Below are positions 1 to 64,000 of a DNA stretch of 64,000 bases, piece by piece. The stretch is taken from positions 1-64,000 of the forward strand of contig PKUV01000030.1 of the NCBI GenBank assembly GCA_003131315.1. The letters are read 5' to 3'. This DNA is from Acidobacteriaceae bacterium (lineage in GTDB: Bacteria; Acidobacteriota; Terriglobia; Terriglobales; Acidobacteriaceae). The notes under the pieces were generated by a model. It ran no database searches, was not told the DNA's origin, and saw nothing but the letters and a program-made list of their open reading frames with translations. A program made the translations under genes and the position numbers. Numbering within the stretch: position 1 is the stretch's first letter; each line of letters starts with the position of its first letter.

Positions 1-183
1 TCACTATACGGTCAGAGACCTATTCCATCAATTTAGCTTCACTGCACTATCCCGGCGCACTGAAATGGCGATATTGCGACAGTGACGGTCTGGCTTTGCG
101 CTGTGGCTCTTGGCGATCACCGCACATCAATATGTGACCTATCTCACTGACATCGTTCTACCCTTCGTGCTAAGAAAGCCTGC
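1..183. other. Non-coding left edge
   Basis: No open frame with a plausible start or ribosome site is seen here, and no clear promoter or hairpin is recognised. Confidence 0.4.
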
Positions 184-507
184 ATGGGCGTGGCGACAAA
201 AAAACCGCGCTTTGCCGTCGTCTTCCTGATGATCTTCACCTTGGGCGTGTCTCTGGGTTTGCCGGCAGTGGACGTCCTGGATGCCGTCTACGATGAATCA
301 GAGGCCGTGCCTTACGAAGTTGTTCCTCTGCCCTCAATGGCGGCGCAGCCGGCAGCTGCCCGGACAACTCAGGCGACGCTTAGTTCCTTACACCTTAAAC
401 CTAATGTTTCATCCCCACTTCCCCCGGCACGTGTCCGCGACACGGACGCCAATCGATCCGCCGATGCGCGAATCTCATTGGCACTTCTCTGTGCTCTGCT
501 CTGCTAG
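184..507 (+). CDS. Small hypothetical secreted or anchored protein
   Basis: A 107-residue protein of unknown function. Residues about 9-28 form a hydrophobic stretch after basic residues (KKPR), as in a signal peptide or single membrane anchor. The rest is rich in Ala, Pro and Ser with no domain I recognise. It ends 111 bases before the sedolisin-like protease gene on the same strand. The ribosome site is weak and the C-terminal hydrophobic tail is odd, so the frame could be fortuitous. Confidence 0.4.
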   Translation: MGVATKKPRFAVVFLMIFTLGVSLGLPAVDVLDAVYDESEAVPYEVVPLPSMAAQPAAARTTQATLSSLHLKPNVSSPLPPARVRDTDANRSADARISLALLCALLC

Positions 508-618
508 CAACTAGGGTTGTCTCGCCCTCCGGTGAGCTTTGCCGAGGAAGGGAACGAGTTTCAGAGATGATTTAAACAACGATTGACATATTACTAATTC
601 CGAAAAGGAGCTTCATTT

Positions 619-2016
619 ATGTCCCAGAGAATTGCTGTGGTAATGGCAGCCATAGTGCTGCTGGGCTTCGGCACGATGGCGATGGCACAAGAAGCGACTC
701 CGGGGTACGTAACACCGGCAACTCCTCAAGCCGTCACTCCGTATGTGCCGGGCCCCGATGTTTACGTGCCGGCCAGCAGCGTGGCGCGTCCAGAAGACGC
801 AGGTCTGCGTGCCCACACGAATTATCTTCTGTACTCACCCCAGGGTGGCAAGCCGCAACCGATGGCCACACCGGTACAACTCGGCGGCGTGCAACCGAAT
901 GTCACCTACAAACAAATGTTAGAAACCCCGGCCTCGATGACCTGCGTGTACAAAGTGGGGCCGACCTATACCGGGTGCCTGCCGACTGCTCCCTATCACA
1001 AGACCTATCCCAATGGTGGATGGGGTGCAATCGCGGTGGTCGATGCATTTGACAATCCCGATATCGCGTACAGCCTGAGCGTGTTCAATGCGCAGTGGGG
1101 TTTGCCGGCGTCGAACTTCGTGAAAGTCTATGCCAACGGCAATAACGCCTGCACAACGCCGCCGTGGAACTCGGGATGGGCGCTGGAGGAAGCGTTGGAC
1201 GTGGAGTGGGCGCACGCCATGGCCCCGCAAGCAACCATCGTCCTGGTAGAAGCGTGCGATAACTCCTACACGAACCTGTTATACGCCGAGCAAGTCGCCG
1301 GAGCCTGGGTTCAGTCCTACGGTGGAGGCGACATCTCCAACAGCTGGAGCGGCGCCGAATCTGCCTCGCAACAGGGCACCTCGGGATACGACAACTACTT
1401 CTACCGCTACTACTATGATCACATCACCTACTTCGCCTCAGCGGGCGACAATGGCTATGGCGCAGAGTATCCCAGCTCCAACCCCTGGGTCATCTCTGCG
1501 GGCGGTACTACCATTAACCGCGTTGTCAATACCGGCAATTTCAACAACGAGAGCTGCTGGGCAGGTTCCGGGGGCGGCATCAGTGCCTACGAGACCTGGC
1601 TGAGTCCACCTGTCATTTATAACGGAATGGGACCCTGGACGGATTACCAGTATGCAGCGTTCGGGCAGGCTGCCCGGAAAACTCCGGACATGTCCTTTAA
1701 TGCCGACCCCAGGAGCGGCGTATATGTGTATGACTACGACAATGGCGGCTGGTACGGCGTGGGCGGCACGAGCCTATCGTCACCGGCGCTGGCCGGCATC
1801 GTCAATCTGACCAAGCAAAAGCTCGGCCAAACGCCTCCTGGCGGTGGATACTACAACACCGAGGAACTTAACCTGATCTATTCACAACTGTTTACCGTTA
1901 CGGCGTATCCGAAGAACTTTTACGACGTGAAAACGGGTTCGAATGGTGTGGCCGCCAAGGCAGGTTGGGATTACTGCACCGGCGTTGGCAGCCCGCGCGG
2001 ACTGCTGGGCAAGTAA
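619..2016 (+). CDS. Sedolisin-like (S53) serine-carboxyl peptidase
   Basis: A predicted exported acid protease of the S53 sedolisin/kumamolisin family. Residues 1-23 are a signal peptide ending AMA before QEA. The catalytic set is visible: Glu190 and Asp194 in LEEALDVEWAHAMAP, the oxyanion Asp277 in FASAGDNG, and nucleophile Ser385 in GGTSLSSP. The C-terminal FYDVKTGSNG...GWDYCTG.GSP segment resembles the family's calcium-binding loop. At 465 residues it is short: the N-terminal part (24-125) is too small for a full pro-kumamolisin domain and is Pro-rich instead, so activation may differ from classical members. An AAAAGGAG ribosome site precedes the ATG and a strong terminator follows, so it is probably monocistronic. 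The family is frequent in soil Acidobacteriota. Confidence 0.87.
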   Translation: MSQRIAVVMAAIVLLGFGTMAMAQEATPGYVTPATPQAVTPYVPGPDVYVPASSVARPEDAGLRAHTNYLLYSPQGGKPQPMATPVQLGGVQPNVTYKQMLETPASMTCVYKVGPTYTGCLPTAPYHKTYPNGGWGAIAVVDAFDNPDIAYSLSVFNAQWGLPASNFVKVYANGNNACTTPPWNSGWALEEALDVEWAHAMAPQATIVLVEACDNSYTNLLYAEQVAGAWVQSYGGGDISNSWSGAESASQQGTSGYDNYFYRYYYDHITYFASAGDNGYGAEYPSSNPWVISAGGTTINRVVNTGNFNNESCWAGSGGGISAYETWLSPPVIYNGMGPWTDYQYAAFGQAARKTPDMSFNADPRSGVYVYDYDNGGWYGVGGTSLSSPALAGIVNLTKQKLGQTPPGGGYYNTEELNLIYSQLFTVTAYPKNFYDVKTGSNGVAAKAGWDYCTGVGSPRGLLGK

Positions 2017-2047
2017 GATCCGGCTCCACGCGTAAACTGAAACTGAT

Positions 2048-2076
2048 GAGGCCCTGCGCAAGCAGGGCCTCTTTTT
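2048..2076 (+). terminator. Rho-independent terminator after the S53 protease
   Basis: A perfect 10-bp stem (GAGGCCCTGC with GCAGGGCCTC), a 4-nt loop and a run of five T. It lies 32 bases past the stop codon. Confidence 0.9.
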
Positions 2077-2129
2077 GCGTGCAGTAGCTCTCGAATGACA
2101 GCCAAAAAGCACGAACCTCAAAGCCTCTT

Positions 2130-2795
2130 TTAGTCCGTCGGTGGCGGTACTTTGCCCGGCTTGGTATTGTTCGGAGCAACCTGGCCGATTTTGTCGAGAG
2201 GAGTGCATTTGGCGGGCCGTGTGAACAAATCCTCGGAGGGAGACTCGAGCGTGATATCCCTGTAAACCGCTGCGAACACCGTATCTCCAACACGGGCTTC
2301 CACTTTCACCGGCACGCCTCCCAGATCCTGGGCTCGCCATACCTTGGATTCAACTTTCTTGCCGCTGGGCGTGACGAATACTGCGTTCTGGACCTTGGAG
2401 GAGTGTCCTTCGACCTTTTCCTCTCCAGCGTCGCTCCACTCCAGCGGGGTCCCCGAGATCAGTTGCATAGGACTCGGCAGCATCTGCACCTTCTCGATGG
2501 GCATGTCAATGCAAGTAGCCGCAGGTTTGCCGATGAACATCAGATGGTATGCCTTTTTTAGGCTCGGGACATAAATCATGGCCTGCTCCGCCGCGGGCTC
2601 GACCCTGAACTTGTCGCCCAAAAGGTATACCTTCGACCCCGGTAGGGCCTGGCCCATGTACAACATATATTCCGTGGCCGAAAAATCCGGCAGGCTCCAA
2701 GATGCCTGTTTGCTGGTTTGTTGACCGAAGCTGAGCGTTGATAGGAGGACCATGGCAGAGAATAGTGAGACAGTAAGCTTTCGCGGGAATAGCAT
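2130..2795 (-). CDS. Hypothetical exported protein
   Basis: A 221-residue protein with a signal peptide (basic MLFPRK, hydrophobic core, cleavage near SFGQ). The mature part looks like a small beta-rich domain with the segments MLPSPMQLISG, EGHSSKVQ and VPVKVEARVGD, and a conserved-looking Cys near the C-terminus (KCTPLDKIG). I do not recognise the family; the pattern recalls exported DUF4412/LolA-like proteins, which is only a guess. A GGAGA site lies 9 bases before the ATG. The next gene upstream on this strand is a broken paralogue, so a tandem duplication occurred. Its 3' end faces the protease gene across the terminator. Confidence 0.72.
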   Translation of the reverse strand: MLFPRKLTVSLFSAMVLLSTLSFGQQTSKQASWSLPDFSATEYMLYMGQALPGSKVYLLGDKFRVEPAAEQAMIYVPSLKKAYHLMFIGKPAATCIDMPIEKVQMLPSPMQLISGTPLEWSDAGEEKVEGHSSKVQNAVFVTPSGKKVESKVWRAQDLGGVPVKVEARVGDTVFAAVYRDITLESPSEDLFTRPAKCTPLDKIGQVAPNNTKPGKVPPPTD

Positions 2796-2982
2796 AAGGG
2801 CAATTCTCCGTTGGTACGTCGCAACCGATTATGCGCGTCCGGATTGGATTGACAAGCTTGTTACGCCTTCTTCTTAACGGCGTTCTCGAGTCAATGTGAC
2901 CCGGAGACTTTTTGAGGCTGCGGCGCTCGCCTGAAGCTAGTTCCAACGGATCGGAGTAGAGAAAACGGCCCTCCTGAACCGG

Positions 2983-3441
2983 CTAATCCCAGGTAAACGG
3001 AAACAGAAATTGCATTATACGCGACCCGTGGGGGTTGCTTCTTCGCTGGCTTGGGCGGGCGCAGTTGCTTCTCAGGGGGGCTACCTGACCAATGTTTTCC
3101 AAAGGGACGCATTTATAGGCAGGACTGAATGATTCCGGGCTGACACTTTCGAGCTTAACATCGCGGTACACTGCGACCAAGCCTTCACCCAGCCTGGCCT
3201 TCACCGCAATCTTCACGGGGACGCCCTTCAAGTCTTCTGCTTCCCATATTTTCAAGGAGGTGGTTTTACCATCGATGGCGGTGACCACCACAGTTTCGAC
3301 CTTGCACGGGTGGCCTTCGAACTCTTCGGTTCCGGCGTCGGTCCGCTCAACCTTGGCGCCAGAAATCAACTGCATGGGGCTGGGCAGCATGGTGACCTGG
3401 CTGGTCTTCATCTAGATACAAACGGGCTTCGGGGTGTTGGT
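2983..3441 (-). pseudogene. Truncated paralogue of the adjacent exported protein
   Basis: The readable part (142 codons from ATG 3411) matches the C-terminal half of the neighbour at 2130-2795: both have MLPSPMQLISG, an EGH..KV segment, VPVK, AVYRD and IGQVAP. Directly before that ATG is an in-frame TAG, and beyond it the same frame reads KPVCI, matching PAATCI of the intact copy, so a nonsense codon has split the gene. Further upstream the similarity fades and no signal peptide is found; the divergent gene at 3500 occupies that space. After IGQVAP the tail also differs from the neighbour, perhaps through a frameshift. An alternative is a short functional domain started at 3411. Confidence 0.7.
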
Positions 3442-3499
3442 CTGAATAAGACTAGAATTGTTATTGTCCAGAAGAAGATCCGGATATGGGGCAGCGGCC

Positions 3500-4231
3500 A
3501 TGAAGAGTCCTGTTAACAGTTTTTGCGCTCGGGTGTTGCTGATCCCCTTTGTACTGGGTGCTGCATTCGCGCAGGCTCCTGCTGGAAACTGGTTCAGGGT
3601 GCGTCGCGGGAGTCTTTGCGTGACGGAGGGTACGATTGGGGAGACAGTTGGAGATCGCCTGTCAGTGAATGTTCCCAAAATGCGCGCGTATGTGAATACG
3701 TGGGCGTCACAGGCGATTGAATTGCGGTTCACATACGGCGGGCCGACTCAGAAGAAGGTGGCGTTGGGTTCGGGCGAAATGCGGCAACAGTTTGGGTTGA
3801 AGCTGCGCGCGCAGGATGCCTGCAACCTGGTGTATGCAATGTGGCGGGTTGAGCCGGAGTCGAAGCTGGTGGTGTCCGTGAAGCGAAATCCGAGGGCACA
3901 CACCAGCGCGGCATGCGGGGAGCGCGGGTATGAGGATCTCACGCCACAGCGGGCTTCCGATCTGCCTCGGTTACGGCCGGGCGAGTCCCACACTCTGCGC
4001 GCGGAAATGAAGAAGGAAGAACTGCAAGTGTTCATCGATGACCGCGAGGTTTGGGCGGGAGAGGTTGGGCCGGACGCGGCCACGCTGGAGGGGCCGGTCG
4101 GGATCCGCTCCGACAATGCTCAGCTTCAATTTGAACTCAAGGCCGGCGAGTATGCCGGTATTCATCCCAACTTCGTATTGGATTGCAAATCCGCAGAACG
4201 GGCAACTAGGTTAAGCCGCCGGCCGTATTGA
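3500..4231 (+). CDS. Hypothetical exported protein, concanavalin-like C-terminal part
   Basis: A 243-residue exported protein. The ATG at 3500 is preferred over the upstream frame start (3458) because it places a clear signal peptide first (MKSPVNSFCARVLL..LGAAFAQ). The segment ELQVFIDDREVWAGEVG..GPVGIRSDNAQLQFE resembles the end of DUF1080/LamG-like jelly-roll domains, where short strands carry the phrase on equivalent positions. No catalytic residues can be assigned. It is divergent from the broken exported gene to its left. Confidence 0.65.
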   Translation: MKSPVNSFCARVLLIPFVLGAAFAQAPAGNWFRVRRGSLCVTEGTIGETVGDRLSVNVPKMRAYVNTWASQAIELRFTYGGPTQKKVALGSGEMRQQFGLKLRAQDACNLVYAMWRVEPESKLVVSVKRNPRAHTSAACGERGYEDLTPQRASDLPRLRPGESHTLRAEMKKEELQVFIDDREVWAGEVGPDAATLEGPVGIRSDNAQLQFELKAGEYAGIHPNFVLDCKSAERATRLSRRPY

Positions 4232-4469
4232 GTATCCGCGCTGACATCATCACCGTGGAAGAACAACTCGCAAGCGATCTCAGAGAGAAACCCGGCCTGC
4301 GTGTTACTGAAAATGAGCGTTTGAAAGTTTTACGGCGGACCTGCGTCGTCTGGCGGATTGGTTACAGAGCTCCGGAGTAAAGACAGTAGCTATGCACTCG
4401 ACCGGAGTCTGTTGGATTCCGCTGTACGAAATTCTGAAAGAACGTGTTAGAAGTCCTTGCGAGCAGCCC

Positions 4470-5228
4470 TTACTCCGGCTCCGCCACAAACCGATACCCC
4501 ACTCCCCGCACCGTCTGCAAGTGCTTCGGCTGCGACGGATCCTCCTCGATGTACCGCCGCAGCCGCACCACAAAATTATCGATGGCGCGCGTATCGGTGT
4601 CTTCGTGCAATCCCCACACATCTTCCAAAATCGCCTTGCGCGAAACCACGCGGCCTTCGCTGCGCACCAGATAGCGCAGCAGCTCCGCCTCCATCACCGT
4701 CAGATGGATCGTATTTCCCAGCGTGCGCAGTTCCAGTTCTCCGAAGTCAATGGACTTGCCGCAAAAACTGAATGTATCGCCGCCAGTTGCCTGCTCGCTC
4801 ACCGGCGCCGGCCGCGTCTTCCCACCGCCAGCCCCCGCCCTGTCGGAGTCTTTCATCCAGACACTGCGCCGCAGCAGGCTCTCCAGGCGAGCAATCAGAA
4901 TCGCCAGCTCAAACGGCTTCGGCAGGTAATCATCCGCCCCCGACGCGAATCCCTGCAGCACATCTTCCGGACGCCCGCGCGCCGTCAGCATCAGAATCGG
5001 CACGTAGTTCTTCTTCTCGCGCAGCAAGGCCGCGACATCAAAGCCGCTTTTGCCCGGCAGCATCACGTCGAGAACCACCGCGTCGAAGCGTTCTCTTTTT
5101 TCGACGAGCCTCTCCAGAGCCGTCTCGCCGTCCGCCGCAACTTCCACCGCATATCCCTCGGCTTGCAGGTTGAAGCGCAAGCCCTGCGCCAGATGCGCCT
5201 CGTCCTCCACCACCAGCACCCGGCTCAT
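4470..5228 (-). CDS. OmpR/PhoB-family response regulator
   Basis: Cytoplasmic transcription factor with an N-terminal receiver domain (1-120) and a C-terminal winged-helix DNA-binding domain (about 150-250). The phospho-acceptor is Asp54 (VVLDVMLPG), with acidic pocket Glu8-Asp9, the Thr of MLTARG and the Lys of PKPFE. The winged helix shows the TVMEAELLRYLV, VSRKAILEDVWG and VVRLRRYIEEDP..TVRGVGYRF features. The linker is rich in Gly and Ala. Its start overlaps the stop of the histidine kinase gene by 4 bases (ATGA), so the two are co-translated and form one two-component system. The signal is unknown. Confidence 0.95.
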   Translation of the reverse strand: MSRVLVVEDEAHLAQGLRFNLQAEGYAVEVAADGETALERLVEKRERFDAVVLDVMLPGKSGFDVAALLREKKNYVPILMLTARGRPEDVLQGFASGADDYLPKPFELAILIARLESLLRRSVWMKDSDRAGAGGGKTRPAPVSEQATGGDTFSFCGKSIDFGELELRTLGNTIHLTVMEAELLRYLVRSEGRVVSRKAILEDVWGLHEDTDTRAIDNFVVRLRRYIEEDPSQPKHLQTVRGVGYRFVAEPE

Positions 5229-6145
5229 GCCACTCTCCGCGGCAATTCCAGGGTCACGGTGGTTCCCTTCCCTGCCCCTTCGCTCTGCGCGAATACCCGG
5301 CCACCGTGCTTGCGCGCAATCGACCGCACGATGAACAATCCCAGCCCAGTGCCCTTCGCCTGCGAAAGCGAGCGCTGCGTCACCCGATAAAACCGCTTGA
5401 AGATGCGTTTCAACTCCTGCTCCGGAATCCCCACGCCGCGATCGCGCACCCGCAGCACCAACTTCTTCTCATCGGGAGCATCCAACTCCACCGAAATATG
5501 CACCCCATCCGGCGAATACTTCACCGCATTGTCGAGCAGGTTCGAAACCGCGGTCCGCAACTCCTCCGGATCGCCCAGCACCCGCGCTCCATCGCCGTTC
5601 TTTTGAGATAAAGACGGAGACTCGCGGTAGTCGAGATCCGCCGCCTGCAAATGATGGCGCACTCGCGCCAGCTCTATGCACTCGCGCACCAGCGTGTTGA
5701 ATTCCAGCGGCAATCGCTGCGCCGGGCTTTTCTTCTGCGCCGCCTCGCCCGCTTTCAATACCTGTTCCACGGTGTGCAGCAGGCGCCCGGTATCGAGCAG
5801 CATTAACTCATAGAACTGCCGCCGCTGCGCTTCTCCCACATCGCGTCTCTGCAAAGTTTGAAGGTAGAGCCGGATGGACGCGATCGGCGTCTTCAATTCA
5901 TGGGTGACCGCGTTGATGAAGCTGTCGTGCTGCTCGTTGCGGCGAATTTCCCGGACCAGAAAAATTGTATTGAGCACCACCCCCGCGATGATGACCAGAA
6001 AAAGTATGCCGCCGAAAAAAAGCTTCAAACCTTCGCGCCAGTACAGGATGATCCAGCTGACGTTCAGTGCGACGGCCGCCGCAATCAGGCAAACGCCCAG
6101 CGTGATGAAAAAATAAATCGCTTTCTGCCGGCTGATGATCCGCAC
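5225..6145 (-). CDS. Sensor histidine kinase, partner of the adjacent regulator
   Basis: A 306-residue inner-membrane kinase. Two membrane helices (about 9-34 and 42-64) are separated by only a few residues, so there is almost no periplasmic sensor; it may sense within the membrane or through a partner. The HisKA box carries His82 in NAVTHELKTPIASIR. The ATPase domain shows N box NLLDNAVKYSP, G1 DRGVGIPE, F box KRFYRV and G2 GTGLGLFIV. No HAMP or PAS domain is seen. It is the first gene of a two-gene operon with the OmpR-type regulator. A degenerate repeat tract lies directly upstream, so the promoter must lie close to or within it. Confidence 0.95.
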   Translation of the reverse strand: MRIISRQKAIYFFITLGVCLIAAAVALNVSWIILYWREGLKLFFGGILFLVIIAGVVLNTIFLVREIRRNEQHDSFINAVTHELKTPIASIRLYLQTLQRRDVGEAQRRQFYELMLLDTGRLLHTVEQVLKAGEAAQKKSPAQRLPLEFNTLVRECIELARVRHHLQAADLDYRESPSLSQKNGDGARVLGDPEELRTAVSNLLDNAVKYSPDGVHISVELDAPDEKKLVLRVRDRGVGIPEQELKRIFKRFYRVTQRSLSQAKGTGLGLFIVRSIARKHGGRVFAQSEGAGKGTTVTLELPRRVA

Positions 6146-6163
6146 AGGAGAATTGTAGCGGGA

Positions 6164-6256
6164 CAGGTGTCAGGTGTCAGGTCTCAGTTCTCAGAGAAAG
6201 CAGCACCAACTCCGTTAGTCCTTGAAACTTTTAAACCTTGAAACTCTGAAACCTTG
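6164..6256. repeat. Degenerate short tandem repeat tract
   Basis: Two blocks of short words with slightly varying period: CAGGTGTCAGGT/CTCAG followed by CTTGAAAC/TTTAAACC/TTGAAACT. It fills the gap between the kinase and the desaturase. The same words recur at 10,775 and 40,531. Confidence 0.7.
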
Positions 6257-6263
6257 ATTTTTC

Positions 6264-7229
6264 TCAGTCGTTGCCCGCAGCCGCCGCCATCACCGCATCC
6301 GCCTGCACATCGCGAACCAGTGGCGGTTTCGGAGGCAGGTTATCGAGCGCGATCTTGTACACGTGCCGCGCCAGTCCCAGTTTCTTCAGCGCCCAGATGC
6401 CGTACCAGTTCATGTCGATTTCGTACCAAGTCATGCCGTGGCACGCGGAAACCGGATGCGCATGATGATTGTTGTGCCAGCCTTCGCCAAAGGTCAGGAT
6501 GGCCACCAGCAAGTTGTTGGTGGAGAGGTCCTTGGTCGCGAAGCGCCGCGATCCCCACAGGTGTGTGACCGAGTTCACCATCCAGGTGGCATGCAGTCCG
6601 ACCACCACGCGCGCGAACACTCCCCACAGCAGCCACGGCAGCCCGCCGATGGCATAAAGAATGACGCCGACAATAATGTTTCCGGTGTAGTGATACTTGG
6701 TCAGCCAGACGTGAACTTTATCTTTGGTCAAGTCGGGAACGTAACGGCCCAGGGTCGTGGTGTCGTGATGCATCGACTTCCCCATCAGGATCCACCCCAT
6801 GTGCGACCACCACTTGCCGTCGATCGGCGAGTGCGGATCGCCTTGCTCGTCGGAAAACTGATGATGAATCCGGTGCGTCGCCACCCAGAAAATCGGCCCG
6901 CCTTCGAGCGCCAGCGTCGCGCACCAGGTCAGGAAGTATTCCACCCACTTCGGCGTCTTGTATCCGCGATGCGTCAGCAACCGGTGATAGCTCATCCCGA
7001 TCCCGAGGCTGCCCGAAATCCACCACAAGAAAATGGCGACGAAAAATGCTTTCCAGGTGAAGAAAAATAGCGCCGCGATTGCGCCCACATGAAACAGGCC
7101 CATGACGATCGCCGTGCCCCAGTTGAAGCCATCACGGTTCGCCCGGTCTTTACGATTGCCGCCTTCTCCTGCTTCGCTCATTGCCTGGCTCGTCGCTTCG
7201 CTCATCGTCTCGCGCGCTGTCTCGCTCAT
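6264..7229 (-). CDS. Acyl-CoA/acyl-lipid delta-9-type fatty acid desaturase
   Basis: A 321-residue integral membrane diiron desaturase that would introduce a double bond into saturated acyl chains for membrane fluidity. All three histidine boxes are present: HRLLTH (82-87), HRIHH (119-123) and HNNHH near residue 250. Hydrophobic helices surround residues 40-75, with two more pairs later (for example [20 protein letters not shown]). The N-terminus repeats the word MSEA/MSET three times, giving three possible starts; the first has the best ribosome site (GGAG, 9-base gap). A ferredoxin-type partner is not encoded nearby. Confidence 0.9.
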
Positions 7230-7273
7230 TGTTTTTCTTCTCCGCTACACCCGTCTCACTGAGGTCCGCCTGG

Positions 7274-7397
7274 CAGGCTGCTGAAAAACTCAGGTCTCGT
7301 ATCAGGGCATCGCTTTAGCGATCCGTAAGTTCTTCGAAATCAGACGCCCCTTTTAGGGGCTGGGCGTCGAAATCAACTTTCCCCACTGCCTGCCTAG
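7274..7397 (+). repeat. MITE-like palindromic element, copy 1
   Basis: Begins CAGGCTGCTGAAAAACTC and contains the internal words GTATCAGGGCATCGCTTTAG, CTTCGAAATCAGACGCCCC and TTAGGGGCTGGGC, shared with copies at 11,757, 45,975, 50,904 and, inverted, 35,968. The right terminal repeat is decayed here. Confidence 0.8.
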
Positions 7398-7649
7398 GAC
7401 AATATCAAGAGACCACGAAACACTTTGTAATACTTCTGTAATCCTCGCTGGCTAAAGGAGTTACGAGCGTAATGCGGACAGGCCAAACGACCTGATTTCC
7501 GCGCAACAATGTCCATGCAACCGGGAGTCAGCGTTGCGGTGTCATGCGTGATTCCTCGCCGGTCCATAGCCTGCAACTTTTCCGTGCACGTTCCCATGTC
7601 GTGGAGTATCGTTAGCAGTTCAACCGTGCTCCCGAACCGGAGGTGGGTG

Positions 7650-8099
7650 TTGAAAAAGAGATTGTCGAATAAGGCAGTATTGAAGAAAACTCCACTAATC
7701 CTTCTCACCTTGCTCTTTTTTGTGTTCGCGTTATGGGCGCAGAAGGATCAGCCCCCCGCAAAAGCACCCGCCCCCGAATACAAGATTCCCCCCGAAGCCG
7801 CCGCCAAGGTAAATCCCGTCAAGCCGACCCCGGAGTCGCTCGCCAAGGGCAGGAAGCTGTATGGCTACGACTGCGCGATGTGTCATGGAAAAGACGGCGA
7901 CGGCAAGGGCGACATGGCATCCGACATGAAAAACGTTACCGATTTCACCAATCCGGACGCCTTGAAAAACCGCACCGACGGCGAACTCTTCTACGTTACA
8001 AGGAATGGCAAGGGCGAGATGCCCCCCGAAGGCGACCGCGCTAAGGATGATGACATCTGGAACATGGTGAACTACATCCGCTCGCTGGCGAAGAAATAG
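7650..8099 (+). CDS. Membrane-anchored or exported class I c-type cytochrome
   Basis: A small monohaem cytochrome c for periplasmic electron transfer. The haem site is CAMCH (75-79 from this start), the likely distal ligand is Met124 in GKGEMPP, and the C-terminal helix is DDDIWNMVNYIRSL, typical of class I. A basic, hydrophobic N-terminus (KKTPLILLTLLFFVFALWAQ) serves as signal peptide or anchor, followed by a Pro/Ala linker. I chose TTG at 7650 because GGAGG (7639-7643) lies 6 bases before it; GTG 7647 or the distant ATG 7509 are alternatives, but the extra N-terminus from 7509 is not protein-like. No oxidase genes adjoin. Confidence 0.85.
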   Translation: MKKRLSNKAVLKKTPLILLTLLFFVFALWAQKDQPPAKAPAPEYKIPPEAAAKVNPVKPTPESLAKGRKLYGYDCAMCHGKDGDGKGDMASDMKNVTDFTNPDALKNRTDGELFYVTRNGKGEMPPEGDRAKDDDIWNMVNYIRSLAKK

Positions 8100-8457
8100 G
8101 AATAGCGCTCGTGTAGGGACAGCCGTTCTCGGCTGTCCAAGCCGAGCGCAGCTCGGCAGCTGTCTATGTTCACATCAACGCCGGATTCGCTGCAGCTTCC
8201 TACAGCGTCGGATCTACCGCGGTGGAGCGAGGACAGCCCCAAAACCCAGCCCCGGAGGGGCGGCCTAGCTTAGCCCCGCGCTTCAGCGCGGGGTAAAGTG
8301 GAATGACGACTCAAGTTCCGGAGGGACGACCCAGTCCCCACTCACACTCTTCGATGGCCGGCCATCGAAGCCGACTTTTTCCGCAACCTCTTCAGCTAAG
8401 CCGCAATTGCCGCGTGATGAGAACGCCTTCACGCTCCGATCGCCGCCTTACAAGCCT
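8100..8457. repeat. Intergenic block of unrelated small hairpins
   Basis: Contains GGACAGCC/GGCTGTCC (8117-8138), GCCGAGC/GCTCGGC (8141-8157), CCCCGCG/CGCGGGG (8274-8293), and from about 8345 a fragment matching the right end of the MITE-like family (CATCGAAGCCGACTTTTTCC...CTCTTCAG). It lies between convergent genes; no coding frame is convincing. Confidence 0.6.
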
Positions 8458-10686
8458 TCAGAACTCAAACGCCAAGCCCGCCGTCGGCGTGATGGGCAGC
8501 CCCTGCCCCGTCGCGACGGTGAACGTTCCGTCGGGATTATATGCAGTGTAGAAATACCGGGGATTGTTGTGGTTGGTCAGGTTGAGCACCTCCCCGTACA
8601 GGGCCAGCTTCCAGCGAGTGAATGCCCGGTCCTTCTCTGCGCGCACATCGAGGCGCTGGTAGTCACCCAGTTTAAGAGCGTTGTTCTTGCTTGGAATTGG
8701 AAAGCCGGACCCGAACAGCCATTTCCCACTAATGTGCACAGTGGGACTTAGTCGGTAGCTGGCGAATACGTTCAGGGTGTGACGTTGATCCTCCAATGTT
8801 GGGTAGTATGGCAGTTTGGACTGGGAGCTATAGCCCTGGCGAGCGTAAGTCAGCGTGTACCCGATCCACCCGGACAGTCGATTGGCGGTTCGGCTCTGCC
8901 ATACGAACTGCACCCCTCGCGAGTAGTCGCTCCCAGCGCCGATGAAGCCGTGGGGCGAGAAGAGCGGTTCGCAGCCGGGAGTCGTGCTCTCGGCATATGA
9001 AGCGCCGTTCTGTCGATCAAAGAACATGGCCCTCAGCCGTGTGCCTTCTCCGATGCGTTGTTCTACACCCGCCGTGTAATGATTCGCCGTCTGTAGGTGT
9101 TGAAAGCTCAGGCTGCAGAGTCCTTTCAAAGCCGGGAAAGTATTGACAATCGCCGGAACATCGAACTGGTTGTAGCGGCCAACCCCAAACTGCAACTGGG
9201 TCGCGGAGGCCACCTGCACGGAAGCTGAAACTTGGGGTGACATGGGATGGATATCGAACAACTCGGCGGTGTCCAGGCGCAGTCCGGCGACAACGTGAAG
9301 CCGGTTGCCAAAGAAGCTTGAGGCTTCCTGAAGGTGCCCATCGTTTTTCCAACCCACTCCGCCCACGGCGGAATTTTGGGCAACACCGGCGTCGTCGAAG
9401 TAAGTCGAGGAAGTGCTGTCCGCCACGCGGCGCGTCATCCATCCGCCCTCAAGCACATGGTCCTTTTGCCAACTCCAAACTATACTGCTCCCCGCGACCC
9501 ACTCCGCATGGTGATCCTTTTCCAGAGGCTGCCGATAAAGATTCCAGTAGTCGTAGGGCGCCTGCAGGTAAGCCGCCCGCGTTTCGACTAGAAGATGCGG
9601 ATTGACAGTCCAGCGCCAGCCCACGCGTCCCATCATGAAATCATTGGTCGCGTGGTAGATGTCGTTCGGGGTGGGAACCTGGGACGGATTGAGCAGCTCG
9701 TAGAAAGTATGTCCACCCACGCCGTAGAAACTCACCGTCTGGTTGGGCGCCACGTCATACGTAAGTTTCAGGTCCCCATCGTAGAACGAAACGCTATCGG
9801 AGGTATCGTTCAATCGGCCGCGGAGCAGGTAGCCCATATAACTCTTGCGCGCGGAAGCCAGCCACGAACCTTTCTTCTCCTTCCCAAGCTCTCCCTCCCC
9901 GAGTAGCTCCGTGTCAGCGAGGCCGATGGACGCTCGGAAGATTGGCCCCGTGCGGCTGCCATCGCGAGTCTGCAGGTCCAAAGCGGCCCCGACGGAATCG
10001 CCATATTTTTCTGGATAGGCGGCCGGGAGCAGCTTGATGTCCTCCAGCGTCTCGCTGGTGAAAATGCTCAGGGTCGCGCCTTGGGCGATGTTGGTACCGT
10101 GGAAGGGTGAAGGCACCAGGATGCCGTCGACGTAAATGCTGGTGTTTTCGTAGGACGCTCCCATCACCGAAAATTGCGCGAAGAAATCGTTGTTACCGGA
10201 CGCGGACACCCCCGGCAATGCCTGAATCGCGCGGAACGGGTCGTCGGCCAGCACCGTCGACGTCTCGCGAAGCTCCGAACTCGTTAGGTTGAGTTCGTTG
10301 ATCGCCGCCGAATCCGGCCCCTGGAAGATGTCGCCTTTCACCTCGACTTTTTCCGTGCGGCGGAAGTTATCGGGCACCAGCGTGATGTCGAATTCCTTGG
10401 CCGCTTCGTCCGCCGCGAGCGAGAACTCGACCGTGATCAGCCGGTATCCAACCGCGTTCAATCGCAGCGTGTAATGGCCCGTAGCCAGCCCCTGGATGAC
10501 GAAGCTGCCGTCATTCGCGGTAATGGCCTCACGTTGCGCTTCGAGCACCGAAACCTGCACGCGCCCCAGAGGCTCTCCCCCGGCAACGCTAACCACCTTG
10601 CCCCGGATTTCCGCGGCGTGAAGAAAAATAGAAGAAAAAAAGATCGCGGTGAGAAGAAGAACGAACCCGGCCAGACGACCATGCAT
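8458..10686 (-). CDS. TonB-dependent outer-membrane receptor with carboxypeptidase-regulatory domain
   Basis: A 742-residue outer-membrane protein. Residues 1-24 are a signal peptide; about 25-110 form a CarboxypepD_reg-like beta-sandwich (EIRGKVVSVAGGEPLGRVQV...DGSFVIQGLATGHYTL). A plug domain follows (DPFRAIQALPGV..., then YVDGILVPSPFHGTN), then a beta-barrel ending in the aromatic C-terminal strand GLAFEF needed for outer-membrane insertion. Such receptors in Acidobacteriota import large ligands (glycans, siderophores), but the substrate cannot be read here since no degradative or ExbBD/TonB genes adjoin. The low-complexity repeat tract at 10,775 lies upstream. Confidence 0.88.
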   Translation of the reverse strand: MHGRLAGFVLLLTAIFFSSIFLHAAEIRGKVVSVAGGEPLGRVQVSVLEAQREAITANDGSFVIQGLATGHYTLRLNAVGYRLITVEFSLAADEAAKEFDITLVPDNFRRTEKVEVKGDIFQGPDSAAINELNLTSSELRETSTVLADDPFRAIQALPGVSASGNNDFFAQFSVMGASYENTSIYVDGILVPSPFHGTNIAQGATLSIFTSETLEDIKLLPAAYPEKYGDSVGAALDLQTRDGSRTGPIFRASIGLADTELLGEGELGKEKKGSWLASARKSYMGYLLRGRLNDTSDSVSFYDGDLKLTYDVAPNQTVSFYGVGGHTFYELLNPSQVPTPNDIYHATNDFMMGRVGWRWTVNPHLLVETRAAYLQAPYDYWNLYRQPLEKDHHAEWVAGSSIVWSWQKDHVLEGGWMTRRVADSTSSTYFDDAGVAQNSAVGGVGWKNDGHLQEASSFFGNRLHVVAGLRLDTAELFDIHPMSPQVSASVQVASATQLQFGVGRYNQFDVPAIVNTFPALKGLCSLSFQHLQTANHYTAGVEQRIGEGTRLRAMFFDRQNGASYAESTTPGCEPLFSPHGFIGAGSDYSRGVQFVWQSRTANRLSGWIGYTLTYARQGYSSQSKLPYYPTLEDQRHTLNVFASYRLSPTVHISGKWLFGSGFPIPSKNNALKLGDYQRLDVRAEKDRAFTRWKLALYGEVLNLTNHNNPRYFYTAYNPDGTFTVATGQGLPITPTAGLAFEF

Positions 10687-10774
10687 TGCGCCCTCGGAGC
10701 AGCAAATTTTGGGGCCCTACTGCAAAGCACCACCGCTAAGAACGGCGGAAGTCTAGAAATTTGTAGTGGAGCAG

Positions 10775-10849
10775 GTTTCAAAGTTTCAAAGTTTCAAGGT
10801 TTCAGTGAACCTGCGCCGAAACTTTGAAACCTTGAAACTTTGAAACCTT
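10775..10849. repeat. Degenerate GTTTCAAA/TTTGAAAC repeat tract
   Basis: Four GTTTCAAA/GTTTCAAG units, then after a short spacer four units in the complementary sense (CTTTGAAAC, CTTGAAAC), so the tract could fold on itself. It touches the stop codon of the dehydrogenase gene. Confidence 0.75.
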
Positions 10850-11723
10850 ACCTACCTTTCACTTCCACGCCCGCCCACTTTTCCAGCAAAGTAAGTGTCG
10901 CCGCATAGTCCAGATCCTGCTGCCCTTCCTCGGCCGCAACGTCATACACCTCTTCCACCGCTTCGAGTCCAGGCAGGCGCACGCGCGATTCCTTGGCCGC
11001 GTCGAGCGCCAGGCGAATGTCTTTCAGCATCAGCCGCAGAGGAAAATTCGGCGAGAAGTCGCGCTTCAGAATGAACGGAGCTTTGTAATCCACCACCCCG
11101 GAGCGCACCATGGAAGCCTGCACCAGCGGCAACAGCTTTTCCACGTCCACGCCCAGCTTGGCGGCGAGCGTAAGCGCTTCGGCGAATCCTTCGTAGATGA
11201 GCGCAATCTGCAGATTCATGACCAATTTCGTGGCCTGTCCTTTGCTGGTTTCGCCCATGTGGAATACCTGCTTGCCCATCGCCTGAAAAAGCGGCTCGAG
11301 GCGAGCAAGCACAGCTTCGTCGCCGCCCGCCATGAAAATCAGGCTCCCAGCTTCGGCGGCGATCTTTGAGCCGGTCATCGGAGCGTCCACGTAGTCAACG
11401 CCACGCGCCTTCACGCGCTCGGCAAAGCGTCGCGTGGCGGAGGGCGAAATCGTACTCGAGTCGGCAATAATCATGCCCGCAGCCAGAACTTGCTCTACGC
11501 CGCCCGGTCCAAACAGCACCTCCTCGACCGCCTTGGTGTCGGAGACGCACATCCACACCACTTCCGCGCCCCGCGCCGCATCCGCGGGAGAACCCGCGCT
11601 GCGTGCGCCTTCCACGTCCTTACCACCAGTCCGATTCCAGACCGCGACCTCGTGTCCGGCTTTGACCAGGTTAGCGGCCATCGACCGTCCCATAATTCCC
11701 ATGCCAACAAAAGCGACGCGCAT
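10848..11723 (-). CDS. NAD(P)-dependent beta-hydroxyacid dehydrogenase family
   Basis: A 291-residue cytoplasmic oxidoreductase of the 3-hydroxyisobutyrate/tartronate-semialdehyde reductase family. The N-terminal Rossmann motif is FVGMGIMGRSMAANL. The substrate-binding signature appears as DAPMTGSKIAAEAGSLIFM, and the catalytic Lys lies in GQATKLVMNL. I start at ATG 11,723, with GGAGGA about 10 bases upstream; the longer frame begins with a TTG that itself overlaps that site. Glyoxylate, succinic semialdehyde or hydroxyisobutyrate reduction are all possible in this family. A MITE-like element lies 34 bases upstream of the start. Confidence 0.87.
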   Translation of the reverse strand: MRVAFVGMGIMGRSMAANLVKAGHEVAVWNRTGGKDVEGARSAGSPADAARGAEVVWMCVSDTKAVEEVLFGPGGVEQVLAAGMIIADSSTISPSATRRFAERVKARGVDYVDAPMTGSKIAAEAGSLIFMAGGDEAVLARLEPLFQAMGKQVFHMGETSKGQATKLVMNLQIALIYEGFAEALTLAAKLGVDVEKLLPLVQASMVRSGVVDYKAPFILKRDFSPNFPLRLMLKDIRLALDAAKESRVRLPGLEAVEEVYDVAAEEGQQDLDYAATLTLLEKWAGVEVKGR

Positions 11724-11756
11724 CAGCGTTGATTCCTCCAAACGTATTTCGTCTAA

Positions 11757-11876
11757 CAGGCTGCGGAAAAACTCGGGCGTCGTATCAGGGTATCGCTTCA
11801 GCGATGCCGTAAGTTCTTCGAAATGAGAGGCCCCTTTAGGGGCTGGGCATCGAATACCGACCTTTTCCGCAGCCTG
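11757..11876 (+). repeat. MITE-like palindromic element, copy 2 (best preserved)
   Basis: A 120-bp element opening CAGGCTGCGGAAAAACTC and closing CCTTTTCCGCAGCCTG, giving imperfect terminal inverted repeats of about 15 bp. Internal hairpins are ATCGCTTCAGCGAT and GCCCCTTTAGGGGC. Confidence 0.88.
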
Positions 11877-12010
11877 TGAAGGGTAGCTGGCCAGAGGGTA
11901 ATGGTTACTAAGGTTACCTAAGTAGGTTGACCCAGCAGGGCAACCTGCCTGAGGATGTGGGGGAGGGTTGAGGCGCGGCAGTTTCTGCGGTTGGTCGCGT
12001 ACTTCCCCGC

Positions 12011-12922
12011 ATGTCCCCCATGACTTGGTACAGCCATTCCGTCGCCCTTTATTTGTGGTGCGCGCAACCGATCCTGCAATCGGTGGTGGCGGTGATCCTA
12101 TGGCGCCGTAAGCTGCACAAGCAGTTTCCCGTGTTTTTCTTGTTCCTCCTGGCGCAGGTTGCGAATTTTGTCATCATCTTTCCGGCCTGGCGCGCCGGCA
12201 ACTACAGGTTATATTTTGGGCTTTTCTGGCTGTGCGAGGCGGTTAACGCGGTTCTCGGCTTCAAGGTGATTCATGAGATTTTCCTCGACGTGTTCCGTCC
12301 CTATCACACTCTGAAAGACCTGGGCACTCTGCTGTTCAAGTGGGCGGGAGTGGTGATGTTGCTGGTTTCGGTGGTGGTCGCTTTTTCGAATTCCTTCGAT
12401 CAGAGTCCCCTGGTGCACGCCGTTACCACTCTGCAGCGTTCGGTCCGCATCGTCCAACTTGGCCTCATCCTCTTCTTGCTTCTGTTTTCTCGCTTTCTGG
12501 GAGTGTCCCGAAAGCAGGTCAGTTTTGGGATCTCTGTCGGCTTCGGGCTCTTCGCCGGTGTGGAATTACTGCTGTATGCGTTGAATTCGGGGGGATTTGT
12601 CAAGCAGGGCCTCCTCAACCTGATCAACATGGTGGCTTACAACCTGGCCATTTTTGTTTGGCTCGGCTACTCACTCTCGCGCAAAGCCGTGCGCGAGGCC
12701 GCCGTCAACCACTTGCAGACCCAGCGATGGGAACAGGGCCTGGCCGATCTTCAACATCCGGTGCCCTCCGATTCGCTGATCCCGATGTTCGAGGGCATGG
12801 TGGAGCGCGCGTTTTCGCGAAGCTCGAATTTGGAGCATACGGAAGATCATTTCCCGCACAGCAGCCCCGGTACTCCGCCCAGGGCCAACTCCGCGGCAGC
12901 GGGTTCCAAAGCCCGACCATAA
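12011..12922 (+). CDS. Hypothetical multi-pass membrane protein
   Basis: A 303-residue inner-membrane protein of unknown function. About seven hydrophobic helices are visible, for example QPILQSVVAVILW, FPVFFLFLLAQVANFVII, GVVMLLVSVVVAF, VQLGLILFLLLFSRFL, ISVGFGLFAGVELLLYAL and NLAIFVWLGYSL. The last 80 residues are a soluble, Ser/Pro/Ala-rich tail. I know of similar unnamed proteins in Acidobacteriota but no function. ATG 12,020 (third codon on) is an alternative start. Confidence 0.75.
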   Translation: MSPMTWYSHSVALYLWCAQPILQSVVAVILWRRKLHKQFPVFFLFLLAQVANFVIIFPAWRAGNYRLYFGLFWLCEAVNAVLGFKVIHEIFLDVFRPYHTLKDLGTLLFKWAGVVMLLVSVVVAFSNSFDQSPLVHAVTTLQRSVRIVQLGLILFLLLFSRFLGVSRKQVSFGISVGFGLFAGVELLLYALNSGGFVKQGLLNLINMVAYNLAIFVWLGYSLSRKAVREAAVNHLQTQRWEQGLADLQHPVPSDSLIPMFEGMVERAFSRSSNLEHTEDHFPHSSPGTPPRANSAAAGSKARP

Positions 12923-13169
12923 GCCGGGGGCCCAAAAAAAGGCGCCGCGCAAAAACCTTGTCAAGAGGATTTTTTGGTGTGCCGCAATCCCTTTCCCAGA
13001 GTCTGAATCGAACGGATTCTGTTCAACCATTACCTTAAGAAACCTGCGCAAGCCCCTTTCCTATTGCGTGCCGGACGCACCGTTCAATTTTCGGCATACC
13101 CGTCAGCTCCTCGCATCGTTCTGCGCCTCTCAGGTAACCTCCAATGAATCAGAAAGTTGCAAGGCTGTG
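12923..13169. other. Intergenic, nothing recognised
   Basis: No gene or convincing hairpin is visible in this gap. It probably holds the end of the upstream transcript and the upstream part of the promoter of the small secreted peptide gene. Confidence 0.4.
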
Positions 13170-13175
13170 TATAAT
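13170..13175 (+). promoter_or_regulatory. Candidate -10 box for the small secreted peptide
   Basis: A perfect TATAAT 66 bases before the start codon. No good -35 hexamer at 17 bp spacing, so confidence is limited. Confidence 0.4.
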
Positions 13176-13241
13176 TCCCGACGCTTGGAAGCTGGCAGTT
13201 TTACGCTAGCCTTCGGCAGACCCTAAGGAGAAAGTAAACCC

Positions 13242-13379
13242 ATGAAACGTTCGCTCAGGGCGTTACTGCTGTTGGTAGGTCTGGTAGGTACATTTGCGTA
13301 CGCGGCTGTTCCGAGAGTTCCCACTCCCGGAGGGCCGATTCCGCTATGTCCTCCCAGTCGTCCGGCCTGCGACGCGTAG
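13242..13379 (+). CDS. 45-residue secreted peptide
   Basis: A very short gene encoding a signal peptide (MKRSLRALLLLVGLVGTFAYA) followed by about 24 residues, AVPRVPTPGGPIPLCPPSRP then ACDA, with two Cys that could form a disulphide. Support comes from its surroundings rather than homology: TATAAT at 13,170, an AAGGAG site 11 bases before the ATG, and a strong terminator after the stop, giving a complete single-gene unit. The mature part is Pro-rich. Function unknown; a secreted signalling or structural peptide is conceivable. Confidence 0.62.
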   Translation: MKRSLRALLLLVGLVGTFAYAAVPRVPTPGGPIPLCPPSRPACDA

Positions 13380-13446
13380 TCGCGAGATGTACATAGCCGC
13401 TTAAGCAAGATGACGTAACCATTCGCATCACGAATGCAATTTTCCG

Positions 13447-13476
13447 GGCTGGCCCTCCGTGGCCGGCCTTTTTTTT
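13447..13476 (+). terminator. Rho-independent terminator after the small peptide
   Basis: Stem GGCTGGCC/GGCCGGCC (8 bp, one G-T pair), 6-nt loop and eight T. It runs into the stop codon of convergent motB; on the opposite strand it would also present a hairpin. Confidence 0.8.
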
Positions 13477-14308
13477 ACTTCTCGTCTTTTTTGCCCGTGG
13501 TTTCAGATTCCGCCTTCGCGCCTGCTGCTGACCGTTTCCCCTCTCCCGTTTCTTTCGCATCCTCTTCGGGAGATTCCGCTTCGTCGGTGTTGTTGCTGAT
13601 GTACTGCACGATGATCGAAACGCGCCGGTTCGCCGGGTCCAGCGGATCCTTTAAGTTGCGCAGGCGCTGGTCCGCAAAGCCCCGCACTTGCGAGACCTGA
13701 TCGCCGCGCAATCCCGACTGCTGCATCAATCGCCGCGCCGCGTTCGCCCGGTCGGCTGAGAGCTCCCAGTTGCTGTAGCTGCTCTTGCCTGTATAAGGTT
13801 TGGCGTCGGTGTGTCCCTCGATCGAAATATGGTTGGGAACCTTTCCCAATTCCGCCGCCAGCAGCGTCAGCAGCTCCTGCCCACTATTGTTCAGCACGGC
13901 ACTCCCGCTGTCGAAGAACGTTCCTCCCTCCGATTCCAGCAACTCGATGCGCAGACCTTCCGCGGTCACCGTCATCTCGATATTCTTTTTCAGCTTGTCG
14001 AGGTCGTTGATGCTCCGGATACTCTTTTGCAACTGCTCTTTGAGCTTCGCCATGTTCTGCTTGGTCAGTTGAAAATTCTCGCCCGATCCGGCCACATTGC
14101 TTCCGACCTTCTTCGCGGTTCCGCTGGGATCTTTGAAGTAACCGCTAATTGCCTCCTGAATCTGCTTGCTGCTGTTCATCAGCCACAACACGATGAACAG
14201 TGCCATCATGGCCGTGACGAAGTCGGCATAAGCGACCTTCCAGGCGCCGCCGTGATGGCCGCCATGGCCGCTTTTTTTCCTGATGATGATGATGGGTGGT
14301 TTCGGCAT
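13475..14308 (-). CDS. motB: Flagellar motor stator protein MotB
   Basis: Stator subunit that couples ion flow to flagellar rotation with MotA. A short cytoplasmic N-terminus rich in Gly/His is followed by a single membrane helix containing the proton-binding Asp29 (YADFVTAMMALFIVLWLM). The periplasmic OmpA/MotB peptidoglycan-binding domain shows FDSGSAVLN, IEGHTDAKPY and SADRANAARRLM. The tail (about 245-277) is charged and low in complexity. Start lies 8 bases after the motA stop, so the pair is an operon. No other flagellar genes are in the window. TolR/ExbD is excluded by the OmpA-like domain. Confidence 0.93.
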   Translation of the reverse strand: MPKPPIIIIRKKSGHGGHHGGAWKVAYADFVTAMMALFIVLWLMNSSKQIQEAISGYFKDPSGTAKKVGSNVAGSGENFQLTKQNMAKLKEQLQKSIRSINDLDKLKKNIEMTVTAEGLRIELLESEGGTFFDSGSAVLNNSGQELLTLLAAELGKVPNHISIEGHTDAKPYTGKSSYSNWELSADRANAARRLMQQSGLRGDQVSQVRGFADQRLRNLKDPLDPANRRVSIIVQYISNNTDEAESPEEDAKETGEGKRSAAGAKAESETTGKKDEK

Positions 14309-14316
14309 GACGGTGT

Positions 14317-15240
14317 TTATCCCGCGACCGCGGCATCAGCACCAGCATCAGCGCCAGCATCCGCGGCCGCCGCGGCCTTCGCTTCGGTTCTCGCGCCCCG
14401 GCAAGCCTCTTCGATCGCCGTGAACGAAGGACGCACATGCCCGGGCACCGTCCGCCGCCCAATCTCAACTGCCATGATCGGGGCGACACCTTTCAGAAAA
14501 GCAATCATGGTCACCCGCAACACCTGCATGAACGCGTGTTCCTCGTCCGCCATCTTGCCCATGCGCGCCGCCAGCGGCCCGACCAGCCCGTAGCACAGGA
14601 GAACGCCCAGAAAAGTCCCCACCAGCGCCGCCGCTACCTTGCGTCCAATTTCTTCCGGAGGTCCGCCCAGTGCGCCCATCGTGATCACCACCCCCAGCAC
14701 CGCCGCCACAATGCCCAGTCCCGGCAACGAGTCCGCTACCGTGCTCATCGCTGACACCGGCTCGTTGGCCTCCTGATGATGGACTTCCATGTCCGCCTCC
14801 AGCATCTGATCCAGATCGAATACTTCCACGCCCCCGCTCACCGCCATTCGCATCGTGTCGCAGACGAAATCCACGGCATGGTGCTGCTTCATGAAATCTT
14901 CGTACTTCGAGAACAGCGGGCTCTTGTCCGGTTCCTCGATATCCGTCTCCAGCGCCACCAGGCCCTCCTTGCGTGCCTTTTGCAGCAGTTCATACATCAT
15001 CTTCAATAAATCGATGTAGCGCTGCGTGCCGTACTTCGATGACCCAAATGCCCCCATGAGCCCGCTTATCATCTGCTTCAGAGTGTGGACTGGATTTGAG
15101 ATCAGCACCGTGCCCAACGCCGCCCCGCCGACGATGAGCAGTTCCGCCGGCTGGACCAGCACCTTTAGGTTGCCGTGCTCCATCAGATAGCCCGCCACGA
15201 TGCAGCCGAAAACAACCACGATCCCAATGATCGAAAACAT
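14317..15240 (-). CDS. motA: Flagellar motor stator protein MotA
   Basis: Inner-membrane stator subunit with four predicted helices: two near the N-terminus (IIGIVVVFGCIVAGYLM; AELLIVGGAALGTVLI) and two after a cytoplasmic loop (LPGLGIVAAVLGVVITMGAL; VAAALVGTFLGVLLCYGLV). The loop carries charged residues that touch the rotor. The last 25 residues are Ala/Gly/Asp repeats (ADAGADAGADA), unusual for MotA. It lies between a PAS/GGDEF-like gene (6-base gap) and motB, which suggests one transcript linking a sensory protein with the stator. Confidence 0.93.
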   Translation of the reverse strand: MFSIIGIVVVFGCIVAGYLMEHGNLKVLVQPAELLIVGGAALGTVLISNPVHTLKQMISGLMGAFGSSKYGTQRYIDLLKMMYELLQKARKEGLVALETDIEEPDKSPLFSKYEDFMKQHHAVDFVCDTMRMAVSGGVEVFDLDQMLEADMEVHHQEANEPVSAMSTVADSLPGLGIVAAVLGVVITMGALGGPPEEIGRKVAAALVGTFLGVLLCYGLVGPLAARMGKMADEEHAFMQVLRVTMIAFLKGVAPIMAVEIGRRTVPGHVRPSFTAIEEACRGARTEAKAAAAADAGADAGADAAVAG

Positions 15241-15246
15241 GGAACA

Positions 15247-16170
15247 TCATCCTCGCAAGCGTCCAGAATTGCTGGCAGCGCCGGCCACTGCCGCCTTCGC
15301 CGTCCTACTCGAGTGCGAAGGCTTCATCTCCCGGAGAAGCGATTCCAGGTCGTTGCCGGCATTGGCCACCGTATAGGCCACCTCTGCCTCAACCAGGAAA
15401 CGGTCGCCCCACCACGCAACTTCCGAATGGCTCAGCAGGTTCCATAAGGTTTCCGCCGTCGTTGCCACCGTCACCGGACTCGCCGAGGGCAGCACCGCCA
15501 GAAACTCGTTCTCTTCCCAGCATCCCAGAAAGTTTTCCACATCCAGGCTGTGTCGCAGCGTGTGCGCCGCGGTGCGCAGAAAAGGCACGACCGCCTGCGG
15601 ACCGTGTTTCGAGCGAAACTCCTCCAGCCCCAGCAGCCGAATCCGCAGCACCCCGAAGCCGAGATGCGATTCCTCCACGCTCGCCATGCATTCGTTCAGC
15701 ACGGCTCGCGTCAGACGACGCGACGGAATTCCCGTCGCCGCATCCAGACATCCGTACATCGGCGGCCCGGACGACTCCTCGCGGTACACAAACGCTTCTT
15801 CGAATAGAACTGTCGCACCTCCGATCGCGTCACCGGGTTCAAGTATCGGTCGCGTGCGGATCTTCACTGCCGCCCGGTGTCCATTTTTGTGCAGGTAGAA
15901 AGCGGTGCATTGCTGCGGCTGCCCGTGGCTGAGGGTCATCGTCACCGGGCAGCGCTCGCCACTCAAGCTGTTGCCCCGCCGGTCGCAGGCCTGCACAATC
16001 TCTTCCTGGACATGTCCCACCACTTCCTGCGCCAGATGTCCGGTGAGGTGTTCCGCGCGGCGGTTCCAAAAGCGGATCCTCCGTTCCCGGTCCAGGATGT
16101 AAATCCCCACTGGCAAGTCTTCCAACACATGCCGGAACAGCTTGGGATTATCGAGAAGGTTAGAAGACAT
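15247..16170 (-). CDS. PAS domain protein with degenerate GGDEF domain
   Basis: A 307-residue cytoplasmic sensor-like protein. The N-terminal PAS domain (about 10-130) reads LEDLPVGIYILDRERRIRFWN and includes a Cys-containing loop (QACDRRGNSL, GERCPVTMTL) as in some haem or redox PAS proteins. The C-terminal half follows the diguanylate cyclase fold (D-A-x-T-G-I-P-S-R start, in DAATGIPSRR), but the GGDEF signature reads WEENEF, so cyclase activity is unlikely; it may bind c-di-GMP/GTP or act by protein contact. First gene of the motA-motB operon. Confidence 0.82.
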   Translation of the reverse strand: MSSNLLDNPKLFRHVLEDLPVGIYILDRERRIRFWNRRAEHLTGHLAQEVVGHVQEEIVQACDRRGNSLSGERCPVTMTLSHGQPQQCTAFYLHKNGHRAAVKIRTRPILEPGDAIGGATVLFEEAFVYREESSGPPMYGCLDAATGIPSRRLTRAVLNECMASVEESHLGFGVLRIRLLGLEEFRSKHGPQAVVPFLRTAAHTLRHSLDVENFLGCWEENEFLAVLPSASPVTVATTAETLWNLLSHSEVAWWGDRFLVEAEVAYTVANAGNDLESLLREMKPSHSSRTAKAAVAGAASNSGRLRG

Positions 16171-16362
16171 GACTGGACACGCTGCCTTCTAGTTTCATCG
16201 GCAGTCAAGGCAGGGAACTTCAGGGGCCGGAAGGGCAGCACGACAGCTCGCACTGTGTGTCGCACAATGTCTGTCGCGTGCCCGCAATTCCATAGGATAT
16301 CGGCGTGGGTGGAGCAGGCCTTCAGTCCCGTAGCTACGGTCGCAGTTGAAGACGGGGCTTTA

Positions 16363-16508
16363 CAAGCTGCGGAAAAACTCTAACTTCGCCGCGAAAAGGG
16401 AAGGGCACGAGTTTACTCGTGCCGCTATGCCGCTGGAAATGTGCTCGCGCTTTAGCGGCTGAGGTGTGTTTTTTACGCCCCCGATTAGTTTTTCCGCAGC
16501 CTCTTCAG
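16363..16508 (+). repeat. MITE-like element, divergent interior, copy 3
   Basis: Termini match the family (AAGCTGCGGAAAAACTC at the left, TTTTTCCGCAGCCTCTTCAG at the right) but the 146-bp interior differs, with its own hairpins GGCACGAGTTTACTCGTGCC and CCGCT..AGCGG. This indicates that the ends, not the interior, define the family. Confidence 0.75.
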
Positions 16509-16530
16509 TCCCCGCAGTCCTCCACCCGCC

Positions 16531-18732
16531 TCAAAATCCAGCCCACCCAACTCGCGCCGCTGGACGCGCCTGCGACCCCAAAGTGCGCGCCAGTTCCTGC
16601 GCATCGAAAATCGGCGGCTGGCACGCAAACCCCGAGCACACCACCGCAAACGATCGTCCCCCGCCCAGCGCCGGAAGATTCGGGATCGTCTCCGCCAAAG
16701 CCGGGGGCAGGTTCTGCGCGACAACCTTGTCAGCGTCCAAGCACAGAACCGCCGTACTCAAGCCAAGCGGCCGCACCGCCGCCCGATACAGCTCCGCGGC
16801 CACTTCATCCTTCCCGACGACCACCACTTGTGTCTGGGGCTGGCTGAAGTGGACCACCGCCAGCCCATAGGTCGCCGCAAAAATGCCGTGCTGTCCCGCG
16901 ACCCCGGCATAGACCTCCAGCGTCTGCTCGGCCTTGTCGCGATACGACGCATCGTTGTCCGATAGATCGTTGGCGTAACCATGCAGACGCAGCAGCGCGA
17001 TCGCCGCCGCCGAATTTCCCGCCGGAGTCGGCGAATCCTGAAACGGCTTGCGCCGCGTCCCCAGAATGCCGAGTGCGGTTTGTTCGTCAGCCCCCCGGCC
17101 CGCCGCCCCACCGCGCGTATCGAAGAATCCGCCAGCCACCGGATCGAAGAACCCCGCCACCATCGCCTCCCCGATCGACCGTGCAAAGCGGAAGTAGCTC
17201 AGGTCTGCCGTCGCCTCGTAAGCGTCGAGACACGCAATCACCGCGAAAGCATAGTCGTCCAGCACGCCAGGGACAGCGATTTCGCGCCGCTCCGCCCGCG
17301 GATCCGAGTAAGCAATCACATGCTTCATCCCGCGCTCCGCATTCCATCCCTCGGAAAGCAGCCGATCCAGCGAGCGCAAAGCAAAGTGGCGCGCCTCCGC
17401 GAGATCAAGCACCTTGGCAGCTTCCAGATAAGCCGAAACGCACATCGCGTTCCAGCCCGCGTAAACCGTCTTGTCCACATACGGCGTTGGACGCAGCAAA
17501 CGCGCCGCATACATCTTCTTCTTAGCCGCAGCCAGCAGCGTGCGCGCCCGCTCTTCCGGAATGTTCAGGCGCCGCGCAATTTCTTCCACTCCGGTTCCAA
17601 TGTAGAGCACATTCTTCGCCGGATTGTGATGCATGTCCCCGGCTTCCTGGATGTCATAGTGGAGCGCTGCCACCGCAGCCTCATCCTCGCTCAGCGCCGC
17701 TTTCGTTTCTCTCAGGGTCCAGGTGAAATAATCGCCGTCATCGTCCATCGAATAGTCCGCATCCTGCGAAGCGTAAAAGCCGCCGTGCGCGCGGTCGCTG
17801 AGCCATTCGTCCATCCAGCGGATGATGTCGCGCGCCACCCCAGCGAAGAACTCATCCCCAGTTGCCTGGTAAGCGTGCCCATAGTTTTTCAGCAACTCCG
17901 AGTTGTCGTAGCACATCTTCTCGAAGTGCGGCACGATCCAGCGCTCGTCCACCGAGTAGCGATGGAAGCCGCCCGCTAACTGGTCATAGACGCCGCCGCG
18001 CGCCATTTTCTCCAGCGTGCTGACGAAAATAGTGCGCAGTTCTTCGTTGCCCGTCCGCGTGCGAACATACTGATCCATCAGCAGATCGAGCGCCGCCGGA
18101 TGCGGAAACTTCGGTGCACTTCCAAATCCGCCGTTGACGTCGTCAAACATCTTCAGCGCCGATTCCAAAATCGCATCAATCACCGTAGCGGATACCTTCC
18201 CGCTGCCTGCCGAAAAAGACTCCGCCCGCGAGATCGCGCTCTCGACCATCTGCGCCTGCTCCAGCACCTCGCCATGCTTGTCGCGATAAGCCTGAGCAAT
18301 CGAAAGCAGCACGCGCTTAAAACTAGGCCGCCCGTACGCGTCCGCCGGAGGAAAGTACGTCCCGCCATAAAACGGCTTGCCATCGGAAGTAAGAAACGCC
18401 GTAAGCGGCCACCCGCCCTGTCCCGTGAGCGCAGCCACCGCCGCCTGATACCGGCTGTCAATATCCGGACGCTCGTCGCGATCCACCTTCACCGCGATGT
18501 AATGCTCATTAACGATCGCCGCCACCTCGGCATCGTCGTACGACTCGCGATCCATCACATGACACCAGTGACACCAAACCGCCCCAATATCCAAAAGCAC
18601 AGGCTTGTTCGCCAGTCGAGCCGCCGCAAAAGCCTCCTTCCCAAACTCATGCCACTGGATCGGCTGATGCATAGCCGACCGCAGATAGGAAGAAGAAGCG
18701 CGGGCCAGAGCGTTGTGGGAGGAGTCCGTCAT
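16531..18732 (-). CDS. YyaL/SSP411-type thioredoxin-fold protein (DUF255)
   Basis: A 733-residue cytoplasmic protein. The N-terminal domain is the DUF255 thioredoxin fold with the redox pair Cys54-Cys57 (GAVWCHWCHVMDRESY) and the companion segment VKVDRDERPDID. The remainder is a six-hairpin alpha-barrel of the kind seen in glycan-processing enzymes (PTPYVDKTVYAGWNAM, GVLDDYAFAVIACLD). The family is widespread and its substrate is not established. Length is near the family norm of about 700. It stands alone, with a MITE-like element downstream and small repeats upstream. Confidence 0.9.
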   Translation of the reverse strand: MTDSSHNALARASSSYLRSAMHQPIQWHEFGKEAFAAARLANKPVLLDIGAVWCHWCHVMDRESYDDAEVAAIVNEHYIAVKVDRDERPDIDSRYQAAVAALTGQGGWPLTAFLTSDGKPFYGGTYFPPADAYGRPSFKRVLLSIAQAYRDKHGEVLEQAQMVESAISRAESFSAGSGKVSATVIDAILESALKMFDDVNGGFGSAPKFPHPAALDLLMDQYVRTRTGNEELRTIFVSTLEKMARGGVYDQLAGGFHRYSVDERWIVPHFEKMCYDNSELLKNYGHAYQATGDEFFAGVARDIIRWMDEWLSDRAHGGFYASQDADYSMDDDGDYFTWTLRETKAALSEDEAAVAALHYDIQEAGDMHHNPAKNVLYIGTGVEEIARRLNIPEERARTLLAAAKKKMYAARLLRPTPYVDKTVYAGWNAMCVSAYLEAAKVLDLAEARHFALRSLDRLLSEGWNAERGMKHVIAYSDPRAERREIAVPGVLDDYAFAVIACLDAYEATADLSYFRFARSIGEAMVAGFFDPVAGGFFDTRGGAAGRGADEQTALGILGTRRKPFQDSPTPAGNSAAAIALLRLHGYANDLSDNDASYRDKAEQTLEVYAGVAGQHGIFAATYGLAVVHFSQPQTQVVVVGKDEVAAELYRAAVRPLGLSTAVLCLDADKVVAQNLPPALAETIPNLPALGGGRSFAVVCSGFACQPPIFDAQELARTLGSQARPAARVGWAGF

Positions 18733-18796
18733 GAGCCTAGTTTAGCGTGGCGTTGAGGAAGAGTGCGGGCGATCTATCCGGGAATGAAGCGGGTGC

Positions 18797-18825
18797 CCCA
18801 CGTCTCGCGGTTTTCGAGACGTGGG
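18797..18825. repeat. Dispersed hairpin repeat
   Basis: CCCACGTCTCG / CGAGACGTGGG with a 7-nt loop. A close relative at 63,527-63,555 differs by a compensated base pair. See findings. Confidence 0.7.
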
Positions 18826-18866
18826 ACCGCCAGCGGGCATCCAGCCGCTGATTGCACGTGAATCGA

Positions 18867-18937
18867 GCCAAAAGCCAAAAGCCAAAAGCCAAAAGCCAAA
18901 AGCTAAAAACTAAAAGCTAAAAGCTAAAAGCTGACAG
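18867..18937. repeat. 8-bp tandem repeat (AAAAGCCA / AAAAGCTA)
   Basis: About nine direct copies of an 8-bp unit that drifts from GCCAAAA to GCTAAAA, ending at the stop codon of the M20 peptidase gene. Confidence 0.85.
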
Positions 18938-19933
18938 CTAAGCCCTCAGCCTCCTCGCCATCGCACAATAAATCTCCACCGCCTCCACCAGCTGAGCCTT
19001 CTCCACAAACTCGCCCTCGGTGTGCGCCACGTGAATCGAGCCTGGTCCCAGCAGCAACGGCTCGCCCCAGTTCGTTAGCGACGGGATGTCGGTCGTGAAA
19101 GCCGCGACCATCGTCGGCAGACCGTCCAGCGTGCGGAGCCGCAGGAACGGAGTCTCGCGTGTGAAATGAACTTCGGCAAGTTCGCCGACGGCCTCTGTGA
19201 TCTCGCGGCGCAGTGTGTCCGCCGGGCCCACCAGGCGATAGAAAAGATCGGCCTTGGCAAAATCAGAAATCACGTTCGGCGCGCGCCCGCCCTGAATTAA
19301 GCCGACGTTCTTCGTGCAAGGGCCCACGTCGGCGCCTTCGGGAAGCTTCATCGCGTGCAGTCGGTGCAGCGCTTCCACCAGTTTGTCGATCGCCGACTCA
19401 CCCAGCTCCGGATACGCCGAGTGCGCCATCTTTCCGCGCGCCACCAGTTCCACGTGCAGCGCGCCCTTGCTCGCGAGCGCCAGTTTGTTCTCCGTCGGCT
19501 CGCCGTTGATCATGAACCGCGCGCCCATCGGTTGCTGGTTTGCCACCTTCGCGCCGATCGAGTCCCGCTCTTCACCAACCAGAAACAGCAGCCCGACGAA
19601 AACCCCCGCCCCGCGCAGCTTCTCTGCCGCCAGTATCTGCGCCGCGATAATCCCCTTCGCGTCGCACGCTCCGCGCCCGTAAATGCGCCCGTCATCTTCG
19701 GACGACGCAATGAACGGGGGCACCGTATCCATGTGAGTGGAGAAGACAATCTCCGGACGAGCATGCTCCGGCCAAGTAGCCAGCACGTTCGCGCGCGCGC
19801 CCTCGACCGGCATTTTCCGAGCTTCCAAGCCGCGCCGCCCCAGCTCGTCGCAAAGAAAGTCTCCCACCGCACTTTCATTCGGAGTGATGGATTCGATGTC
19901 GATCAGCCGGCGGGTAAGCGCAAACAGCTCCAT
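18938..19933 (-). CDS. M20-family zinc peptidase/deacylase (ArgE/DapE-like)
   Basis: A 331-residue cytoplasmic metallo-amidase of the M20 family (acetylornithine deacetylase, succinyl-diaminopimelate desuccinylase and relatives). Metal-binding motifs: His in FSTHMDTVPP, bridging Asp in GRGACDAKG, catalytic Glu in VGEERDS, and the C-terminal His in IHVAHTEGEF. The dimerisation lid runs from about 170 to 280 (GALHVELVARGKMAHSAYPE). I chose ATG 19,933, where the family alignment begins (MELFALTRRLIDIES); the longer frame to 20,353 runs through repeats and the divergent gene and is spurious. Substrate cannot be fixed from context. Confidence 0.88.
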   Translation of the reverse strand: MELFALTRRLIDIESITPNESAVGDFLCDELGRRGLEARKMPVEGARANVLATWPEHARPEIVFSTHMDTVPPFIASSEDDGRIYGRGACDAKGIIAAQILAAEKLRGAGVFVGLLFLVGEERDSIGAKVANQQPMGARFMINGEPTENKLALASKGALHVELVARGKMAHSAYPELGESAIDKLVEALHRLHAMKLPEGADVGPCTKNVGLIQGGRAPNVISDFAKADLFYRLVGPADTLRREITEAVGELAEVHFTRETPFLRLRTLDGLPTMVAAFTTDIPSLTNWGEPLLLGPGSIHVAHTEGEFVEKAQLVEAVEIYCAMARRLRA

Positions 19934-20030
19934 GCAGGAAAAGAGTAACAGTGGATAGTGGATAGTGAATAGTAAATCGTGAGCGGATTTGCTGGCCACT
20001 GGCCACCGACCACTGTTGTACTCTGATTCC

Positions 20031-20705
20031 GTGCTTCCCGAAACCTCCAGCATCCGCTCCCTGTTCCTCCCCGGCCCCGCCGGACGTCTGGAAGGTCTGC
20101 TCAACGCCGGATCGCCCAATGCGACGCACGCCGCCGTGGTCTGCCATCCGCATCCGGTGTACGGAGGAACGCTCCACAACAAAGTCGTCTTCCACGCCAT
20201 GAAAGCGCTCAACAATTTCGGATTCCCCGTGCTCCGCTTCAACTTCCGCGGCACCGGGCTGAGCGAAGGCGAACACGCAAGCGGCATCGACGAAGTCGAA
20301 GACGTGCGCGCCGCCCTCGACTGGCTGGAACGCGAATTCACGCTCCCCGTCATCTTCGCTGGCTTTTCCTTCGGAGCCGCCGTCGGATTGCGCGCCGCCT
20401 ACGCCGATGACCGTGTCCGCGCGCTCATCGCCCTCGGCCTGCCCGCCGTCCCCGTCGAAGACCGCGTCTACGATTTCGAATTCCTGCGGGAGTGCGCCAA
20501 GCCAAAACTCTTCGTCAGCGGTTCGCGCGATCACTTCGGTCCCCCAGGCAAACTCGAAGCGCTCGTCAACACCTTCGCCGACCCCAAGAAGCTGGTCCGC
20601 ATCGAAGCCGGAGACCACTTCTTCGAAGGAAGACTCAAGGAGATGCGAGTAGCGATCGAAGATTGGGTCCGCGAGATCGTGCCCGCCCAAGCCACCAGCG
20701 ACTAA
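20031..20705 (+). CDS. Alpha/beta hydrolase (dienelactone-hydrolase-like)
   Basis: A 224-residue cytoplasmic serine hydrolase. The nucleophile elbow is GFSFG, the acid is Asp in SGSRDHFGP and the base is His in EAGDHFFEG. The stretch HPHPVYGGTLHNKVV followed by FRGTGLSEGEH is characteristic of a small COG2945-type family whose substrates are unknown. I prefer GTG 20,031 as start: the codons before it (from 19,989) come from a degenerate repeat tract (CACTGGCCACCGACCACTG) that fills the gap to the divergent M20 gene. Another such tract follows the stop. Confidence 0.85.
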   Translation: MLPETSSIRSLFLPGPAGRLEGLLNAGSPNATHAAVVCHPHPVYGGTLHNKVVFHAMKALNNFGFPVLRFNFRGTGLSEGEHASGIDEVEDVRAALDWLEREFTLPVIFAGFSFGAAVGLRAAYADDRVRALIALGLPAVPVEDRVYDFEFLRECAKPKLFVSGSRDHFGPPGKLEALVNTFADPKKLVRIEAGDHFFEGRLKEMRVAIEDWVREIVPAQATSD

Positions 20706-20766
20706 CGACCAGTGGCAAACGGCGAACAGCGAACGACTAACGACTGACGACCTTATAATCCCCACC

Positions 20767-22119
20767 ATGCCTCCGATCTCTCCCGCGCGCGACCAGCAAT
20801 TCCGCCGCATGCGCGAGGTCGCCCGCGAGATATTCACCTCCGCGCTCAGCAACGCCTCCATCGAAAGCGCTTTCGCCCGCAACGTGCACTGCGAGCGCCG
20901 CGTCCTGCGCATCGGCGACGACCTGCACGATCTCGATACCTACCAGCGCGTGTTCGTCGTCTCCATCGGAAAGGCCGCGCACACCATGGCCGCCGTTCTC
21001 GAAACCCAACTCGGCAGCAGCCTCGAAGGCATCGTCGCATCCTCGGTCGAACCCGCCCGCCTAGTGCGCGGCTTCCGCTATTTTCGCGGTGGACATCCCA
21101 CGCCCACCGCCGAATCCATCCACGCCGCCGGCGCCATCCTCAACTCGCTGACTGCTCTCGACTCCGTTGCGCTCGCCATTTTTATGATCTCCGGCGGCGG
21201 CTCTTCCATCGTCGAAAAGCCCGTAGACGATGAAATTTCGCTGCCCGACCTCGCCGCCACCTACCGGACGCTCGTGCACTCCGGAGCGCCTATCGCCGAG
21301 ATCAACGCCATCCGCAAACATCTCTCCGCCGTCAAGGGCGGACGCCTCGCCCAGGCAGCCTATCCCGCCCAGCAGGTTTCAATTTTTGTTTCCGACGTGC
21401 CCGACGATACACCCGACGCGCTCGCCTCCGGCCCCACCATGCCCGATTCCACTTCCATCCACGACTGCGAGCGCATCGCCGCCAAGTACAACCTCATCGA
21501 TCAGCTCCCCAATTCCGTCGCCGACCTTTTCCGCCAGCATGCCCTCGACGAGACACCCAAATCCGACGACCCCGCTTTCGTCCACGCTCGCTGGTGGACC
21601 GTGCTCTCGAACAAAGTGGCCATCGATGAAGCCGCCGCAGCCGCTACCCGCGCCGGGTTTGCCGTCGAGGTCGATAACTCCTGCGACGACTGGCCCTACG
21701 ACAAAGCCGCCGGCTACTTGCTCAACCGCGTGCGCGAACTGCGCCGCTCCGTATCGCGCGTCTGCCTGATCTCCGGCGGCGAGGTGACCGTCACCGTCCG
21801 CAACGGTGGCATCGGCGGACGCAATCAGCAGTTCGCCCTCGCCTGCGCCGAACAAATATCGGGACAGGACATTACAGTGCTGAGCGCCGGCACCGACGGC
21901 ATCGACGGCAACAGTCCTGCCGCCGGCGCCGTAGTCGATGGCAGCACCCTGGATCGAGTAAAAGATCGTGTCAATGCCCGCGCCGGTGGCGCCGAAGCCG
22001 CGCGGCACGCGCTCTCCACCTTCAATGCCTATCCTCTTTTCGACGCGCTCTCCGACACCGTCGTCACCGGACCCACCGGAAATAATCTTCGCGACCTGCG
22101 AATCTTGCTGGCTTACTAA
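20767..22119 (+). CDS. Glycerate 2-kinase (MOFRL family)
   Basis: A 450-residue cytoplasmic kinase that phosphorylates D-glycerate to 2-phosphoglycerate, linking glyoxylate/serine metabolism to glycolysis. The DUF4147 N-terminal part shows VVSIGKAAHTMA, RGGHPTPTAES and ISGGGSSI; the C-terminal MOFRL part shows ISGGEVTV, GGIGGRNQQFALA and SAGTDGIDGNSPAAG. A TATAAT at 20,754-20,759 lies only 7 bases before the ATG, so the mRNA may be leaderless or nearly so. Older annotations call such proteins hydroxypyruvate reductase. The beta-hydroxyacid dehydrogenase at 10,848 could feed the same pathway, but this is inference. Confidence 0.9.
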   Translation: MPPISPARDQQFRRMREVAREIFTSALSNASIESAFARNVHCERRVLRIGDDLHDLDTYQRVFVVSIGKAAHTMAAVLETQLGSSLEGIVASSVEPARLVRGFRYFRGGHPTPTAESIHAAGAILNSLTALDSVALAIFMISGGGSSIVEKPVDDEISLPDLAATYRTLVHSGAPIAEINAIRKHLSAVKGGRLAQAAYPAQQVSIFVSDVPDDTPDALASGPTMPDSTSIHDCERIAAKYNLIDQLPNSVADLFRQHALDETPKSDDPAFVHARWWTVLSNKVAIDEAAAAATRAGFAVEVDNSCDDWPYDKAAGYLLNRVRELRRSVSRVCLISGGEVTVTVRNGGIGGRNQQFALACAEQISGQDITVLSAGTDGIDGNSPAAGAVVDGSTLDRVKDRVNARAGGAEAARHALSTFNAYPLFDALSDTVVTGPTGNNLRDLRILLAY

Positions 22120-22290
22120 AGGCCGGAAGCTCGCAGCTGGCAGCTCGCGGTCTACAGCCAGAAAGCCCGCCGCCCGCAGGCAGAAGCCATCTGCCAGCCG
22201 CTAGACAGCCAAAGGTCCTGTTACTTCCGTCATCTCGTGCGCGGGGGCGGTTCGGGTCATGATAAGGACGGTAGCTGGAGTCCTGCCTGC

Positions 22291-23412
22291 ATGAATATCG
22301 ACGACTTGCTCCGCATCGCCATGGAGCGCCGCGCTTCTGACTTGCATTTGAAGGTAGGGAACTATCCTCACCTGAGGATTGATGGCGATCTGGTGCCTTT
22401 GACCGACCAGGCGCGCGTGTCTGCTGAAGACATGTTGAACATGGCTTTCAGCATGATGTCGGCGCGGCAAAAGCAAAAATTCAAAGAGACCACGGAAATC
22501 GATATGGCGTATGGCGTTGCGGGCCTGGGACGCTTCCGTGTGAACGTGTTTCAGCAGCGCGGCAACGTGGGATTGGTGCTGCGCGTCATTCCGACGAAGA
22601 TCCGCGCGCTTGACGAACTGTTTTTGCCGAAAGTGGTAGAGCAGATCTGCGACATGCCGCGCGGTCTGGTGCTGGTGACCGGGGTGACGGGCTCGGGCAA
22701 ATCGACGACGCTGGCCGCCATGGTGGACCGCATTAACTCGACTCGCGCCGAGCACATCATCACGATCGAAGACCCCATCGAATTTCTGCACCGCGATAAA
22801 AAAGGTTACGTGAACCAGCGCGAGGTGGAAGTGGATACGCCATCGTTCTCGGCGGCGCTGCGCGCTTCTCTTCGTCAGGACCCGGACGTGATTCTGGTGG
22901 GCGAAATGCGCGATCTGGAGACGATCGCGACGGCGCTGCACGCGGCCGAAACCGGTCACATGGTTTTCTCGACGCTGCACACGCTGGATGCGGTGGAAAG
23001 CATCAACCGAATCATCGCGATTTTCCCGCCGCCGGAGCAGAAACAGATCCGACTGCAGTTGGCGGCGGTGTTGCGCGCCATCGTCAGCCAGCGCCTGGTG
23101 CGCCGGTCTGACGCCGAAGGTCGAGTGCCCGCGGTCGAAGTGATGGTGACGACGGCTTACATCCGGGAATGCATTCTGGTGCCCGAGAAGACGCGCGCCA
23201 TCCGCGAAGCGATTTCCGCCGGCACGTCGCAGTACGGCATGCAGACTTTCGACCAGTCGCTCTGGGATTTGTTCCAGGCGGGGCTGGTGAATTACGAGAC
23301 CGCTCTGGAGAGCGCCTCGAACGCGGATGAGTTCAAACTGCGGATGCAGGGTATTGCGTCGACGTCGGACCTCTCGCGGCAGTCGATGCAGTCGGCGGGC
23401 TTTGGACGCTGA
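22291..23412 (+). CDS. pilT: Twitching motility retraction ATPase PilT
   Basis: Cytoplasmic hexameric ATPase that depolymerises type IV pili. Walker A is GVTGSGKST (131-139), the Asp box EDPIEFLH, Walker B DPDVILVGEMRD and the His box STLHTLDAVESINR. The C-terminal region has the retraction-specific character (AIREAISAG..GMQTFDQSLW). ATG 22,291 is used because MNIDDLLRIA starts the family; the codons before it are not conserved-looking. Length 373 residues, slightly more than the usual 345-370, due to a Ser/Gln-rich tail. Other pilus genes are not in the window. Confidence 0.95.
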   Translation: MNIDDLLRIAMERRASDLHLKVGNYPHLRIDGDLVPLTDQARVSAEDMLNMAFSMMSARQKQKFKETTEIDMAYGVAGLGRFRVNVFQQRGNVGLVLRVIPTKIRALDELFLPKVVEQICDMPRGLVLVTGVTGSGKSTTLAAMVDRINSTRAEHIITIEDPIEFLHRDKKGYVNQREVEVDTPSFSAALRASLRQDPDVILVGEMRDLETIATALHAAETGHMVFSTLHTLDAVESINRIIAIFPPPEQKQIRLQLAAVLRAIVSQRLVRRSDAEGRVPAVEVMVTTAYIRECILVPEKTRAIREAISAGTSQYGMQTFDQSLWDLFQAGLVNYETALESASNADEFKLRMQGIASTSDLSRQSMQSAGFGR

Positions 23413-23658
23413 AGATTGGGGCGGAGATTGAGTTTGTCCTGCTGAACGTTGTTGCTTGTGAACTTTGTTCCTCCTGAAACTTGGGCGCGCTTCGGCGCGC
23501 CCGCTTTTTGTGGCAGAGGAGTTGCTGAAAAACTCGCGATGCGCGGCCGGAGCCGCACTTCGGTGATGGCGCTCAAGGCGAAGGCCGAGCTGCGCTCGGC
23601 TTGGACCCTTCGACTTCGCTCAGGGCAGGCTCGCGAGGGCGCCCGTCCCCACACGGGC
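23413..23658. other. Intergenic with repeat fragments
   Basis: Contains GTTGCTGAAAAACTCGCGATG (a left-end fragment of the MITE-like family, about 23,521) and a word CCCTTCGACTTCGCTCAGGG related to the inverted repeat at 30,156. It lies between convergent genes. Confidence 0.5.
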
Positions 23659-24042
23659 TTAGTTGGGTTTGCGGAACTTACTGTCGGCCAGATAGCGGAG
23701 CATGATGGCGTCAGTGGCGCTTTGGAACTGTTGCTCCAATTCGGGGGGGCGCACGGGGGCGTCTTGGCGGAGGGTCTCGCGGAATTTCTCACCCATTTCG
23801 GAATCGCTGGTGACGACCTGCATGTAGAACCAGAGGAAGTGGCGCATCTGGTCGAGAGCGGACTTGAGGACCTGGATGGATTCCATCTCGGGGGGATCGG
23901 CGAGGGCTTCCATGAGTTCGGGGTCGGTGGGGGCCTGCATGGCGGCGCAGTTGAGTTCGCGCTGGATCACGCGCAGGTCGTCCGTAACGCGCAAAATGCG
24001 GAGATGAATCTCTTCCATGCTTTCCCGGTTCTCGCGATCCAT
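23659..24042 (-). CDS. Hypothetical helical protein
   Basis: A 127-residue, mostly alpha-helical, charged protein with no signal peptide. It has repeated coiled-coil-like stretches (EEIHLRILRVTDDLRVIQREL; IQVLKSALDQMRHFLWFYMQ). Family and role not recognised. ATG 24,042 (MDRENRES) is preferred to 24,138 because AAAGGA lies about 6 bases upstream and the longer N-terminus is not protein-like. It is convergent with pilT. Confidence 0.65.
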   Translation of the reverse strand: MDRENRESMEEIHLRILRVTDDLRVIQRELNCAAMQAPTDPELMEALADPPEMESIQVLKSALDQMRHFLWFYMQVVTSDSEMGEKFRETLRQDAPVRPPELEQQFQSATDAIMLRYLADSKFRKPN

Positions 24043-24192
24043 AAGGTCCTTTCCGTCCTGACCAAAGCTTTCCTGACCAATGCGCTGTAACCAAGATCGC
24101 ATCCCGGAGCACGGGGGGGGAAGGTTCCCCGTGTGCATGAGCTTCGGTAATTGAAGTTACCTTAGGTCGAAAGCCGCACGGGGCGGGCGATT

Positions 24193-24990
24193 TCAGGCGC
24201 TCTTGCGGGTTACTTCACGGGACAGTTTCAATCCGGCGGAGCGGATTTCGGGGACACCGACGATGCGGGTGCCCTGGACGGGCGATTCCACCGCCTCGAC
24301 CAGCGCGAGGATCAGCTGGTCAATAGTAACCAGACCGAGGCGGAGGGCGCCGGCGCGCGTGAACGGGAGCCACTCGCACACCTTGTAGACGGGCAGCAGC
24401 GCGTAGGGCCAGCGGTGTCCTGGTCCGAGCACGTACCAGGGGCGGAGGATGGTGGAATTGAGGTGGTGCTCCTGGATCATCTGTTCGCATTCGGCGCGCA
24501 CGGCGATGTAGTCCTTCATCATCATCATGGGAGCGGGGTGGGCGACGCTGAGGTAGATGAAGTGATGCATGCTGAGTTCGGCGCAAGCGGAGATGGCCTC
24601 GCGGGCGGAGACCAGGTCAATGGCGCGAAACTCGGCGGCTTTCGATGGGGATGGGTGAGGGACGCCGACCAAGTGGATGAAGGTGTCGGTCGGTCGAATG
24701 AGTTGGCGGTAACTGTTGGCGTCGAGCGCATTGCCGGAGACGACTTCGCAGGCGGCGGGCAGCTTGGCTTTCGAGCCGGGGCGGACCAGTACGCGAACCC
24801 GATGTCCACGCTCGAGAAGAATGGGAATGAGACCGGTGCCGATATAGCCGGTTCCTCCGGTGATGAAGACGCGCCGGGAGTCGGACGACTTGGGCAAGGA
24901 TTTGACTTTCAGCAAGAGCCGGATGTCGGAGATGGATGCAGCCACAGCGTTAGTACGCTCCTGGGGGCCGTCTCGGATTGTCATAGGCAT
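24193..24990 (-). CDS. NAD(P)-binding sugar epimerase-like protein (extended SDR, atypical)
   Basis: A 265-residue Rossmann-fold protein. The cofactor motif is FITGGTGYIGTGL (about 43-55), and HLVGVPHPSPS and YLSVAHP mark the following strands. The usual Tyr-x-x-x-Lys is not obvious (KDYIAVRAECEQ has Tyr then Arg), so it is closer to atypical SDRs of the NmrA/complex I NDUFA9 kind than to a true epimerase. The product may act on quinones or nucleotide sugars. The first 35 residues are outside the fold, so a later start is possible. Confidence 0.78.
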   Translation of the reverse strand: MPMTIRDGPQERTNAVAASISDIRLLLKVKSLPKSSDSRRVFITGGTGYIGTGLIPILLERGHRVRVLVRPGSKAKLPAACEVVSGNALDANSYRQLIRPTDTFIHLVGVPHPSPSKAAEFRAIDLVSAREAISACAELSMHHFIYLSVAHPAPMMMMKDYIAVRAECEQMIQEHHLNSTILRPWYVLGPGHRWPYALLPVYKVCEWLPFTRAGALRLGLVTIDQLILALVEAVESPVQGTRIVGVPEIRSAGLKLSREVTRKSA

Positions 24991-25060
24991 AGTCGTAGTT
25001 ATGGCCCGTCAAGAAGTTTAATCCAAGGGAGGGGCTGGGTGTGGTACAAACGGTTTCGCG

Positions 25061-26353
25061 ATGACATCGCCGCAAACTGGCCTGGTGCGGGCCATTGGCC
25101 GTTGGAGCTTGGCCGCACTGGCGGTGAACTCGATTATCGGCAGTGGCATATTTGGGTTGCCGGCCACGGTGGCTGGGCTGCTCGGCAAACGCAGCGTATT
25201 GGCCGTGTTGATTGCGGGGGCTGCGATGGGCGTGATTATGGCCTGCTTTGCCGAGGTGGCCTCGCAATTTTCCGAGGCAGGCGGACCTTACCTGTACGCG
25301 CGCGCGGCGTTCGGGCGCCTGACGGGCATTCTGGTGGGCTGGATGCTGTACCTGGCGCAGACGGCAGCTCCGGCGGCGAATGCTAATTTGTTTGTCATTT
25401 ATCTGGCGGAATTCTGGCCGGCGGCGAAAGAACCGTGGCCGCGCTTTGTGATCCTGACGCTACTGGTGGGAGTGCTGGCGGCGATCAACACTCGGGGTGC
25501 ACGGCAGGGCACGGCGGTGAGCAACGTGTTCACGGTGGCGAAGATTCTGCCGCTGCTGATGGTGGTGTCGGCGGGAGCTGCGGTTACAATCCTCCATCCG
25601 GCGCCGTGGGGTGCGGCGGGGCCGATCAAGGTAAGCGCGTGGATGCAGGCGATGGTGCTGCTGATTTTCGCTTACGGTGGATTTGAATCGGCGCTGGCGC
25701 CCATGAGCGAAGCGAAGAATCCTGGGCGGGACGCCGGTTTCGCGCTGTTTGTGGCACTGATTGCCTGCACCGTGATTTATGCGCTGGTGCAATGGGTGGT
25801 GGTGGGAGTGCTGGGGCCCGGGGCGACTACGGATCGTCCGCTGGCCGAGGTGGCGCGCATCACGATGGGCAATCGCGGAGCGGCGCTGGTTGCGATTGGG
25901 GCGCTGGTTTCGGTGTACGGTTATTTGAGCGCCAAGCTGCTGGGAATGCCACGCGTCACGTTCGCGCTCGCTAAAGGCGGCGATCTGCCACAGCTGTTTG
26001 CCGCGGTGAGTCCCAGATTTCATACGCCTTGGTTTTCGATTCTGTTCTATGCGGCGGCAGTGTGGGGGCTGGCGATGGTTGGGAGTTTTGCCTGGAATGT
26101 GACGCTGTCGGTGGTCGCCCGGTTGTTCTACTACGCAGTTATCTGCGCCGCGGTGATTGCTTTGCGGCGAAAGCAGCCGCTGGCCGCCGGTTTCCGGCTG
26201 CCTGGGGGGCAGGTGCTGGCCGTGCTGGGGGTCGGGATTGCCGTGGGGCTGGCGACGCAGGTGGATTTGAGTAAGTCGCTGATCCTGGCGGCGACGGTCG
26301 GGGCGGCTTTGCTGAATTGGCTGTGGGCGCGGAGGGCGCGAGTTTCAGAATAA
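25061..26353 (+). CDS. APC-superfamily amino-acid permease
   Basis: A 430-residue inner-membrane transporter with 12 predicted helices. The first helix carries the family signature SIIGSGIFGLPATVAG, with the unwound Gly-rich segment that binds the substrate amino group. Other helices include VLIAGAAMGVIMACFAEVA, ILPLLMVVSAGAAVTIL and MVLLIFAYGGFES (substrate-site helix 6 pattern). It is divergent from the SDR gene, 70 bases apart. Specificity cannot be inferred. Confidence 0.9.
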   Translation: MTSPQTGLVRAIGRWSLAALAVNSIIGSGIFGLPATVAGLLGKRSVLAVLIAGAAMGVIMACFAEVASQFSEAGGPYLYARAAFGRLTGILVGWMLYLAQTAAPAANANLFVIYLAEFWPAAKEPWPRFVILTLLVGVLAAINTRGARQGTAVSNVFTVAKILPLLMVVSAGAAVTILHPAPWGAAGPIKVSAWMQAMVLLIFAYGGFESALAPMSEAKNPGRDAGFALFVALIACTVIYALVQWVVVGVLGPGATTDRPLAEVARITMGNRGAALVAIGALVSVYGYLSAKLLGMPRVTFALAKGGDLPQLFAAVSPRFHTPWFSILFYAAAVWGLAMVGSFAWNVTLSVVARLFYYAVICAAVIALRRKQPLAAGFRLPGGQVLAVLGVGIAVGLATQVDLSKSLILAATVGAALLNWLWARRARVSE

Positions 26354-26428
26354 GTAGTTTGTAAGTTCGTTTCTTGTACATTCGGGGCGCATTATGATCC
26401 GCGTCACTTCCTGCGTGGTGGAGGGCTC

Positions 26429-28951
26429 TTGTTAAGTTTCCGTCTGGTTTGCTTGTTTTTTGTTACTTGCGTTTCTTGCTTTGCGCAGCGCGAAGGTGTG
26501 CTCAAGCAGGTTGATCTGCCGCATCCTTATTACTTCAGGGAAATGTATCTGCCGCAGTTGACGACGGGGCCGAGCGCGGCGGCCTGGTCTCCGGATTCGC
26601 GCAGCCTGGTGTACTCGATGGTGGGCTCGCTGTGGCGGCAGGAAATGGGCAGCGCGAAGGCGGAGCAGCTTACTGCCGGATCCGGCTACGACTATCAGCC
26701 GGATTGGTCTTCGGATCAGCGCTGGGTGGCGTTTGCGCGCTACGATCACGACGCGGTCGAGTTGTGGTCGTTGGATACACGGGATGGGCAGACCCGCAAG
26801 ATGACCTCCGGAGGCGCGGTGAATCTGGAGCCGCGGTTCTCGCCGGATGGAAAGCGGTTGGCATTTGTGTCGACGTCGTATAAAGGACACTTTCATATCT
26901 TTGTAGGGCGATTCGCAGATGGGTTACTCAGCGACGTGCGGCAACTTATTTCGGAGAATGTCAGCTCGCTGCCTCGTTATTACTACAGCCAGGTGGATCA
27001 CGAGATCAGTCCGGTGTGGACGCGGGATGGCTTGGAAATTCTGTTCATCTCGAATCGGGGGCACATTCACGGCACGGGCGGATTCTGGAAAGTCAAGGCG
27101 GATCCGGGCGCCGAGGCACACGAGATTCATTACGAAGAGACGAACTGGAAGGCTCGCCCGGACTTTTCGCCCGACGGCAAGCGCATGGTGTATGCGTCGT
27201 ACTTGGGGCAGGCTTGGCATCAACTGTGGGTAATGCCTGCGGCGGGTGGGGATGCGTTTCCGATTTCGTATGGCGCTTTTGACAACGTGAATCCGCGATG
27301 GTCGCCGGATGGGTCGAAGATTGCGTTTATCTCCAATCGACATGGGAATACTTCGCTGTGGGTGCAGACGATTCCGGGCGGAGAGCAGATGGAAATTGTC
27401 GCCCGCGAACGGAAATACAAACAACCCATGGCCCGCTTCTTTCTGAAAGTAATGGATAAGGCCAACCGACCTCTTGCCGCTCGAGTGTTTGTTGCGGGTC
27501 CGGATGGGCGGGCTTATGCACCCGATGACGCATGGATGTATGCCGATGATAGCTTTGATCGCTCGGAGCGGCCTTTTGAAGCACACTACTTCGACACCTC
27601 GGGGGAATCCCAGATGATGGTCCCAGTTGGGGTCGACATTGAAGTGGGTATTATGTGTGGGTTTGAGTATCCCTTCAAGCATAAGAAGCTTCAGATCAAG
27701 CCGAATAGCACCGAGTCGCTGTTTGTGAGCATGCACCCAATCGAGAACCGCGCCCCAGGCACAATGCAATGGGTGAGCGGAGATGTGCACGTACACATGA
27801 ACTATGGGGGAACTTATCGGAATACGCCGGCGCATCTGGTGGAGCAGGCGGCGGCTGAGAATTTGGGAATCGTGGAAGATTTGGTTGTGAACAAAGAACA
27901 GCGCATTCTCGACATGACGTATTTCTCGCCGCAACTGGATGCGGCTTCGACCGCGGATCATCTGCTGCTACACGGGCAGGAGTTTCATACGAGTTATTGG
28001 GGACATCTGGGATTACTGAACCTGAGGCGTAACTTCATTCTTCCCGGATATGCGGCTTATCCCAATACGGCGGCGGCCAGCCTTTATCCGGCGAACGCGA
28101 ACATCGCCGACATGGCGCATGAACAGGGCGCACTGGTGGGATATGTGCATCCTTTTGACAGCTTTCCCGATCTGGCGAAGGACGATCCTCTTACTTACGA
28201 GTTACCCGCGGATGTGGCGCTGGGCAAGGTGGATTACATCGAGGTGGTTGGTTTTTCCGATCATAAGTCGACGGCCGAGGTTTGGTACAAGCTGCTGAAT
28301 TGCGGCTTTCGATTGCCAACAGCTGCGGGCACGGATTTCATGGGGAATTACGCATCGTTGCGTGGGCCGGTGGGGTTGAATCGCGTCTATGCCGAAATAC
28401 CCCGCGGGCCTTTGAAGATTGGGCCGTGGCTCGCGGCGATCAAGGCGGGGCGGACGTTTGCGACGAATGGGCCGCTGCTCCGGTTTTCGCTGGGAGGGCA
28501 GGCGATTGGCGGGGAAGTGCGCCTGGAAAAGAAACAAGAGGTGCGGTTTTCGGCCGAACTGGTTTCGATAGTTCCGTTGGATCATCTGCAAATTGTTTGT
28601 AATGGGAAGGTGGCGCGCGAGCTTGCGCTTGAGAGCGACCGCAGCTCGGCGTACGTCCAGGGCTCGATCCCGCTGGACGCTAGCGGGTGGTGCATACTGC
28701 GCGCGTTCAGCGATAAGGCGGAATATCCGATTCTTGACCTGTATCCTTACGCGACGACCAGTCCGGTGTATGTAAGTTTGGCGGGCGCGCCGGTGCGGAG
28801 TGCGGGCGATGCTGCTTATTTTGTGGCGTGGGTTGACCGGCTGATTTCGGCGGCGTGGAGTAATACTTCGTGGAATACCGAGGCCGAGAAAGAGGCGGTG
28901 CTTTCGATGCTAGGAGAAGCGAGAAAGACGTATGCGAAGATGACCGAGTAG
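26429..28951 (+). CDS. Exported PD40 beta-propeller/CehA-type PHP metallohydrolase
   Basis: An 840-residue exported two-part protein. A TTG start at 26,429 follows GGAGG, and the first 20 residues are a signal peptide (LVCLFFVTCVSCFAQ). Residues about 35-330 are TolB/PD40 propeller blades (SPDSRSLVYS; FSPDGKRLAFVS; WSPDGSKIAFIS). The C-terminal part resembles CehA/McbA PHP-fold hydrolases, with putative metal ligands in GDVHVHMN, GQEFHTSYWGH, GYVHPFDS and AGTDFMGN. The propeller may bind substrate or envelope partners. Substrate unknown; phosphoester or carbamate bonds are known for relatives. Fusion of this kind is common in Acidobacteriota. Confidence 0.85.
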   Translation: MLSFRLVCLFFVTCVSCFAQREGVLKQVDLPHPYYFREMYLPQLTTGPSAAAWSPDSRSLVYSMVGSLWRQEMGSAKAEQLTAGSGYDYQPDWSSDQRWVAFARYDHDAVELWSLDTRDGQTRKMTSGGAVNLEPRFSPDGKRLAFVSTSYKGHFHIFVGRFADGLLSDVRQLISENVSSLPRYYYSQVDHEISPVWTRDGLEILFISNRGHIHGTGGFWKVKADPGAEAHEIHYEETNWKARPDFSPDGKRMVYASYLGQAWHQLWVMPAAGGDAFPISYGAFDNVNPRWSPDGSKIAFISNRHGNTSLWVQTIPGGEQMEIVARERKYKQPMARFFLKVMDKANRPLAARVFVAGPDGRAYAPDDAWMYADDSFDRSERPFEAHYFDTSGESQMMVPVGVDIEVGIMCGFEYPFKHKKLQIKPNSTESLFVSMHPIENRAPGTMQWVSGDVHVHMNYGGTYRNTPAHLVEQAAAENLGIVEDLVVNKEQRILDMTYFSPQLDAASTADHLLLHGQEFHTSYWGHLGLLNLRRNFILPGYAAYPNTAAASLYPANANIADMAHEQGALVGYVHPFDSFPDLAKDDPLTYELPADVALGKVDYIEVVGFSDHKSTAEVWYKLLNCGFRLPTAAGTDFMGNYASLRGPVGLNRVYAEIPRGPLKIGPWLAAIKAGRTFATNGPLLRFSLGGQAIGGEVRLEKKQEVRFSAELVSIVPLDHLQIVCNGKVARELALESDRSSAYVQGSIPLDASGWCILRAFSDKAEYPILDLYPYATTSPVYVSLAGAPVRSAGDAAYFVAWVDRLISAAWSNTSWNTEAEKEAVLSMLGEARKTYAKMTE

Positions 28952-29046
28952 GAAGACCTTCGGGCTACGAAGGCTTGTGGTGAAGGTCGAATATTCCCAG
29001 TGCCTGAAGGCATGCCCTGACACGAATCTGGAGTGGAATCAAATTC

Positions 29047-30111
29047 ATGCGCATTATCATCGCGGGCGGGGGGACTGGCGGGCACGTTATTCCGGCTCTG
29101 GCCATCGCTCAACAGCTTAAGAAGCAGCTTGGCGCCGAGGTTCTTTTTATCGGGACGGCTCGCGGGATTGAGACGCGGCTGGTGCCGCAGGCGGGGTTTC
29201 CTCTGGAACTGATTCAGGTCGGCGCGCTGAAAAATGTCAGCCTGATGACGAGGGCGAAGACGATGTTTGATTTGCCGCGTGCGATCGCGGCTTCTTCCAG
29301 GATGCTCTCGGACTTCGATCCCGAAGTTGTGATTGGGGTCGGCGGCTACGCTTCCGGACCGGCTATGGTGGCCGCGATTCGTCGGCGTCTTCCTACGCTT
29401 GCTTTTGAACCGAATGTCGTGCCGGGATTTGCCAACCGCATGATCGCCCGCTGGGTTTCCGCGGCGGCGGTGCACTTTGAAGAGACTTGCCGGTATTTTC
29501 CCAACTGCCGGGTGACGGGCGTTCCGGTGCGCTCGGCGTTTTTTTCTATTCCGGCGAAAGCTGGAGGCACGCCCACGCTGCTGGTTTTTGGAGGCAGTCA
29601 GGGCGCGCGCGCCATCAATCAGGCGATGATCGAGTCGCTGGCCGGTTTGCGCGAGAAGATTCCCGGAATCCACATCATTCACCAGACGGGCCAGCCCGAC
29701 TATGACCATGTGCTTGCCGCTTATCAGAAGTCGGGAATCTCGGGCGAGGTCCACAAGTTCATTGACGATATGCCGGGCACGTTCGGACGCGCCGATTTGC
29801 TCGTTTGCCGTTCTGGCGCGAGCACGGTCGGGGAGATTACCGCGGCAGGCAAGCCGGCTATTTTTGTGCCGTTCCCGGCCGCTGCCGATGATCATCAAAA
29901 CGTGAACGCCCGGGCGCTGGAACGAGTGGGCGCCGCGGTTGTGGTCGAAGAAAGTAATCTGGGCGCGGCCTATTTGGTGGACACGATTGCGGCGCTGGTT
30001 GGCGATTCGGGGCGGCTGCAGGGCATGTCGGCGGCGGCAAAATCGTTGGCGCACCCGAAGGCTGTCGAGGAAATCGCGGAGATGGTAAAACGGCTGGCCG
30101 AGGGTGCGTAG
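29047..30111 (+). CDS. murG: MurG: lipid II-forming GlcNAc transferase
   Basis: Peripheral inner-membrane glycosyltransferase that adds GlcNAc from UDP-GlcNAc to lipid I, the last cytoplasmic step of peptidoglycan precursor synthesis. It shows the N-terminal G loop GGGTGGH (7-13), the second G loop [10 protein letters not shown], and the UDP-GlcNAc site [11 protein letters not shown] and [23 protein letters not shown]. Length 354 is normal. It heads the division cluster; a hairpin repeat separates it from murC. Confidence 0.96.
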
Positions 30112-30155
30112 GAGCTAGTGTGGCGTCCTGCAAGTTTGCGACATACGTTCGGGTC

Positions 30156-30231
30156 GTCATCCTGAGCGAAGCGAAGGATCTCGTGCATCGCGAATTCAAA
30201 TACATAGGTCCTTCGCTTCGCTCAGGATGAC
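30156..30231. repeat. Perfect 23-bp inverted repeat
   Basis: The arm at 30,156-30,178 (core CATCCTGAGCGAAGCGAAGG) is the exact reverse complement of 30,209-30,231, with a 30-nt loop. It lies between murG and murC, without a T run, so it is a dispersed repeat rather than a classical terminator. Confidence 0.85.
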
Positions 30232-30328
30232 AGTGTGGATTTATGCTCCGCGCCCTCGGCGTCTCGGCGGTGAAATGTTCTATCATCAGCGTTCATCCCG
30301 CAGCGTTTTATCCGGGGATTAAGTTCTC

Positions 30329-31768
30329 ATGTTCGCCAAGATTCAGCGCATTCATTTCGTGGGTATCGGTGGCATCGGCATGAGCGGCATTGCCGAGGTG
30401 TTGCTGAATCTCGGCTACCAGATTTCCGGCTCCGACCTGAAAAATTCTGCGGTTACGCAGCGACTCGCGGCTTTGGGCGCGTCCGTTGTCGAAGGACACG
30501 CTGCCGCCAACATAGCCGGCGCGGATGTTGTCGTCACCAGTTCCGCGATCTCGGTCGATAACCCCGAAGTCGCCGAGGCTCGCCGGTTGCATGTCCCCGT
30601 GATTCAGCGCGCCGAGATGCTGGCCGAACTGATGCGGCTGAAGTACGGCATCGCGATTGCCGGCATGCATGGGAAGACCACCACGACTTCGATGGTCGCG
30701 GCTGTGCTGGCCGCTGGCGGTCTCGATCCCACGGTCGTGGTCGGAGGGCGCGTGGACGCGATGGGCTCGAACGCGCGTCTCGGCAAGTCGCGATACCTGG
30801 TTGCCGAGGCGGACGAAAGTGACCGGTCGTTTCTGAAGCTTTCGCCGATTCTCTCGGTGGTCACGAACATTGACCGCGAGCACATGGACTGCTACCGCGA
30901 CATGCGCGACGTTCGCCGGACGTTTCTCGAATTTATGGAGCGCGTTCCGTTTTACGGCTTGGTCGTCGGCTGCAATGACGACGTGGTGCTGCGGCGCTTG
31001 TTGCCGCGCGTCCATCGCCGGGTGACGACGTACGGAACCAGCCGGGGGTCGGATTTCCTGATCCGCATGGGAGCGTCGCCGGTTGGGTCGTCGTTGGTTG
31101 GATCGGTGCAGGCTGCCGGAGAGCACAGCCCGCTCGTTCGTTTTCAGGTTACTTACAAAGAAAAGGATCTCGGCGAGTTTACGCTGCACGTGCCGGGCAC
31201 GCACAACGTGCTGAACGCGACGGCTGCCATTGCGGTGGGCACTGCGCTCGACATTCCCGCGGAGCAGATCCGTTCCGCGCTGGACGGTTTCCGCGGTGTG
31301 GACCGCCGCTTCCACTTTAAAGGCAAGGCCGCGGGCGTTAGCGTGATTGACGACTACGGCCACCATCCGACGGAAATCCGGGCCACGCTTGCCGCGGCTC
31401 GCCAGTGCGGATTTCGCCGCGTGCATGTGATCTTCCAGCCGCACCGCTTCACCCGCACTCGCGATCTGATGGATGAGTTCACGACCGCCTTCGCCGACGC
31501 CGACACGCTCTGCTTGCTCGACATTTACCCGGCCAGCGAGAAGCCCATCCAAGGCATCACGGCTGAAGCTCTCGCCGGCCGCATTGCCGGGGCAGGGAAG
31601 CGGGGCGTCGCGTATGCACCCTCTTTTTCCGACGCGGTGGCCACGGTTGCCGCGCTCGTCCAACCGGGCGACATGGTTCTGACGCTGGGCGCGGGCAGCG
31701 TTTCGCAACTGGGAGCGATGATTCTGGAGAAGCTGGAGACTATAGCGAATCCAGAGCCGTTGGGGTAG
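30329..31768 (+). CDS. murC: MurC: UDP-N-acetylmuramate-L-alanine ligase
   Basis: Cytoplasmic ATP-dependent ligase that adds L-Ala to UDP-MurNAc, the first peptide step in peptidoglycan synthesis. The N-terminal nucleotide fold has VGIGGIGMSGIAEVL (11-25), the ATP site is GMHGKTTTT (112-120), and EADESD, DDYGHHPTEI and FQPHRFTRT are the family's catalytic and substrate motifs. Length 479 is normal. murB and ddl, often next in the order, are absent before ftsQ. Confidence 0.96.
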   Translation: MFAKIQRIHFVGIGGIGMSGIAEVLLNLGYQISGSDLKNSAVTQRLAALGASVVEGHAAANIAGADVVVTSSAISVDNPEVAEARRLHVPVIQRAEMLAELMRLKYGIAIAGMHGKTTTTSMVAAVLAAGGLDPTVVVGGRVDAMGSNARLGKSRYLVAEADESDRSFLKLSPILSVVTNIDREHMDCYRDMRDVRRTFLEFMERVPFYGLVVGCNDDVVLRRLLPRVHRRVTTYGTSRGSDFLIRMGASPVGSSLVGSVQAAGEHSPLVRFQVTYKEKDLGEFTLHVPGTHNVLNATAAIAVGTALDIPAEQIRSALDGFRGVDRRFHFKGKAAGVSVIDDYGHHPTEIRATLAAARQCGFRRVHVIFQPHRFTRTRDLMDEFTTAFADADTLCLLDIYPASEKPIQGITAEALAGRIAGAGKRGVAYAPSFSDAVATVAALVQPGDMVLTLGAGSVSQLGAMILEKLETIANPEPLG

Positions 31769-31822
31769 AGACGCGGCTTGCCGCGTCTTTGCCGCAGAGT
31801 GAGACGGGGCAAGCCCCGTCTC
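31769..31822. repeat. Two small hairpins between murC and ftsQ
   Basis: AGACGCGGC/GCCGCGTCT (31,769-31,788, followed by TT) and GAGACGGGGC/GCCCCGTCTC (31,801-31,822). These are of the kind scattered through the host intergenic space. Confidence 0.7.
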
Positions 31823-32005
31823 TACGGAAGAATTTTCCACTGCGGGCGGCTGCCGAGCTTCGCTCGGCTGGACGGACGAGGGCGTCCGTCCCTACGTGAG
31901 CGTCCCTGCGCTAGCATCCGAACCAACTTGGCACTGTCTCAACTCGCGAAAACCAGTTATAGTAATTTTGCTCAGCGGTTTTCTGTCGACAACTGACTCG
32001 AAAGA

Positions 32006-33331
32006 GTGGCGCGGAAATCAAGTTCCACCGCGGTCCAGGAAGAGTTGTATCCGCTTCCCAACGAGGCTCCCGAGCGTGAGCCCTTCGACGACGCACGGCT
32101 TGTCGATCTGGAAGCGGAGCAGGAATCCCCATTTCTGCGCGGGCAGAAGCGAGTCTCGGCCCGGCGCGGATCACTTCCCAAAAAGACTGCCAACCAGCTG
32201 AAGTGGGTCGGCGTGGCGCTCGTCGCTTTTGCAATTCTGGGAGCTGCCGGCGCGGGCCTCTACGGTTACGGAAAGCACTCGTGGCGTTTTCGCGTCGATT
32301 CGAGCGATCAGATCGAAGTCACCGGCGCCGAGCACGTGGCGCGCGCGCAAATCATGGAAGTCATGGGCGGAGATATCGGCCGCAACATTTTTTTCGTCCC
32401 GCTTGCCCAACGAAAACAGCAACTGGAGCAGATTTCATGGGTGGAATCGGCGAGCGTGATGCGCTTCGTGCCGAATCGCCTGCGCATCGAGATTCATGAA
32501 CGCACGCCGGTTGCCTTTGCTCGCATCGGCTCGCACATTTCGCTGATCGATGCCGGGGGCACGCTGATGGAACTTGCTCCAGGCGGCAAGCACAAGTATT
32601 CATTTGCCGTGATTGCGGGCATGAATGCCGGCGAGCCGCTCTCCACTCGCGCCGCACGGATGAAGAATTACAACGAACTGGTTCGTGAACTTGATTCGAG
32701 CGGCGCCCGTTATTCCAAGGAACTGAGCGAAGTGGATCTCACCGACACCGAGGACGTGAAAGTGCTGGCCGCCGATGCGAACGGCGAGGTGCTGGTGCAT
32801 CTCGGCTCGGGGAATTACCTGCAGCGTTACAAAACCTACGTGACGCATGTGCAGCAGTGGCGGCAGCAGTTCGACAAGCTCGAGTCGGTGGACTTGCGCT
32901 ACGACGGCCAGATCATCGTGAATCCCGATCTCAACGGGATGGCTCGGCAGCCGGCCTTGACGCCAGCGGCAGCCAAAGCGGCGATGGCAGCAGGAGTGAA
33001 AACCGCGGCGATCGTGAACTACGAAAAATATGTAACGCATCCCGTTCCGGCGACTCCGGTGAAGAAGGAAGCCAGGCCCAAGGCGAAAGCCGGGCCGAAA
33101 GCCGCGGTTCATCACGCGGCAGTTCATCGTGTGCCAGTTAGTCATGCGCCAGCTAAACAAGCGCCAGTTACGCAAGCCGCGCTGAAGCCGACGGCGAAAG
33201 CGGCGACGGTTGCAGTCGCAAAAAATACCGCGGTGCCGCATACGGCTGCGTCTCCGAAGCCGCCCGCCGCCGTTACCACGGGCCAAAAGAAACCGAGCGC
33301 TGCAATTCCCAAGGAGACTCCGCAGAACTAG
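32006..33331 (+). CDS. ftsQ: FtsQ/DivIB division protein with long Ala/Pro/Lys tail
   Basis: Bitopic inner-membrane divisome protein. GTG start; cytoplasmic residues 1-65, membrane helix about 66-88 (WVGVALVAFAILGAAGAGLYGYG), then the POTRA domain (about 95-170: IEVTGAEHVARAQIMEVMGG, WVESASVMRFVPNRLRIEI, ERTPVAFARIG) and the FtsQ beta domain to about 320. The last 110 residues are low-complexity Ala, Pro, Lys, His and Val repeats (HHAAVHRVPVSHAPAKQAP), absent from ordinary FtsQ, perhaps spanning the periplasm or touching peptidoglycan. ftsA follows after 8 bases. Confidence 0.92.
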   Translation: MARKSSSTAVQEELYPLPNEAPEREPFDDARLVDLEAEQESPFLRGQKRVSARRGSLPKKTANQLKWVGVALVAFAILGAAGAGLYGYGKHSWRFRVDSSDQIEVTGAEHVARAQIMEVMGGDIGRNIFFVPLAQRKQQLEQISWVESASVMRFVPNRLRIEIHERTPVAFARIGSHISLIDAGGTLMELAPGGKHKYSFAVIAGMNAGEPLSTRAARMKNYNELVRELDSSGARYSKELSEVDLTDTEDVKVLAADANGEVLVHLGSGNYLQRYKTYVTHVQQWRQQFDKLESVDLRYDGQIIVNPDLNGMARQPALTPAAAKAAMAAGVKTAAIVNYEKYVTHPVPATPVKKEARPKAKAGPKAAVHHAAVHRVPVSHAPAKQAPVTQAALKPTAKAATVAVAKNTAVPHTAASPKPPAAVTTGQKKPSAAIPKETPQN

Positions 33332-33339
33332 CGATCATC

Positions 33340-34560
33340 ATGCCGAGCCACGAGCCCAATTTCATCACCGCCATTGACGTAGGCAGCGCCAAGACTGCAG
33401 TCTTGGTGGCCGAGCTGAGCGAGAACGGATTGCGTTATCGCGGGCACGGCATCAGCGAATCGCGAGGCCTGCGCAAGGGCGTGATTACCGAACTCGACAA
33501 GGCCGTCAGCAGCATTCAAAAAGCGGTGGAGCATGCGGAAGACGTGGCCGGCATTCCGATCGAGCATGCGCTGGTGGGCATTGCGGGCGCGCACATCCGC
33601 GGGATGAACAGCCACGGCGGCATCAGCTTCGGCGCACGATCGCGCGAGATCGCCCGAGAGGAAATCCGCCAGGCCGTGGACAAGGCCCGCACCGTGCCTT
33701 TGCCCGGCGATCGCGAAATTCTGCATCTGCTGCCGCAGGAGTTCATTCTCGACGATCAGCCGGGTGTGCAGGATCCCACTGGGATGGTGGCTACGCGGCT
33801 GGAAGTGCGCGTGCACATTGTGACGGCTTCTTCGAGCGCTACGCAGAATCTGGTGACCGCGGTGAACCGGGCTGGTGTTCATGTGGATGACACCATCTTT
33901 GAGCCGCTCGCTTGCGCGGACTCCGTGCTGCGGTCCGACGAGCGCGAACTTGGCGTCTGCCTTGTCGATCTCGGCGCTGGGTCGTGCGATCTGATCGTTT
34001 TTCAGCAGGGTGCGGTCGCGCATACGGCCGTCATCCCCATCGGCGGCGACCACTTTACGAGCGATCTCTCGGTCGGCATGTGTACGGGGCTGGCGGACGC
34101 GGAGACGCTCAAGAAGAATTTTGGCAACGCGGTCCCGACGCTCATTCCCGAGGGCAACGAAGTCGAAGTGCCGTCGGTCGGAGATCGGCCCTCGCGCATG
34201 ATGCCGCAGCGCATGGCGGGCGAGATTCTTGGGCCGCGCGCCCGCGAGCTTTTCGAGTTGCTGCGCGACAACCTGCGCCACGCGGGCGTTCTGGAGCACT
34301 GCATTGCCGGATTCGTGCTGAGCGGTGGAGCCTCGCGCCTTCCCGGCATTCTCGATGTGGCGGAATCGGTGCTGCGGAAAGCCGCGCGTCTCGCCTGGCC
34401 AACGCCGATGGCGAAGATGCCGTCGTTTCTAGCCGAGCCGGAGTTCGCGACGGTATTGGGCATGGCGTATTACGGCCACCGCGCCCGCCTTGCCCGCGGC
34501 TTGCAGGAGCCCGGCTTTGGTTCGCGCATGAAAGCTCTGTTTGCGAGGAAGGGCGCGTGA
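33340..34560 (+). CDS. ftsA: FtsA: actin-like divisome protein
   Basis: Cytoplasmic, membrane-tethered actin homologue that anchors FtsZ filaments and recruits later division proteins. It shows the actin-fold phosphate loops TAIDVGSAKTAVLVAE and LVDLGAGSCDLIVFQQGAV, the 1C domain in between, and the adenosine motif VLSGGASRLPGILDVAE. The C-terminal amphipathic targeting helix is GSRMKALFARKGA. Length 406 is normal. The gene sits directly after ftsQ and before ftsZ. Confidence 0.96.
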   Translation: MPSHEPNFITAIDVGSAKTAVLVAELSENGLRYRGHGISESRGLRKGVITELDKAVSSIQKAVEHAEDVAGIPIEHALVGIAGAHIRGMNSHGGISFGARSREIAREEIRQAVDKARTVPLPGDREILHLLPQEFILDDQPGVQDPTGMVATRLEVRVHIVTASSSATQNLVTAVNRAGVHVDDTIFEPLACADSVLRSDERELGVCLVDLGAGSCDLIVFQQGAVAHTAVIPIGGDHFTSDLSVGMCTGLADAETLKKNFGNAVPTLIPEGNEVEVPSVGDRPSRMMPQRMAGEILGPRARELFELLRDNLRHAGVLEHCIAGFVLSGGASRLPGILDVAESVLRKAARLAWPTPMAKMPSFLAEPEFATVLGMAYYGHRARLARGLQEPGFGSRMKALFARKGA

Positions 34561-34657
34561 ACGTGTAGCGCGGACACTCCTGTCCGCGAGCACTGGGTAC
34601 TGGCAACTGCGTGCTGACTGAGAACTGGCAACTGAGAACTGATCTACGAGGTGAGTT

Positions 34658-35944
34658 ATGAATGAAGACAACGGACTCCGCATCTGCTTCAACGAAGAAG
34701 CCCGCAACGACGCTCGCATCAAGGTCATCGGTGTCGGCGGCGGCGGCAACAACGCGGTCAATCGCATGATTGACTCGGGGATGGAACACATCGAATTCAT
34801 TGTGGCCAACACCGACTTGCAGGCTCTGCGGATGTCGCGCGCCGCGACCAAGATTCAACTCGGAGTGAAGCTGACCAATGGACTCGGCGCCGGCGCCAAT
34901 CCCGAGATCGGCCGCAAAGCCGCGCTCGAAGATTCGGACAAAATCATCGAAGCGATGGAAGGCGCCGACATGGTCTTCGTTACGGCAGGACTCGGTGGCG
35001 GCACCGGCACCGGCGCGGCGCCGATTATCGCCTCGCTCGCCAGCGAAATGGGCGCGCTCACCGTCGCCGTCGTTACCAAGCCTTTTGCCTTTGAAGGCAA
35101 ACGCCGCATGCAGCAGGCGGAGCGCGGTATTTCCGAACTCATGGAGTCGGTCGATACCACCATCGTGATCCCCAACGAAAAATTGCTCGCCGTCGCCGAA
35201 AACGCGGGCTTCTTCGAATCCTTCCGCATCGCCGACGATATTCTTCGTCAAGGGGTGCAGGGCATCTCCGACATCATCACCATTCCGGGCATCATCAACC
35301 GCGACTTTGCCGACGTGAAGGCCATCATGGCGGGCATGGGCTATGCGGTGATGGGCACGGCTACCGCGGCCGGCGAGCATCGCACGGTGGAAGCCGCGCA
35401 GCGTGCCATTGCCTCGCCGCTGCTCGAGGCGGGCGCGATCGACGGAGCGCGCGGCATTCTCATCAACATCACGGGATCGAATTCGCTGAAGCTTGCCGAA
35501 GTGCAGCAGGCTTGCACCATCATCCAGGGCGCCGCCCACGAAGACGCCAACATCATCTTCGGCGCCGTTCTGGACGAGAAGATGAAAGACGCGGTCAAGA
35601 TCACCGTGATCGCAACTGGCTTCAAAGAGGCCGACATGCGTCGTCCGCGCCACCACGAAAACTATGATCCGGTCATCATTTCGCGCGAGGTTTCGCATCA
35701 TGCTTCGCGCCAGCGCGATCACTTCCACGAGCCCGAACCGGTGGCTGAACCCGAGCCAGTGTTCGTGCCAGAACCGAGCTTCGAGCCGGATCCAGCGCCG
35801 GTAGCCTTTCAGGAGTCGGCGCCGGGGAACGCATCGCATGCCGAGGTTATTTCGCTCGACGCGATGCGGTCCGTCGCTCCCAACTACCAGGCGGAGGATC
35901 TCGACGTTCCGGCCTTCCTGCGGAAACGCAGCGAAGTGATGTAG
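34658..35944 (+). CDS. ftsZ: FtsZ: tubulin-like cell division GTPase
   Basis: Forms the cytoplasmic Z ring. The tubulin signature is GGGTGTG (113-119), with [17 protein letters not shown] for nucleotide binding and the T7 loop [11 protein letters not shown]. After the folded core (to about 325) comes a linker with Glu/Pro/Val repeats ([20 protein letters not shown]) and the conserved C-terminal peptide [15 protein letters not shown], which binds FtsA. A 97-base gap after ftsA holds a degenerate tract of AACTGGCAACTGAGAACTG type; a GAGGTGAG ribosome site precedes the ATG. Confidence 0.97.
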
Positions 35945-35967
35945 CAGGGGCACCACCAACGACTAGC

Positions 35968-36086
35968 ACGCTGCGGAGAAAGTTGGGCGCCGATGCGCAG
36001 CCCCTAAAGAGGCCTCCGATTTCGAAGGATTTGCGGCATCGCTAAAGCGATGCCCTGATACGAAACCCGAGTTTTCCAGCAGCCTG
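35968..36086 (-). repeat. MITE-like palindromic element, copy 4 (inverted)
   Basis: Reads on the opposite strand as CAGGCTGCTGGAAAACTC...GTATCAGGGCATCGCTTTAG...TCGAAATCGGAGG, matching the other copies. It lies between the convergent ftsZ and DUF885 genes. Confidence 0.82.
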
Positions 36087-36143
36087 CTAGAGAACCAGGT
36101 AGCGGGATCGTGGAAAGCAGGGACGACCCTGACATCTGATGAA

Positions 36144-37913
36144 TCACTTCTGGGCTGCGATCCAGGCGTTGATCTTTGCTTCCAGCAGGTCGAGCGGCAG
36201 CGGGCCCTGATCGAGGACCGCGTCGTGGAAGGCGCGCAGGTCGAATTTTGCTCCCAACTCCCGCTGCGCGCGTTCGCGCAGTTCGAGAATCTTCATCTGT
36301 CCCATCTTGTAGGAGAGCGCCTGAGCAGGCCACGCAATGTAGCGATCCACTTCAGTCTCGATGTTCTGATCGTCCATCGCGGTGTGTTCGTGGAAGAAGT
36401 CGACCATCTGCTGACGCGTCCAGTGCTTGGAGTGCACGCCCGTATCCACCACCCAGCGCACGGCACGCCACATTTCATTCTGCAGGCGGCCGTATTCGCT
36501 GTACGGATCCCGATAGAAGCCCACTTCTTTTCCCAGGCGCTCGGAGTAGAACGCCCAGCCTTCGGTGTACGCATTCAGATCGAGGTCATACTTGCGGAAC
36601 GGCGGCAGGCCGGTGAGTTCCTGCGCGGTCGAAAATTGCAGGTGATGTCCGGGGACGCCTTCGTGGTAAGCGATGGCCTCGACGTTTAGCAGCAATCGCT
36701 TTTCGGGTGCATATTCGTTGACGTTGATGCGTCCCGGGCGCGAGCCATCTCCGGCGCCGAGCGAATAGTCGGCGGGAACGCCGTCGGCGCTGCGGAACGA
36801 CTCCATCGGCACCACGGCCAGCTTGTTTTTCGGCAGCCGTCCGAATAGTTGCGGCAGCTTGCCGTACATCTGGTCGCGATATTGCGTGTACAGGTCGAGC
36901 AATTGCTGGCCCGACTTGGCGTGCAGTTTTGGATCCTGCCGGATGTGATCGTTGAACGATTTCAGATCGCTGAATCCCTGCGCCTTGGCGATAGTCAGCA
37001 TCTGGGTTTCAATTTCCGCCACGCTTTTCAGACCAAGCTGGTGAATCTCGCCGGCAGTGAAATCGGTGGTCGTCTGGTGACGGACGGCGAAGCGATAGCG
37101 CGCTTCTCCGTCGGGCAAGGCCCAGACGCCGGGATCGAGGCGGCCGTGAGGCGCATAATCTTCGCGCACGAATTTGGCGAATTTCGCATACGCGGGCGCG
37201 ACGGAGTTCTTGACCGCGCCTTCGATCCCTTCGCGCAACTGTTTTCGATTGGCCTCGGAGATGGAATCGGGAAACTTTCGCAGCGGGTCGGTAAAGGGAC
37301 TCTTTTCCAGGGGGTCGGCGGCAATCTGCTGCGCCTGACTGGATACTTTCTCGAGCAGATACTTCGGCGGCATGCGGTGATCGCGTAGTCCATCGCGCAT
37401 GTGTCCCATCGCCTGATCGAGCACGCGCGGGATCTGGCGCAGACGGGAGAGGTAGTCTTCATAATCTTTCTTGTTGCGGAAGGGTGAATCGAAGGGCAGC
37501 GAAGCGTATCCCAGGTGAATGCCGCCAAACTGCGTCGCCGGCATCTCCCAGTTTTTGAATTGGGCAGCGTCGAGCGCTTCGCGCAAGCTGCGCAGCATCA
37601 GCGAGTGGTTGAGCTTTTCCTGCTCCGGGAATCCGGTGACGTTGACGGTCTCGAAGCGCGCCATTGCCTGGCGAGTGTGTTCGAGGTCGTCGGCAATCGC
37701 TTTGTCGGAAAAATCGCTCAGCCGATCGTTGTAGCGATCGTCTCCAACCTGGGTGGCAAGTTCAGGCTGAGTGCGCAGCCGGTACTCCCACTCATCGGCG
37801 AGCAGACGATTGAGTTCGGCTCGTCGGGCTTCGAGTGTCTGCCCGGCAGCTTGGGCGAAGAGAGGGACGAGCAGACCTAGGGCGAGAGAGACGATCACGA
37901 GCGCTGTTCGCAA
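36144..37913 (-). CDS. DUF885-family exported metallopeptidase-like protein
   Basis: A 589-residue protein with a signal peptide (MRTALVIVSLALGLLVPLFAQAAG). It belongs to the DUF885 family, believed to be zinc peptidases: HEGVPGHH (417-424) supplies the HExxH-like metal site and the downstream Glu is in TEGWAFYSE. The rest is helical with Arg/Glu-rich repeats. Members are common in Acidobacteriota and their substrates are not established. Monocistronic by appearance, convergent with ftsZ. Confidence 0.87.
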   Translation of the reverse strand: MRTALVIVSLALGLLVPLFAQAAGQTLEARRAELNRLLADEWEYRLRTQPELATQVGDDRYNDRLSDFSDKAIADDLEHTRQAMARFETVNVTGFPEQEKLNHSLMLRSLREALDAAQFKNWEMPATQFGGIHLGYASLPFDSPFRNKKDYEDYLSRLRQIPRVLDQAMGHMRDGLRDHRMPPKYLLEKVSSQAQQIAADPLEKSPFTDPLRKFPDSISEANRKQLREGIEGAVKNSVAPAYAKFAKFVREDYAPHGRLDPGVWALPDGEARYRFAVRHQTTTDFTAGEIHQLGLKSVAEIETQMLTIAKAQGFSDLKSFNDHIRQDPKLHAKSGQQLLDLYTQYRDQMYGKLPQLFGRLPKNKLAVVPMESFRSADGVPADYSLGAGDGSRPGRINVNEYAPEKRLLLNVEAIAYHEGVPGHHLQFSTAQELTGLPPFRKYDLDLNAYTEGWAFYSERLGKEVGFYRDPYSEYGRLQNEMWRAVRWVVDTGVHSKHWTRQQMVDFFHEHTAMDDQNIETEVDRYIAWPAQALSYKMGQMKILELRERAQRELGAKFDLRAFHDAVLDQGPLPLDLLEAKINAWIAAQK

Positions 37914-38356
37914 GATGCAGACCTCCGCAGCATTTGTCAGGATACGCCATCAGAAAGTATCAGAAAAGCGCACACGCGGGGATCGCTTGCGGTGACGGTG
38001 TGTCAGCGGCGCGGATCGGAGTCTTCTGAATTTTTGGCCTGGCGCCCGCACGGATGTGCAAACTGATGCAAAGTCCGAGTACCTTGCAAGGTAACAAGCC
38101 AATCAGATTACCAAGGTGCTTGTCCCTCCTGCAAAATCACATTAAATGCAATTTATTCATATAGTTATCGCGCAGGTTACGCTATTGACGGCTTTATACT
38201 TTGGCATTGCGCCGAAGCGCGTAAATCGCCTACTATCGGATAGTTGCATGAGGGCGCGCCATCGGTGTGGTGATTTGGCGAGACTCTTGCATCCAATTAA
38301 CTAGGCCGACAGATGGACTAAGCAGTAGATTGGCCGAGTACCACGGGGATGGTGAC
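37914..38356. other. Intergenic region with a 12-bp palindrome
   Basis: Between divergent DUF885 and transpeptidase genes. It holds the perfect palindrome ACCTTGCAAGGT (38,081-38,092) and an AT-rich stretch near 38,140-38,200 with TTGACG and TATACT at the wrong spacing for one promoter. Divergent promoters must lie here; no gene is seen. Confidence 0.5.
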
Positions 38357-39598
38357 GTGAAGTTTAGGGCCTGGTTTCTTCGTCTCGTATTTTTCTTAGG
38401 ATTGGCAATATTGCTGGAAGCGAGTGGCATCGCAGCCAGCGTCAACCCGCGTGCGCTCACGCCGCATTCGAAAGCTCGAGGGGTTACGGAAAATCAGCAC
38501 GCGAAGAAGCGCATGCGAACGCTGGCGCGGAGCCGCGCCCCGCATTCGCAATATGCCGCCACGCGTTATTCCAGCACCCATCGCCGCCATCGTTATTACG
38601 AGCGTTTCAGCACCAGTTCGTTCGCATCCGATATTACCGAAGGTGACGTGACCGCCGGAGAAGACCCTGTCGTTCGTCGGGCCGCGATCGATGCCCTGGG
38701 CAACATGAACGGCACCGTGGTCGCGATCGAGCCGACCAGCGGACGCGTGCTCGCCATGGTCAACCAGAAGCTCGCGCTTTCGAGCGGGGCGCAGCCCTGC
38801 TCGACCATCAAACTTTCCGTGGCTCTGGCGGCACTGAGCGAAGGCGTGATCGACAAGGAAACTGAAGTTTCGCTCGGGAGCCGCAGCCGCATGAATCTTA
38901 CGCAGGCGCTGGCGCACTCGAACAACGCCTACTTCGAAGCGGTCGGGCGCAAGTTGGGCTTCGAGAAGGTGAGCTACTACGCGCACCAGTTCGGACTCGG
39001 CGAACTCGCCGGCTATCGCATTCCGGGCGAGCAGTTGGGCGCTTATCCGGAGGAAGAAATTTCTCCCAAACTCGGCGGCGTCGGCAAGATGTGCTCTTTT
39101 GGTGAGGGCATCTCGATGACTCCGCTGCAGCTGGGCGCTCTGGTGACGGCGATCTCAAACGGCGGCACGCTCTACTACCTGCAACATCCGGGCAGTCCCG
39201 AGCAAGTCGCCAGCTTCCAGCCTCGCGTCAAGCGCCATCTCGACATTGAGCCCGTGATTCCCGAACTTTCCGACGGCATGGCCGGAGCCGTCGCATACGG
39301 CACCGCTCGCAGCGTGCGTTTGAACTTTAACGAGGAATCGATCTTAGGCAAGACTGGGACATGTTCGCGCGCCGGCACGCGCTTCGGATGGTTCGCCTCT
39401 TACGCCAACACCGACATCGGACGCATTGTGACCGTCGTCTTCCTGCGCGGCGGACGTCCTACCTTCGGGCCCAAAGCGGCTGAGATCGCAGGACGCATGT
39501 ACCGCAATCTTTACGACCACAACTTCTTCGTGGCGGGGACCAGTGCAATTTTCACTCCGGGTCTGGAAAAAGTCAGCACCCCGGGCGCTCTGCAATAG
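38357..39598 (+). CDS. Small penicillin-binding transpeptidase-domain protein
   Basis: A 413-residue membrane-anchored serine acyl-enzyme acting on peptidoglycan. The active-site tetrad is Ser149-Thr-Ile-Lys152 (PCSTIKLS), the second motif Ser188-Asn189-Asn190 and the third Lys332-Thr-Gly-Thr335. GTG 38,357 is chosen because it starts a signal-anchor helix (FLRLVFFLGLAILLEASG); the longer frame has none. Residues about 35-90 are basic and Arg/His/Ser-rich. It lacks the dimerisation domain of class B PBPs, so it may be a septal or sporulation-type FtsI relative or a beta-lactam-sensing homologue. Confidence 0.87.
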   Translation: MKFRAWFLRLVFFLGLAILLEASGIAASVNPRALTPHSKARGVTENQHAKKRMRTLARSRAPHSQYAATRYSSTHRRHRYYERFSTSSFASDITEGDVTAGEDPVVRRAAIDALGNMNGTVVAIEPTSGRVLAMVNQKLALSSGAQPCSTIKLSVALAALSEGVIDKETEVSLGSRSRMNLTQALAHSNNAYFEAVGRKLGFEKVSYYAHQFGLGELAGYRIPGEQLGAYPEEEISPKLGGVGKMCSFGEGISMTPLQLGALVTAISNGGTLYYLQHPGSPEQVASFQPRVKRHLDIEPVIPELSDGMAGAVAYGTARSVRLNFNEESILGKTGTCSRAGTRFGWFASYANTDIGRIVTVVFLRGGRPTFGPKAAEIAGRMYRNLYDHNFFVAGTSAIFTPGLEKVSTPGALQ

Positions 39599-39708
39599 AC
39601 GCGGCTTTGAAGCTTTCCAGTCCGCTTTGCACGCAAATGGTTAAGATGTAAAAAGAAGGGCTTCGCCCTGCTGGACAGCCGGGCGCGGCTGTCCCTACGT
39701 GGGCTTCC

Positions 39709-40449
39709 TTACCGTTTCGTTTCGTCCTTGGCGACCACTCCGTCTCTGATGTGGACGATGCGGTGCGCGTACTCGGCGATGTCGTGTTCATGCGTCACCA
39801 GTACGATCGTATTGCCTTCCGAGTGCAGGCGATCGAACAACGCCATGATCTCGTTTCCGGTTTGTGAGTCGAGATTGCCGGTCGGTTCGTCGGCGAGGAT
39901 GATGGCCGGCTTATTGACCAGAGCGCGGGCGACGGCCACGCGCTGGCGCTGTCCGCCGGAGAGTTCGTTGGGCTTGTGGTTCATGCGGTCTCCCATGCCG
40001 ACCGAAGTCAGTGCGGCCTTGGCGCGTTCGGCGCGTTCTTCGGCGGGAACTCCGGCATAGATCAGCGGCAGCTCCACGTTGTGCAGCGAAGTGGCGCGGG
40101 CCAGCAGATTGAAAGTCTGGAAGACGAACCCGATTTCTTTATTGCGGATGCGGGCCAGTTCGTCGTCGTCGAGTTCGCTGACCAGTTGTCCATTGAGCCA
40201 GTATTGGCCTTTGGAAGGCGAGTCGAGACAGCCGATCAGGTTCATCAGCGTGGACTTGCCGGAGCCGGACGGGCCCATGATGGCGACGTATTCGTTGCGA
40301 TGGATGCGCAGGTTGATGCCGCGAAGGGCGTGCACCTGTTCCGATCCCATGTCGTAGGTCTTCCACAGATCCTCGGTTGAGATCATGTAGGAGTTGGGCG
40401 CAGCCCAATTCGCAGGCTTATCGATTGGCAATACCTCGGCAGTCGCCAT
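39709..40449 (-). CDS. ABC transporter ATPase, MacB/LolD type
   Basis: A 246-residue cytoplasmic ATPase. Walker A is GPSGSGKST (59-67), the Q loop FVFQTFNLL, signature [15 protein letters not shown], Walker [13 protein letters not shown] and the H loop VLVTHEHD, all typical of the MacB/LolD/FtsE group. ATG 40,449 has AAGGAG 6 bases upstream. The adaptor gene lies just upstream on the same strand, after a repeat tract, so the two should form a tripartite efflux or lipoprotein export system. The expected FtsX-like permease is not found on either side. Confidence 0.92.
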
Positions 40450-40530
40450 CTTGTTCTCCTTATGCGGATCGGGCTCGGGCACGCACGCTCCTATGGCCGT
40501 TCTATCTTGGCCGTTCTAACTTGGCAGGGG

Positions 40531-40606
40531 TTAGGTCTCAGGTGTCAGGTCTTAGGTCTCAGGTCCTTGAACTTGGGGTTTTCCTGAGACCTGAGACCTG
40601 ACACCT
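40531..40606. repeat. Degenerate AGGTCTCAGGTGTC repeat tract with inverted second half
   Basis: Words TTAGGTCTCAGGTGTCAGGT are followed after a spacer by CTGAGACCTGAGACCTGACA, so the tract can fold into a long hairpin. It lies inside the putative efflux operon. Confidence 0.78.
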
Positions 40607-40611
40607 TCCTC

Positions 40612-42003
40612 CTAGCTGCCTTCGTCTTCTTTCTTCGGGGCCGAGTTATCTATTTTGACACTTGTTCCCGGCTTCAGTGTACGCAAAACCTTGTAGCTAC
40701 CGGTGATCACTTCGTCACCCTCTTGTACGCCCTTGGTGACCTCGATATCCGTGGTGCCACTGATGCCGGTATCCACCGGAACGAATTCGGCTTTCTTGTT
40801 GCGGATCACGAACACGCCCTGCATTTCTTCCTTCTGCTTTGATGCTTCCGCAGGAGCGCCGGTGGCGGCCTCCACATTATTATTGCCTTTGCCCGCATCC
40901 TTGGGCACGAGATCCGCCTGGGTGCGGACGGTGAGCGCCTGAATGGGAATGCTTAGCACGCTGCTGCGGGTCGCAGTCGTGATCTTGGCGGTCGAGGAGA
41001 GGCCCGGGCGCAGGTTCGCTGGCGGGTCCGTGAGCGTCACGACGACTTTGAAATCCTTCGCTTCCTCGCTGGTCGAGGTGGCCTGAGAGGTAGCGACTCC
41101 GGTCGAGCGCACGATGGCGTTGTCCCCGATCTCGCTGACGATGCCGTGGAAGACCTTGCGGGGGATCGCGTCGATGGTCACGTCCGCAGGCTGGCCCAGA
41201 TGCACGTTAACGATGTCGGTCTCGTCCACCTTGACCTCGGACGTGATCACGGACATGTCGGCAATCGTCATCAGCGTGCTGCCGGGTGAATTCTGGATTC
41301 CGATGACCACGGTCTCGCCTTCGCGCACGGGAAGATTGGTAATTACGCCGTCAAAGGGCGCTTCGTACGTAGTTTTTTGCAGCACGTCGAAAACCCGAGT
41401 CAGGTTCGCCTGATTCTGGGTGATGTGCTTGTCCATCGAATCTTTCTGTGCTTTGGCTTGGGCCACGCGAGCTTCGGCTTGGGCTAATCCGGCATCGGCG
41501 GACTCCCATGCGGCTTTCTTGACGTCGTAATCCTGCTTGGCGATGAGGGCGGCGTTGTACAGACCCTGGGCGCGGTCCCAGTCGAGCTTAGCGTGGGCGG
41601 CGTCGGACTTGGCGCGGTTCAGGTCCGCGAGCGAGGTCTTTAGGGCGGCATCGCCGGCGACGGCGTCGGTTTCAGCCGCCTGCACGGAAGCGCGAGTGGC
41701 ATTGACGTCGGCCGAGGACTGCACGTTCTCAAGCTGTGCCAGTAACTGCCCCTTCGTCACGCGGTCGCCTTCCTTGACGTGCAGCTTGATGATCTTGCCG
41801 AAGGCATTGGCTCCGATGTTTACGTAGGTCTTGGGCTTGATTTCACCCGAGGCACTGACCACCGATGCCAGGTTCTGCTTTTGCACTTTCCCGGTCTGCA
41901 CCGTCACCAGGTTTTTCCGGCTCTGGTAAACAGTGACGGCGACGATGATGCCGAGCACCAGGACCGCGCCCACCCCGATCAATACTTTCTTCCAGGTCTT
42001 CAT
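40612..42003 (-). CDS. MacA/HlyD-type periplasmic adaptor protein
   Basis: A 463-residue membrane-fusion protein linking an inner-membrane transporter to an outer-membrane channel. It has an N-terminal membrane anchor (VLIGVGAVLVLGIIVAVTVY), a lipoyl half (VNIGANAFGKIIKLHVKEGD), a long Ala/Gln/Lys coiled-coil hairpin (about 95-200), the second lipoyl half (YEAPFDGVITNLPVREGE), and beta-barrel and membrane-proximal domains. An insert GAPAEASKQKEEMQG interrupts the last domain. First gene of a unit with the ABC ATPase. Confidence 0.9.
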   Translation of the reverse strand: MKTWKKVLIGVGAVLVLGIIVAVTVYQSRKNLVTVQTGKVQKQNLASVVSASGEIKPKTYVNIGANAFGKIIKLHVKEGDRVTKGQLLAQLENVQSSADVNATRASVQAAETDAVAGDAALKTSLADLNRAKSDAAHAKLDWDRAQGLYNAALIAKQDYDVKKAAWESADAGLAQAEARVAQAKAQKDSMDKHITQNQANLTRVFDVLQKTTYEAPFDGVITNLPVREGETVVIGIQNSPGSTLMTIADMSVITSEVKVDETDIVNVHLGQPADVTIDAIPRKVFHGIVSEIGDNAIVRSTGVATSQATSTSEEAKDFKVVVTLTDPPANLRPGLSSTAKITTATRSSVLSIPIQALTVRTQADLVPKDAGKGNNNVEAATGAPAEASKQKEEMQGVFVIRNKKAEFVPVDTGISGTTDIEVTKGVQEGDEVITGSYKVLRTLKPGTSVKIDNSAPKKEDEGS

Positions 42004-42491
42004 AGCTAGGTCTTCATGACTAAGTGTTTACGACCATCCTGCCGAGCCGGCCGCCACGTCAGCAGACGGATCCAAAATTCCCGGCTTTCCTCGTTTCCGG
42101 CTTACCCCCGCTTCTGGTTATAGAACGGCGAAAACGCACCGTGGTTGCGCATGAACAGTTACGTTCAGACGAGGGGGAAAGTTCCCGAGTTCCCGCGAAA
42201 CAGGTCTCTCCCTAAATATCGCTCCGGTCGGCTTACGGAGGGGAGACCCGCGGCGCAATTTCATTATATCGTGCCGAGTGTCCGGGCGGCTGGCCTGCGA
42301 AGCGATCATTGCTCGACCGGGGTCGACCGGGCTCAACCGGCTGCCCGACCGCAAGACGCGGATTCTTAAGGGATTTAGAAGAGGGGCTCCGCGCAGGAAA
42401 TCTTTCCCGGACAGGCCACTTCTTCTTGCCTTGTTGTATCCAATGAACATAGAATGAGGCAGCTGAAGTCTCTCGTGAGGTAGGCTCTTCT
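42004..42491. other. Divergent intergenic region, no gene seen
   Basis: Separates the adaptor gene from the GWxTD gene. It contains CGACCGGGGTCGACCGGGCT-type direct words near 42,315-42,345 but no coding frame or clear promoter. Confidence 0.4.
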
Positions 42492-44204
42492 ATGTTCTCC
42501 GCAGGTTTTCGAAATCGTTGCTCGGTTGGTGTGCTGGCTGGAATGATGGCGCTGGGTTTTGCCGCCGTTTCCCAAGCCCAGGACAAGGACGCGAAGGGCT
42601 CCGAGGGAAGCCAGACAGACCCTTTGAAGCGCCCGATCCCGGAAAAACAGAGGAAGGCCAACGCCAAGGCGCTCAAAATTGAGTTGAGCAAGACTTATCG
42701 GAAGTGGCTGGACGAGGACGTGCGCTGGATTATCAGCGACGAAGAGAAATCCGCCTTCATGCAGCTCTCGAACGACGAAGAGCGCGATCAGTTCATTGAA
42801 GCGTTCTGGCAACGCCGCGATCCCACGCCGGACACCGAAGAGAACGAGTTTAAAGAAGAGCACTACCGGCGTATCGCGTATGCCAACGAGCACTACGCGG
42901 CCGGCATCCCCGGTTGGAAGAGCGACCGCGGTCATATGTACATCGTGTTTGGGCCGGCGGATGAGATCGAGTCCCATCCCTCCGGCGGTAGCTACGAGCG
43001 TCCCATGGAAGAAGGCGGTGGCGAGACCTCGACCTTCCCGTTTGAAACCTGGCGCTATCGCTACCTGGAGGGGATTGGGCAGGAAGTGATCATCGAATTC
43101 GTCGATAGCTGTATGTGCGGCGACTATCACATGACGATGGACCGCTCGGAAAAAGACGCCTTGAAGATGACTCCGAATGCCGGCCTGACGTTGTACGAGC
43201 AAATGGGCATGTCGAGCAAGGCGAGTCGTTTCACCGGCGGCGGTATCGAGCAACTGGGCCAATCGCCGTTTAATAAGGATTTGCAGTCCAAGCAATTCGA
43301 CCGCCTGGAACAGTTTGCCAAACTGCAGGCGGCGCCAGCAGTGAAGTTCAAGGATCTGGAGGAAGTGGTCAGCCACAAGATCAGCGTCAACCTGATGCCG
43401 TTTGATGTGCGAGCGGACTTCGTGAAGGTGACCAGCGACACGGTGCTGGTACCGGTCACGATTCAGATCAAGAACCGTGACGTTACTTTCCAGAACAAGG
43501 ACGGCGTGGAGCGCGGCACCGTCAATATCTTCGGGCGCGTGACGACGCTCACGGGCAAGATCGTACAAACCTTTGAAGACACGGTGCAGGTCGATGTGCC
43601 GGTGGAACTGCTGCCCAAGACCGCCGAAAATTCTTCGGTGTACTGGAAAGCGCTGCCGCTGCGCATCAGCCAGAATCGCTATCGACTGGACATCGTCGTT
43701 AAGGACGTGAACGGAGATCGCACCGGGAGTTGGAGCCATGCGATCACGATCCCGGACTTCAGCGAGGACAAATTGAGCAGCTCAACGCTCATCATCGCCG
43801 ACCAGATGGAACCGGTGGCGACCAAGAACGTAGGCACGGGCAATTTCGTGATCGGGACGACAAAAGTGCGGCCGCGCGTGGCGCCTTCCGACGGCAAGCC
43901 CATCTTGTTCAAACGCAATCAGAAGATGAATTTCTGGATGCAGGTTTACAATCTCAGCGTGGACGAGAAGACGCACAAGCCTTCGGCCACGATCGAATAC
44001 AATGTGACGGACGCCAATCATAAGGCCGTCATCCATACCGTCGAGTCGACCGACACGATGGGCAATGTGGGCGATCAGGTCACGCTGCAGAAGACGCTTT
44101 CCGCCGCGAACCTGCCGCCGGGCCTGTACAAGATCGAGATCAAAGTGAACGACAACCTTTCCAAGCAGACGGTGGATCCAACGGCGACCTTCGCTGTGGA
44201 GTAA
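42492..44204 (+). CDS. GWxTD-domain exported protein
   Basis: A 570-residue protein with a signal peptide (GVLAGMMALGFAAVSQAQ). Residues about 60-200 form the GWxTD domain, recognisable by WLDEDVRWIISDEEKSAFMQ, FWQRRDPTPDTEENEFKEEH and GWKSDRGHMYIVFGPADEI. The C-terminal half is beta-rich. The domain occurs mainly in Acidobacteriota and Bacteroidota surface proteins and its function is unknown. The next gene, 33 bases downstream, encodes an outer-membrane protein with a carboxypeptidase-regulatory domain, so both may belong to one envelope assembly. Confidence 0.88.
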   Translation: MFSAGFRNRCSVGVLAGMMALGFAAVSQAQDKDAKGSEGSQTDPLKRPIPEKQRKANAKALKIELSKTYRKWLDEDVRWIISDEEKSAFMQLSNDEERDQFIEAFWQRRDPTPDTEENEFKEEHYRRIAYANEHYAAGIPGWKSDRGHMYIVFGPADEIESHPSGGSYERPMEEGGGETSTFPFETWRYRYLEGIGQEVIIEFVDSCMCGDYHMTMDRSEKDALKMTPNAGLTLYEQMGMSSKASRFTGGGIEQLGQSPFNKDLQSKQFDRLEQFAKLQAAPAVKFKDLEEVVSHKISVNLMPFDVRADFVKVTSDTVLVPVTIQIKNRDVTFQNKDGVERGTVNIFGRVTTLTGKIVQTFEDTVQVDVPVELLPKTAENSSVYWKALPLRISQNRYRLDIVVKDVNGDRTGSWSHAITIPDFSEDKLSSSTLIIADQMEPVATKNVGTGNFVIGTTKVRPRVAPSDGKPILFKRNQKMNFWMQVYNLSVDEKTHKPSATIEYNVTDANHKAVIHTVESTDTMGNVGDQVTLQKTLSAANLPPGLYKIEIKVNDNLSKQTVDPTATFAVE

Positions 44205-44237
44205 GCTGTTGCCTGGTTCCCAGAGGTGGTGGGCGAG

Positions 44238-45974
44238 ATGTTCCAAAAGCTCGGGTTCCTCGTAGTCGTCGTGAGTGTGGCTCTTCCGGCATGGTCCGGA
44301 ACTGCCTACGGCGCGGTCTCGGGTGCGATATCCGGATACGTTCGCGATGGCAGCGGCGCGCCGCAAATGGGCGCGGTGGTGGAAGTACTCGGCTCGGCCG
44401 CCCATGCGCTGAAGGTGTTCACCGACGATCGTGGCTTCTACTCTGTCGCAAGTCTGCTGCCCGGAACGTACAGCGTCAAAGTGAGCGCGCCTTCGTTCCT
44501 CCCGACGCTGCGCGAGAAAATCGGCGTGCGTGCCGGCGCGAAGCTGATGGTGAATGTCACGTTGACCACGCTGTTCGAAGCCATCCAGTTGGTTCCCTTG
44601 CGGGGTCCGGTGGACGATGACGACTGGAAGTGGACGCTGCGCTCGGTCTCTAACCGGCCCATCCTGCGCGTGCTTGAAGATGGCACTACCGTGGTCGCGC
44701 AGAGCGGGGAGTCGGCCGCTGACCACGACTTGAAAGGCGTTTTGACCTTCATGGCCGGATCGCCCGGACAGGGTTTCGGCAGCCCGGACATGAGTGCGGG
44801 ATTTGCCCTGGAGCGTTCGCTGTTATCAAGCGGCACGGTGCGCCTGAACGGCAACCTCGGTTATGGAGCCGACGGCCAACACATCCCAGCCGCGGTGCTA
44901 AGAACGAGCTACACGAACCGCTTCAACGGTGTTTTTGAACCTTCGGTGGCGATTACAGCCCTCAGGCTGAATTCGCCCAATCTGAACACCATGCCCGGCG
45001 CCACGCTGCAAGCGCTGTCGGTGACCAGTTCCGATCGGATCGTCCTCGGCGACAAGCTGGAGATGAAGCTTGGCAGCGAATTGCAAACCATCCAGTTTAT
45101 GGGGCGGGTGCACGCCTTCAAGCCCTTCGGGTCGGCCGATCTGCACATCACCCCGAGCACCGTGCTGGAATATCAATACGCGAGTTCAGTTCCGAATATG
45201 GGACTGGAGGACCGCTCGGGCGAGGGTCGTCTAGGCGACGGCCGTTTCGATTCGGCTTCGTCGGACCTGAGCGAAACCGCGCCGCGCATGAGCATCACCG
45301 GGTTTTCGCCGGCGGTTGAGCGCGCTCATCACCAGGAAGTGTCGATCTCCCAGCGCATCGGCAAGAACAATGTGCAGGTCGCATTCTACTCGGACAGCTT
45401 CGTCGACCCAGTGCTTACCGGCGTGGGCGAAATGACGGCCGAGTCGGGTGACGTGCTGCCCGATGTGTACTCCGGTACTTTCAGCGTTCAGGGAAACGAT
45501 TTCTCGACGCGCGGGATGCGGGTGGTGCTGCAGCGGAAGCTATACTCCGATCTGACTGCAACCCTCGATTATGCCTACGGAGGCGTGCTCGACTTGTCAC
45601 GCCCCGACGTCCAACTACAGGACGCGCGGGAGTGGATTCGCGCGGAGCGGCGCCAGGCTGTGGCCGCGAAGTTCAGCGGAACTGTGCCCAAGGCGAAGAC
45701 GTACTGGATTGCTTCGTATCGTTACACGGGCGGCCGCACGTTGACGCCGGTCGACTTGTTCAATGGTTCGGCGGGCCAGTCCGATCCTTACTTGAACCTC
45801 TTCATCCGGCAACCGATTCCGGCCAGCTTCCTCGCGGGACACATGGAAATTCTCATGGACCTGCGAAATCTTCTCGCGCAGGGGTATGTGCCCGTCATGG
45901 GACGGGACGGACGCACTCTTTATCTTGTGCAATCGGCGCGCTCGGTGCGCGGCGGCGTGGCCTTCAGCTTCTAG
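44238..45974 (+). CDS. Outer-membrane protein with carboxypeptidase-regulatory domain
   Basis: A 578-residue exported protein. After a signal peptide (FLVVVVSVALPAWSGTAYG) comes a CarboxypepD_reg domain (ISGYVRDGSGAPQMGAVVEV...DDRGFYSVASLLPGTYSV, about 30-115). The rest has amphipathic strands and ends RGGVAFSF, like an outer-membrane barrel, but no TonB plug is recognisable, so it may be a plugless barrel rather than a receptor. ATG 44,238 is preferred to GTG 44,226 because it starts the signal peptide. Co-directional with the GWxTD gene; its stop is followed at once by a MITE-like element. Confidence 0.78.
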   Translation: MFQKLGFLVVVVSVALPAWSGTAYGAVSGAISGYVRDGSGAPQMGAVVEVLGSAAHALKVFTDDRGFYSVASLLPGTYSVKVSAPSFLPTLREKIGVRAGAKLMVNVTLTTLFEAIQLVPLRGPVDDDDWKWTLRSVSNRPILRVLEDGTTVVAQSGESAADHDLKGVLTFMAGSPGQGFGSPDMSAGFALERSLLSSGTVRLNGNLGYGADGQHIPAAVLRTSYTNRFNGVFEPSVAITALRLNSPNLNTMPGATLQALSVTSSDRIVLGDKLEMKLGSELQTIQFMGRVHAFKPFGSADLHITPSTVLEYQYASSVPNMGLEDRSGEGRLGDGRFDSASSDLSETAPRMSITGFSPAVERAHHQEVSISQRIGKNNVQVAFYSDSFVDPVLTGVGEMTAESGDVLPDVYSGTFSVQGNDFSTRGMRVVLQRKLYSDLTATLDYAYGGVLDLSRPDVQLQDAREWIRAERRQAVAAKFSGTVPKAKTYWIASYRYTGGRTLTPVDLFNGSAGQSDPYLNLFIRQPIPASFLAGHMEILMDLRNLLAQGYVPVMGRDGRTLYLVQSARSVRGGVAFSF

Positions 45975-46092
45975 CAGGTTGCGGAAAGACTCCGGTTTCG
46001 TATCAGGGCATCGCTTTAGCGATGCCGTAAGTCCTTCGAAACCAGACGCCCCTTCAGGGGCTGGGCATCGATATCACTTTTCCCGCAGCCTT
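45975..46092 (+). repeat. MITE-like palindromic element, copy 5
   Basis: Starts CAGGTTGCGGAAAGACTCC immediately after the upstream stop codon and contains GGCATCGCTTTAGCGATGCC and GCCCCTTCAGGGGC hairpins; ends CCCGCAGCCTTC. Confidence 0.86.
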
Positions 46093-46272
46093 CTAGAATC
46101 TGTAGATTCGCAATCCGTTATTCCGTAGACTTCCGGCGATTGCCCCGAGCGCTGATCGTCCATGTTTTCTGCTGACTCTCGGTCGCTTCCGGGCGGACGC
46201 AGATTCCCCGTGCTGATCCTCTTCCACCAACTGCTTCTGTGAAATTCCGCACTGATCTTTCGCGCGCACTCG

Positions 46273-46278
46273 TATATA
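46273..46278 (+). promoter_or_regulatory. Candidate -10 box for the large receptor
   Basis: TATAAT within CGTATATAATTCCG, 88 bases before the ATG. The -35 region is weak. Confidence 0.4.
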
Positions 46279-46365
46279 ATTCCGCGAATCTCAAGTGGAA
46301 CTGTATTTGCTGCTCGCGGAGCGTGGGTCTGTTTCACTGCCCGCGACGACTGAGGAGAACCGGAA

Positions 46366-49300
46366 ATGAAACTACGTTTATTGGTGGTGTTTGTTCTGCT
46401 GTCGACGGCCATGCTCGTGGGCCAAACGTTTCGTGGGACAATCCTCGGCTCCGTCACCGATCCCTCCGGAGCAGTCGTGGCCGGAGCGACCGTCAAAGTG
46501 CGCAACGTGGCAACTGGTCTGGAACGCACGACCGTCACCAGCGGCGACGGCAGCTACAGCGTGCCAGAGTTACCCATCGGCACCTACTCCGTCACCGTAA
46601 CGCAGACTGGCTTTCAAACCGCAGTCACCAACAACGTCGAAGTGAACGTGGCCACCGAGCGGCGCGTGGACGCGCAGTTGAAAACCGGCCAGGTCACGCA
46701 GACGGTCGAGGTCTCCGGCGGGGACCTTTCCCAGATCGAAACCCAGTCCAATGACCTAGGTGGCGTGCTGACCAGCAAGGGAGTTGAAGATCTGCCCGTC
46801 AACGGCCGCGACTACACCAAGCTGATCTTCTTGAATCCCGGTGTCGCCGGTTCACCCGATCAGATTACCGATTCGCCGGGATCCTTTGGCGAGTTCTCCA
46901 TGAATGGCGCCCGCGGACGTTCCAACAATTACCTGCTCGATGGCACCGACATGAACGACGGATACCGCAACGACCCGGCGATCAACCAGGGCGGTGTGTT
47001 CGCCGTTCCGTCGGCCATTCTGCCCATCGGCGCCGTCGCAGAAATGAAAGTGCTCTCCAACTTCCAGCCCGAGTATGGACGCAACGCCGGCGCCGTGGTC
47101 AACATCGTGACCAAGAGCGGCTCGAATAGTCTGCACGGTGAATTGTTTGAATACTTCCGCAACAATGCCCTGGATGCGCGCAACTATTTCAATACGACGG
47201 ACCAACGCCGGTCGCCGTTCCACAACAACCAGTTTGGTGGCTCGCTCGGCGGTCCAATCGTGAAGGACAAAACCTTCTTCTATATGAACTACGAAGGTCA
47301 GCGCGAGACCGTTGGGACGGTGACCTTAGCCTGCGTGCCCGAGCCGAACCGCATTGCTTACGACATTGGGGACGGTACGCCGAATCCCGTAACGAGCGCC
47401 ATGTTGAAATACTGGCCGCAACCTAATCTCGGAACGCGGCCAACTTCTTCCGATCCCCAATGGGCTCTTTTCGACACCGGATGTCCGAACGGGCCTAACG
47501 CCTCACTGGTCACTCCTTCCTTCAACAACTTGAGCAGCGTCATCGGTAAGATCGACCACAATTTCAACCAGAACAACATTTTGACCGGCCGCTATTTCTT
47601 CGGCGACAGCACCCAGTCCTTCCCGCTGGCCCTGACCGCTTCCGGAGGCCAGCTTCCCGGCTTCAACACGATTACACCCACGCGTGTCCAATTGATTTCA
47701 CTTTCTTATGTCCATACGTTCGGTACGAACAAAGTGAATGAGGTGCGTTACGGCTGGAACCGGTTCACGGAGAGCTTCTCGGCCCAGGACCAGAGTTTTC
47801 ACCCGAGTTCGATTGGGCTCTGCGCGGCCAGTTCGACGGCCGATTGCGCCGGCTCCGGCGTGCACGACTCGGGCCTGCCAATCATTCTCGTTTCTGGAAC
47901 GCCGAGCGGGACCAGCTTCTTTGCCCAGCCCGGCTCCACTTCTGGCGATCCGCGGGGTCGCACCGACACCAATAATCAATTCATCGAGAATTTTTCCTGG
48001 AAGCTGGGGAAGCACGACCTGAAGCTCGGTTTCGAATTCCGTCGCACTGGCATCGACCAGTACTTCAACAAGTATTTTCGCGGAAGGTTGAAGTTCCCTG
48101 ATTTGGCCAGCTTTCTCGCAGGTACGCCCTCGAGCGGTCTTCAGTATTCCGGGAATTCCCGCCGCAACACCTCCGAAAACGGCTACGGCCTTTACTTGCA
48201 GGACAGCTTCCGCGTTACCCCCCGGCTAACGGTAAACTACGGTTTGCGGTGGGACTATTACGGAATCGTCAAAGAAAAGCACAACCTGTTCGCCAATTAC
48301 CTTGTGACCAGTTTCGACCCAGTCAGCGACACTGGAACGGGGACGTACACCCAGGTCGGCACTCCCGGGCTCAGCCGGTTGTACGAGCCCGACTACAAGG
48401 ATTTTTCCCCGAGAGCCAGCGTTGCCTGGGACGTGACCGGAAAAGGCAAGACTGTCATTCGGGTTGGAGCCGGCCTTTTCTATGACGCCTTCTCTCAGGA
48501 TATGTTCCTCGGACACCTGCCCTATCCCGCTTACTATGCCCCTGGCCCGGCGTATGGCAACTTTGGATCGGCTCCCATCAACGCGGCATCGGCAACCGGG
48601 AACACGATCCAGTCCGGCGTGGCCGTATACGGCGAGGTAGATTGCAGTCCAGAGTGCGACATCTTCGCTGTTGATCGGCACATGAAGACGCCCTACATGG
48701 AAAATTACAACATCAACATCCAGCAACAGCTAACCAACAAGACCACGCTTCAGGTCGGCTATGTGGGATCGCAAGGGCATCGGCTGTTCCGCTTCTACGA
48801 CATCAATCAGCCGACCCAGGCCGCGATTACGGCATCGGACCTTGCCTGTGACTGCCCCGGCACCGGGAACAGCTTTGGCGTGCCGCGCGTCTTCGGCAAC
48901 AGCGGCGCTGGCGCGGCTGGCGCGTACTATGTCTTCCAGGAGAAATCTACCGGGAAGTCAAATTACAACTCTCTGCAAGTCAGCTTTAAGGTCAACGGAT
49001 GGCGCGGTATCACTTCAGCGCTTAACTATGTGTATTCGAAGTCACTGGATAACTCGAGTGACTTGGAGGACTTCGTTGTGAACGCAGCGCAGCCCCAGGA
49101 CAGCAACCGTCCCAATCTGGAATACGGCCCCTCGAACTTCAACATTCCTCATCGACTTACCTGGGTGTTCAGCTATGAACTCCCGAAGGTGGGCGGTGCC
49201 ATGCAGTTGCTGAAGAATGGCTGGGGTTTCGACAGCACGATCTCGCTGCAGAGCGGCCAGCCCTTTACCCTGAACTACAGTTGCGAAGACGATTTCAGCG

Positions 49301-49827
49301 GCGGCGGCGATTGTTTCGACCGGCCGGACGTGGTTGGGCCCATCATCTACCACAAACGTAATCCGTACAACTACCTCGACCTGACCGCCTTCGCCATGCC
49401 GTGTACCAACAACGGGAACATTACAGGCTTAGCTGCAGACTGCGTGCTGGGTTCGCGGCACTACGGCAACCTGGGCCGCAACTCGCTGGTGGGCCCAACC
49501 TACAAACAGTGGGACTTCGCTCTCTACAAGAACACCTCAATCGGCGAGCGCGTGAAGCTGCAACTGCGCGCCGAGTTCTTCAACCTTTTGAACCATCCCA
49601 ACTTCTCCAGCCCGCTTCTGCCGGCGTTCATTGCCGACCCGGCTTCGAACCTGGGTACCTGCGGGTGCGGATTTCAAGCGGGTGCCAACGGGCGTGAAGT
49701 TGGCACTACGACCTCCAAGGGTCAGGGTTACCAGATTACCGCCACCGGCGACGTGGGCATCGGCAACCCGTTCTTGGGCGGCGGAGGCCCGCGCGGCATT
49801 CAGCTGGCTGCCAAGTTCACCTTTTAG
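46366..49827 (+). CDS. Large TonB-dependent, Oar-like outer-membrane receptor
   Basis: An 1153-residue outer-membrane protein. It has a signal peptide (LLVVFVLLSTAMLVGQ), a CarboxypepD_reg domain (about 22-110: GSVTDPSGAVVAGATVKVRN, GDGSYSVPELPIGTYSV), a plug (VEDLPVNGRDYTKLIFLNPG, NNYLLDGTDMNDGY, EYGRNAGAVVNIVTKSGSN) and a very long barrel ending AAKFTF. This is the standard Acidobacteriota Oar-like receptor, thought to take up or bind large ligands. A GAGGAG-type ribosome site precedes the ATG and a strong terminator follows, so it is a single-gene unit. Confidence 0.93.
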   Translation: MKLRLLVVFVLLSTAMLVGQTFRGTILGSVTDPSGAVVAGATVKVRNVATGLERTTVTSGDGSYSVPELPIGTYSVTVTQTGFQTAVTNNVEVNVATERRVDAQLKTGQVTQTVEVSGGDLSQIETQSNDLGGVLTSKGVEDLPVNGRDYTKLIFLNPGVAGSPDQITDSPGSFGEFSMNGARGRSNNYLLDGTDMNDGYRNDPAINQGGVFAVPSAILPIGAVAEMKVLSNFQPEYGRNAGAVVNIVTKSGSNSLHGELFEYFRNNALDARNYFNTTDQRRSPFHNNQFGGSLGGPIVKDKTFFYMNYEGQRETVGTVTLACVPEPNRIAYDIGDGTPNPVTSAMLKYWPQPNLGTRPTSSDPQWALFDTGCPNGPNASLVTPSFNNLSSVIGKIDHNFNQNNILTGRYFFGDSTQSFPLALTASGGQLPGFNTITPTRVQLISLSYVHTFGTNKVNEVRYGWNRFTESFSAQDQSFHPSSIGLCAASSTADCAGSGVHDSGLPIILVSGTPSGTSFFAQPGSTSGDPRGRTDTNNQFIENFSWKLGKHDLKLGFEFRRTGIDQYFNKYFRGRLKFPDLASFLAGTPSSGLQYSGNSRRNTSENGYGLYLQDSFRVTPRLTVNYGLRWDYYGIVKEKHNLFANYLVTSFDPVSDTGTGTYTQVGTPGLSRLYEPDYKDFSPRASVAWDVTGKGKTVIRVGAGLFYDAFSQDMFLGHLPYPAYYAPGPAYGNFGSAPINAASATGNTIQSGVAVYGEVDCSPECDIFAVDRHMKTPYMENYNINIQQQLTNKTTLQVGYVGSQGHRLFRFYDINQPTQAAITASDLACDCPGTGNSFGVPRVFGNSGAGAAGAYYVFQEKSTGKSNYNSLQVSFKVNGWRGITSALNYVYSKSLDNSSDLEDFVVNAAQPQDSNRPNLEYGPSNFNIPHRLTWVFSYELPKVGGAMQLLKNGWGFDSTISLQSGQPFTLNYSCEDDFSGGGDCFDRPDVVGPIIYHKRNPYNYLDLTAFAMPCTNNGNITGLAADCVLGSRHYGNLGRNSLVGPTYKQWDFALYKNTSIGERVKLQLRAEFFNLLNHPNFSSPLLPAFIADPASNLGTCGCGFQAGANGREVGTTTSKGQGYQITATGDVGIGNPFLGGGGPRGIQLAAKFTF

Positions 49828-49852
49828 CTTCGCAACTTTGCTTCTTCCCCGG

Positions 49853-49887
49853 CTCCTCCCGCGAACCTGCGGGAGGAGTTCTTTTTT
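49853..49887 (+). terminator. Rho-independent terminator after the large receptor
   Basis: Perfect 10-bp stem CTCCTCCCGC/GCGGGAGGAG, 6-nt loop, then TTCTTTTTT. Confidence 0.92.
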
Positions 49888-49942
49888 GCGAATCGTTCCT
49901 TCTCCCACGTTCCCCGCAAACTGGGGTACACTTCCACAGCAT

Positions 49943-50269
49943 ATGACGGAGAAAACTACAACTGATGAAAGGCGTTCGCGCCAGCGGATGCCGGTTCGTG
50001 TCCCGGTCAAGGTGCGTCACGAGGGCAACGAGCACCAGGGCTTGACTCGCGATCTGAGTTCATCGGGCATCTTTCTCTATTCCGAGTCAGGAATGAAAGC
50101 GGGCTCGAAGCTCGAACTGGTCATCATGCTGCCTCCCGGCCTGGGATTGGGGCCCGGAGGATGGACGCTCTGCGAAGCCTCGGTCGTGCGGGTGGAGAAA
50201 TCCGACGGCAAGGGTATGGGCATTGCCGCTACCCTCGACCGCATCGCATTGTTGCCGGAGATCAGCTGA
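49943..50269 (+). CDS. PilZ-domain c-di-GMP-binding protein
   Basis: A 108-residue single-domain PilZ protein, a likely c-di-GMP receptor. The binding motifs are RRSRQRMPVRVPVKV (RxxxR type, about 10-24) and DLSSSGIFLYSE (D/NxSxxG, about 41-52), followed by beta strands. ATG 49,943 is chosen as it starts just before the PilZ motif; the longer frame overlaps the terminator. With the PAS/GGDEF-like, motAB and pilT genes elsewhere in the window it hints at motility control, but it is not physically linked to them. Confidence 0.9.
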   Translation: MTEKTTTDERRSRQRMPVRVPVKVRHEGNEHQGLTRDLSSSGIFLYSESGMKAGSKLELVIMLPPGLGLGPGGWTLCEASVVRVEKSDGKGMGIAATLDRIALLPEIS

Positions 50270-50453
50270 GAGCCGGTGGATCGTGTTCAGCGCCAGGCCG
50301 CCGTCGGGCGCTTTTTCTCAAGTTGATCCAGGCAGCGCAAATAATTTGTTCCTAAGACAAAAAGATTGCTTCCCAATGCCCCGTCCCCGGTGCAATAATT
50401 GCCCCCTTTAAAGCAAAGGCGGAGTTGGCCGCCTTTTCCAGGTGGGCTAGGTT

Positions 50454-50801
50454 ATGTGGATTGAAAAACTCACCGATGGCGTTCTTGAAGTGGACACGCC
50501 GATCGGGCCTCGATACGTACAGCCGAATCTCGCGCAACGCGCATATCTGATGTGGACGTTCCGAAATTTTTTCTCGCTCCCGCAGCAAGTGCTGCGCCCG
50601 CGGGAACGCCGATTGATCGATCGTCTGTGGAGCGAGAACAGGTTCGTATCCTTGTCCGCAGCGGGCGCACCCGACAGACCGGTCATCGGAATAATCGAGC
50701 GGCGAGCGCCGGCTCAGGCAGAGGTTCTGCCGATTCGCAAACCGGTTTCCGGTTCGAAGTCTGCCGTAGCGGAGCCAAGCCGGGAAGCCGCCTCAGCGTA
50801 A
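50454..50801 (+). CDS. Hypothetical basic protein
   Basis: A 115-residue cytoplasmic protein without recognised domain. The first 70 residues look ordered (IEKLTDGVLEVDTPIGPRYVQP, then WTFRNFFSLPQQVL and RERRLIDRLWSENRF); the rest is a Pro/Ala/Ser tail. A GTGGGCTAGGTT stretch precedes the ATG, so the ribosome site is weak. Function unknown. Confidence 0.6.
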   Translation: MWIEKLTDGVLEVDTPIGPRYVQPNLAQRAYLMWTFRNFFSLPQQVLRPRERRLIDRLWSENRFVSLSAAGAPDRPVIGIIERRAPAQAEVLPIRKPVSGSKSAVAEPSREAASA

Positions 50802-50903
50802 TCGCGAAACCGCGCGGGCACCGCCTCGGGATTACACTGCGTTCAAACTCAAGTCAGCAGTTCGTCGTGCAAGTGCGATTCGTATCAGGGCACGCCCTTC
50901 ACG

Positions 50904-51027
50904 ACTTGCGGAAAAACTAGGGTTTCGTATCAGGGCATTGCTTTAGCGATGCCGTAAGTTCTTCGAAATCAGATGCCCCCTTTAGGGGCTGGGCATCGAC
51001 ATCGGACTTTTTCCGCAGTCTCTTCAG
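50904..51027 (+). repeat. MITE-like palindromic element, copy 6
   Basis: Contains TTGCGGAAAAACTAGGGTTTC, GGCATTGCTTTAGCGATGCC, GCCCCCTTTAGGGGC and the right end TTTTTTCCGCAGTCTCTTCAG. A second short piece of the family (CGTATCAGGGCACGCC) precedes it at about 50,880. Confidence 0.86.
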
Positions 51028-51290
51028 GCGTGCCGAAAGCGCTTTAGAATGAATCCGCCTTCAGGCGCTGGATTTCGGAATTCAAGTTTTACCACAGGCT
51101 GTCAGTCTCAAACTCAAGTTGCGTAAAAAAATTTGATTGGGCCGAGCCGTTCGAGTCGGGAATTCGAGTTGGGAATCCGTCGATGTCGGCCTCGCCGGAG
51201 CCGCGCCCGAAATCAAGATTGCGTCGCGCGAAATAACGACCGAAATAGCAAAGCTCAGGCTCAGCCGCGCGCAAGACGCCGCAAAACGGA

Positions 51291-51299
51291 TGGTATAAT
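51291..51299 (+). promoter_or_regulatory. Extended -10 promoter of tRNA-Lys
   Basis: TGGTATAAT, an extended -10 element, 31 bases before the mature tRNA 5' end. No good -35. Confidence 0.6.
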
Positions 51300-51330
51300 C
51301 AACGATTGTCCCCACCTTGCCGTTCGCAGT

Positions 51331-52646
<1,316 letters not shown>

Positions 52647-53010
52647 GGCTCGGCCCTCCTCCACCCCTCTAAAGGAGAAATTCGCGTTCCAAATCACAGA
52701 ACTGGTTGAAAACAGGAAAGATCGGGAGAGGTCCTGCCTAGCCATTCGGGGATGGATTATGTGAACTATGAGGGCTAGCAAGTCTGTGCTTCCGGCTAAA
52801 AGCAAGAATGGGCATCTTTTGATGCAGCTTCTAGGAACTGGCCGGAGGTCTGCCATGCTCTGTCCCGCCTCAAGCCATCCGCTGCAACTATTTTGTTAGG
52901 AATACCGAGTCTCAATTGTCTAATCGTTGTAGGAGAAAATCGGCAGCTCCTGCGATTCGCAACCCCTCCTAAAGCTGCCTGGTCCCAATTCAATCTACAA
53001 GGAGTGAAAC
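52647..53010. other. Divergent int/xis control region
   Basis: Lies between the divergent integrase and excisionase-like genes and so must hold their promoters and probably arm-type sites. No clear -35/-10 pair is seen and no gene. An AAGGAG site ends it, 7 bases before the excisionase ATG. Confidence 0.45.
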
Positions 53011-53208
53011 ATGACTGCACTGCTGGACCTGAAGGAAGCTGGGCGTCTGCTGTCCATTTCGCCGTGGACTGTAAGAGCCTACGTGCGGGCCGGAAAGCTC
53101 AACCCGGTGCGGATTGGCCGGAGGGTTCTGCTCGAAGAGGCGGAGCTTCAAAGGTTCGTCGAGGAATCGAAAGCTCACCAGAACAAATCGGAGGCCAACA
53201 ACTCGTGA
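53011..53208 (+). CDS. Excisionase-like helix-turn-helix protein
   Basis: A 65-residue DNA-binding protein of the MerR-like HTH_17/AlpA type: LKEAGRLLSISPWTVRAYVR forms the helix-turn-helix and GKLNPVRIGRRVLLEEAELQ the wing and following helix. In small integrative elements such proteins direct excision or activate int. Its position divergent to int supports that role. AAGGAG lies 7 bases before the ATG. Confidence 0.88.
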   Translation: MTALLDLKEAGRLLSISPWTVRAYVRAGKLNPVRIGRRVLLEEAELQRFVEESKAHQNKSEANNS

Positions 53209-53250
53209 CCACCGACATCAACACGGATACTTCAATCAAAAGGGGCATCA

Positions 53251-53442
53251 ATGCTCAGTCTTAATCAGGCAAGTGAGCTGACCGGGATTCCAACCCCCGA
53301 ACTCTTGCTATTCGCTTTCACCGGACGGATTCCATTCATCAAAGACCTAGATACAAGAATGGTCTTTTTCGACTCGGTTACTCTGAATGCGGGCCAACTT
53401 GTGCGGATCGGACATGCTAAACAACCTGTATCGAACTTCTGA
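53251..53442 (+). CDS. Small hypothetical protein, HTH-like
   Basis: A 63-residue protein: SLNQASELTGIPTPELLLFA resembles the first helices of a MerR/excisionase-type fold, followed by RIPFIKDLDTRMVFFDSVTL, which could be the wing. It may be a second, diverged DNA-binding protein. AAAAGGGG precedes the ATG. It follows the excisionase gene by 42 bases and overlaps the next gene. Confidence 0.6.
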   Translation: MLSLNQASELTGIPTPELLLFAFTGRIPFIKDLDTRMVFFDSVTLNAGQLVRIGHAKQPVSNF

Positions 53443-53698
53443 ACTTGAACTTGCCAGCTTTCTGAAAGCAGAGGGGCACAAGGTTCTTGGCGCTGAACTC
53501 AAGGGCAAGCTTGTGGAATTTCAATTCGATGCCTCAGCAGAGGACGCCGTAGAACACTATTTCGTCGGGGCCTCTTTACCCGCGAGGGATCTGTTTGAAG
53601 CCCATCGCAGCCTAAGAGCACTCATCGTACAGATTCACGAACACGCATCGAATCGGAGAAGAACGGAACAAAGCAATGGCAAAGGCCACACTCGTTAA
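53414..53698 (+). CDS. DUF5659-like small protein
   Basis: A 94-residue protein beginning LNNLYRTSELELASFLKAEG, a pattern I associate with DUF5659 proteins of mobile elements, of unknown function. The remainder (EFQFDASAEDAVEHYFVG) suggests a small alpha/beta domain. It overlaps both neighbours by 29 and 23 bases, so the small genes and the ATPase are read as one operon. ATG 53,387 is an alternative start. Confidence 0.65.
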   Translation: MLNNLYRTSELELASFLKAEGHKVLGAELKGKLVEFQFDASAEDAVEHYFVGASLPARDLFEAHRSLRALIVQIHEHASNRRRTEQSNGKGHTR

Positions 53699-54875
53699 TT
53701 CCAACTTTCCTGCGTTTCCCTTAGACATCATGCATGGTTTGGCGAAGGAGTTCGTTGATCTCTACTCGCCAATTCGTGAGACACCGCCAGAGTTCTTGTG
53801 GCTGGCCTTCGTGACATATCTCGGCAATTTGTTGAGTCCCTATATAGGACTCGATTGTGCAGCATCAGAGCCCCGTTTCTACGGAGTAGCTATTGGTAAA
53901 AGCGGACGTACTCGCAAATCAGCGGGTCAGAATGCCGCGAAGGACGTTTTCGAACAGGTTCACAGCTCCCAGACTATTATTCAGGGTTTTGGATCAACGG
54001 AGGGTGTCCTGTACTCTGTCCGCGCAAAAGGGGAGAATCCTTCTCCAAAAACCGCGATCATTCATCTTGATGAGATGAACCAGATGGCCGCAAAGACTGG
54101 AATTGCAGGTTCTGCCGGGTTTGCCCCCTTACACAAGCTCTTTGAAGATCACGACTATCATCACCCGCTCGCCAAAGGCGAGGGATACACAGTACGGAAT
54201 GTTTACCTCTCGCTTCTGGGTGCCAGCACCCTAGAGGATTTTCAAAAAAGTTGGGATTCGAAACACGCGGATGCGGGGACGTTCAGCAGACTGTTTGTAG
54301 TTGCTGCGGATTCGAAAACACGCATCCCTCGCCCGATGAATCCTAATCCAGAAGCACTCGAACACTTAGTGCAGAGAATTCAGCAAACCGCCTCTACCCT
54401 TCAGCAACAACCCCGACGAACAATGACCATGAGTCCTGACGCAGAACAACTCTGGAAAACCTTCTACATGGAGAATTTCCGCGACGATGTTGAATGGAAC
54501 CGAATTGATACGTATGGATTCCGTTTCATGGCGCTGCAAACTATATTGCGGGATGAGGCACAGGTCACGAAGAAGAACGTGCAAGAGGTCATTGACTTGC
54601 TGCTTTACGAAGTGGCAACGAGACGAGCTGTGAATCCTGTCGTAGCGGAAAATGACTTTGCCCGCATCGAAGAGTTAATCCGCAGACACCTACCGGAGGG
54701 AACCACAATGAGTAAGCGTGAGTTGGGAAGGGCGATAAATGCTCACCGGTACGGGATCAGATACTTTGATACAGCATTATTCAGTCTCCAGGGTAATCAC
54801 GAAATTGGAATGCGCCGAGATCGCGGGAACCGAACGCTCGTCACTCGCCTACGAGATGAAGAAACTGCCTCAGAA

Positions 54876-55099
<224 letters not shown>

Positions 55100-55229
55100 T
55101 GAAGACGGGTCAGATGATCTAGTTGACAACGGCTCCTTAATCCTGGGGAGGTCAAGCGGGCTGTGGTATCCACAGGCTTGGAGCTTCTTGTCTAGCTCCT
55201 ACCCCGTGTACCCTACCCTCCCTACCTAG

Positions 55230-55253
55230 GGCAACAATTTACTTGACACACAA
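55230..55253 (+). repeat. Left terminal inverted repeat of the IS1595 unit
   Basis: GGCAACAATTTACTTGACAC then ACAA; preceded by target duplication CCTACCTAG (55,221-55,229). Confidence 0.9.
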
Positions 55254-55277
55254 AGGTAGTTGATACACAATAGGGGT

Positions 55278-56234
55278 ATGGAAAACGAAGCCAAAACCCC
55301 TAAAACCCTGCAAGAAGCCATTGTATTCTTCTCCGATCCTGACCGCGCTTTGGCCTTCGCCATGATTCTGCGCTGGCCCGATGGCAAGATCACCTGCCCG
55401 CGTTGCGGCTTCGATCAGCACTCGTTTATTTCCAGCCGTCGCATCTGGTTCTGCAAGGGATGTAAGAAGCAGTTCACTATCAAGGTCGGGACGATCTTCG
55501 AGGATTCCCCGCTAGGCATGGACAAGTGGATGACCGCCGTTTGGCTGGTTGCGAATTGTAAGAATGGCGTGAGCAGCTACGAGATCGCCCGCGATCTGGG
55601 GATCACGCAAAAGTCGGCTTGGTTTATGATGCACCGCGTCCGCAACGCAATGCAATCCGGCTCATTCGGTAAGCTGTCCGGGGAGATAGAAGCAGACGAA
55701 ACTTTCATCGGAGGCAAGTCCCGCAACATGCACGTTGCCCAGCGCCAGCGCCGAATCACTGGCACCGGCGGCAAAGATAAAACTGCGGTCATGGGCATCT
55801 TGCAGCGTGGCGGAGAGGTTCGTACCAAGGTGATCTCAAGCCGGAAGAAGAAGGAACTGCAATCTGAGGTTCGGAAGCATGTCGAAGCGGGATCGGCGCT
55901 CTACACCGATGCGCTTATGTCCTACGAGGGGCTGGCAACCGACTACGCGCATCAAGTCGTAGACCATGCCGTTCAATACGTGAATGGTCGCGTTCACACG
56001 AACGGTCTTGAGAATTTCTGGTCGCTGTTCAAGCGGGGGATCGGCGGAACCTACGTCTCAGTTGAGCCGTTCCACTTGTTCCGATACTTGGATGAGCAAA
56101 TGTTCCGCTACAACAACCGCAAAGAAATGAACGATGCGGATAGATTCCAAGCTGTCATGGGTAACGTCACTGGGCGTCGGCTCACTTGGAGGGAACTGAC
56201 TGGCAAGATGGAGGGCGGGACATGTGTTAACTGA
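55278..56234 (+). CDS. IS1595-family (ISXO2-like) transposase
   Basis: A 318-residue transposase. An N-terminal zinc ribbon (Cys40, Cys43, Cys59, Cys62: CPRCGF...FCKGCKK) is followed by a helix-turn-helix (SSYEIARDLGITQKSAWFMM) and the ISXO2-like DDE/DDN catalytic domain with Asp140 (EADETFIGGK), Asp211 (LYTDALMSY) and Asn242/Glu245 (HTNGLENFWS). ATG 55,278 is used; TTG 55,260 would add six residues. No frameshift or stop is seen, so the enzyme appears intact. It lies 25 bases inside the left terminal repeat. Confidence 0.94.
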   Translation: MENEAKTPKTLQEAIVFFSDPDRALAFAMILRWPDGKITCPRCGFDQHSFISSRRIWFCKGCKKQFTIKVGTIFEDSPLGMDKWMTAVWLVANCKNGVSSYEIARDLGITQKSAWFMMHRVRNAMQSGSFGKLSGEIEADETFIGGKSRNMHVAQRQRRITGTGGKDKTAVMGILQRGGEVRTKVISSRKKKELQSEVRKHVEAGSALYTDALMSYEGLATDYAHQVVDHAVQYVNGRVHTNGLENFWSLFKRGIGGTYVSVEPFHLFRYLDEQMFRYNNRKEMNDADRFQAVMGNVTGRRLTWRELTGKMEGGTCVN

Positions 56235-56273
56235 GAAGGAAAAGCAGAGGCAAAAACGTGGGAGCAGGCAGGG

Positions 56274-56435
56274 TTAAATTCCGGCTTTCTTAATTTTCCG
56301 GTGAGTCGGCTTCGAGTCTTGTGATTCCGACTTCGGAACGCGGAACAGTGCTTTCATTGTTCGCGTGAAATTGTCGAATGCTTTCTGGCCTTCCTCGATT
56401 TCCAGCTTACGCCGCGTATGCGGTTCTGATTTCAT
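56274..56435 (-). CDS. 53-residue conserved-looking small protein
   Basis: A short, highly charged protein: MKSEPHTRRKLEIEEGQKAF then DNFTRTMKALFRVPKSESQD and a basic tail (THRKIKKAGI). The phrase around a helical F..tM.aLFrVPKsE recurs in small unnamed bacterial proteins, as I recall. It sits inside the transposon, convergent with the transposase and divergent (138 bases) from the unknown gene/PIN pair, so a role as regulator or antitoxin is possible but unproven. The ribosome site is weak. Confidence 0.55.
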   Translation of the reverse strand: MKSEPHTRRKLEIEEGQKAFDNFTRTMKALFRVPKSESQDSKPTHRKIKKAGI

Positions 56436-56573
56436 TTCGTTCACCGATGGCCTATAATCCTAGCCGGATCATCCTGTTCATTCTTGGCGGAAGGTCTAGA
56501 GTGATCCCCTATCTGCGAGCCCTCAATATATGTGTGACTACAGGTTAATCCTAGGGTACCATGGGTGGCCAAA

Positions 56574-57368
56574 ATGTCGCAGCCAATTTTTTTCCGCGTA
56601 GGAACTGAGCGCCAAATCGATCTCTCCACGTTCGTGGATTCTGTCCGAGATTTTCTATACATCCTCAAAGATGTGGACGCCACCCTCTCTGAAAAATCCC
56701 ATGGAAGCGTGAAATGGATGGTCGAAGTGCTAGAGAAGCCCGATGCTGCAGTAGTTGGCGTTTTACCCATCCCTCGCAAACCATTATTTGATCGAAGTTC
56801 TGCGGTGAAATCGCAGGTGATTGAGAACACCAGCCTATTGTCTACAAAAGGTGAAAGAAACAAATTCTTTTCTGATGGTGCACTTTCGCATGTAGGTAAG
56901 CTGGCGAACCGAACGCCGAAAATTGGTCCGATGGCGATTTGGACGCCGCAAAACGGACGGCCAAAACAGGAGAGTGAAATTTCTCAAGCCACGCTCCGAA
57001 ATGTCGAGGAATTGACTGGCCCAAAGTATTCTGGCTTTGGCTCTGTTACTGGAAGTTTAGATGCGATTTCTGTTCACCGAGGAGCTGAATTTCGCATTTG
57101 GGACAAGGAAAGTGGAAAGCCAGTTCGATGCTTCTTTAAGCCTGATTTCGAGGGGAAGGTGAAGGATTCTCTTCGCAAGGTCGTGGTTGTAACTGGGGAA
57201 ATGCTGATGAACAGTGCAGGCAACCCACTTTCAATAAAGGTAGACGATTTAGAAGAGGCTCCACCAAGAGCCGATCTGGTACCAATACAGAGTCTGTCAG
57301 GAATTATCAAGGATTTCACTGGCGGGGTGTCTTTGAAGAAATACCTAGAGGAATCTGCCGATGAGTGA
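56574..57368 (+). CDS. Unknown protein paired with the PIN nuclease
   Basis: A 264-residue cytoplasmic protein without recognised domain. The N-terminal 90 residues form a predicted alpha/beta part (ERQIDLSTFVDSVRDFLYIL...GSVKWMVEVLE), a basic linker follows, and the last 130 look beta-rich (GFGSVTGSLDAISVHRGAEF, FRIWDKESGKPVRCFFKPDF, VVVTGEMLMNSAG). Its stop overlaps the PIN gene by 8 bases, so the two are translationally coupled, as in antitoxin-toxin pairs, although it is far larger than usual antitoxins. ATG 56,574 is preferred to GTG 56,565. A TATAAT at 56,453 may be its -10 box. Markedly AT-rich. Confidence 0.8.
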   Translation: MSQPIFFRVGTERQIDLSTFVDSVRDFLYILKDVDATLSEKSHGSVKWMVEVLEKPDAAVVGVLPIPRKPLFDRSSAVKSQVIENTSLLSTKGERNKFFSDGALSHVGKLANRTPKIGPMAIWTPQNGRPKQESEISQATLRNVEELTGPKYSGFGSVTGSLDAISVHRGAEFRIWDKESGKPVRCFFKPDFEGKVKDSLRKVVVVTGEMLMNSAGNPLSIKVDDLEEAPPRADLVPIQSLSGIIKDFTGGVSLKKYLEESADE

Positions 57369-57972
57369 TTTCCGTAAACTATATTGGGATACGACATGTT
57401 TTATTTGTTTTCTCAACGATAGCGACCATGAGAGGGAGCGGCACTATATCTGTGAAGATATACTCCAGCACTCCGCAAACGGTACTGCTGAAATTTGGAC
57501 CTCATCCTTCACCATCGCAGAAGTGATACGCCCACGAGACAAGTTCATCGCGAAGCCACTTCCAAGCTGGACCGATGCGGTATTGGAGAAATTCCCACAA
57601 GTGGAAATCCCTCTTCGGAATTTATGGAACTTCCACATCCAAAGGACGCGACCGACACGTCTGCTCACGAAAAAAGAGATGGATGGAATAAGCCAACTTC
57701 TACATCCTGACCGAATACACACGATTAAACTTGATGATCGGATCGCTGCATCGGCAGTTGAGATTTCTCGCAATTATGGACTCAAACCTGCCGATGCGAT
57801 TCATGCGGCCTCAGCCATAGACCTGCACAAGCGTAAGAAAGTTGAGGTGCTTCAGCACTGGGATAAGGACTACGACAAACTTAAGGATTTGATTCCGGTG
57901 GAATTTCCAACCAGAATTTCACCACAACATGCCTTCAAGGAATTTATTAAACCGTTGGGTGAGTCTGGATAA
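57361..57972 (+). CDS. PIN-domain ribonuclease (VapC-like, long form)
   Basis: A 203-residue protein with a PIN fold: acidic residues Asp10 (LYWDTTCFICFLND), Glu54 (SFTIAEVIRP), Asp145 (KPADAIHAASA) and Asp168/Asp170 (HWDKDYDKL) form the metal-binding nuclease site. Classical VapC toxins have about 130 residues; here there is an extra helical insert (about 70-125) and a 30-residue C-terminal extension. PIN toxins usually cut RNA, often tRNA anticodon arms. It overlaps the unknown upstream gene, and an unusual tRNA gene begins (3' end) 10 bases after its stop on the other strand. Confidence 0.88.
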   Translation: MSDFRKLYWDTTCFICFLNDSDHERERHYICEDILQHSANGTAEIWTSSFTIAEVIRPRDKFIAKPLPSWTDAVLEKFPQVEIPLRNLWNFHIQRTRPTRLLTKKEMDGISQLLHPDRIHTIKLDDRIAASAVEISRNYGLKPADAIHAASAIDLHKRKKVEVLQHWDKDYDKLKDLIPVEFPTRISPQHAFKEFIKPLGESG

Positions 57973-57982
57973 TTTGGGGAAG

Positions 57983-58099
57983 TGGTCGGGATACCGGGAA
58001 TTGAACCCGGACGGGTTGCCCCAGCAGTTTGGCTAGCGGCCCTTCGCCTTATAAGGACAGCTAACAAACTGCCGCGTCTGCCAATTCCGCCATATCCCG
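57983..58099 (-). tRNA. tRNA-Leu-like gene with enlarged anticodon loop
   Basis: Outside the anticodon arm it is a canonical class II tRNA-Leu: acceptor CGGGATA/TATCCCG, TG, D arm GCGGAATTGGCAGACGC, long variable arm TGGGGCAACCCGT, T arm CCGGG-TTCAATT-CCCGG and ACCA. The anticodon stem GCAGT/ACTGC encloses 39 nt instead of 7, so about 32 nt are extra. The insert can extend the stem (TTG/CAA) and form further helices TAGC/GCTA and GTCCTT/AAGGGC. Total 117 nt. No anticodon can be read safely. It may be a degenerate tRNA, a tRNA with a tiny intron, or a decoy. It lies within the IS1595 unit. Confidence 0.75.
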
Positions 58100-58107
58100 A
58101 TCTCTTA

Positions 58108-58113
58108 ATTCTA
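58108..58113 (-). promoter_or_regulatory. Candidate -10 box of the tRNA-Leu-like gene
   Basis: TAGAAT on the minus strand, 8 bases before the tRNA 5' end, in correct position for a transcript starting at or near the mature end. No clear -35. Confidence 0.45.
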
Positions 58114-58161
58114 CCTCACTTGTTCTGGGGGAGGATAACTAACCTATTTTCGGTATCAGGG

Positions 58162-58185
58162 TTGTGCGTCAAGTAAGTTGTTGCC
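58162..58185 (-). repeat. Right terminal inverted repeat of the IS1595 unit
   Basis: On the minus strand GGCAACAACTTACTTGACGC then ACAA; followed by target duplication CCTACCTAG (58,186-58,194). Confidence 0.9.
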
Positions 58186-58194
58186 CCTACCTAG

Positions 58195-58683
58195 ACCCGT
58201 GTGGGCTTACATCTGTAAGTCCTTTGTTATCTATAGACCGCCGCGACCCTTTTGCACGAGAAACCCACTATTCTCAGTTTGGAGTCATATGGCCCATCCA
58301 ACCATTCCGACAGCGATTCAGGACGCCAAGGGCTACTTCATAGCCCACCATTGGCGATAGTCAGCAGACGAGCCGTAGCACCCTTGGCCTCACTTCTACC
58401 CAAAAAACCCCTTTACCTGCGCCACGCTCCGGCGAGCCGGAATTATTGCGAAGAAAGGGCAACCCGCTCATACACTTGAACCCATTCAGAATCAGAGAAT
58501 TCCGTCGAATAAAAGGCGGAAAAGGGTAGCGCATCCTGCAAGAATACTGAGGTTCGTCGGGCAGGCTTTCTTTTGGCATTACTATTTTGCACTCAAGAAC
58601 TTAGAGAGAAATGTACGCTGTATGTTTATTCTCGTTAATCGCTTTGGACTCAACAATATAGATGCGATAGAACGTTTTCGGTC
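58195..58683. other. Gap inside the element, no gene recognised
   Basis: Several short frames exist but none has a ribosome site plus protein-like composition. It probably includes the 3' end of the element's older backbone interrupted by the transposon. Confidence 0.4.
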
Positions 58684-59205
58684 CTAATCACCGAGGCTCA
58701 GGTCTCCAATCCTATCGTTTACACCATAGCCGACTATTTTTCCCGTCCGCATCTCACTGAGTAAGAGAGACCTTTCCCCACAGACAATAAAAATTCTGTT
58801 GGTTTGCGCATCGGGATTGGTAATTGGCTGATGGATGATTGTGCAGTTTGAGAGCTGGTTTGTGTCAGCAAGCGATCCGAGAGCAGCAAGGGTGCTCTGA
58901 AAGGCATCCAGACCACTGTTCGGCACGTACCATTCTCGGTCCGCAAACGTGAGCCGGTCATTTTTGAAGTGTGTGAGATGGGTAACAAATTGCGACTGCT
59001 CCACGAACAGAATTGCATCCTTTTCTCCGGCAACAGGAAGTTGCTTGAATCCAGCAGAAGAATATCGGCTGACCACTTCCTGACGTGACATTCCCAACCA
59101 TACAGTCGCACTGCCCACTTCGAGGGTGACCTTCCTAGGAGCAGATTGGGCCGTGCAAAGGCAGCATAGGACGGTAAGGATAATGATTCGCATGTGGTGG
59201 CGCAT
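58684..59205 (-). CDS. Hypothetical exported protein
   Basis: A 173-residue protein with a signal peptide (MRIIILTVLCCLCTAQSAP; cleavage near AQSA, or a lipobox-like Cys). The mature segment VWLGMSRQEVVSRYSSAGFK loosely recalls SmpA/BamE-type G-M-x-x-x-E-V motifs, but the rest does not match. ATG 59,205 is chosen since AGGAGG lies 10 bases upstream. It is divergent from the Xre-type regulator. Role in the element unknown. Confidence 0.65.
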   Translation of the reverse strand: MRHHMRIIILTVLCCLCTAQSAPRKVTLEVGSATVWLGMSRQEVVSRYSSAGFKQLPVAGEKDAILFVEQSQFVTHLTHFKNDRLTFADREWYVPNSGLDAFQSTLAALGSLADTNQLSNCTIIHQPITNPDAQTNRIFIVCGERSLLLSEMRTGKIVGYGVNDRIGDLSLGD

Positions 59206-59298
59206 TTCGACGAACCTCCTTTCCTGTGTGAATTCTACGCCTGACTGTTGCGTAAACACGATTTGTAGTTCATTTCCGACACGCCATGATGCAGGTCA

Positions 59299-59496
59299 AT
59301 GCCAAAGGATCTGCTCATTCGCCTGGGAAACCGGATTCGGAGGCTTCGGAAGAAGCGCGGCTGGACTCAGGTGGAGATGGCCGAGCAAGTGGGGATTGAT
59401 CGGAGTTTTCTGGCGGACGTGGAGAGGGGAAAAAGGAATGTTTCGATTCTCAATGTGGACTTGATTGCGAAGGGCTTGAAAATTTCCCTTTCTTAG
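59299..59496 (+). CDS. Xre-family transcriptional regulator (possible R-M controller)
   Basis: A 65-residue single-domain Cro/C1-type protein: LGNRIRRLRKKRGWTQVEMA, then EQVGIDRSFLADVERGKRNV covering the helix-turn-helix, and a final helix LIAKGLKISL. Its length and sequence style match C proteins that control restriction-modification genes, and it is convergent with the type IIG gene 264 bases away. A GATGCAGG stretch precedes the ATG. Confidence 0.88.
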   Translation: MPKDLLIRLGNRIRRLRKKRGWTQVEMAEQVGIDRSFLADVERGKRNVSILNVDLIAKGLKISLS

Positions 59497-59759
59497 CTCT
59501 TCTCACGGTTGTGAGCGCGCGTAGGCTGCCGAGGTTACCAATCGCGAAGCCAGTTAAAACAGCCTTGCTTCTACCCAGAACCCCTTGCCTGGAGAAGTAA
59601 CCCCAGTTTTGCACGACATCACCTTTGAACACTCCCGATCCGTCCGGGATCTTACAAGCGGTGAAAAACCGGGGTCAAATGGTCAAAGGGAGAAGGGAAA
59701 GGGAGGGGTCTAGAGCGCCCCCCCCTCAGGTCAACGGTTGGGGTTCTTTGCTATTGGTC
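59497..59759. other. Convergent intergenic region with a small hairpin
   Basis: Holds GATCCGTCCGGGATC-type pairing near 59,637-59,652 and a C-rich run at 59,718-59,725. No gene. A terminator function is possible but lacks a good T run. Confidence 0.35.
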
Positions 59760-62700
59760 TTAAACTGTGGCTACTTCTTCGACTGAGGGCTCAGTATCGT
59801 CTTCTTCCTCTTCCAGGATTACTCCAGCCTCTTCGACCAGCGTTCTCTCTGCCTCATTTAACCCGTAGACCTGGTAGACGATCTCATCGATCTCATGGTC
59901 GGTGCTGGAGATTCTTCGCCGCAGTGCGTTTTGTGCGTGTTCTGCCTTCTCGGACAGGAGCTGTTCGTTCAGTGAACACATCGCCTTCGCCAATGTGCCC
60001 AGAGTCTCTGTGTGTCTCGACTCCTGAAGATTAGGGAAGGGTATGCCATTAAGTTTTGCTGCTTTCACTTGTGGAATGACCCGAGACTCTCCCTGGTTGG
60101 AGACACGGTATAGGAATAGAAAGAGCTTGGATTGCAGGATTGCCATTGCTGCCCAAGGGTCTATGCCCCCCTTCAGCCCAAACACATACATGGCGTCCGT
60201 TACATAGAGGGATTCCTTCTCGTCATAAACCAACTCGATAGTCTTCTTTGTAGTGAGACCGATGAACTTTGGCGAAGCGAAGATCTGTGGCTCCCTTGGA
60301 CGATGCAGGCACCACCAGGGATGCTTCCCTTGCTTTGCTTCCTTGCAGGTATTCAGAGGACGAGCACGCCTGATGTACTTGGCAGCTCGCGGATAGTCTC
60401 TCAGGTCGGTTTCGCGTGTGGCGTAGATGATGTACTGGTCTGATGTCCAAGGTCTATATCGCTTGATCTGAGAGCCGCCCAAACTCTTCCTAAGAATCTC
60501 CGTCTCCAGCTTCTCTTTGCGTTGCTTTTGCTTGCTGAGGACGTGCATCTCAACCACGTCGGGACTGACTCCCCGCTGAATCTCTCCGTTTATCGCTTCA
60601 GAGAATTTTGGATGATTCTTGCGAAGTTTGGTCCACAACGCCACAGGTCTCTTGTCATTTACGACGAAGAAAGTGTAGTCAGGATCTTGTTCAACGAATG
60701 ACTTCCACTCATCCCAATCGTACTTATGTAGCTCTGAAATCTTTGCCTGTCTCTCGGCTATGGACAGCATTGACAGGTCACGCATGGAAATACAGTCAGG
60801 ACTCTTACGAGGCTCGCTGACAAACACCGTGGACGTGTTCAACGGCTTTGGACCAAAGATGCCCTGTCCGAGACTCACTAAGACCGACAGACCACGTTTC
60901 AGAAGGATCTCTCGAATAGGCTTGGCATCTACTTGATTGAGCATGGTGCTCGGAATGATGAAACCCAATGGAGCATTCTTGTTGAGAAGGAGAGTCGCCT
61001 GGTCAATGAAATAGATGTATGAATCAATCATCCTTGCAACGGACCTGGAGTAGCGGTCAGCGAGGTATTCTCTCTCCTCCTCGGTATACTCGGCTCCCCA
61101 AGGAGGATTTCCTACGACGGCACTAAACTTTTCAGGCTCGTTGGTCCACGGAAACTCTTTGTCCCAATCAAAAGCGTTAATCGGTCGGGCGTCGGGGTCT
61201 TCCCCGAAAGACATCTGTTTATTCTTGTAGTAATCATTGGCAATCAGTGAATTGCCGCATTTGATGTTGTTGGTGAGATTGGGAAGGAAGGTTTCCTTCG
61301 GAAACAGTGTTTGCTGTTTGCCCAACGTGGAGCGAGTTTCGCCCTCAAGAATCTTTAGATACAGCGACAGCATGGTCACTTCGACCGCACTGGAATCAAT
61401 GTCAACACCGTAAACGTTGCTCAACATGATTTCACGCTTCAGGTGGGTAGTAAGGTGCAAACCCTTCTGATCGTCCAGGTAGCAGTTGTCTTTTTTCTGC
61501 TGGTCAGGGTGGGCCTGAAGCCAGCGGAGATGGTGCTCGCATACTCTCTCGAACACCCTGAGCAGAAAGCTACCCGAACCACATGCGGGGTCAACGAACT
61601 TCAGTTTGGACACTTCTTTAGGTGTCTTGTTATCAACTAGTCGTCCCACCGTATTCTCAACGATGTAATCCACGACATAGCGGGGAGTGTAGTAAACGCC
61701 GCCTGCCTTCCGTGCTTCTGGCTTCAGAACAACTTTGACGCTCCGCCCTCTTGTGAGTCGGATTGTCTTGCCGATAAATCGCTCATAAACTTGTCCGAGG
61801 ATTTCAACTGGAAGCGTGCTGAACAAGTAAGGTGAGTCTTCACTTGATAGGTCTCCGATGATGTCAGCCAAGAACTGGTCTGAGACGGCGACATTCTCGG
61901 ATTCGTGTCCCTTGTGGAAGAGAGCACCGTTGAAGCTCTCATCGAGGGAACGGAAGTGAGAGACCAAGAGGTTATAAAGCGGTGGTCTACCGACCTCCAT
62001 CGACTCCCAGCCCTGGAGAATGAGTTCCAAGGAGCGACCCGTATCAATGTCACGGTCCTCACAAATGCGAACGAACAAGATGCGGTCAAGGATTCTTTGC
62101 GTAACCTCGTTCAAAAGTGCATTGTTCCATTTGTAGTTCTTGTTTTCTTTGAGGAGATCCTTTGCCAAGAGGAGCCGCTGTTGCTCAATGTAAGCCAAGA
62201 ACTCAGCGTCTACCGTGCGTACACGATCTAAGGCGATTAGCCAGCCCTGACGTGCTTTTCCTTTTACCGCTCGCTTCGGGAAACTCGCTACGAACTTGTC
62301 GAGGGCGTTGGAAGCTACATTCTGCCGTGCGAACAGATTCCAGATCTCTTCGGCTTTGTCGTTGTACTCGGAATAGTGCCACTCCTTGCAAATGTCCCAC
62401 GGTGAATCTTGGTCTGGTCTTCCTCCCACGACAAATACTTGAAGCCGCTCAAAATTGCAGAGAGTCGCAATTAGCAACTTCAAGTTGAAGGCGTACCGCT
62501 GTGCTTGGTATGCAGACCTCCGCGTTAGCTCTTCGGTGGGTTTCTTGGCTTCGCAGACGAAGCGGTCAATACCATCGGTGCGGAAGATGTAATCCGCTCG
62601 TTTCTGCTTCCCGCCGATGTTCACACGAGTTTCGAGTTGCACATCGCGGAGAGGTTGTGGGAGCCCAGCTCTATTCTCGATGTCCCAGCCCAATGCTCTC

Positions 62701-62840
62701 CACAGAGGGTTTAGGAAATCATTGCGGAGGGAGGTTTCGACGTAACCCTCAGCCTTGTGTTGAGAGGAATTCTTGTGAAAGGTATCAACCAGGCGGGACA
62801 GCTCCTGCTTGAAGTCTTCTAACGTGGTGTCGGCGGGCAT
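59760..62840 (-). CDS. Type IIG (Eco57I-like) restriction-modification enzyme
   Basis: A 1026-residue bifunctional defence enzyme that methylates adenine in its site and cuts unmethylated DNA. The N-terminal nuclease has a PD-(D/E)xK site (Asp83, Glu97, Lys99: RADYIF...CEAKK). The N6-adenine methyltransferase shows motif X GGVYYTP (380-386), motif I FVDPACGSGSF (415-425), YGVDIDSSAVEVTMLSLYL, and motif IV NPPW (578-581). The C-terminal part (about 700-1000) holds the TaqI-like specificity domain. TTGGAG precedes the ATG. A PglX role is less likely as no BREX genes adjoin. The frame is intact. Confidence 0.92.
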   Translation of the reverse strand: MPADTTLEDFKQELSRLVDTFHKNSSQHKAEGYVETSLRNDFLNPLWRALGWDIENRAGLPQPLRDVQLETRVNIGGKQKRADYIFRTDGIDRFVCEAKKPTEELTRRSAYQAQRYAFNLKLLIATLCNFERLQVFVVGGRPDQDSPWDICKEWHYSEYNDKAEEIWNLFARQNVASNALDKFVASFPKRAVKGKARQGWLIALDRVRTVDAEFLAYIEQQRLLLAKDLLKENKNYKWNNALLNEVTQRILDRILFVRICEDRDIDTGRSLELILQGWESMEVGRPPLYNLLVSHFRSLDESFNGALFHKGHESENVAVSDQFLADIIGDLSSEDSPYLFSTLPVEILGQVYERFIGKTIRLTRGRSVKVVLKPEARKAGGVYYTPRYVVDYIVENTVGRLVDNKTPKEVSKLKFVDPACGSGSFLLRVFERVCEHHLRWLQAHPDQQKKDNCYLDDQKGLHLTTHLKREIMLSNVYGVDIDSSAVEVTMLSLYLKILEGETRSTLGKQQTLFPKETFLPNLTNNIKCGNSLIANDYYKNKQMSFGEDPDARPINAFDWDKEFPWTNEPEKFSAVVGNPPWGAEYTEEEREYLADRYSRSVARMIDSYIYFIDQATLLLNKNAPLGFIIPSTMLNQVDAKPIREILLKRGLSVLVSLGQGIFGPKPLNTSTVFVSEPRKSPDCISMRDLSMLSIAERQAKISELHKYDWDEWKSFVEQDPDYTFFVVNDKRPVALWTKLRKNHPKFSEAINGEIQRGVSPDVVEMHVLSKQKQRKEKLETEILRKSLGGSQIKRYRPWTSDQYIIYATRETDLRDYPRAAKYIRRARPLNTCKEAKQGKHPWWCLHRPREPQIFASPKFIGLTTKKTIELVYDEKESLYVTDAMYVFGLKGGIDPWAAMAILQSKLFLFLYRVSNQGESRVIPQVKAAKLNGIPFPNLQESRHTETLGTLAKAMCSLNEQLLSEKAEHAQNALRRRISSTDHEIDEIVYQVYGLNEAERTLVEEAGVILEEEEDDTEPSVEEVATV

Positions 62841-63410
62841 GGCGACTCCAAGAATACTACTGGTCTGCCAGGAATGGTGTTATACGGCAAAAGGAACCCC
62901 ACCAGGCACGCTGTCCGAGCCCCTTGCAGCTCTCCTTCGCCTTTTTCCCAAGAATATACCCCCCAGCGGCAGGCAGCCCCACTCTAAGAATCCGCCCAAA
63001 CTCCGGCCAGCCGCGCCAGCGCCTGCCAATGCCGTGGATGCGGCCCGGTAGCCTTGCCGGATCCGGCCTGCATACCAACGCGAGACACCAATTCGTGATC
63101 GAATCGTAGTGAAAGCATGACTTGAGTCCGGGCAAAGGGGTTTTGGGGTAGAAGAGAAATGCTGCTGACCCAAATTTCCAATTTTCAACTGCGTGTCGGG
63201 GCTGGGTCCTCTTTGTTGGCAAACCCCCACCCCCTTGGTGGTAGCTTAAACTTCTCCGGCTGGGAATTTGCGATCCAACCCCACTGTAGCGGATACTGTA
63301 GCGACTACCTGCTTAGAAGGATTTGGCTGGAGTTGGTTGCTGGGAATGGAGGCTCAATCCTTGCAATGATCTGCACCTGGATGCAACTCCGGCCCAAATC
63401 CGTCCGAAGA
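62841..63410. other. Right end of the element, no gene recognised
   Basis: A 570-base stretch between the R-M gene and attR. Minus-strand frames here (for example 62,857-63,222) lack protein-like features. It may contain integrase arm sites of the circular form; TGTAGCGGATACTGTAGCGA near 63,284 has a repeated word TGTAGCG. Confidence 0.4.
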
Positions 63411-63465
63411 ACTCTTAATCAGTAGGTTGTAGGTTCGATTCCTACCGCGCTCACCATCTTTTCAA
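63411..63465 (+). repeat. attR, 55-bp copy of tRNA-Lys 3' half
   Basis: Identical to 51,361-51,415; lacks the tRNA 5' half, so it is not a functional tRNA. Confidence 0.95.
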
Positions 63466-63526
63466 GAAGTTGCCGAACCCACCATCCATTCCACAATCCG
63501 TTTAGGTCTGTGGCAACGCCGGGTGC

Positions 63527-63555
63527 CCCACTTCTCGCGGTTTCCGAGAAGTGGG
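63527..63555. repeat. Dispersed hairpin repeat, second copy
   Basis: CCCACTTCTCG/CGAGAAGTGGG with a 7-nt loop, sister of 18,797-18,825. It sits at the broken start of the HAF-repeat fragment. Confidence 0.75.
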
Positions 63556-63829
63556 CCCTTCCGACCGCCGGCTCCATGCTTTCCTGTGGACAGCAACATC
63601 CGGCATGCAGGACCTTGGGATACTGGGTGGCCCAAACAGCGCCGCGCAAGCCATAAACAGCAAGAGCCAGATCGTAGGCTTTTCCGACTTGAGCCAGACT
63701 GTAACTCATGCTGTGCTGTGGACCGCGCCGAACCAGATTCAAGACCGCGGTACGCTGGGCGGCAACTATGCCACAGCGCAAAGTATTAACGATCTTGGAC
63801 AGGTCGTGGGCTGGTCTACCCTGCAATAA
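63551..63829 (+). pseudogene. HAF-repeat protein fragment
   Basis: Residues HAFLWTATSGMQDLGILGG and AQAINSKSQIVG, then HAVLWTAPNQIQDRGTLGG and AQSINDLGQVVGWS, are two copies of the HAF extracellular repeat. Whole proteins have several repeats and a signal peptide; here only about 85 C-terminal codons remain, without a good start. The N-terminal part has been replaced by a hairpin repeat, so this is probably a remnant of a surface or secreted protein on the host side of attR. Confidence 0.7.
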
Positions 63830-64000
63830 TCGACGCCAGTTCAGCCCCCGCGCGGCTGTGAATGGTTAGCTGCGAGCGGGTAAAAGTTACCTGAATCAGC
63901 TTGAGAGCACCACCCGATGATTGAAATTCGCCCTCGCCCAAAATCTTGTCAAGAGGGCAAAATTTACAAAACGCATCTAACTCGCTGAAAGCAATCCGAA
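63830..64000. other. Right edge, nothing recognised
   Basis: No gene, RNA or repeat can be supported in these bases. Confidence 0.35.

Follow-up and report, generated by a model that had tools for sequence, protein, structure and literature searches.

A tRNA-Leu-like gene with a hairpin in place of its anticodon arm, carried with a PIN nuclease gene pair by an IS1595-family transposon

What is a tRNA-Leu-like gene, with a hairpin where its anticodon arm should be, doing next to the gene of a PIN-domain nuclease? The question is raised by a stretch of 64,000 nucleotides (contig PKUV01000030.1, referred to as the window) from the genome of an Acidobacteriaceae bacterium, which is available as 6.0 Mb in 194 contigs. 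The original prediction, made from this stretch by itself, read the two genes and an adjoining gene for a 264-residue protein as a possible nuclease module with a tRNA as target, decoy or resistant form, all within one transposon.

The transposon spans positions 55229–58186 and holds all three cargo genes. It is bounded by 25-nt terminal inverted repeats of 92% identity (left, 55229–55253; right, 58162–58186), and a copy in a phage contig has the same ends, the left one included. Target duplications of the sequence CTACCTAG flank it at 55222–55229 (8 bp, base 55229 being assignable to either the repeat or the duplication) and at 58187–58194; in the window copy there is an additional C on the right. 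The transposase gene (55278–56234, plus strand, 318 aa) matches the Pfam models PF12762 (E 1.6e-41) and PF12760 and the NCBIfam model NF033547 (183.8 bits, cut-off 75), and its product is a DDE transposase of the IS1595/ISXO2 type with a zinc ribbon. Terminal inverted repeats and an 8-bp target duplication are the norm in the IS1595 family, and the element has ends of this type.

The copy in the phage contig IMGVR_UViG_3300036884_000163 is identical base for base from 55229 to 58186. The alignment of the two spans 55222–58186 and contains 2 mismatches, both inside the target duplication. The phage copy lies at a different site and has a perfect duplication of its own, CTACTTTG, on both sides. 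Since the element is identical in both places and each copy has its own duplication, we conclude that the transposase gene, the gene pair and the tRNA-like gene are one mobile unit, which has moved recently into a phage genome. On the point of a single transposon the original prediction was therefore right.

In the bacterium the transposon sits inside a 12-kb island (51361–63465) integrated in a tRNA-Lys gene (51331–51406). The island is delimited by a 55-base perfect direct repeat, the left copy at 51361–51415 in the tRNA-Lys gene and the second at 63411–63465. It encodes a phage-type integrase (51369–52856, minus strand, PF00589), a Type IIG restriction-modification enzyme (59760–62840) and a DUF3987 protein. 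Elsewhere in the window, an Acido-Lenti-1 RNA is recognised by Rfam at 8248–8293 (55.6 bits); it points to Acidobacteriota, as do the closest relatives of the transposon, most of them acidobacterial.

The first two cargo genes lie on the plus strand and overlap by 8 bases. The upstream one (56574–57368, 264 codons from its ATG) encodes a protein without a match among Pfam, NCBIfam and PADLOC models, and the downstream one (57361–57972) encodes a PIN-domain nuclease of 203 aa (PF01850, E 1.5e-10). The acidic residues D10, E54, D145 and D168 of the nuclease, which have a catalytic role in the family, are also present in its relative at locus L034 (two-member alignment). A structure model of the nuclease was useless (mean pLDDT 33.8), and a sequence search found no relatives of known structure. 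For the partner, an AlphaFold2 model built from three sequences had a mean pLDDT of 47.9 and was good only for residues ~150–230. This C-terminal domain is predicted to form an OB fold, a common nucleic-acid-binding fold. Its best structural matches are single-strand DNA-binding proteins (Z 9.2 and 9.0), PriB (Z 8.8) and the anticodon-binding domain of AspRS (Z 8.4), a Z of 8 being reached by 37 of 998 aligned chains; the top rows of a Foldseek search are LysRS (best E 8.5e-4). A nucleic-acid-binding role of the partner, as the model suggests, is plausible, and we regard the protein as a candidate antitoxin or regulator of the nuclease. The pair alone is most likely a toxin-antitoxin or abortive-infection module that guards the element and its carrier. 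The long-form PIN gene coupled to a 264-residue gene of no known family is thus borne out by the PF01850 match and the 8-base overlap, and the predicted nuclease module takes the shape of a toxin-antitoxin-type pair with the acidic residues of the PIN domain kept and an OB-fold domain predicted in the partner.

The third cargo gene (57983–58099) lies on the minus strand, 10 bases from the PIN stop codon, in convergent orientation and outside the PIN operon. Positions 57986–58099 match the Rfam tRNA model RF00005 at 43.3 bits (cut-off 29), and the next three bases are an encoded CCA. All stems of the tRNA body form, with 7 acceptor, 3 D, 4 variable-arm and 5 T pairs, and the gene has T8, A14, G18G19, a TTCAA T-loop, A73 and the CCA end. 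It has the cloverleaf body, long variable arm, A73 and CCA of a tRNA-Leu. Where the anticodon arm should be there is a hairpin (58024–58072, minus strand) with 19 base pairs, a single mismatch, a single bulge and a loop of 8 nt; its folding energy is –24.6 kcal/mol. Folding z-scores are –5.66 for the whole RNA and –4.64 for the hairpin alone, and in each case none of 200 shuffles folded as well. The predicted minus-strand tRNA-Leu-like gene with an altered anticodon arm, 10 bases from the end of the PIN gene, is thereby confirmed; its ‘enlarged anticodon loop’ turns out to be a long hairpin (19 bp, end loop of 8 nt).

The closest ordinary relatives of the gene are tRNA-Leu(UAG) genes. Compared with the genome's own tRNA-Leu(UAG), identity is 19 of 19 from T8 through the D arm and 12 of 13 for the variable arm. 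It falls to 2 of 7 and 3 of 8 in the two acceptor strands and to 11 of 17 in the T arm, with pairing kept. The stems differ likewise from those of all six tRNA-Leu genes of the same genome that were compared, and from the nearest ones compared in the phylum, again with pairing kept. With respect to the leucine tRNA genes of its own genome, the stems of this gene have changed in concert. Such divergence bears on whether the gene is a dead or dying tRNA gene, picked up by chance and with its anticodon arm destroyed by an inverted duplication. In favour of that reading, just one sequence is known, in two identical copies, so that conservation cannot be measured on it; moreover, tRNA oddities beside mobile elements are mostly fragments, according to the excerpted text of PMC9897764. 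This gene is no fragment: nothing is missing from either end, from the four stems of the body, or from A73 and CCA. Its stems have diverged with pairing kept, whereas neutral decay would break pairs, which is evidence against a dead gene. Nor is the hairpin a repeat found elsewhere in the genome at BLAST sensitivity. We consider a dead gene unlikely, though well within consideration.

Among the 18 of 52 tRNA matches of the genome that were examined, ordinary leucine genes with the anticodons TAG, TAA, CAG (two), CAA and GAG were present. Since the genome already has these, the tRNA-like gene is not needed for decoding. The same genome also has a tight cluster of odd tRNA-like genes (C155:22589–23057), read by ARAGORN as Leu, Ser, Tyr and Leu; several have low Rfam scores, the two ‘Leu’ genes are just 77 nt long, and there is one more match to the tRNA model at 187–288 of the extracted locus (L047). 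ARAGORN further reports tRNA-Ile(TAT) genes of 91 nt in this genome (C42:5137–5226; L045:58–148) and of 93 nt at another locus (L283:8778–8870), both with a long variable region, which is unusual for isoleucine.

Replacement of the anticodon region is found in phages as well. A pattern requiring a leucine-type D arm and a T loop 52–82 nt apart identified at least 120 loci in IMG/VR viral contigs (L110–L229), and ARAGORN in default mode reported a tRNA in 2 of the 120 listed. The acceptor stem pairs at 7 of 7 positions in 98, and the T stem at 5 of 5 in 113, of the 119 loci measurable in canonical register among the at least 120 listed. The acceptor lies outside the search pattern, and swapping strands between the 59 distinct acceptors gives 7 of 7 pairs in 2.6%. 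Because acceptor pairing far exceeds this strand-swap rate, we conclude that the upper half of the phage loci is a genuine tRNA-like body. The middle part varies from locus to locus. Among 114 distinct inserts, 41% contain crossing stems of –6 kcal/mol or better, compared with 16% of shuffles, an enrichment that gives some of the inserts a pseudoknot-like look. In this large set 52–82 nt of variable sequence take the place of the anticodon and variable arms; examples are L118:7291–7403, L185:4099–4209 and L131:4210–4318. At least four contigs (L131, L118, L119 and L115) have two or more such tRNA-model matches each. The L185 gene also occurs, without annotation, in an isolate, Bacteroides phage BS-TP2, where it lies between the DUF2303 and NinG genes. 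Six loci (L121, L145, L162, L167, L186 and L187) combine a leucine-type D arm with an apparent CTGTTTA loop (GTT) and a variable arm of ~27–35 nt.

A hairpin together with a variable arm was observed in 4 of 115 genes among the matches listed (0.75 expected): the phage copy of the window gene and those at L149, L175 and L195. The latter three (L149:6617–6733 and L195:3272–3403 among them) have a hairpin in the anticodon loop and a normal variable arm. Since in each of them some excision restores a leucine loop, these could be tRNA-Leu genes broken up by an insert of unusually small size.

These three genes invite a similar reading of the window gene, as a working tRNA with a short anticodon-loop intron, for whose removal the PIN nuclease might be responsible. 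In L149, L175 and L195 excision can give the leucine loops CTTAAAA or CTCAAAA, and ARAGORN, which misses the window gene in default mode, does fit an intron of 32 nt to it in intron mode, which makes the gene Gly(gcc) or Asn(gtt). All eight 7-nt loops that a single excision can make from the window gene, however, carry GCC, GTC or GTT. A 7-nt loop with a leucine anticodon is absent from the gene as it stands and after any single excision, and a leucine-type body that carried leucine together with an anticodon for Gly, Asp or Asn would misread. No excision of the eight leaves the cognate loop expected on removal of a group I or archaeal-type intron, and an Rfam scan of the window found no intron families. 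An intron is thus very unlikely. Because no leucine anticodon can be made, the ‘resistant form’ of the original prediction is also unlikely if it is taken to mean a functional tRNA that stands in for another.

The gene could also act through its shape as DNA or RNA, serving the PIN operon or the transposon by protecting a 3′ end, terminating transcription or marking the transposon end. Its position between the PIN stop codon and the right inverted repeat would suit such a role, and the complement folds equally well, the tRNA model matching the plus strand at 31 bits. On the other hand, no T-run follows the hairpin, terminator-like sites elsewhere number 2 where 3.2 are expected, such a structure is absent from all 80 related transposon loci compared (the best 80 of 128), and the full tRNA detail would be superfluous. 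A purely structural role is very unlikely. A promoter scan revealed no clear tRNA promoter, and none in the right repeat; over the element it gave 1 site, at the left end, for the transposase, while shuffles give 2.9.

Whether the tRNA goes with the nuclease pair can be judged from its recurrence. The open reading frame of the partner has relatives in 2 of 396 genomes of the phylum when used as a single query and in 3 of 396 with a two-row profile, so that the pair is rare. As a single query the partner had no relative in one genome-contig scan and none in plasmids, and in viral contigs the two-row profile found just the same phage contig. The PIN query matched in 2 of 396 genomes, with no match in plasmids or phages. 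The second of these two PIN matches, in genome G103 (E 8.7e-4, residues 8–71), in a 282-aa frame beside an apparent transposon integrase, was taken as chance. Two other genomes have the same gene order: in G067 (L034) the frames lie on the minus strand at 1483–2304 and 945–1490 and overlap by 8 bases, and in G074 (L231) overlapping frames lie at 916–1911 and 1908–2327. Relatives of the open reading frames of these two loci were absent from plasmids, and those of L034 from viral contigs.

Neither of these loci has a match to the tRNA model, and the same is true of the 15-kb stretches around both, in which Rfam found one ordinary 73-nt tRNA ~3.5 kb from the pair around one (L343) and nothing around the other (L344). 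In phmmer searches of the viral and genomic loci, a tRNA of this kind with another PIN pair was not seen, only the same element, and the phage tRNA-Leu-like loci have no relatives of the PIN protein or its partner beyond that element.

For the tRNA-like gene, a BLAST search with 131 bases against the 396 genomes returned, besides itself, D-arm-sized matches only, the best of them 36 bases long at 48 bits. The covariance model made from the gene (R1; up to 9 candidates scored per genome, so that a distant extended form may escape) matched in 333 of the 396 genomes; the gene itself scored 147.9 bits and the next best among the matches listed 70.6 bits, the other listed matches being ordinary tRNA-Leu genes of 84–87 nt. 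Among viral contigs, exact patterns for either arm, anticodon or variable, hit only the one phage contig, and BLAST gave only 24–25-base D-arm matches in 7 phage records and none in plasmids.

The association of tRNA and nuclease is thus seen once, in two identical copies, and its function is neither proved nor excluded; a general pairing of such a tRNA with the gene pair is therefore removed as a claim. The idea that the tRNA is tied to the nuclease lacks recurrence, as both other carriers of the pair are without such a tRNA within 15 kb. The proposed check, that the tRNA is always adjacent in genomes with the pair, fails in these two; the pair cannot be said to occur widely without it either, three loci being too few. 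That the genes lie so near one another could be an accident of packing.

What related transposons carry provides another perspective. Transposase relatives were found in 22 viral contigs, one being the same phage contig; of the 21 others, the 20 scanned with Rfam (L097 was left out) have no tRNA. From 128 genomic relatives, mostly acidobacterial, the best 80 were kept (L263–L342). None of these 80 has an R1 match or, in frames of at least 50 codons, a relative of the partner or of the PIN protein. A script searched for inverted repeats in the 78 of 80 with a transposase frame; 18 were without a repeat and 2 of implausible size, leaving 58 for use, among which L324 and L340 have apparent chance repeats. 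Some loci are cut by contig ends. ARAGORN, run on 58 of the 80 loci, found 3 tRNAs, all beyond the element bounds. Cargo is present in every one of the 58 usable elements as a frame of 90 or more codons, and in 42 of them the longest such frame is on the minus strand. When 14 cargo proteins from viral and genomic relatives, that of L090 included, were compared with Pfam at the thresholds applied, DUF3800 was found in L098, L107 and L263 (L283 falling just under the cut-off), a C5 DNA methylase in L091, AIPR in L301 and L303 and AAA_15/AAA_21 in L335; the rest had no match. Names such as AIPR and AbiEii, the latter for the AAA proteins, suggest a part in phage defence, so that the PIN toxin-like pair fits the cargo pattern of the related transposons.

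The explanation we put forward, at slightly less than an even chance of being right, is a cargo-carrying IS1595-family transposon with a two-gene toxin-antitoxin-like module and a separate, non-decoding mimic of tRNA-Leu. The mimic would be transcribed, trimmed in the fashion of a tRNA and probably charged with leucine, and would be unable to read leucine codons. We infer that it can be charged because bacterial LeuRS reads A73 and the core, not the anticodon: for the E. coli enzyme A73 is crucial and the anticodon is not, and the anticodon arm is dispensable for aminoacylation, as stated in the excerpt of PMC9976931. Its most likely use would then be to lure proteins that bind tRNA-Leu, as a decoy or bait, and chiefly the nucleases of the PIN/VapC type that cut tRNA, whether the element's own, 10 bases away, or those of the host or of a rival element. 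Though the likeliest of its uses, this is itself less probable than not.

A closer bond between the parts would be a dedicated three-part system, in which the PIN protein recognises tRNA-Leu, the mimic is a decoy, an RNA antitoxin or a bait until infection, and the OB-fold protein is the antitoxin or an adaptor. The 10-base spacing recurs in an element identical at two places, and the OB folds of the tRNA-binding domains of AspRS and LysRS are among the best structural matches of the partner. PIN toxins targeting tRNA-Leu are known, such as VapC-mt11, which cuts it in the anticodon loop (PMC6459853, in excerpt), and phage tRNAs with altered anticodon loops are proposed to escape VapC and similar nucleases in the part of PMC10264068 consulted. 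Yet both other carriers of the pair lack the tRNA, single-strand DNA-binding OB folds match at least equally well (Z 9.2 and 9.0 versus 8.4 for AspRS), and the tRNA gene is convergent with the PIN gene and outside its operon. We rate such a system as improbable, on a level with the dead gene. The boldest version is more speculative still, and it would be quite surprising if it proved right: a mobile RNA-protein system of three parts in which a leucylatable tRNA mimic, its hairpin taking the part of the anticodon stem-loop, checks or guides the PIN nuclease, with the OB-fold partner as adaptor. The mimic would then be an RNA antitoxin or decoy with the body of a tRNA, passing between bacteria and phages, and a bacterial member of the wider set of anticodon-less phage tRNA-Leu-like RNAs.

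With the non-decoding mimic as the preferred reading, the RNA, if made, would be a tRNA in all but adaptor function beside an RNase of a tRNA-cutting family, and a natural, testable case of a tRNA body used as decoy or scaffold in the conflicts of mobile elements. As the two copies show, tRNA-like genes can travel on IS1595 transposons between a phage and an island in a bacterium. The tRNA-Leu-like genes of phages described above, in turn, form a large set that tRNA finders overlook in default mode. Neither a tRNA as IS1595 cargo nor anticodon-less phage tRNA-Leu genes were described in the literature searched, outside which lay most subscription journals and preprints.

The element resembles the ‘transporter IS’, an insertion sequence with passenger genes, a concept named in PMC3129680 and traced there, in the excerpt, to the IS1595 paper of Siguier et al. 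2009. It shares with them the transposase family, inverted repeats of the form GGG(C/T)AA..ACTTGAC, the 8-bp duplication and cargo placed after the transposase gene, but its cargo includes a tRNA-like gene, which is absent from the related loci examined. With VapBC modules the pair has in common a PIN domain with conserved acidic residues, an overlapping partner gene upstream and a location on a mobile element. The PIN protein is long (203 aa), however, and instead of a small VapB-type antitoxin with a DNA-binding N-terminus there is a 264-aa partner with a predicted OB-fold domain, belonging to no Pfam, NCBIfam or PADLOC family. The phage tRNA-Leu-like genes are, like the window gene, phage-borne, with leucine-type D and T arms, an acceptor and a replaced middle; most are without a normal variable arm and some are pseudoknot-like, whereas hairpin and variable arm together are shared by 3 of the 114 distinct others listed (L149, L175 and L195), which could be interrupted decoding genes. 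Finally, the phage tRNAs of van den Berg et al. 2023 keep their anticodon and should decode, as far as the excerpt of PMC10264068 goes, while the gene described here has none and adjoins a nuclease gene; what the two have in common is a tRNA on a mobile element, an altered anticodon arm and the theme of PIN nucleases that cut tRNA.
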